A stretch of 21,522 nucleotides of DNA from a virus: the IMG/VR virus record IMGVR_UViG_3300021365_000139, positions 1-21,522 of that record; one strand, written 5' to 3'. Shown here piece after piece: positions 1 through 21,522 of this stretch. Each line of letters begins with the position of its first letter. Position 1 is the stretch's first letter. A program made the translations under genes and the position numbers. Below the pieces are notes generated by a model that was not told where the DNA came from, made no database searches, and saw nothing but the letters and a program-made list of their open reading frames with translations.

Positions 1-25
1 GGTTATCTACCTTAATCGTACTCAT
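1..25 (-). CDS. Start of a further tail-tip-type small protein (partial, cut by window edge)
   Basis: Only eight codons are visible, reading MSTIKVDN. The ATG overlaps the TGA stop of the preceding gene in an ATGA arrangement, the same translational coupling used elsewhere in this region. The peptide closely resembles the start MSTLKVNT of the gene at 411-788, so this is probably a paralogue of that fibre-associated protein. MSTxKVD starts are common in marine phage fibre-type proteins (family knowledge). The rest lies beyond position 1, so the assignment rests on very little sequence. Confidence 0.5.
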
Positions 26-414
26 GCTGCTAACCTCCACGCATTACGGAACTGTCTGTCAGACGGTACATCTGCTGTCTTAACAATCTTAAACATTGGT
101 CTGTTGTACTCCACCGACCAGATGTGGCGGGGTATGTCTTTCATGATGAGGTACTCAATAGCTTCTTCTTCTGTGAGAGTGCCAATACGAGGCGCTGTCC
201 ACTGTGCTGCATGTTTCTTTGGGTCATGTTTAAAGTTGTCGTGGCGACCCTCAGCTATGGCTTGTTGCTCATCGTCTTGCAAAGCCCAGTAGACGGATAT
301 GGGTGGCAGTAGCCCAGCCTTGGCTTCTTCAAGCCAATTGTCACTAGGGACAAGCACCATTGCGGGTTGCTCTGGTTGCTCTGGGTCTTCGTAGATTACT
401 CTGTAATTGCTCAT
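22..414 (-). CDS. Fibre-associated conserved small protein with SDRxFRNAW motif
   Basis: 130 aa, acidic, with no signal peptide or membrane segment. The start ATG overlaps the stop of the gene before it by 4 nt (ATGA). The recognisable part is the C-terminal third: MKDIPRHIWSVEYNRPMFKI, followed by VPSDRQFRNAWRL at the end. Proteins ending in a proline-rich strand and SDRxFRNAW recur beside fibre genes in marine phages, including cyanophages, but to my knowledge have no biochemical function assigned. Position directly after the fibre and a fibre-tip-like protein suggests a structural or assembly role in the fibre tip; that is inference. N-terminal EDPEQPEQPA is a short acidic-proline stretch. 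Confidence 0.85.
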   Translation of the reverse strand: MSNYRVIYEDPEQPEQPAMVLVPSDNWLEEAKAGLLPPISVYWALQDDEQQAIAEGRHDNFKHDPKKHAAQWTAPRIGTLTEEEAIEYLIMKDIPRHIWSVEYNRPMFKIVKTADVPSDRQFRNAWRLAA

Positions 415-788
415 AGAGTTACCTGTATCCCCACATACGCATAGTCATATGTATAGGGCGAGCCTGCGTTTGTATCGACGGTGAATACTCTAACACTAGA
501 TGTAGTCATACCAGAAGGTGCGTTATAGACACCAACAGTACCAACGTCATTTGAGCTTGTAGAACCATATCCAGACGTACCTGTTGCACTATAGTTTGCA
601 CTACTTAAAGTGGACGAATAGTTTGTTGTATATTGACCAGTTCCATTATCTGTGATGCTGGAAACATTACCGTCACCCCGAATAGACACAGTACCAGTAC
701 CGTCGAAGTTTACCCAAGCCTTAGCCGTAAAGAACGTAGCACCACCAGCGGTAGCTTCTTCCAGTGTGTTTACCTTTAGTGTACTCAT
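411..788 (-). CDS. Small beta-rich fibre-tip-like protein (MSTLKV family)
   Basis: 125 aa from the ATG at 788. A longer reading from 818 adds ten residues, but it would overlap the fibre gene by 29 nt. The start at 788 sits one base after the fibre stop (TAATATG) and matches the MST[LI]KV start of the gene at 1-25, so I prefer it. The protein is rich in Ser, Thr, Gly and Asn, with motifs WVNFDGTGTVSI, SSITDNGTGQYTTNY and TSSVRVFTVD. These are typical of small beta-structured proteins seen around phage fibres and in marine viral genomes. No enzymatic motif is seen. A receptor-binding or fibre-cap role is plausible but inferred from context only. Confidence 0.85.
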   Translation of the reverse strand: MSTLKVNTLEEATAGGATFFTAKAWVNFDGTGTVSIRGDGNVSSITDNGTGQYTTNYSSTLSSANYSATGTSGYGSTSSNDVGTVGVYNAPSGMTTSSVRVFTVDTNAGSPYTYDYAYVGIQVTL

Positions 789-789
789 A

Positions 790-2547
790 TTAAACCACCG
801 TCCATGTTTCGCCAGCACCGACTGTTACAGTGACGCCTGAGTCAATCGTAATAGGTCCGGCACTCATTGCGTTCTTGCCGTTTGTAATTGTGTAGTTGGT
901 CGTCACGTTCTGACCGTTCTCCCAGAAGATTTCATCTGAGCCACCACCGCCAGCACCCGATGCTGCGTCAACCCAATCGTAGTCAGAGCCACTGTAGCTT
1001 AGAACCTGACCCGTAGTTGCTGTGGAGTAGTTGAGGTGAGTATCTACATCACTGTTAGTGTAACCTGCGGGTAAGCCCGTTAAGGCAGAGCCATCGCCGC
1101 TAAAAGATGTAGCAGTCACTGTGCCAGTTACGTTAATTCCGATGGAGGTGGTGGCAAGTTTCAGGGCGTTGTTGTGGTATAGCGCGACATCAGCCCCACT
1201 ATTAGCTTTAATCATGTCATCGCCAGTTGCGGAGCTTTGTATTTTTACCTGTGCTGCACCCTGCAAGATTAACTGACCAGCTCCGATTTCTTTGACATAA
1301 CTATCGCTACCATCGTGATAAATCTGGAGGTCATTGCTATTACCAAAGACGGCAGAAGTGTAGTCACCGAAGGACAAGTTGCCCGTCATACTATCGCCAG
1401 TCACAGCAACAAAGTCTGTGGCTGCGGAGGTGGCAGCAGTGCCAAGGCCAAGGTTAGTTCTGGCTGTTGCTGCGTTGTCTAGGTCAGACAGGTTGTTAGT
1501 GGCAAGCAAAGCACCTGACAGAGAAGCATAAGCTGCTACCCAAAGAGAGCCTTCATACACTTTCATCACATCATTAGTGGTGTTGTAGTACAAAGCACCA
1601 GCAACCAAGGCATTGCCATCGTTATCTAGGGTTGGGTCACTTGCCTTTGCCCCTAAGTACCGATCATCGAAACTATCCAAAGCCGCAAGTGCAGCATCCT
1701 TAGCTGCTTCAGACGCAGTAGCCGAGTTTGCACTCGCCGTTGCCGATGCAGCAGCCTCTCCAGCCTTAGTCGTTGCCGTTCCAGCATCAGTCGATGCAGA
1801 TGCAGCAGAGCTTGCAGCATTAGTTTCACTGGTAGCAGCGTTTGTTTCAGCGGTTTCAGCCGCAGTTTTTGCGGTCTCCGCAGCAGTAGCACTAGCTGCC
1901 GCCTCAGAGGCTTTTGTCGTTGCTGTAGATGCAGACGCACTAGCCGAGGTTGCAGATGCAGCAGCCGCAGCAGCTTCACTGTCAGCAGCAAGAATTTCTG
2001 TAATATTGTTTGCAATCGTAGCAATATCATTTGAAAGTGGACCAGCTTGAACCGCGCCAGACGTTGGGTGAAAATCAAGAACACGACCTTTACGAGCATT
2101 AATAGATGGTAGCTCTAAGTTAGGCGCTATTTCAGTGTTTGAAATGTGTAAGGCTCGATCTGTGCGATCTTTATTATCAGCAGCAATTGCAGTAAGAGTA
2201 TCTAACTGGGTATTAAGCGCAGCTCTGTTAATATCTGCGCCAGTAGTAAAGTCAGTCGTGCGCTCAATTGTTGTAAACCGAACAATAGTAACTGTAGAAC
2301 CACCAGCCGCACCAAGAACTTGTTGAGTCTCGCCCTCACCAGCAGTATTAAAAGTAACTGTACCTGTAGAGCCGTTACCACCACTAATAGAATAGTCAGT
2401 CGTAATAACTTTTAAAGTCTCGTCAACATAAACACTGATATCACTATCGTCAAAAAACTCAAAAGGAATAGCAAACGATTGCTGCGTTACGTTTTGCGCT
2501 ACCGTGTAGCTAATCCTTGAAGAGTTGTCTGAAATATCAATTGTCAT
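790..2547 (-). CDS. Tail fibre protein, T7 gp17-type N-terminus
   Basis: 585 aa. Residues about 1-140 resemble the T7 gp17-type tail-fibre N-terminal domain that docks the fibre to the tail; I see SYTVAQNVTQQSFAIPFEFF and a Thr/Arg-rich FTTIERTTDFTTG stretch. Residues about 185-295 are an Ala/Ser/Thr heptad region, probably the trimeric shaft. Residues about 300-500 hold modules such as LQIYHDGSDSYVKE and ALYHNNALKLATTSIGINV, common in marine phage fibres. The C-terminal 50 residues (NVTTNYTITNGKNAMSAGPI, then a strand-rich end) form a recurrent tip motif. The start has a good Shine-Dalgarno (AGGTGA, 6 nt). The gene stands alone behind a 74-bp gap carrying the repeated TTTGTGCGTTG element, so it may have its own promoter, as gene 17 does in T7. 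Confidence 0.95.
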   Translation of the reverse strand: MTIDISDNSSRISYTVAQNVTQQSFAIPFEFFDDSDISVYVDETLKVITTDYSISGGNGSTGTVTFNTAGEGETQQVLGAAGGSTVTIVRFTTIERTTDFTTGADINRAALNTQLDTLTAIAADNKDRTDRALHISNTEIAPNLELPSINARKGRVLDFHPTSGAVQAGPLSNDIATIANNITEILAADSEAAAAAASATSASASASTATTKASEAAASATAAETAKTAAETAETNAATSETNAASSAASASTDAGTATTKAGEAAASATASANSATASEAAKDAALAALDSFDDRYLGAKASDPTLDNDGNALVAGALYYNTTNDVMKVYEGSLWVAAYASLSGALLATNNLSDLDNAATARTNLGLGTAATSAATDFVAVTGDSMTGNLSFGDYTSAVFGNSNDLQIYHDGSDSYVKEIGAGQLILQGAAQVKIQSSATGDDMIKANSGADVALYHNNALKLATTSIGINVTGTVTATSFSGDGSALTGLPAGYTNSDVDTHLNYSTATTGQVLSYSGSDYDWVDAASGAGGGGSDEIFWENGQNVTTNYTITNGKNAMSAGPITIDSGVTVTVGAGETWTVV

Positions 2548-2596
2548 GTTTGCTCACCTTGTTTTCCTCTTTATTGCACACAGCGTTTTGTTTGAC

Positions 2597-2607
2597 CAAC
2601 GCACAAA
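2597..2607 (-). promoter_or_regulatory. Repeated element TTTGTGCGTTG upstream of the tail fibre (site C)
   Basis: Coding-strand TTTGTGCGTTG lies in the 74-bp gap 2548-2621, about 15 bp after the stop of the 1153-aa gene and 49 bp before the fibre ATG. The same 11-mer occurs at 14333-14343 and 17598-17608. No consistent -10 box follows the copies, so if this is a promoter it is not an ordinary sigma-70 one by eye. Position before the fibre matches where T7 places a late promoter. Promoter function is inference. Confidence 0.55.
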
Positions 2608-2621
2608 ATAACTAGGACAGA

Positions 2622-5600
2622 TTAGCTTCCCCAACCCCTTGTAAGTTGGTTAATATCATCCTTAATAAAATAATTCCTCATGAACGGCAAAGCTCTAACG
2701 GCATCTTTTGCCCCTTCACCAAAGTTACCGTTAATCATTTCATTTACAGACTGCATCATATCAAGGCCCCATGACGGACCAGCACCAGCAAAGCCACCAA
2801 TTGCATCCATTGTGCTAGGCTCTTGAGGAAACTTAGGGCTAATAAAACCGTTAGTAATATTCGGCCCAGCAAGAGCTAGCGTTGTGTGCATAGATGTGTA
2901 GAACAAGTCAGAGTACAAAGCAGCCACCCCGCTTGTGTCAAATGATCGAGCAAACTTATCCCGCCAATCCATCTCGTCCCAAATGTAATCTGGCGTTCTG
3001 ATACTCAATGATAAATAAGCAAGACTAAGCATAGTAGTTATACCAATAGCCCTGTTTTTTACTTGGCCTGAAGCAATAGCACCAATTGTTTTGTTTACAT
3101 TTGCTAAAGTGTAGCTGTAAAACTGAAACGGCAAACCCATAAACCCACTAGCAACACGCGCATAGCCGGGATAGTTTGCGTCTTCAACCATACCAAATTT
3201 GCCAGCTACATTCATAGGAATGTAAGCAACTCCGTCTGTAATAATAGGCTTATCAGCAGGCGTACCATTCATAATTACGTTCATTATGTTGCTGTTTAAA
3301 GCAACTCTGTATTTAGTTACTAAGGCTTCATCCGCCCAGCCATCAGTGTTTGCAACATAGAGGCCACTGTCCATTGTCTGAACTGGCTGTTTTGCTATAG
3401 CCGCAGCATCTTCAGCGCCAATGCCATGTCTAGCAAGCCAAGTCTTTTCCATTTTAGTGAGAGCAGCGTAACGCTTAGAGTAGTCAATAATAGTATGACC
3501 ATCAATAATACCAGCAAGCTGTTTAGCAATTCCAGTTAAGGGAGCTAGACCGTTAAGAGTGTAAAAAGCATTTCGCGCGCCATTTAAAATGGCACTAGAG
3601 TCAATGTTATTTGACAGGTCTTCTGTTATTCTCATGTTAGCCAAGCCCTTGAGAATATCAATTGCCTCACCAGCTTTGCGAATTTCATTTTGCGGTAGAT
3701 AAAGATTGTTTTTGTTTACAATCTCTTGCATTCCTTTTGCAATAGATTCTAAATCGTACTCTAAAACAATGCGCCCAAAATCAGGAATAGCAGAAAGGCC
3801 AGCAGAACCCATATAGCTAAATGAAGCTGCTTCTCTAAGGAAGTTAGCCATGCCGCGCTCTAACTTTCCAACAACAGTAGATGGCTCTCTATGCAGTGTG
3901 CCAACAACTCGATCATACATATGGCGATAATCTTTCATCACCTTATTTATTTCTTTAGTGCTATACCCACTGGCAATCATTTCAAGGCGCATGTCAAACA
4001 TAACTGAATCAACATCCTTGCCAAACTCTTTTGCGTATTCATAACGCGGCTCAATCCTAGCAGCATATGTTCTAATTGCAGCCAAGGGATCAGTGTGCAT
4101 AAACTCAAGAACAAGGTTATTAGGTATGTCTAAATTTCTATGGCGAAAATGCTTAGAACGACCAGCTTGAGGTAACATTCCCACATCAAGGCCAGCAGCC
4201 TCCAAGCTAGTTGGGTCTTCGTCACCAAGTATTCTATCAATTGTTTTGTCTACGCGCGCCATAATATCAGCATCGTTATCTGAAAGAACTATTCGTGTAG
4301 ACTTGCCAAGCCCAGCATCGTACTCGTCAACGTATGGATGCTTTTTAAACCAATCAAACAAACGCTTACCGAACTCTTCACGGTTTTTCTTGATTGCTCG
4401 TTTATCCCAGAAACGTGGAAAGAAAAGCTCGTCAACAGATGAGTCTGGTTTTTTTCCACTAAGCTCTATTAAATCTCCGCCGCCCTCAACATTTCTGTTG
4501 TCTAGCGCTATGCGCCGACCACGGTTGACGTTAATCCTAGTTTCAATTTCCTTAACCCTTGCCTGCAAAACAGGAATTGTTTTCTTAGATCTATTATCTT
4601 TGCGCAACTTTTCTGTTCTTAGCTTTTCCTGCAATCCCATAAGCTCAGTTTCAAGCCTAGCAATACGGCTGTCCAAACCAGCCTTGTTACTAATTTGCCC
4701 CGTCTCCTCAAGGCGTTTCTGTGCTTTGCTAAAATATTCTGTAACTAAATTTGCTGCTTGGCTTTCTGCATCTGACATAGCGTCACCACGAATACGCTTC
4801 TCGTTAATGCGTGTTAGCCATTTAGAATAAGTGTTGTCAGAAAATGTAGCCTTACGATAAGTGTCTCCAAGGTTAATATCCAATTTGTCCAGAACAGCTA
4901 TCTGAGTATCTTTACCCCATATCTTTACAAGCTCATCGTGCAATGTGACCCAGCGCCCATTAGCAACTCCAATTCTTTGGAACACAGAGTTAGGCGTAGG
5001 AAGGTTTACTGAGTTAAGGGCAAGCGCCATACCGCTATCGTTGTAACTTCTAACAAAAATTTCTTTAATCATGTTTGGATATTTGCCCATTAAAGTGCGC
5101 TTTATTGGAGTAGAAATAGCTTTAAAGAATGGGCTTTTAGTAAAAGCATTTTCAACAATGCTCCACTTATTGTTTACGTCAAAACCTAAATCGTTAAGGT
5201 CTCGAATGCCTAGCTCGTTTTTGTGATACTGAGATTGCTCTAGTGCAGAGTTAAGAGAGTCCTCTGCTTTAGCGCGAGATGCGTCAGAAAGATTAGGGTC
5301 AGAAAGAACTTTACGTTGCGCTTCTGCTTTGTCGTCAAAGACTCTAGCCAACTGCAACAAATCTTCTGTGCTAACATTGCCTAAAGGCCTTTCAGCTCTT
5401 GGTACTGCAATAGCTTCTGGGGTTAGGTTTTCAATGCGTTCTAAGCGAGTAACTGTTTGAAAATAATCTTCGTGAGCAAGTTTTGTTTTATTGTAAACTT
5501 TTGCAGCACTCCCGCTAAGAGCGCCCCCTATAGCACCACCAAAAATACTTGCTGAAATTACGTTCATTGCTTGCTCTTCAAAACTTCTTAAAGGGTCCTT

Positions 5601-6083
5601 GTAACCAAGAACTAGCTCAGCACCCGTTTCAATAGTTGCAACGCCAGCAGCCGTTCTAGCAAACCCTACTGCCGTAGATCTTAGAGCGCTAGCACCAATA
5701 GCAGCAGGTCCAGCAAACGGAATAGCTATAGCGTTAATTGGATTTAACAAAGAAGAAACAAAGACATTACCGCCAGAAGCATCCGCAAGAGTCTGGCGAG
5801 CCTCCATGCCTACATCTAAGCCGCGCTTGAGAAAAGACATATGCTCAGGGCTTGTTGCATGGATTAAATGACTAGCAAACTCCTTGTAGCCTTCCATATC
5901 ACCCCAAGCATCGTAACCATCTTGAACCTGATTTCCGTAATAGATTTGACTATCGACTGCATATGCAGCTGCGCTAAAAGTTTTAGTTATTTCAGCGTTA
6001 ATAGTTTGCCCAAGGCTAGGACGAGGACTGTAATCAACTGTTCGTTGAGGATTTAAAGGGACAAACTGATTTGGGTCTGCCAT
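2622..6083 (-). CDS. Large internal virion / DNA ejection protein (gp16-position)
   Basis: 1153 aa, last of the three internal-virion-type genes before the fibre, the place of T7 gene 16. The start has AGGAGAA upstream and lies just after the previous stop. The N-terminal 200 residues contain Ala/Gly-rich hydrophobic stretches (about 103-150 and 172-192, GGAIGGALSG) that could be amphipathic or membrane-inserting. A coiled coil is likely at about 470-525. ELFFPRFWDKRAI near 552 and GFMGLPFQFYSYTLANVNKT in the C-terminal part recall large ejection proteins of other marine podoviruses. I see no lytic transglycosylase signature at the N-terminus, unlike T7 gp16. Expected role, by family and position: packed in the capsid, released at infection and lining the channel through the envelope. 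Exact homology needs a profile search. Confidence 0.85.
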   Translation of the reverse strand: MADPNQFVPLNPQRTVDYSPRPSLGQTINAEITKTFSAAAYAVDSQIYYGNQVQDGYDAWGDMEGYKEFASHLIHATSPEHMSFLKRGLDVGMEARQTLADASGGNVFVSSLLNPINAIAIPFAGPAAIGASALRSTAVGFARTAAGVATIETGAELVLGYKDPLRSFEEQAMNVISASIFGGAIGGALSGSAAKVYNKTKLAHEDYFQTVTRLERIENLTPEAIAVPRAERPLGNVSTEDLLQLARVFDDKAEAQRKVLSDPNLSDASRAKAEDSLNSALEQSQYHKNELGIRDLNDLGFDVNNKWSIVENAFTKSPFFKAISTPIKRTLMGKYPNMIKEIFVRSYNDSGMALALNSVNLPTPNSVFQRIGVANGRWVTLHDELVKIWGKDTQIAVLDKLDINLGDTYRKATFSDNTYSKWLTRINEKRIRGDAMSDAESQAANLVTEYFSKAQKRLEETGQISNKAGLDSRIARLETELMGLQEKLRTEKLRKDNRSKKTIPVLQARVKEIETRINVNRGRRIALDNRNVEGGGDLIELSGKKPDSSVDELFFPRFWDKRAIKKNREEFGKRLFDWFKKHPYVDEYDAGLGKSTRIVLSDNDADIMARVDKTIDRILGDEDPTSLEAAGLDVGMLPQAGRSKHFRHRNLDIPNNLVLEFMHTDPLAAIRTYAARIEPRYEYAKEFGKDVDSVMFDMRLEMIASGYSTKEINKVMKDYRHMYDRVVGTLHREPSTVVGKLERGMANFLREAASFSYMGSAGLSAIPDFGRIVLEYDLESIAKGMQEIVNKNNLYLPQNEIRKAGEAIDILKGLANMRITEDLSNNIDSSAILNGARNAFYTLNGLAPLTGIAKQLAGIIDGHTIIDYSKRYAALTKMEKTWLARHGIGAEDAAAIAKQPVQTMDSGLYVANTDGWADEALVTKYRVALNSNIMNVIMNGTPADKPIITDGVAYIPMNVAGKFGMVEDANYPGYARVASGFMGLPFQFYSYTLANVNKTIGAIASGQVKNRAIGITTMLSLAYLSLSIRTPDYIWDEMDWRDKFARSFDTSGVAALYSDLFYTSMHTTLALAGPNITNGFISPKFPQEPSTMDAIGGFAGAGPSWGLDMMQSVNEMINGNFGEGAKDAVRALPFMRNYFIKDDINQLTRGWGS

Positions 6084-6086
6084 AGC

Positions 6087-9000
6087 TTATTCTCCTCTTG
6101 TGCCTGTAGGCCTGATTGTAATTCTTAATGGCTCTATTGGTTCAACTGAATCTAAATTTTCCAACTCTTGAACAGTCATTCGCTTTCTTCTTATATCCTG
6201 TATTTTTGATGCAGACGCTTTAGCAGTCGCAGCAGCTTTTAAAGTATTGCGAAGTTGATTTTTTGTTTCTGTTTTAACAAACTCTTTCCACTCAAGATCT
6301 GAGTTTTTAATAATAAGCGGAGAAGTATCAAACTCATTAATCTTGAAGGTAACTGGTTTAGACAGACCATCATTAAGACTTAGCCGCTCATGAACCATGT
6401 AAGTAACAATACCATTCTGCATGTTAGACAAAGGCTCTAAGAAATAAGCACCTACATCTTCTGGATCTGAGCTAATAACAGGGTTATCAACTTTAAGAGC
6501 GTTAGATATTTTTCGGCTTACAAAGCTAAGAAACTCATCGGGATAATTAGGCGCTGCTTGCGCAATAGTCGCATCAGTTCTGCTTGAGCCACCGATAGGC
6601 TGAACATAACCGTCAGTTTCAACAAACCGTTTTCTCATATCTTCTGCAATTATGTTTAATGCTTTTGTGTATGTTAAAGCGCCATCAGGATCAGACAGAG
6701 CCAACATGCCTTGCTCAATAAACATAGCTTCAGCAGCATCAATAGCGTGATTAGGGATGTTGTGAAGCCCATCAATAGAAAGTATGCGGTCCCTAACTGT
6801 AACAGTTTTAGTTCTGCGGCCCTCTTCTACTTGACCTGTGCTAGACCATGTTTGGAATTTAATCTTAGCGTTTGGATCATTTTGTAACTCAAGTCTGTTT
6901 GAAATAATCCGAGAAACGTCTTCCGGTCTATAGCCTAGAACTGTTGTGGCATTCTCAAGATAGTTTAGCATCGCTACTGTTTTGCCATCTAAAGCAACTG
7001 CACCCGCTGTTGGCACCACTGAGCCAGCAAAGATGCGCTCTTTAACATTTGACCACACAGACAGCGTGTCTTCAAAGTTTGCCATACTGCCGTTTGCAAG
7101 AGCAGTAAACCTATCGGTCATAACCTCCCCAAACTGATTACTTTGCATCATTGTGCTTATAATTGCTTGACCTTCTGGAGAGGTAGACCAACCTTCTTGG
7201 GAAGCAAAAATTCTAAAATCACTCTGAAGGTAGTTGCTAAACTGTTCATCTAAAGCCTTGGAAGACCTGTCTGTTACTGGCTCATTTCCAGAAAGCACGC
7301 TTGAAGCAAACTCCATTTCTTTTTGCTGAAGCTCAAAGGCTTTAAGATCACTCTTTCTTTTATTAAGAATTGTATCGAAATCAGTAACAAGGGGATTGCG
7401 TTGATCTTTTGTGCCAATGTTATTAGTTCCGCTTGCGTAAGCGATAGCACCTTGAATGAGAGACTGCTGCTGTGGTGTTAGAGTGCCAACATCCTTGCTT
7501 CCGTTAAAGACAGGAATAAAAGAATTAATCTGATCTACTGTTGGGTTTGTACCAATAAATGCGTTTAAGAATGCAGTTGCACTATTAGCAGCGGCTATGT
7601 CTTTAATCGCATTACGTTCTGATTCTGGAAGGTCTGGATAGCCAGTGTTTATTATTGAAGCTACAGATACAGCCCTGTCTTGAACAACACTTAAATCAGT
7701 CTCATTTCTAATACTATCAGCGTAAGGAAGAATTGTTTGACTTGCTGTAATAGATGCTTGTTTTATTGCTATCTCTTTTGCCAATTGTACCATTTGGTCG
7801 TTTGCAGAAGCTCCACGTTCCTTCCAAGAATTTGCTCTAGAAGATAGCTTATCTTTAATTTCAGGATTGAATTGTACTAAACGAAGTATTTCAATTAAAG
7901 AACCTTTAGAAGATTCAGGGGCAATGTTGGGATTCCCAAGAGTTAAAGCCTTTTGTAAGAAATCTACCTCATCTGAAGTTAAATCTTTAATTGCTATAGT
8001 AAGCAAGCCTTGAGCTAAAGCCATTGCCTCATCGCTAATTTCTTTAGCCTCTGCTTGAGCAGCATCACCCAATCCGGCATCTTTGTAGTCACTGATTGTT
8101 TCACTGCGACCTTTAATAGTTTCAAGAAACTCTGTTACGACTTCTGTAGGATTTGATGCCTGCTCAATATCAGCTCTTATGCTTGCTATTTTAGCTGGAC
8201 CATAAACGCTACCTGCTAAGACATCATCTCCAAGCTCTATGGCGTCTTTTATGCTAGTAAGAATAGCGTTCTTATTTGACCCACTAGCGTCATAAAGCGG
8301 AGATAACAACTTAGAAATATTTTCTACATAAGATGTAGTTTTTTCATCTAAACCACTGTCTTCAGAAATTTCACCAGAAGATAATGCTTCTAATACAGCA
8401 GACATAGCAAGCTGAGTCTCACCTTCTCCAGACTTAGAAGAGAGATGTTCCATCAAGCCTACGCTTAAACCATTTAAGAATCCGCCAATTATAGCGCGCT
8501 CTTGCATTTGATTTGTTTCAACTTGAATTTGTACTTGAGGTCCACCCTCTCTAATTAAAGCAGCGCTTTGATCACGAAGGGTTTTAACCTTAAAAGCAAC
8601 TGTGTTGGCTAAACCACGTATTGCACTTGGATCGTTGTCTAAGTCAGATGCTCTTTTTAGAAACCCTTGAGAGATTAAACCTAAATCGTTTCTAGTAAGA
8701 AATGCATACTGTTGAATCTCAAGTGCTTTTTCTCTGTCGGCTATTTGCTGCTTTGTTGCTGCAAGGTTAGTTAAATCAGAAACTGTTTCGGACGCTGACG
8801 CGGTGTAAGCTGCTAAAGAGCTGACATCAGAACCAAACTCAGACATAGTAAGCGCAATGCTCTTATACTTAGCAGGCACTAAAGAAGGAATACCGGAGTC
8901 TATTGCATCTCTTAGTTGAGCTAAGATTTCTGGGTCTGTTTCGTTTTTAATTGCATACGACAAAGCTCCTATAGCCTTGCGTAGCTTTGCTTTTTTAGGA

Positions 9001-9698
9001 TGATTTATTGTCTCTGTTCTTTTAAAAAGATTAGAGTTTACAGCATTAGAAACACCAGTTTTTACTTGGGATTCTATTAGCCTTACTTGCTCTGAATCGG
9101 GACCAAACATCTTAGCTGCATGTTCAAGTGCATCAAGCCCTTCTCTTTGCTGTAACGCAGCAGACTCAGCTAATTCCTGACGCTCCCTAGCGGCTTGATT
9201 TGCAACCATTTTTGCAAACGTACCATCGTGATATGAGTCGCCAAGGTCTGAGATATATGATTTATACCCTGGCCCATCAGCCGCATCCTTCATAGATTTT
9301 AAATAAGTTTGGAATGCTTGACTATACTGCGCCGCACCATTTCTGTTGTTTTTATAACGCTCAGAAAGCTCAAACGCTTTGACTTTTATTTCATTATCAA
9401 TTGCGCTTTGAAATCTAGCTTGAGCTACTTTGTTGTAAGCATCAGAAGCAACAGTGCCAAAGCCTTCCGGTGGCTCTAGAGGAACAGGCAAACCAGTTTC
9501 GGGATCAACTACTGTTGCCATCTGCGCTGCTTCTGCGCCTTGTTCAGACGCATATCGAGACGCTTGCTCAAAAGCCAATTGACCCAAAGAGCTAAGGCTC
9601 TGCTGAATAGCTTGACCTTCAATGCTTGCAGCTTGAGACGCTCTAGAAACGCCTATCGGGCCAATCTTAAATTTAGCGCTTTCTCTAACAATAGCCAT
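6087..9698 (-). CDS. Large internal virion protein (gp15-position)
   Basis: 1203 aa, helical and rich in Ala, Ser, Glu and Lys. No catalytic motif, signal peptide or clear membrane segment was found. It is the middle gene of a short-long-long trio between the nozzle and fibre genes, the arrangement of T7 genes 14, 15 and 16, so an inner-core or ejection-tube protein is the natural reading. The N-terminal 90 residues (SRASQAASIEGQAIQQSLSS) look like a helical bundle. It lies only 3 nt before the next gene, so the two are probably made together. T7 gp15 is shorter (about 750 aa), so the protein is unusually large for that position. Function is assigned from synteny, not from a recognised domain. 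Confidence 0.8.
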   Translation of the reverse strand: MAIVRESAKFKIGPIGVSRASQAASIEGQAIQQSLSSLGQLAFEQASRYASEQGAEAAQMATVVDPETGLPVPLEPPEGFGTVASDAYNKVAQARFQSAIDNEIKVKAFELSERYKNNRNGAAQYSQAFQTYLKSMKDAADGPGYKSYISDLGDSYHDGTFAKMVANQAARERQELAESAALQQREGLDALEHAAKMFGPDSEQVRLIESQVKTGVSNAVNSNLFKRTETINHPKKAKLRKAIGALSYAIKNETDPEILAQLRDAIDSGIPSLVPAKYKSIALTMSEFGSDVSSLAAYTASASETVSDLTNLAATKQQIADREKALEIQQYAFLTRNDLGLISQGFLKRASDLDNDPSAIRGLANTVAFKVKTLRDQSAALIREGGPQVQIQVETNQMQERAIIGGFLNGLSVGLMEHLSSKSGEGETQLAMSAVLEALSSGEISEDSGLDEKTTSYVENISKLLSPLYDASGSNKNAILTSIKDAIELGDDVLAGSVYGPAKIASIRADIEQASNPTEVVTEFLETIKGRSETISDYKDAGLGDAAQAEAKEISDEAMALAQGLLTIAIKDLTSDEVDFLQKALTLGNPNIAPESSKGSLIEILRLVQFNPEIKDKLSSRANSWKERGASANDQMVQLAKEIAIKQASITASQTILPYADSIRNETDLSVVQDRAVSVASIINTGYPDLPESERNAIKDIAAANSATAFLNAFIGTNPTVDQINSFIPVFNGSKDVGTLTPQQQSLIQGAIAYASGTNNIGTKDQRNPLVTDFDTILNKRKSDLKAFELQQKEMEFASSVLSGNEPVTDRSSKALDEQFSNYLQSDFRIFASQEGWSTSPEGQAIISTMMQSNQFGEVMTDRFTALANGSMANFEDTLSVWSNVKERIFAGSVVPTAGAVALDGKTVAMLNYLENATTVLGYRPEDVSRIISNRLELQNDPNAKIKFQTWSSTGQVEEGRRTKTVTVRDRILSIDGLHNIPNHAIDAAEAMFIEQGMLALSDPDGALTYTKALNIIAEDMRKRFVETDGYVQPIGGSSRTDATIAQAAPNYPDEFLSFVSRKISNALKVDNPVISSDPEDVGAYFLEPLSNMQNGIVTYMVHERLSLNDGLSKPVTFKINEFDTSPLIIKNSDLEWKEFVKTETKNQLRNTLKAAATAKASASKIQDIRRKRMTVQELENLDSVEPIEPLRITIRPTGTRGE

Positions 9699-9707
9699 TC
9701 TAGACCC

Positions 9708-10181
9708 CTATGTAACTTTAGTTTTTGTAACTTTAGTTTTTGAGTAGTCGCTTATAGAGCTGACTACAGATGTAAATGCACTAAAGTATGCAGCATTTTT
9801 TCTAGCCCTGCCTTCTTGGCGAATAACAGCAGATTGAGCTGTAATTTTTGAGGCTTCAGCAGCGCCCATAAAATCAGAAACCCTCAAGTCTTTTGCAACA
9901 ACTTTTTTTTGCCTTTGAAAAAAATCGTTAATACTTGGGCTGTCATAAACATCTCTACCACTAGCAGAGAAAGCAGCAATGTTAGCTGATACATTAGACC
10001 TGTACTCTTCAAGTCTATTGTTATGCCTTTGCATTGCTTCTGCTTTAGTTCTCACAGCATCAGTATCGTTGTTAAACGCTTGCAGCTCATCTGCTCTACG
10101 TTGTTCTTCAGCACTTTTTATTGCCTGACCTGCTTTTAAGAGGCCTATTCCTAAGTTTGCTATTGGAAGAAATGATGACAT
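9708..10181 (-). CDS. Small internal virion protein (gp14-like)
   Basis: 157 aa. A hydrophobic N-terminus (FLPIANLGIGLLKAGQAI) is followed by long charged helices containing RADELQAFNNDTDAV and ending in an Ala/Arg-rich segment. That is the pattern of T7 gp14-type internal virion proteins, which are ejected first and are thought to form a pore in the outer membrane. The segment ANIAAFSASGRDVYDSPSIN is typical of the group in my recollection. The ATG shares one base with the stop of the nozzle gene (TAATG). The last ten residues are a duplicated KTKVT, caused by a tandem 15-bp repeat. Confidence 0.8.
   Translation of the reverse strand: MSSFLPIANLGIGLLKAGQAIKSAEEQRRADELQAFNNDTDAVRTKAEAMQRHNNRLEEYRSNVSANIAAFSASGRDVYDSPSINDFFQRQKKVVAKDLRVSDFMGAAEASKITAQSAVIRQEGRARKNAAYFSAFTSVVSSISDYSKTKVTKTKVT
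9711..9742 (-). repeat. Tandem 15-bp repeat at the 3' end of the gp14-like gene
   Basis: The plus-strand unit TGTAACTTTAGTTTT is present twice without mismatch (9711-9725 and 9726-9740), plus two further bases. It encodes KTKVT twice at the C-terminus and keeps the reading frame. It looks like replication slippage and a site where copy number could vary between strains. Confidence 0.9.
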
Positions 10182-12772
10182 TAGAATATTAACTCCGCAA
10201 TAAGACCATTAACCTGAAGTGAAAGCGGATCGTCTTGTTCGATTGTAATCTTAGGGTCTCTGCTGTGACCTAAGATTCTGATTTCCTTTTTCCCAGTAAA
10301 AGAATTGTCTTGAACAAAAGAACGATTGTTTACTTTTAGAGATCGGGTTTGTTTTAGATCAAGAACAGTAGTGCCAATGCCTCTAACCTCACCTGTCATC
10401 GGACCGTTGCTGATTGAAGCATCAATTGAATTGGTTACAATCTTTGCTGTAAACTTTTTACCTACATAAGCGTGAGTAAAGGCTGACTCACTATATGCGC
10501 TAAGGTCTATTTCTTCTGAACCATTTACTGTTATCTGGCCAAGATATGACTGCTTACCGCTCTTAACTCCTATAACGTCAACAACGTCCCCGCTATTATA
10601 AAGAGAGCTTACATCAACTGTATTTGTGGAGACAGCTTCATATAGATAGAAGTCTAAGCCAACATCATTGGCAAACTCACAAAGTTGAAGCTTGTTATTT
10701 TCATCATATAAATTTGCAAACAGTCTGTTGTGAACTGCAACTGTGCCATCAAAGTTTCCAAGTGATGTAACTCTGGTCCAAGACGCTCTTTTTTCTGCGC
10801 GATTAGATGAAAACAAAGCTCCTTCACCGCTAGCCAAAATAAAGAAAGCATAGGAATCAGGCAAATCAAAAGCTGAGTGGACAACTGTCATAGCTCTTGG
10901 ATGGTCAATCAAGTGAGAAGACAAGGTTGATACCGCAGAGGCCGTGTAAGCGTCCTCTCCGTCCGTGTATAGGTATTCCCTAACTGTATGCCCGTCATGC
11001 TGAACAAAGACTGTAGCCCCGTCTATAGACGCTGGTTGGATGTAATCAGTTCCATATGGGGTCTGCTTTCTTATTTGAGCATTAGTAGGCGTAATGGCTT
11101 GGTTTAAGTAAGTCGGAACATAAAGCTCACCTGAAGCACCAAATACTTGCAGGTCTCTGTTAGAAATTAAGTATCTAATTTCATTCACCTGACCAGTCGC
11201 AGCAGTAAGATCAATTGAGTCAGTATCTCCTGCATCTCCGGTGTCAAAGTTAAAAAACTTACCTATCTGGCTCATGAAGATTGTATCTGGTTGAGCTAAA
11301 GTTCCAGCAAACACTAATCTGTTTTCATGGAAACAGACAGCAGCGGGATAGCCTCTAACAGCAGAGAAAGCCTGCTCCCTCCAATCTGTTGTTGGCGAAT
11401 GAGTTATTAGCTCAACATATCCGCCTCCGTCTTCAGAAGAACTAGCAGCGCCCCCAGCTTGATAAGTGTAACTATTTTCGTCTATTATTTCTCTAACCTG
11501 ATCTGTAACATTTAAATTACCAGTATTAATGCCACCTGTTGCAGCAGCATTTTGTATTGTAATTTCATCCCCTACATTAAGGCCATGATTAATGTGAGTA
11601 ATCTCAACTATGTCTGAACCCTCTCTTGTTCTGAGAGGATTTAAAACAGACAAACGGGCAGTAAGTGTATCTATAATATCAACAGTGGCTTGATATGAAG
11701 ACTGAACGCTTACTACACTCATTTCAGATTTATGGTATATTAATGTTACGCCAACATGAGTAGAGCTTAAATAATCTGAACCTGTTTTACTTCCAGTAAT
11801 ATCAAAATAACTAACGGCAGTTTTTTCCCCTACGCCAACAATTATATCAAAAGCTGCTGCGTTTATCCTTACTTCAGAAATTGTTTTAAATAATTTAGTT
11901 GAGTAAGAAACAAGATTTATCGCCGGACCGGTAACAACCTCTGTTTGAGCAACTCCGTCTTGATCGGTGCCTGTTATAGTAAATGTTCTTCCGCTAAGAT
12001 CACCACTACCGGGACCACCGTCCGTAATTGAAATTTCTCTAGCATTAGGTAAGGAAACAGAACCTCCACTTGCTAATGCTCCATTAAGAGTAAGGGCTAT
12101 ACTTCCACTACCGCTGGGATTTTGATTGAGGCAAATGCCATCAAGATCAGCAGTTGATTGTGCATTAACCTCTACATCAACAGTCGACCCAGAAATCGCA
12201 GAAGGATCTAAAGTTACGCCCTGAGACTGAAAGTCATAGTAAGGTTGATAAATTTTATGACCATCTGCTCTTTGGTCAAACGAAAAAGTGCTAACTTCAA
12301 ACGTAGTAAGGCTTGTTCTAGTTATAACTCGAGGAGCAAAGAGGGGGTGGCATACAAATAATACATCACCATACTGAGCAAAGCTGTATTGATTTAAATA
12401 GTCTTGGTCAAATGGAAGAGCAGCAGAGTTTGTATCTGTAGTTACAGTTGCAACAAGGCTTACTGTATCATTGTCAACCAAACGAAAGAACCTTGCTTTT
12501 TGATGCTCAATAGAAACAACGTACTGCTCGTTATCATCAAAAACAAATGACGTAAGATGTGACTTGTCAGGATTGTTTGCATCATATGTAAGGTTATAGT
12601 CATAAATATGGCGAAGACCGTGCCGTTTCTTCAAGGAACCCTCAGACATTACAACAAAATTCTCAACTCTTTCAGCAGAAGAATTAAGAATTGGTGTGTC
12701 TATACGGCTTGATAGTGAATCGCTGACTTCGCCAAACTGAAAGCTACTTATTGGAACTCTAACTTTCTGCAT
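10181..12772 (-). CDS. Tail tubular protein B-like nozzle protein (gp12-like)
   Basis: 863 aa. The N-terminus is diagnostic for phage nozzle/stabilisation proteins: SSFQFGEVSDSLSSRIDTPI, then SAERVENFVVMSEGSLKKRH. Later segments FSAVRGYPAAVCFHENRLVF and MSQIGKFFNFDTGDAGDTDS are also typical of this beta-propeller family. In T7 the protein forms a hexameric nozzle under the gp11 adaptor and anchors the tail. The protein is somewhat larger than T7 gp12 (794 aa); a Thr/Gly-rich segment at about residues 190-440 probably accounts for extra beta domains. The ATG overlaps the stop of the gp11-like gene by one base. Confidence in the family is high. Confidence 0.93.
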   Translation of the reverse strand: MQKVRVPISSFQFGEVSDSLSSRIDTPILNSSAERVENFVVMSEGSLKKRHGLRHIYDYNLTYDANNPDKSHLTSFVFDDNEQYVVSIEHQKARFFRLVDNDTVSLVATVTTDTNSAALPFDQDYLNQYSFAQYGDVLFVCHPLFAPRVITRTSLTTFEVSTFSFDQRADGHKIYQPYYDFQSQGVTLDPSAISGSTVDVEVNAQSTADLDGICLNQNPSGSGSIALTLNGALASGGSVSLPNAREISITDGGPGSGDLSGRTFTITGTDQDGVAQTEVVTGPAINLVSYSTKLFKTISEVRINAAAFDIIVGVGEKTAVSYFDITGSKTGSDYLSSTHVGVTLIYHKSEMSVVSVQSSYQATVDIIDTLTARLSVLNPLRTREGSDIVEITHINHGLNVGDEITIQNAAATGGINTGNLNVTDQVREIIDENSYTYQAGGAASSSEDGGGYVELITHSPTTDWREQAFSAVRGYPAAVCFHENRLVFAGTLAQPDTIFMSQIGKFFNFDTGDAGDTDSIDLTAATGQVNEIRYLISNRDLQVFGASGELYVPTYLNQAITPTNAQIRKQTPYGTDYIQPASIDGATVFVQHDGHTVREYLYTDGEDAYTASAVSTLSSHLIDHPRAMTVVHSAFDLPDSYAFFILASGEGALFSSNRAEKRASWTRVTSLGNFDGTVAVHNRLFANLYDENNKLQLCEFANDVGLDFYLYEAVSTNTVDVSSLYNSGDVVDVIGVKSGKQSYLGQITVNGSEEIDLSAYSESAFTHAYVGKKFTAKIVTNSIDASISNGPMTGEVRGIGTTVLDLKQTRSLKVNNRSFVQDNSFTGKKEIRILGHSRDPKITIEQDDPLSLQVNGLIAELIF

Positions 12773-13356
12773 TAACTTCGCCTTTCAGCAATAAACCTCG
12801 ATGTGTTTAGCTTGCGGTTGGTCTGGGTCTGAGACTGCAAACGTCTAGCTTGGGTCATCTGAAAGTTAGCCTTCTGCTCCATGAGAGTAGCCAACTGGGA
12901 ATCCCTAGCAACAGATACAGCAAGGACACCAGCCATAACATACTCAACAGCAGTGACAAAATAAGGAGGCCAATCAACTTCATTGGCACGGAAAACATAA
13001 TCAGCAATAAGAACTTCATTCTCAGAAGAATTGCAAAAAACCTTTGAGCCATAGCTGTCATACTTAATTGGATAATCATTAACAGTAACTCCCGACAACA
13101 TAATGCACTCAGAAGGAAGCTGATAAGCTGCGTCCCAACGTCCAGAGGGCGCAGCTGCTAATCTGTTAAGCACAGCTTGATCTGTAGCAAAGCGCCAACG
13201 TGAGTTAGTCAAAGCTGATCGAGCCATGTCTTCGTACATTGCGTCACAAATTGTTGCTTCCGCAGTGCCATCATCAAAAGACTGAATCACATCACCGCCG
13301 ATAAGCAATGATGCGCGAGAGCAGATCTTGATGGGTGTGTTTGCTACATCTGGCAT
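12772..13356 (-). CDS. Tail tubular protein A-like adaptor (gp11-like)
   Basis: 194 aa, the usual length for the T7 gp11 family. Recognisable parts are IKICSRASLLIGGDVIQSFD, then DAMYEDMARSALTNSRWRFA, and later WDAAYQLPSECIMLSGV. These fit a helical adaptor that binds the portal ring and connects it to the nozzle. The next gene is the nozzle, as expected. The ATG at 13356 fits the conserved N-terminus, but the 8 nt before it contain no Shine-Dalgarno and lie against a strong hairpin (13364-13383), which is odd. Confidence 0.93.
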   Translation of the reverse strand: MPDVANTPIKICSRASLLIGGDVIQSFDDGTAEATICDAMYEDMARSALTNSRWRFATDQAVLNRLAAAPSGRWDAAYQLPSECIMLSGVTVNDYPIKYDSYGSKVFCNSSENEVLIADYVFRANEVDWPPYFVTAVEYVMAGVLAVSVARDSQLATLMEQKANFQMTQARRLQSQTQTNRKLNTSRFIAERRS

Positions 13357-13363
13357 TTGAAGT

Positions 13364-13383
13364 CGGGGGGCCGAAACCCCCCG
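13364..13383 (-). terminator. GC-rich hairpin between capsid and gp11-like genes
   Basis: Coding strand CGGGGGG and CCCCCCG are perfect 7-bp arms around a 6-nt loop TTTCGG. The hairpin lies in the 33-bp gap after the capsid stop, and no U-run follows, so it is not a textbook intrinsic terminator. It could be an attenuator that lowers readthrough after the abundant capsid mRNA, a 3' stability or processing hairpin, or a translation control element, since it sits where the ribosome-binding site of the next gene should be. Confidence 0.65.
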
Positions 13384-13389
13384 CCCTAC

Positions 13390-14199
13390 TTAGTTGTTGT
13401 CGAGAACTTCGTAGATACCATCGGCGTCAATTACGACAGCGCCCATGGACATCATAGAAGTTGCAAGATGCGAAACTTTTTGCGGTACATAGTTTACCTC
13501 AGTAGTCACATCGGCGTTGATGCCGAGGCCAACTGAAGAGGTATGGTACGCAAAGTTTTTGCCGCCAGCTACAGCAGACGTTGAGAAGATCTTGAAGCCC
13601 AAGAACTCTTTCATTGTCATGCCGCCTGCGAATGGCAGGTTCTGTGGTCCTACATAGTCGGACGATGCAAACTCGTTGATAGAGAACAAGTCAGCAAAAC
13701 CAGCAGGAGACATAGCAAGATAGCGTTGGCCATCTTCCGGAATGTCGGCTGTGCCGAATGTAGAGAACAATGTCAGCAGGTCATCTTTGACCAGTGCGCC
13801 AGCAGTGTCAGCAATCTGAGTTGCGTTTGCACCAGCGTCCATAGCTGTAATGAGGATCTCATCAGTCTTACGACCCAGAGCAGCAGCAGCAGATTGCGCT
13901 ACAGCTTGACGCTCGTTGATATTGATCTTCAGCTCATCGAGCTTGTCGATGTACTCAGGTGCGTAGAAGTCAGCCATTGTTGCTTCTACGTTGGTGTGCG
14001 CCAGTTCCATAGCTGTAACGTCACCGTTACGAGCTTTGGTATTAGCAGCACCTTTGCCAATTTTTTGAAAACGAGCAACCGAACCAGTGACGTTTGACGA
14101 ACGAACAGTATTGCGGAGCTTAGACCCCATACGCTGATACGCCAAATGTACTTCTGTTTCGAACTGCTTGATGAAGGCTTGGTCGATAGTATTAGCCAT
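13390..14199 (-). CDS. Major capsid protein
   Basis: 269 aa. Position after scaffold and before the gp11-like adaptor, and the sequence itself, point to an HK97-fold phage capsid protein. Features include the N-terminal helix (FIKQFETEVHLAYQRMGSKL), the E-loop-like region around FQKIGKGAANTKARNGDV, the helix SAAAALGRKTDEILITAMDA, and YLAMSPAGFADLFSINEFAS in the A-domain. It is shorter than T7 gp10A (345 aa). The Shine-Dalgarno is AAGGA, 8 nt before the ATG. It follows a 78-bp gap and carries the TTTGTGCGTTG element 133 bp upstream, inside the end of the preceding gene, so it may be transcribed from its own late promoter. Confidence 0.93.
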   Translation of the reverse strand: MANTIDQAFIKQFETEVHLAYQRMGSKLRNTVRSSNVTGSVARFQKIGKGAANTKARNGDVTAMELAHTNVEATMADFYAPEYIDKLDELKININERQAVAQSAAAALGRKTDEILITAMDAGANATQIADTAGALVKDDLLTLFSTFGTADIPEDGQRYLAMSPAGFADLFSINEFASSDYVGPQNLPFAGGMTMKEFLGFKIFSTSAVAGGKNFAYHTSSVGLGINADVTTEVNYVPQKVSHLATSMMSMGAVVIDADGIYEVLDNN

Positions 14200-14277
14200 T
14201 TTATCAGTCCTTAGATGAAGTTACGATTCAACGGGTGTCCGCTCTTTCACGTCAGCAAGGGTGTCCTTTCGGGCCTT
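14200..14277 (-). other. Capsid gene leader with 8-bp direct repeat
   Basis: This 78-bp gap forms the leader of the capsid gene. Plus-strand GGGTGTCC occurs at 14233-14240 and 14259-14266, 26 bp apart. AAGGA before the capsid ATG is the ribosome-binding site. I see no clear -35/-10 promoter or intrinsic terminator in it. Confidence 0.5.
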
Positions 14278-14877
14278 TCAGTGCGTTACGGGCCGTAGTG
14301 CCTTATTGTAAACAATCTTTTTGTCTGGATTGCAACGCACAAAATCAACATACTTGTTTGCATCTACTTGGTGTATCCCTACAGCCTCAAAGCCTAACCA
14401 CGCTGCCCAGTTAAGCATTCCCTCATAATCGGCTAAGATTGTCATGCTCATATAGGTTTCGCTCTGGTCAAAGAAGTTAACTAATAGCCTAGAGCCACGC
14501 GCCATAGCGTGAAAGTTTTGCTTCAAGCCATCTGAAAACATTGAAAACATTTGAGGTGACTCGCAGTCATCGTTGTACCACAGTCCACCCACCATAAGGA
14601 AAGTGTCGTCATTACGTCTGCAAAGATAGGAGTTAGAGGTCTCATACATTTCGTGCAGGGCTTGCCGAATGTCTGTGTGTCCCAGCAGAATAAGCTCTCT
14701 TTTATTTTCTGAGCTTAGGTTCTCGGCTACTTCGTCAACGTGGCCAAGAGTAAACGGGGTGAGATAGTAATCACCCCGCTTTAATATCTTAACCTCGGTA
14801 GACCTGTTTAAAACCAGCTTCGACTTCCCGTACAAAGTTTGGGTCTCGGTCTCTTGGACTGTAATATCTTGGATCAT
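14278..14877 (-). CDS. GNAT-fold phage protein (T7 gp13-like acetyltransferase-type)
   Basis: 199 aa. After a leader of about 30 residues, the body (VKILKRGDYYLTPFTLGHVD... ALHEMYETSNSYLC... LMVGGLWYND... YEGMLNWAAWLGFEAVGI) has the layout of small GNAT-like proteins carried in podovirus late operons and related in type to T7 gp13. In T7 this gene lies after the nozzle gene; here it is between scaffold and capsid. Catalytic activity cannot be judged by eye. The start at 14877 overlaps the scaffold gene by 89 nt, but it has an excellent Shine-Dalgarno (GGGAG, 7 nt) and no good alternative start follows the scaffold stop. The codons for FVRCN near the 3' end contain the repeated TTTGTGCGTTG element. 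Confidence 0.75.
   Translation of the reverse strand: MIQDITVQETETQTLYGKSKLVLNRSTEVKILKRGDYYLTPFTLGHVDEVAENLSSENKRELILLGHTDIRQALHEMYETSNSYLCRRNDDTFLMVGGLWYNDDCESPQMFSMFSDGLKQNFHAMARGSRLLVNFFDQSETYMSMTILADYEGMLNWAAWLGFEAVGIHQVDANKYVDFVRCNPDKKIVYNKALRPVTH
14333..14343 (-). promoter_or_regulatory. Repeated element TTTGTGCGTTG upstream of the capsid gene (site B)
   Basis: This is an exact copy of the 11-mer found at 2597-2607 and 17598-17608. Unlike those, it is inside a coding sequence, in the codons for FVRCN of the GNAT-like gene, 133 bp before the capsid ATG. With one more upstream T it shares TTTTGTGCGTTG with site C. Coding constraint could explain this copy by chance, but its place upstream of the most abundant virion protein fits a late promoter. 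Confidence 0.45.
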
Positions 14878-15526
14878 TCATCATCTCCCTGAGTTTTGCC
14901 TCACTCAGTCCAGCTGTTGGCTGAGTATTCCCAGCAAATGATCCACCTTTTAGTGCTTCTTGTATAGCCTCTAGCGCAAGAATACCTTCATGGCTTTCGC
15001 ACATACGCTCGATTGCTGGCATAGATTCTTCTGGAAAGAACTTACTAGCAAACATAGATGCGGCCTCAATGCGAGTATCTGCATTCTCACCTAGCTTTGC
15101 GGCCTCTGCCTCAAGGTCAGGACCGCTGTCTGTACCAACGGACTGAGCATACATCTCGATACCCTGCTGAAACTCTTCTTGTGAGAAGCCATTTTCAAAC
15201 GCATGTTCAGACCACCACTTCAAAAGCTCATTGTCTACAGATGCTTCTGGGTCAATGATGTCAGGAAGCTGATAGTCGCCTGAGCTTTCTGGGCGGTTGC
15301 TAAATGCTTCTTGCTGAAGCTCTTCAAGCAAGCCGTTGCGAATGTCTTCTTCTTTACTGCCCAGCTTAGATGAAAGCTCCGAGTAAGCCTTGGCCAAGTC
15401 TTCACCAGTCTTGTACTTTTCAGGTAGCCACTCAGGGCGCTCCTCAGTTTGTGACGTTACGTCACTTTCGATAACATAGTCCCGTGACGTTGCGTCACTT
15501 TCTGCTACTTCGACTTCTTCACTCAT
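14789..15526 (-). CDS. Capsid scaffolding protein
   Basis: 245 aa, very acidic in the N-terminal half. RPEWLPEKYKTGEDLAKAYS at residues 30-49 and the basic C-terminus LREMMNDPRYYSPRDRDPNF (about 212-231) are hallmarks of podovirus capsid assembly scaffolds. The C-terminal helical end of such proteins contacts capsid subunits, and the protein leaves or is degraded during packaging. It lies between portal-side genes and the capsid gene as expected. The ATG overlaps the previous stop by 4 nt (ATGA), with AGGAG 9 nt upstream. Residues 9-14 (ESDATS) and 20-25 (ESDVTS) are a duplicated peptide encoded by a palindromic DNA repeat. The last 89 nt also encode the start of the GNAT-like protein. Confidence 0.9.
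   Translation of the reverse strand: MSEEVEVAESDATSRDYVIESDVTSQTEERPEWLPEKYKTGEDLAKAYSELSSKLGSKEEDIRNGLLEELQQEAFSNRPESSGDYQLPDIIDPEASVDNELLKWWSEHAFENGFSQEEFQQGIEMYAQSVGTDSGPDLEAEAAKLGENADTRIEAASMFASKFFPEESMPAIERMCESHEGILALEAIQEALKGGSFAGNTQPTAGLSEAKLREMMNDPRYYSPRDRDPNFVREVEAGFKQVYRG
15451..15502. repeat. Two near-identical palindromes, 33 bp apart, in the scaffold gene
   Basis: Plus strand GTGACGTTACGTCAC at 15451-15465 is a perfect palindrome around one central base. GTGACGTTGCGTCAC at 15484-15498 is perfect except for its 3-base centre. The repeated unit continues with TTTC, giving 18 of 19 matches. Start-to-start distance is 33 bp, or 11 codons, about three helical turns. The repeats lie 28-75 bp inside the scaffold gene and encode ESD[AV]TS twice. 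This is either an operator pair or a duplicated codon block. Confidence 0.85.
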
Positions 15527-15783
15527 TTGTTTTTGCTCCTATGTGCATGTGAGATACGCTGTTCAATAAGCCCAACAATGTAACGCTGGCCTTCAACGTG
15601 TCTCAACTCCTCCGTTGTCACGTTAGGACCGTGAACCATTTCAATGGTTACGGACCGCAAGTAACTCAACACCTGTTTCCCTGTAGGTGTTGAGAATATC
15701 TCAGCAATATTCTTACTGATTTCAACGTCTTTCTCGGCGGACCTTTGAAATCCGTCCTTCCCGATATTAACCTTGTTGTTCAA
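15523..15783 (-). CDS. Bbp19-like small virion-region protein
   Basis: 86 aa. The middle part IAEIFSTPTGKQVLSYLRSV followed by HVEGQRYIVGLIEQRI resembles the Bbp19-like family, small proteins found between portal and scaffold in many podoviruses (conserved TPxGxxVL and EGxRxxV patterns). Function is not established in that family to my knowledge. The start is a TTG at 15783, inside the portal gene (17-nt overlap), with GGGAG 6 nt upstream. No ATG or GTG would give a protein containing the conserved part. The stop overlaps the scaffold start. A role in portal or procapsid assembly is inferred from position. Confidence 0.8.
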   Translation of the reverse strand: MNNKVNIGKDGFQRSAEKDVEISKNIAEIFSTPTGKQVLSYLRSVTIEMVHGPNVTTEELRHVEGQRYIVGLIEQRISHAHRSKNK

Positions 15784-17296
15784 CAGGCGCTCCCATTTGT
15801 TGCTGTGCCATTTGTTGCGCCATTTCTGCTAACTGCTTACGTTGCTCTTCGTCTCGAATAAGACTCTCAGGTACACCAAATTTCTTAGCAAGATGTATTG
15901 CTGTTTGCTCTCCGTCAACAAGAAGCTGCAACATCTCAGGGCCAAATGCTCCACCGATCAACTCTAAGAACCTAGAAACTGTAGAAATATCTTGGTTTGC
16001 TTGCGCTTGAGCTAGTGGAGAGACTGATCGAATCTTTACTTCACGGCCATTTACTGTTGGGACTTCGATACGACCCTGCTTTTTAAGGATATATATTACC
16101 CGTTGAAGCAACGGTTGCACTAATTCTGCCTGCAATCGGCCAAAAGCTGAACCCATACGTCGAGACAAATCAGCCATACGCTCTGCGACTTCTGTTGCTG
16201 TAGCTGGTGTGCGGTCTGGATTGCCAAGCATATCGTTATATAGCGCACGTTTTATGTTTAAACGCATATCGCTGAGTACAAGCTGGGCTACATCAAAGCT
16301 GCCTGCTGCTTGGATTGGCTGCAAGCCAGCAGAACCCATAGCTTTAGGAATGATTGAACCCGGAACAAGTTGGATTGTATCAGGGTTAATGACGCCATCG
16401 TCATCAATTTGATAGACGCCACTGATAGCCATTTGAGCGTTCTCAAGAATCAACTCAATAGTTAGGTTGGTTGTCTTGATAGCAGACAGGGCGTTAATCA
16501 GTGGGCCGCGACCATAGATTTCACCAGCGCACTTAGACCAGCGGAAACATATGAACGGATTAGACCCCAAACCATTCATATCATTAGAATAAAGCATTGT
16601 TTCTGTGTTCATGCAGATTGCGTAATGATAGTATCCGTTTTGATTCTTTAGGCTATAGTCTCGACAAACCAACTCAAGCACAGTTGTCTCTGCGTTCTTA
16701 CCCATTTGCGCTGTAACTTTAGGGTCAAACGTAGAATTTGGGTACATTTGAGCAAGGTGATCGTACTTTACGTTCTTTCGCTCTCTGTAAACGTGGTCAA
16801 TTTTGTCATCTGGACCAGTGTCTAGAACAACATGCGGCAAGGGGATTGCGCTAAAGTTAACTGGATTAACAGCATCCCCTTCTTCAACACAAAGAATACC
16901 TGTGCCGACAGCCAAATCCATAAATGATTCATGAACCTCTTGGCTAAAGTTAGAGTTCTGAAGAACCTCAAAGACGTATTCTGTTACTTCATCAAGCTCA
17001 TTATCTATAGCCTCACGTTGATCCTTTGGAACTTCACTGCCAGCCATAAGGTCAGCCCAACGTGCAAAGTTTGGAACAATGCCGGATTGTAGTCGGCTAG
17101 CAAACTCTTGCACACCAACTACAGCAGTCTCGTCAAAGATTTTATCATCCCTGCGTTGCCCATGCTCTTCATAATAAAATGATTCGCGTTGAGGAAGCGC
17201 ATACTCGTAGCACTCCTCAAACAGAGGAACCCACTTCTCACGAAAGGCCTTAGCTTTCTGATAGCGTTCTATATGCTGCTTCGCTACATTGTCCAT
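15767..17296 (-). CDS. Portal protein (head-tail connector, podovirus type)
   Basis: 509 aa, the usual size of T7 gp8-type portals. Recognisable segments are VPLFEECYEYALPQRESFYY (about 23-42), VGVQEFASRLQSGIVPNFAR, and VYRERKNVKYDHLAQMYPNS. Later come IYGRGPLINALSAIKTTNLT and RTPATATEVAERMADLSRRM, the last a strong signature of this family. Twelve copies are expected to form the ring at one capsid vertex through which DNA enters, with TerL on the outside during packaging and the gp11-like adaptor afterwards. The C-terminus is Gln/Met-rich (EMAQQMAQQQMGA), as in the barrel ends of some portals. The start follows the previous stop almost directly. Confidence 0.95.
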   Translation of the reverse strand: MDNVAKQHIERYQKAKAFREKWVPLFEECYEYALPQRESFYYEEHGQRRDDKIFDETAVVGVQEFASRLQSGIVPNFARWADLMAGSEVPKDQREAIDNELDEVTEYVFEVLQNSNFSQEVHESFMDLAVGTGILCVEEGDAVNPVNFSAIPLPHVVLDTGPDDKIDHVYRERKNVKYDHLAQMYPNSTFDPKVTAQMGKNAETTVLELVCRDYSLKNQNGYYHYAICMNTETMLYSNDMNGLGSNPFICFRWSKCAGEIYGRGPLINALSAIKTTNLTIELILENAQMAISGVYQIDDDGVINPDTIQLVPGSIIPKAMGSAGLQPIQAAGSFDVAQLVLSDMRLNIKRALYNDMLGNPDRTPATATEVAERMADLSRRMGSAFGRLQAELVQPLLQRVIYILKKQGRIEVPTVNGREVKIRSVSPLAQAQANQDISTVSRFLELIGGAFGPEMLQLLVDGEQTAIHLAKKFGVPESLIRDEEQRKQLAEMAQQMAQQQMGAPVEQQG

Positions 17297-17298
17297 TT

Positions 17299-17547
17299 TT
17301 AACCAAACCTACTTAAAAAGCCAGACCCGCCACCTGATCTAAACAGTGACCTACGCCCAGCTCCCTTGCCTGCGCCTCTGCGACCAGACTGTTGAGTTCT
17401 AGATTCTAAAGCTTCACTAATATCTTCGCGTTTAGACTCTGCGCGATCTGATATTTCTTCCGCTTTTGCTGCATCTGCTGCTGCACGATCTTCTGCTGCT
17501 TGTTTTTCTGCTGCGGGATCAGGTCCGCCACCACCACCAAAACACAT
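17299..17547 (-). CDS. MCFGGG small protein upstream of the portal
   Basis: 82 aa. It starts with MCFGGGGGPDPAAEK, continues as a highly charged Ala/Glu/Arg helix (about 13-50), then a Gly/Arg tail containing RRSLFR (65-70) and ending GFLSRFG. Two other proteins in the window share the MC[FM]GG start and a basic-Ser/Thr-Phe motif near residues 64-70 (19635-19865, 19879-20118). It has a strong Shine-Dalgarno (GGAG) and is the first gene after a 61-bp gap carrying the TTTGTGCGTTG element. It is not a lipoprotein, since no signal peptide precedes the Cys. Function unknown; location before the portal suggests a head or packaging accessory. Confidence 0.85.
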   Translation of the reverse strand: MCFGGGGGPDPAAEKQAAEDRAAADAAKAEEISDRAESKREDISEALESRTQQSGRRGAGKGAGRRSLFRSGGGSGFLSRFG

Positions 17548-17597
17548 AGTAAATCTCCTTTGCTTTACCCTTCGTAAGCACGAAACTTACAAAAACT

Positions 17598-17608
17598 CAA
17601 CGCACAAA
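17598..17608 (-). promoter_or_regulatory. Repeated element TTTGTGCGTTG before the portal operon (site A)
   Basis: This 11-mer begins immediately after the TerL stop codon and ends 50 bp before the ATG of the MCFGGG gene, inside the only gap (17548-17608) between packaging and head genes. It is identical to the copies at 14333-14343 and 2597-2607. A small alternative hairpin (GTAAG with CTTAC) follows it, but has no U-tail. I interpret the element as a candidate promoter or operator for the head genes. Confidence 0.55.
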
Positions 17609-19132
17609 CTACATTCGCGCCCATAATCCCTGCCGTTTTCGTCTGGCTGGGCCTTTATTAAAGACATCAAAGTCACGTTTAGCCACTGTAGGAGTGGCTG
17701 GCTTCTGACTATTCATAAGGGCGCGGCCCTCGCCTGCACCCAGAAACAAGTATTGTGCTGCATCGTGGACGTGGGAAAACATATTCTTGTCAGGTTTATC
17801 TGCAAACCGTTCACCAGAAACCTCCATCCGCTTGTAGGCATATCCACCCTCAAAGCCTTTAATTAGCTGCTGACAGCGCCGATCTATTAACATCGCTGGC
17901 TTCCCTTCTACCATCTTGGTCAGCTGGGAGGAGACAGCCTCAAGTCGAAGGTCAACAGAGTTGGAAGGCGCTGGGAACGCCCTCAAGCCAGCTCCGCGCA
18001 TGATGTGAAAGGGAGTTGACTCATCAGTTTGCGCGCGGAAATCACCCGATGGATCGCCAAATATAATGACTTCACCAGCGGCAGCGAACCTAGTCGCCAA
18101 TTCTTGTCGTAAAACCTCAGAGAATCTAACGATTCCCATGTCGATAGCTACGATCTCAGACTGAACAAACCATCTTCCGCGCACCTTCTGTCCTATAACA
18201 GCGGCAGGAGTTAGCCCAAAGTCCACGCCTACATACAGAGGCACGTTGGCTGCTATAGGTATTTCTTCCTTAGCGACATGAACTTCTGCTGCAAACATTG
18301 GATACACAGGCTTTCCTTCTTGGATATGGCCCAGTCTATTCATAACATACACATCAATCCAAGACTTAGTTTTACCCTGCACCAAATTAGGGTAATAGCT
18401 CTTCATCATGTTCTTCTGGTTCTCAGCGTCTTTGCTGGGAACGTAATCTTCTATCTCGCCTTCTTCCGATTTCTTTTCGACCATGCCAGGGGGCTGCGTA
18501 AAGAAATTCCAGTTATCTGGTTTGACCAGCATCTTAGCCTGCTCACGCGGTATATGATCTGGGATTGGTACTTCTCCAGACATAATCGGCCACCAGTGAT
18601 CTTCTTCAGGAGCGTTGGTATCGGCAATGACGCCAGTCCAAGAAGGACCGCCATCACGCATAGAAGGATAACGACCCACACGCATAGTACAGGCATCAAT
18701 AATACTCTTAGGTATTTCACGCGCCTCGTTAATCCAGATACCAGTAAGCTCCAGAGATAGGAGTTTCTTGACATCTTCGGGGCGATCCAATGCAAGGAAG
18801 ATAACCTCAAGTTCAATGTCACCTTTTTTTATGTTGTGCGTGTATGGGACTGACCAAGTAAACTTTCCCCAATCAGCTTCAGGAAACCAGTCTAACCAAG
18901 TCTTGATTGTCGTTGTTCTAAGCTGTGGGTTGGTGTTCCGTATAATCGCCCAGCGGCTTTTCCGAGTGCCATCAGGCGCTTTCTTCTGTTCCAGAGCGCG
19001 GCGGAATACTTCGACACAGCAAGCAACAGATTTTCCAGAACCTACGGGACCGCGTATGCCACGAAAGAAAGTGTTGTCTTTCATAAAGCCCTTGAGGACA
19101 TCACCATCTGGCTTGTATTTGAAGTCAACCAT
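17609..19132 (-). CDS. terL: Terminase large subunit
   Basis: 507 aa. The ATPase domain has Walker A GPVGSGKS at 28-35 and a Walker B-like strand ending IWINEARE at 132-139, with the catalytic Glu expected at 136. The nuclease domain shows its acidic residues in VGVDFGLTP (D304), VIIFGDPSGD (D360) and HVHDAAQYL (D457). Together these make an apparently intact packaging motor that pumps DNA through the portal and cuts concatemers. Length is normal for the family. The ATG overlaps the 3' end of the upstream 47-aa gene by 8 nt. The gene lies directly upstream of the head genes, whereas T7 puts its terminase genes at the far end of the late region. Confidence 0.97.
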   Translation of the reverse strand: MVDFKYKPDGDVLKGFMKDNTFFRGIRGPVGSGKSVACCVEVFRRALEQKKAPDGTRKSRWAIIRNTNPQLRTTTIKTWLDWFPEADWGKFTWSVPYTHNIKKGDIELEVIFLALDRPEDVKKLLSLELTGIWINEAREIPKSIIDACTMRVGRYPSMRDGGPSWTGVIADTNAPEEDHWWPIMSGEVPIPDHIPREQAKMLVKPDNWNFFTQPPGMVEKKSEEGEIEDYVPSKDAENQKNMMKSYYPNLVQGKTKSWIDVYVMNRLGHIQEGKPVYPMFAAEVHVAKEEIPIAANVPLYVGVDFGLTPAAVIGQKVRGRWFVQSEIVAIDMGIVRFSEVLRQELATRFAAAGEVIIFGDPSGDFRAQTDESTPFHIMRGAGLRAFPAPSNSVDLRLEAVSSQLTKMVEGKPAMLIDRRCQQLIKGFEGGYAYKRMEVSGERFADKPDKNMFSHVHDAAQYLFLGAGEGRALMNSQKPATPTVAKRDFDVFNKGPARRKRQGLWARM

Positions 19133-19268
19133 TCTTCTTCAATAGGCTTTTCTTCTTTGGGAAGCCAGCCTTCATATTCTTGTAGGCTTTGTCGCTAATT
19201 GTAGAGTTCTTCTTAGAGCGACTAATCCCTTTTTTCTTACGCGCGTTCATGTTTTCATACAGGCTCAT
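19125..19268 (-). CDS. 47-aa Lys-rich conserved protein upstream of terL
   Basis: The product starts MSLYENMNARKKKGISRSKK and continues STISDKAYKNMKAGFPKK. I recognise this as a small conserved phage family (MSLYxNxNARKKAGxSRSKK followed by an AYxNMKxGF motif) found next to terminase genes. No function is known to me. It is strongly basic (many Lys and Arg), so nucleic-acid contact is possible. The ATG overlaps the TAA of the previous gene by one base (TAATG), and the 3' end overlaps terL by 8 nt. The tight coupling on both sides and family resemblance make it a real gene despite its length. Confidence 0.85.
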   Translation of the reverse strand: MSLYENMNARKKKGISRSKKNSTISDKAYKNMKAGFPKKKSLLKKNG

Positions 19269-19468
19269 TATCGCAGTCCTTTATCCACGCCGAACTTAAT
19301 CATACGCTGCACGACCTCTGGGCCTATGCTTTCAATTAGCTTGTCGCACTCTTGATCTGTGACAAAGGACTTGCCGTGCTTGGCTTCAACGTAAGCAAAC
19401 TCAGTCTTACGAACAATACCACGGAGCATTTGCAGCTCCATGGGTTTTAAAGTGCTGATAAAGCTCAC
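19268..19468 (-). CDS. 66-aa helical protein of unknown function in the terminase module
   Basis: Starts with GTG in a GTGA overlap with the previous stop. The sequence (LKPMELQMLRGIVRKTEFAY, then VTDQECDKLIESIGPEVVQR) predicts a small three-helix protein. I do not recognise a named family with certainty; similar small helical proteins precede terL in marine podoviruses. It shows normal amino-acid composition, no membrane segment and one Cys. Its place between two Lys-rich tiny proteins and terL suggests a packaging-related or assembly role, by context only. Confidence 0.8.
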   Translation of the reverse strand: MSFISTLKPMELQMLRGIVRKTEFAYVEAKHGKSFVTDQECDKLIESIGPEVVQRMIKFGVDKGLR

Positions 19469-19635
19469 TTCTTTTTAACCTTTGGCTTCTTCTTAGCTGG
19501 TTTTACTTCTGCATCTGCAATGAAAAGCAGACGTTTAGTACCCGGCTTGCGCGTTGCGCCTGTATATGTGGTTCCAGCAAGGGTGTGAGTCGGCCCATCG
19601 TAGACCTCTCCCGTGTTAGCAATCTTCCATCCCAT
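19465..19635 (-). CDS. 56-aa protein with Lys-rich tail
   Basis: Start ATG shares one base with the upstream stop (TAATG), and the stop TGA forms a GTGA overlap with the next start, so both ends are coupled. The sequence begins MGWKIANTGEVYDGPTHTLA, has a beta-like GTTYTGATRKPGTKRLLFI, and ends in alternating Lys runs (PAKKKPKVKKK). The N-terminal half could be a small beta domain and the tail may bind DNA or an acidic partner. I do not recognise a family. It fills an otherwise unexplained space between two supported genes. Confidence 0.8.
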   Translation of the reverse strand: MGWKIANTGEVYDGPTHTLAGTTYTGATRKPGTKRLLFIADAEVKPAKKKPKVKKK

Positions 19636-19865
19636 TATTTGTTTACTCCATATTGAGTGAAAAAGGTGCGTCTCTGTGCGCCAGAACGCTGAGCAGGTTT
19701 ACTTGCATCCTTGAGAACTGGATCGCGCTCTACCTTATCGCCCATCTTTAGGGAGGGTAGCTCGTAGCTCTTCTTCATTCCAGCGACATAGCTTCCGTCA
19801 GCTGCTCGGTATCCCTCGTAATAGTCTTTAGCTGTTACAGGGTTATTGCTTCCGCCCATACACAT
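19635..19865 (-). CDS. MCMGGS small protein, terminase module
   Basis: 76 aa. It begins MCMGGSNNPVTAKDYYEGYR and ends AQRRTFFTQYGVNK. The MC[FM]GG start and the basic, Thr, Phe, Phe motif at 64-70 match the proteins at 17299-17547 and 19879-20118. The middle region, with DYYEGYRAADGSYVAGM, is tyrosine-rich and shows no enzyme motif. It lies 13 nt after the similar gene 19879-20118, so the pair may be a diverged tandem duplication. No membrane segment. Function unknown. Confidence 0.85.
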   Translation of the reverse strand: MCMGGSNNPVTAKDYYEGYRAADGSYVAGMKKSYELPSLKMGDKVERDPVLKDASKPAQRSGAQRRTFFTQYGVNK

Positions 19866-19878
19866 AAAAATTAACCCT

Positions 19879-20118
19879 TCAAGCTTTCGGAAATATACTA
19901 TCTATGGATCGAGTTAAAAAGCTTGCGCGAGGCGCCGCGCCTCCACGCATTCTTGGTCGATCACTTTGACTTGGCTGTCTTCTTGCTGCTGCGTCAGATC
20001 TTATTTTGTCGTGGTAAGCCTTCGAACCAAAAGCATTACCTTCGCTATCTTTAGTTGATTCAGAACTAGAACCGCTGCTGTATTTCTGTGGCCCTACTGG
20101 ACCTCCACCAAAACACAT
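19879..20118 (-). CDS. MCFGGG small protein, terminase module
   Basis: 79 aa. The start is MCFGGGPVGPQKYSS, followed by a Ser/Glu-rich low-complexity segment, then a basic stretch with RPRMRGGAAPRASFLTR (54-70) and a short end. The ATG overlaps the upstream stop (TAATG) and GAGGGG lies just upstream as ribosome-binding site. PRASFLTR recalls PRRASFLAR in the protein at 20359-20646. The middle looks disordered. A peptide-like adaptor binding a common partner through both ends is a possible role, but this is inference. Confidence 0.85.
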   Translation of the reverse strand: MCFGGGPVGPQKYSSGSSSESTKDSEGNAFGSKAYHDKIRSDAAARRQPSQSDRPRMRGGAAPRASFLTRSIDSIFPKA

Positions 20119-20366
20119 TACTTGTTCCCCTCTTTAATCATGTCAGCTTCCATTTTCTCAACGCGCTTCAGCAATGAATAGTGCTTGGCGGAGTAAACGT
20201 CATTCTTCTCAGGGATGCGCTTTAAGTTAAACGCCTTGATAATAGCGCGCTTAATAACCTTGAGAGGCTTATTGTTGTGAGCTTTGTCCATGTCATCGAG
20301 CTGCTTACTCAACCGCTCGTACACAGCTTGCTTGGTAATCGGTTTCTTCTGTGTGTTGTTACCCAC
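20118..20366 (-). CDS. 82-aa basic helical protein of unknown function
   Basis: GTG start at 20366, overlapping the preceding gene by 8 nt. A Lys-rich helical sequence: QAVYERLSKQLDDMDKA, then PLKVIKRAIIKAFNLKRI, then SLLKRVEKMEADMIKEG. No family recognised. Charge distribution suggests an RNA/DNA-binding or coiled oligomeric protein. Both ends overlap neighbours, which supports it as a real member of the operon. Confidence 0.78.
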   Translation of the reverse strand: MGNNTQKKPITKQAVYERLSKQLDDMDKAHNNKPLKVIKRAIIKAFNLKRIPEKNDVYSAKHYSLLKRVEKMEADMIKEGNK

Positions 20367-20646
20367 TGGCCTTATTCCTTTTAGTAATTGCTGCTGCCTT
20401 TTTCCGTGCGTCAGCTTTGGAAGACGCGCCCCATGCTTTTAAGCTAAGAAGAAGACGGGTGGGTTCACCCTTGGCGTTCCGCTCAGGGCCGCTATTGCCA
20501 GCCATCCTTGCAAGAAAAGAAGCGCGACGAGGATTGTCTCCGCTCTTTACAGGAGCCTTGAGATTGGAACCTTCCGTGCGCTTGAAGTGCGCGCGACCCG
20601 CTGCGTTCAAGCCACCGCTAGGATTCTGATGCTTCTTCGCTACCAT
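20359..20646 (-). CDS. DUF6321-like conserved phage protein
   Basis: 95 aa. The sequence HQNPSGGLNAAGRAHFKRTE, then NLKAPVKSGDNPRRASFLAR, then RLLLSLKAWGASSKADARKK is a well-conserved phage family that I recall as DUF6321, common in marine phages near terminase genes; the number should be checked. Function unknown. It is basic and rich in Gly, Ala, Ser and Arg. Its internal PRRASFLAR (39-47) is similar to C-terminal motifs in the MC[FM]GG proteins. The ATG lies within the end of the 38-aa gene at 20618-20734, and the stop overlaps the next start. Confidence 0.88.
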   Translation of the reverse strand: MVAKKHQNPSGGLNAAGRAHFKRTEGSNLKAPVKSGDNPRRASFLARMAGNSGPERNAKGEPTRLLLSLKAWGASSKADARKKAAAITKRNKASG

Positions 20647-20734
20647 AACCTGTACTCTGTAATGCAGCCTTGACCTTCGTCATGTCCTGTCGAGGAGAAG
20701 GTGTCGGCTCTGGTTTCTTTTTAAATCTACTCAT
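20618..20734 (-). CDS. 38-aa small protein overlapping both neighbours
   Basis: Reads MSRFKKKPEPTPSPRQDMTK and ends QSTGYGSEEASES. The ATG is within the last codons of the 111-aa gene (8-nt overlap) and the end overlaps the DUF6321-like gene by 29 nt. Without it, an 80-bp hole would remain in an otherwise gapless operon. The MSRFKKxPxPxxP type start is familiar from phage small proteins. No strong Shine-Dalgarno is seen, so translation would depend on coupling. Moderate confidence. Confidence 0.6.
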   Translation of the reverse strand: MSRFKKKPEPTPSPRQDMTKVKAALQSTGYGSEEASES

Positions 20735-21062
20735 TGAGTGGACCACTCGAATCTTTTATTTGTTGCAACAAGCTACGGGAACGACCTCGGCTTGCTAGGT
20801 TCATGCCGCCGCCTCCAGCACCGCCGCGAGACCTAGCATAGGCTCTTTTGGCAATCTGACGATTGAGGGCTTTGATCTGAGCTTCCTTTTTTTTCACACG
20901 CTCTTTGGAGCGTTTAATTTCCGCATCACTTGTTCTCTGCTGAACAGGATGATCTTCTGGGTTTAATTCCTGAAGAAGCTCTTCTTGGTCAATCTGATTC
21001 TCTAGAGACTTTATCCTCCCCCTTAGCTTTGCTAAAGAAGCGCCACCTTTGATTTTAGCCAT
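20727..21062 (-). CDS. 111-aa coiled-coil protein with Gly/Arg/Ser tail
   Basis: Starts MAKIKGGASLAKLRGRIKSL. Two charged helical segments (about 8-35 and 45-75) suggest a coiled coil. A Gly-rich linker (SRGGAGGGGMNLASRGRSRS) follows, and then SLLQQIKDSSGPLNE. The GRSRSLL end is loosely similar to the basic-Ser-Phe motif of the nearby MC[FM]GG proteins. The gene is first after the 231-bp gap and has GGAG upstream of the ATG. A degenerate copy of the TTTGTGCGTTG element ends 53 bp before it. No family recognised. Confidence 0.8.
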   Translation of the reverse strand: MAKIKGGASLAKLRGRIKSLENQIDQEELLQELNPEDHPVQQRTSDAEIKRSKERVKKKEAQIKALNRQIAKRAYARSRGGAGGGGMNLASRGRSRSLLQQIKDSSGPLNE

Positions 21063-21115
21063 AACAATCTCCGTACCCTTGTTAATCGGACCTTAGCTAA
21101 AGAAAAAATAATTAT

Positions 21116-21130
21116 CAACCGCACAGAATA
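21116..21130 (-). promoter_or_regulatory. Degenerate copy of the repeated element (site D)
   Basis: Coding strand TATTCTGTGCGGTTG compares with TATTTTGTGCGTTG of site C: one T-to-C change and one extra G. It ends 53 bp before the start of the 111-aa gene, nearly the same distance as sites A (50) and C (49). An AT-rich run follows directly. Because it needs an inserted base it is weaker evidence than the exact copies. Confidence 0.35.
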
Positions 21131-21147
21131 GCACCAACCCTTATCAA

Positions 21148-21165
21148 TGCTCCACATGCTCCACA
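21148..21165 (-). repeat. Tandem 9-bp repeat in the terS-downstream gap
   Basis: Plus-strand TGCTCCACA occurs twice in a row (21148-21156 and 21157-21165), followed by a related CGTCCAC. Two copies in a non-coding gap could be a protein-binding site or simple slippage. Confidence 0.7.
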
Positions 21166-21217
21166 CGTCCACGGCAGCAGGGAGTATCCCGGCGAGCCTT
21201 GTGGGGAAATAATGAGA

Positions 21218-21261
21218 GTGGGGGACCTTACAGTTACAGAGTCACTTCGTTTTTCCCCCAC
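21218..21261 (-). terminator. Inverted repeat after the terS-like gene
   Basis: GTGGGGGA at 21218-21225 pairs perfectly with TCCCCCAC at 21254-21261, with a 28-nt loop and one more wobble and one GC pair possible outside. It lies 32 nt after the stop of the terS-like gene. No U-run follows in the transcript, so termination would be weak. An mRNA-end stabilising hairpin or a binding site are alternatives. Confidence 0.45.
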
Positions 21262-21293
21262 CCCCCGTGCCATATCGTCATGGCCAGAGACAC

Positions 21294-21522
21294 TTACCCT
21301 AGGTCAATGCTAACTCTGATGTCACCGGCCACCTGTACTTGGCTTCTATCTATGGGTTTATAGCCTGCACGATCAAGTAAATCCTTGCTCGCTTCTAGCT
21401 GAACGTACTCTGACTTAGCCCCCATAGCTAACCGTCTCACCGTTCCAGCTGCCAAGGTAGCACTCAGCCCGAACTCCTCGTTCATCCTCTGCATCAAGTA
21501 CTGCTGCACATGTGGTAGCTTC
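21294..21522 (-). CDS. terS: Probable terminase small subunit, C-terminal part (partial, cut by window edge)
   Basis: The frame is open to the window edge, reading KLPHVQQYLMQRMNEEFGLS onward. A GTG at 21509 is in frame, but the codons before it (KLPH) look like normal protein, so I take the gene as continuing beyond 21522. The C-terminal part, YVQLEASKDLLDRAGYKPID followed by SQVQVAGDIRVSIDLG, is typical of the end of phage terminase small subunits (LEAxKxxLDRAGYKPxDR). TerS recognises the packaging site and recruits TerL; its DNA-binding N-terminus would be outside the window. It is separated from terL by nine tiny genes rather than being adjacent. Confidence 0.75.
   Translation of the reverse strand, partial: KLPHVQQYLMQRMNEEFGLSATLAAGTVRRLAMGAKSEYVQLEASKDLLDRAGYKPIDRSQVQVAGDIRVSIDLG

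Follow-up and report, generated by a model that had tools for sequence, protein, structure and literature searches.

The window analysed here is the whole of a 21.5-kb virus record (21,522 nucleotides). It comes from an uncultured marine phage with a short tail and covers its structural half. All genes lie on the minus strand, running from tiny ORFs through terL, family A, portal, scaffold, capsid, tail tube/nozzle and internal virion proteins to the fibre. By terL, the closest cultured relative is Pelagibacter phage EXVC031P (65%). The features discussed below are:

2622..6083, minus strand: internal virion protein with an endolysin domain, phrog_342 (E 2e-21)
9708..10181, minus strand: internal virion protein, phrog_418, 157 aa (E 2e-10), directly after the tail-protein gene
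15767..17296, minus strand: portal (Head-tail_con, PF12236) with a Q-rich C-terminus; proposed partner of the family A N-terminus
17299..17547, minus strand: family A, 82 aa, MCFGGG...GRRSLFRSGGGSGFLSRFG, with RRSLFR; fills the terL-portal interval and is present in 81/81 related loci
17302..17355, minus strand: final 18 family A codons (RRSLFRSGGGSGFLSRFG), for the C-terminus proposed to dock at the nozzle/DNA end; compare T7 gp7.3 residues 84-98
17509..17547, minus strand: family A codons 1-13 (M-C-F-G); proposed portal-docking N-terminus, compare T7 gp6.7 residues 2-15
17609..19132, minus strand: terminase large subunit (terL), with families A and B on either side
19635..19865, minus strand: family B, 76 aa, MCMGGS...LPSL...QRRTFFTQYG; upstream of terL
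19879..20118, minus strand: family C, 79 aa, MCFGGG...APRASFLTRSIDSIF, with PRASFLTR; an extra copy
20359..20646, minus strand: DUF6321 protein (PF19846), whose PRRASFLAR lies within the conserved domain; not a member of the set
20727..21062, minus strand: 111-aa protein (family E), whose start is not Met-Cys; only the C-terminal motif is in common

The head, tail and core genes are of the T7 type. The phrog_342 protein carries an endolysin domain, and thus a T7-type ejection core is encoded in the window. The phrog_418 protein probably corresponds to T7 gp14, judging by position, as T7 gene 14 likewise follows the tail-protein gene. Between scaffold and capsid, a 199-aa gene (14278-14877) weakly matches phrog_308 (internal virion protein). 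A tiny 47-aa protein, MSLYENMNARKKKGISRSKKNSTISDKAYKNMKAGFPKKKSLL (window 19125-19268), is very widely kept, with close copies in EXVC032P (L094 4331-4477), MEP301 (L003 7625-7762) and HTVC011P-like loci.

The initial annotation described three tiny Met-Cys proteins with a common C-terminal motif, and this pattern is real and stronger than first noted. We gathered 80 loci whose terL is 84-100% identical to that of the window, making 81 with the window itself. The terL-portal ORF begins with Met-Cys in every one, and the loci encode 73 distinct proteins of 67-164 aa. If homologues lost either end motif freely, the resemblance was to be read as compositional; the opposite was seen, with middles that vary freely, often beyond alignment, and both ends kept. 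Starts other than MCFG (MCGG, MCGR, MCMK, MCRR, MCQP, MCWQ, MCFP, MCFK) all retain the Cys, which is therefore the element kept at this end. Nearly as constant is a GRRSL[LFIMY]...GG.GF[LI]xRF-type tail, found in nearly all relatives. Across the 47 rows of the family A alignment M1 and C2 are invariant, and R65, R66, S67, L68, G76, R80 and F81 are conserved in at least 90%. AlphaFold2 predicts a helix at residues 11-56 with both ends unstructured, as would be expected of a tether. Pfam gave no match to any of the three window Met-Cys proteins (E<=1), and profile searches of the PDB with family A and with the EXVC031P-type and HTVC011P-type proteins described below returned no relevant match.

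Family B (LPSL...RRSLL) was found in 31 of the 33 loci that extend 2.5 kb or more beyond terL on its upstream side. Every member starts with Met-Cys, and both Cys2 and LPSL are invariant. Families A and B are clearly built on one two-end design, and their profiles match at the motif. Family C occurs in only nine loci, the near relatives of the window, and its link to the third protein of relatives is weak; its assignment to the same set is less sure. Shine-Dalgarno-like sequences precede all three Met-Cys ORFs.

Short basic Gly-rich proteins could come to share such tags by chance or through start-codon context. The proteins are indeed short and of low complexity, KKSLL also occurs in other small ORFs of the region, and codon choice leans to TGT at Cys2 and TTT at Phe3. 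Conservation contradicts this explanation, and we regard it as very improbable. Cys occupies position 2 in 73/73 distinct family A and 40/40 family B relatives, against a background of 2/179 large ORFs with distinct N-termini from the same loci. Within the last 45 residues, [RK][ST][LMF][LFIMY] is found in 72/73 family A and 34/40 family B relatives (shuffle means 2.6 and 1.8), and the synteny is conserved. A further pattern, picked post hoc, [RKS][RKAS][ST][LF][LF], occurs in 6/11 small window proteins and never in more than two in 20,000 shuffles. Beyond these families, a Met-Cys start together with a ribosome-binding site turned up in only two ORFs of the 81 loci, and each seems to be a chance overlap. 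Cys2 is written as TGT and TGC, and in RRSL the Arg codons include CGN and AGR and the Ser codons TCN and AGY; since these synonymous codons vary, selection acts on the protein and not on the DNA. Other Cys residues are absent from 257 proteins. Control small basic families likewise have none, and we therefore dropped this absence as a distinguishing trait.

The DUF6321 protein had been counted with the Met-Cys proteins. We rejected it, as its motif falls within a conserved domain and it forms a separate family. No profile link to the other small proteins was found; DUF6321 was not detected in families A, B or C, and within the set of window proteins only 20359-20646 carries it. The 111-aa protein had been included as well, and here the C-terminal motif holds up while the protein itself belongs to a separate, non-Met-Cys family. 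Relatives of family E have a variable front and often end in GGGG-M-x-MPQEY-x-RSLL (GGGGSMxMPQEYxxRSLL), with RRSLL, KRSLL or KRSLY types. The 111-aa protein may have this C-terminal tag in common with the Met-Cys families and yet be unrelated to them.

The two conserved ends recall two small proteins of T7. T7 gp6.7 (phrog_1391), MCFSPKIKTPK...SGRKGLKV, is small, starts Met-Cys-Phe, has its sole Cys at position 2, is encoded upstream of the portal and carries a basic [R/K]-S/G-L-K-V segment. The window proteins share with it the Met-Cys N-terminus, the small size and the position upstream of the portal. They differ in what follows: gp6.7 continues with SPKxKxPK and PAPLTE, whereas the window proteins have a Gly-rich start and family A a helical middle. 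The gp6.7 profile is too short to discriminate; it did not match the window proteins or beat shuffled or reversed sequences. The window proteins fall below the threshold of PF17570 (T7-like_gp67), for which HTVC011P-type members reach only E 0.63.

The link to T7 gp7.3 extends to profiles, at weak scores. T7 gp7.3 ends in GGKKSLSVARSSGGGINI, and its C-terminal GKKSLSVARSSGGGINI resembles GRRSLFRSGGGSGF. Family A carries the C-terminal [GK][KR][KR]-Ser-Leu...Ser-Gly-Gly-Gly peptide of gp7.3, both proteins are encoded upstream of the portal, and gp7.3 is the best profile match of family A. With the gp7.3 HMM, 19 family A members fell in the top 20 of ~2,090 scored ORFs (best E 0.002), and the best real score was 16.2 bits vs. 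10.7 for the best shuffled copy (1,460 shuffles). Conversely, the family A HMM placed gp7.3 orthologues at ranks 1-4 of 1,998 T7-clade ORFs. When family A was scanned against PHROG, phrog_1320 (gp7.3) led by member count, its E of 0.0065 being the best among 47 members and a weak score from short sequences. The best E overall was to phrog_10099, which T7 gp7.3 itself matches. The hhalign value for family A against gp7.3 (27%) is weak and rests on short basic/Gly-rich stretches, and the C-terminal 26 residues of gp7.3, too short to discriminate, did not pick out family A on their own (AUC 0.44). The window proteins do not reach the threshold of PF11653 (VirionAssem_T7). We assign the window proteins to neither PF17570 nor PF11653, because the profile scores are weak and the sequences short. 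The N-terminal halves differ: gp7.3 starts Met-Gly-Lys with no Cys at position 2, whereas in family A a charged helix comes after the Met-Cys start and the Lys-rich part is missing.

Both T7 proteins are virion proteins (PMC11784390). In the 2024 cryo-EM structure, gp6.7 residues 2-15 were modelled as twelve loops that encircle the portal barrel, and gp7.3 residues 84-98 as six loops on pairs of nozzle (gp12) subunits (PMC11784390). By analogy, these peptides are the counterparts of the two conserved window end peptides; in T7 they are on separate proteins, and in families A and B on one chain. The suggestion that the ends are docking sites is thus well supported, as both are kept and their putative T7 counterparts are docked (PMC11784390). 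The idea of one partner is not supported: the T7 comparison points to the portal barrel as the likely site for the N-terminus and the tail nozzle/DNA end for the C-terminus.

The same layout is found in other podophages. A Met-Cys ORF lies near the portal in 76/80 EXVC031P-like, 76/80 HTVC011P-like and 71/74 T7-like loci. These proteins were selected by their start, so the invariance of Met-Cys within the three sets is not independent, and the independent evidence is the locus counts. The EXVC031P-type protein (MCAGPFKPK...GRRSLLTGRRGGQGF), which is related to family A (hhalign 97%), and the HTVC011P-type protein (MCMSPRKP...GRGSLRIPLSGGSGLNFP) are both encoded upstream of the portal. Like the window families, they combine a Met-Cys start, a G[RK]x-Ser-Leu tail and an adjacent portal; they differ in a Pro-rich second segment and, in the EXVC031P type, an extra TLGA end. 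Proteins of the phrog_831 type (HTVC010P gp03/gp04 and similar) also lie upstream of the portal and have a GRxSTILTG tail that weakly matches the HTVC011P type, but they have a Met-Gly start, no Cys and a TLLG end. In HTVC011P (L090 2690-2941) and some relatives a second tandem Met-Cys protein, MCGNPRV...SSGSGLQIPS, directly precedes the portal. In the Vibrio phage ICP3, orf34 (L409 131-382; MCIFKAPS...GKSSLKVKL) looks like gp6.7 and orf36 (L409 825-1115; ...GGKQSLSVSRSSGSGINI) looks like gp7.3. A 2026 preprint described the ICP3 orthologues of gp6.7 and gp7.3 as not readily identifiable.

These neighbourhoods bear on the packaging-accessory role first proposed, taken here to mean binding to terminase, portal or both while DNA is packaged, with no place in the mature virion. 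In the window group terL is flanked by Met-Cys proteins, as originally noted, and family A sits between terL and the portal. The linkage, however, is to the portal: in T7-like and HTVC011P-like genomes the Met-Cys protein is beside it and terL is outside the neighbourhood, and the T7 counterparts are virion proteins. A packaging-accessory role is not supported; we consider it quite unlikely and a role in virion assembly and ejection the likely one; the initial interpretation as a whole is partly supported.

Alternatively, the basic Gly/Arg tails might chiefly clamp the end of the DNA inside the tail channel and prevent leakage, with the Met-Cys end a mere anchor. T7 gp7.3 K84 and K85 touch the DNA end (PMC11784390); they align with the RR of RRSL, and the C-termini are strongly basic. 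The tail is nevertheless kept beyond charge, in Ser-Leu and Gly-x-Gly-Phe-x-x-Arg-Phe, and we think a mainly DNA-clamping role unlikely, if overlapping with the tether reading that we prefer.

We consider it probable that the Met-Cys proteins are minor virion/ejection proteins whose mode of action resembles that of T7 gp6.7 and gp7.3, tethering portal, core and tail nozzle. The initiator Met would be removed, leaving a free N-terminal Cys, and the short N-terminal peptide would bind the helical barrel of the dodecameric portal. The helical or flexible middle would serve as a spacer, and the C-terminal basic-Arg-Ser-Leu/Gly-rich peptide would dock at the tail adaptor-nozzle junction and contact the DNA end, or bridge to the internal core. 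The proteins would thereby stabilise the core-portal-tail assembly and exit with the core proteins on ejection. We infer their presence in the virion, their partners, Met removal and ejection; a gp6.7 loop on the portal barrel in the virion and ejection at infection are known only for T7 (PMC11784390).

A free N-terminal Cys was part of the first proposal and fits the T7 gp6.7 loop, which is modelled from residue 2; in the window proteins Met removal is presumed. Gly, Ala and Ser at position 2 likewise permit Met removal under the methionine-aminopeptidase rule. In the counterparts beside the portal in HTVC010P, MEP301, BcepC6B and BPP-1, position 2 is Gly, Ala or Ser and not Cys, which shows that Cys2 is not universally needed. 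The text of the T7 structure paper makes no mention of the gp6.7 Cys (PMC11784390). As to a possible pairing of Cys2 with a portal Cys, portal Cys29 is common to the window, EXVC031P, T7 and ICP3, and is also present in YeP5 and S-CBP1, with no Met-Cys gene among their annotated ORFs examined. Portals of the window group keep five Cys positions at 97% or more (29, 211, 228, 250, 256), and HTVC010P-like portals have no conserved Cys.

More tentatively, these proteins may form a widespread podophage class in which one chain is anchored to the portal barrel through Cys-2 and to the nozzle/DNA end through Arg-Ser-Leu, and in which a genome encodes several such tethers between portal and tail. The N-terminal Cys, invariant and the only one, would then do specific chemistry (cross-link, modification or buried contact) that has yet to be described for T7. 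The two-end signature picks up such proteins in ICP3 and in loci of uncultured marine phages by the hundred. It also singles out one residue, Cys2, and one four-residue motif, RRSL, where mutation would bear on what keeps portal, core and tail joined in short-tailed phages.
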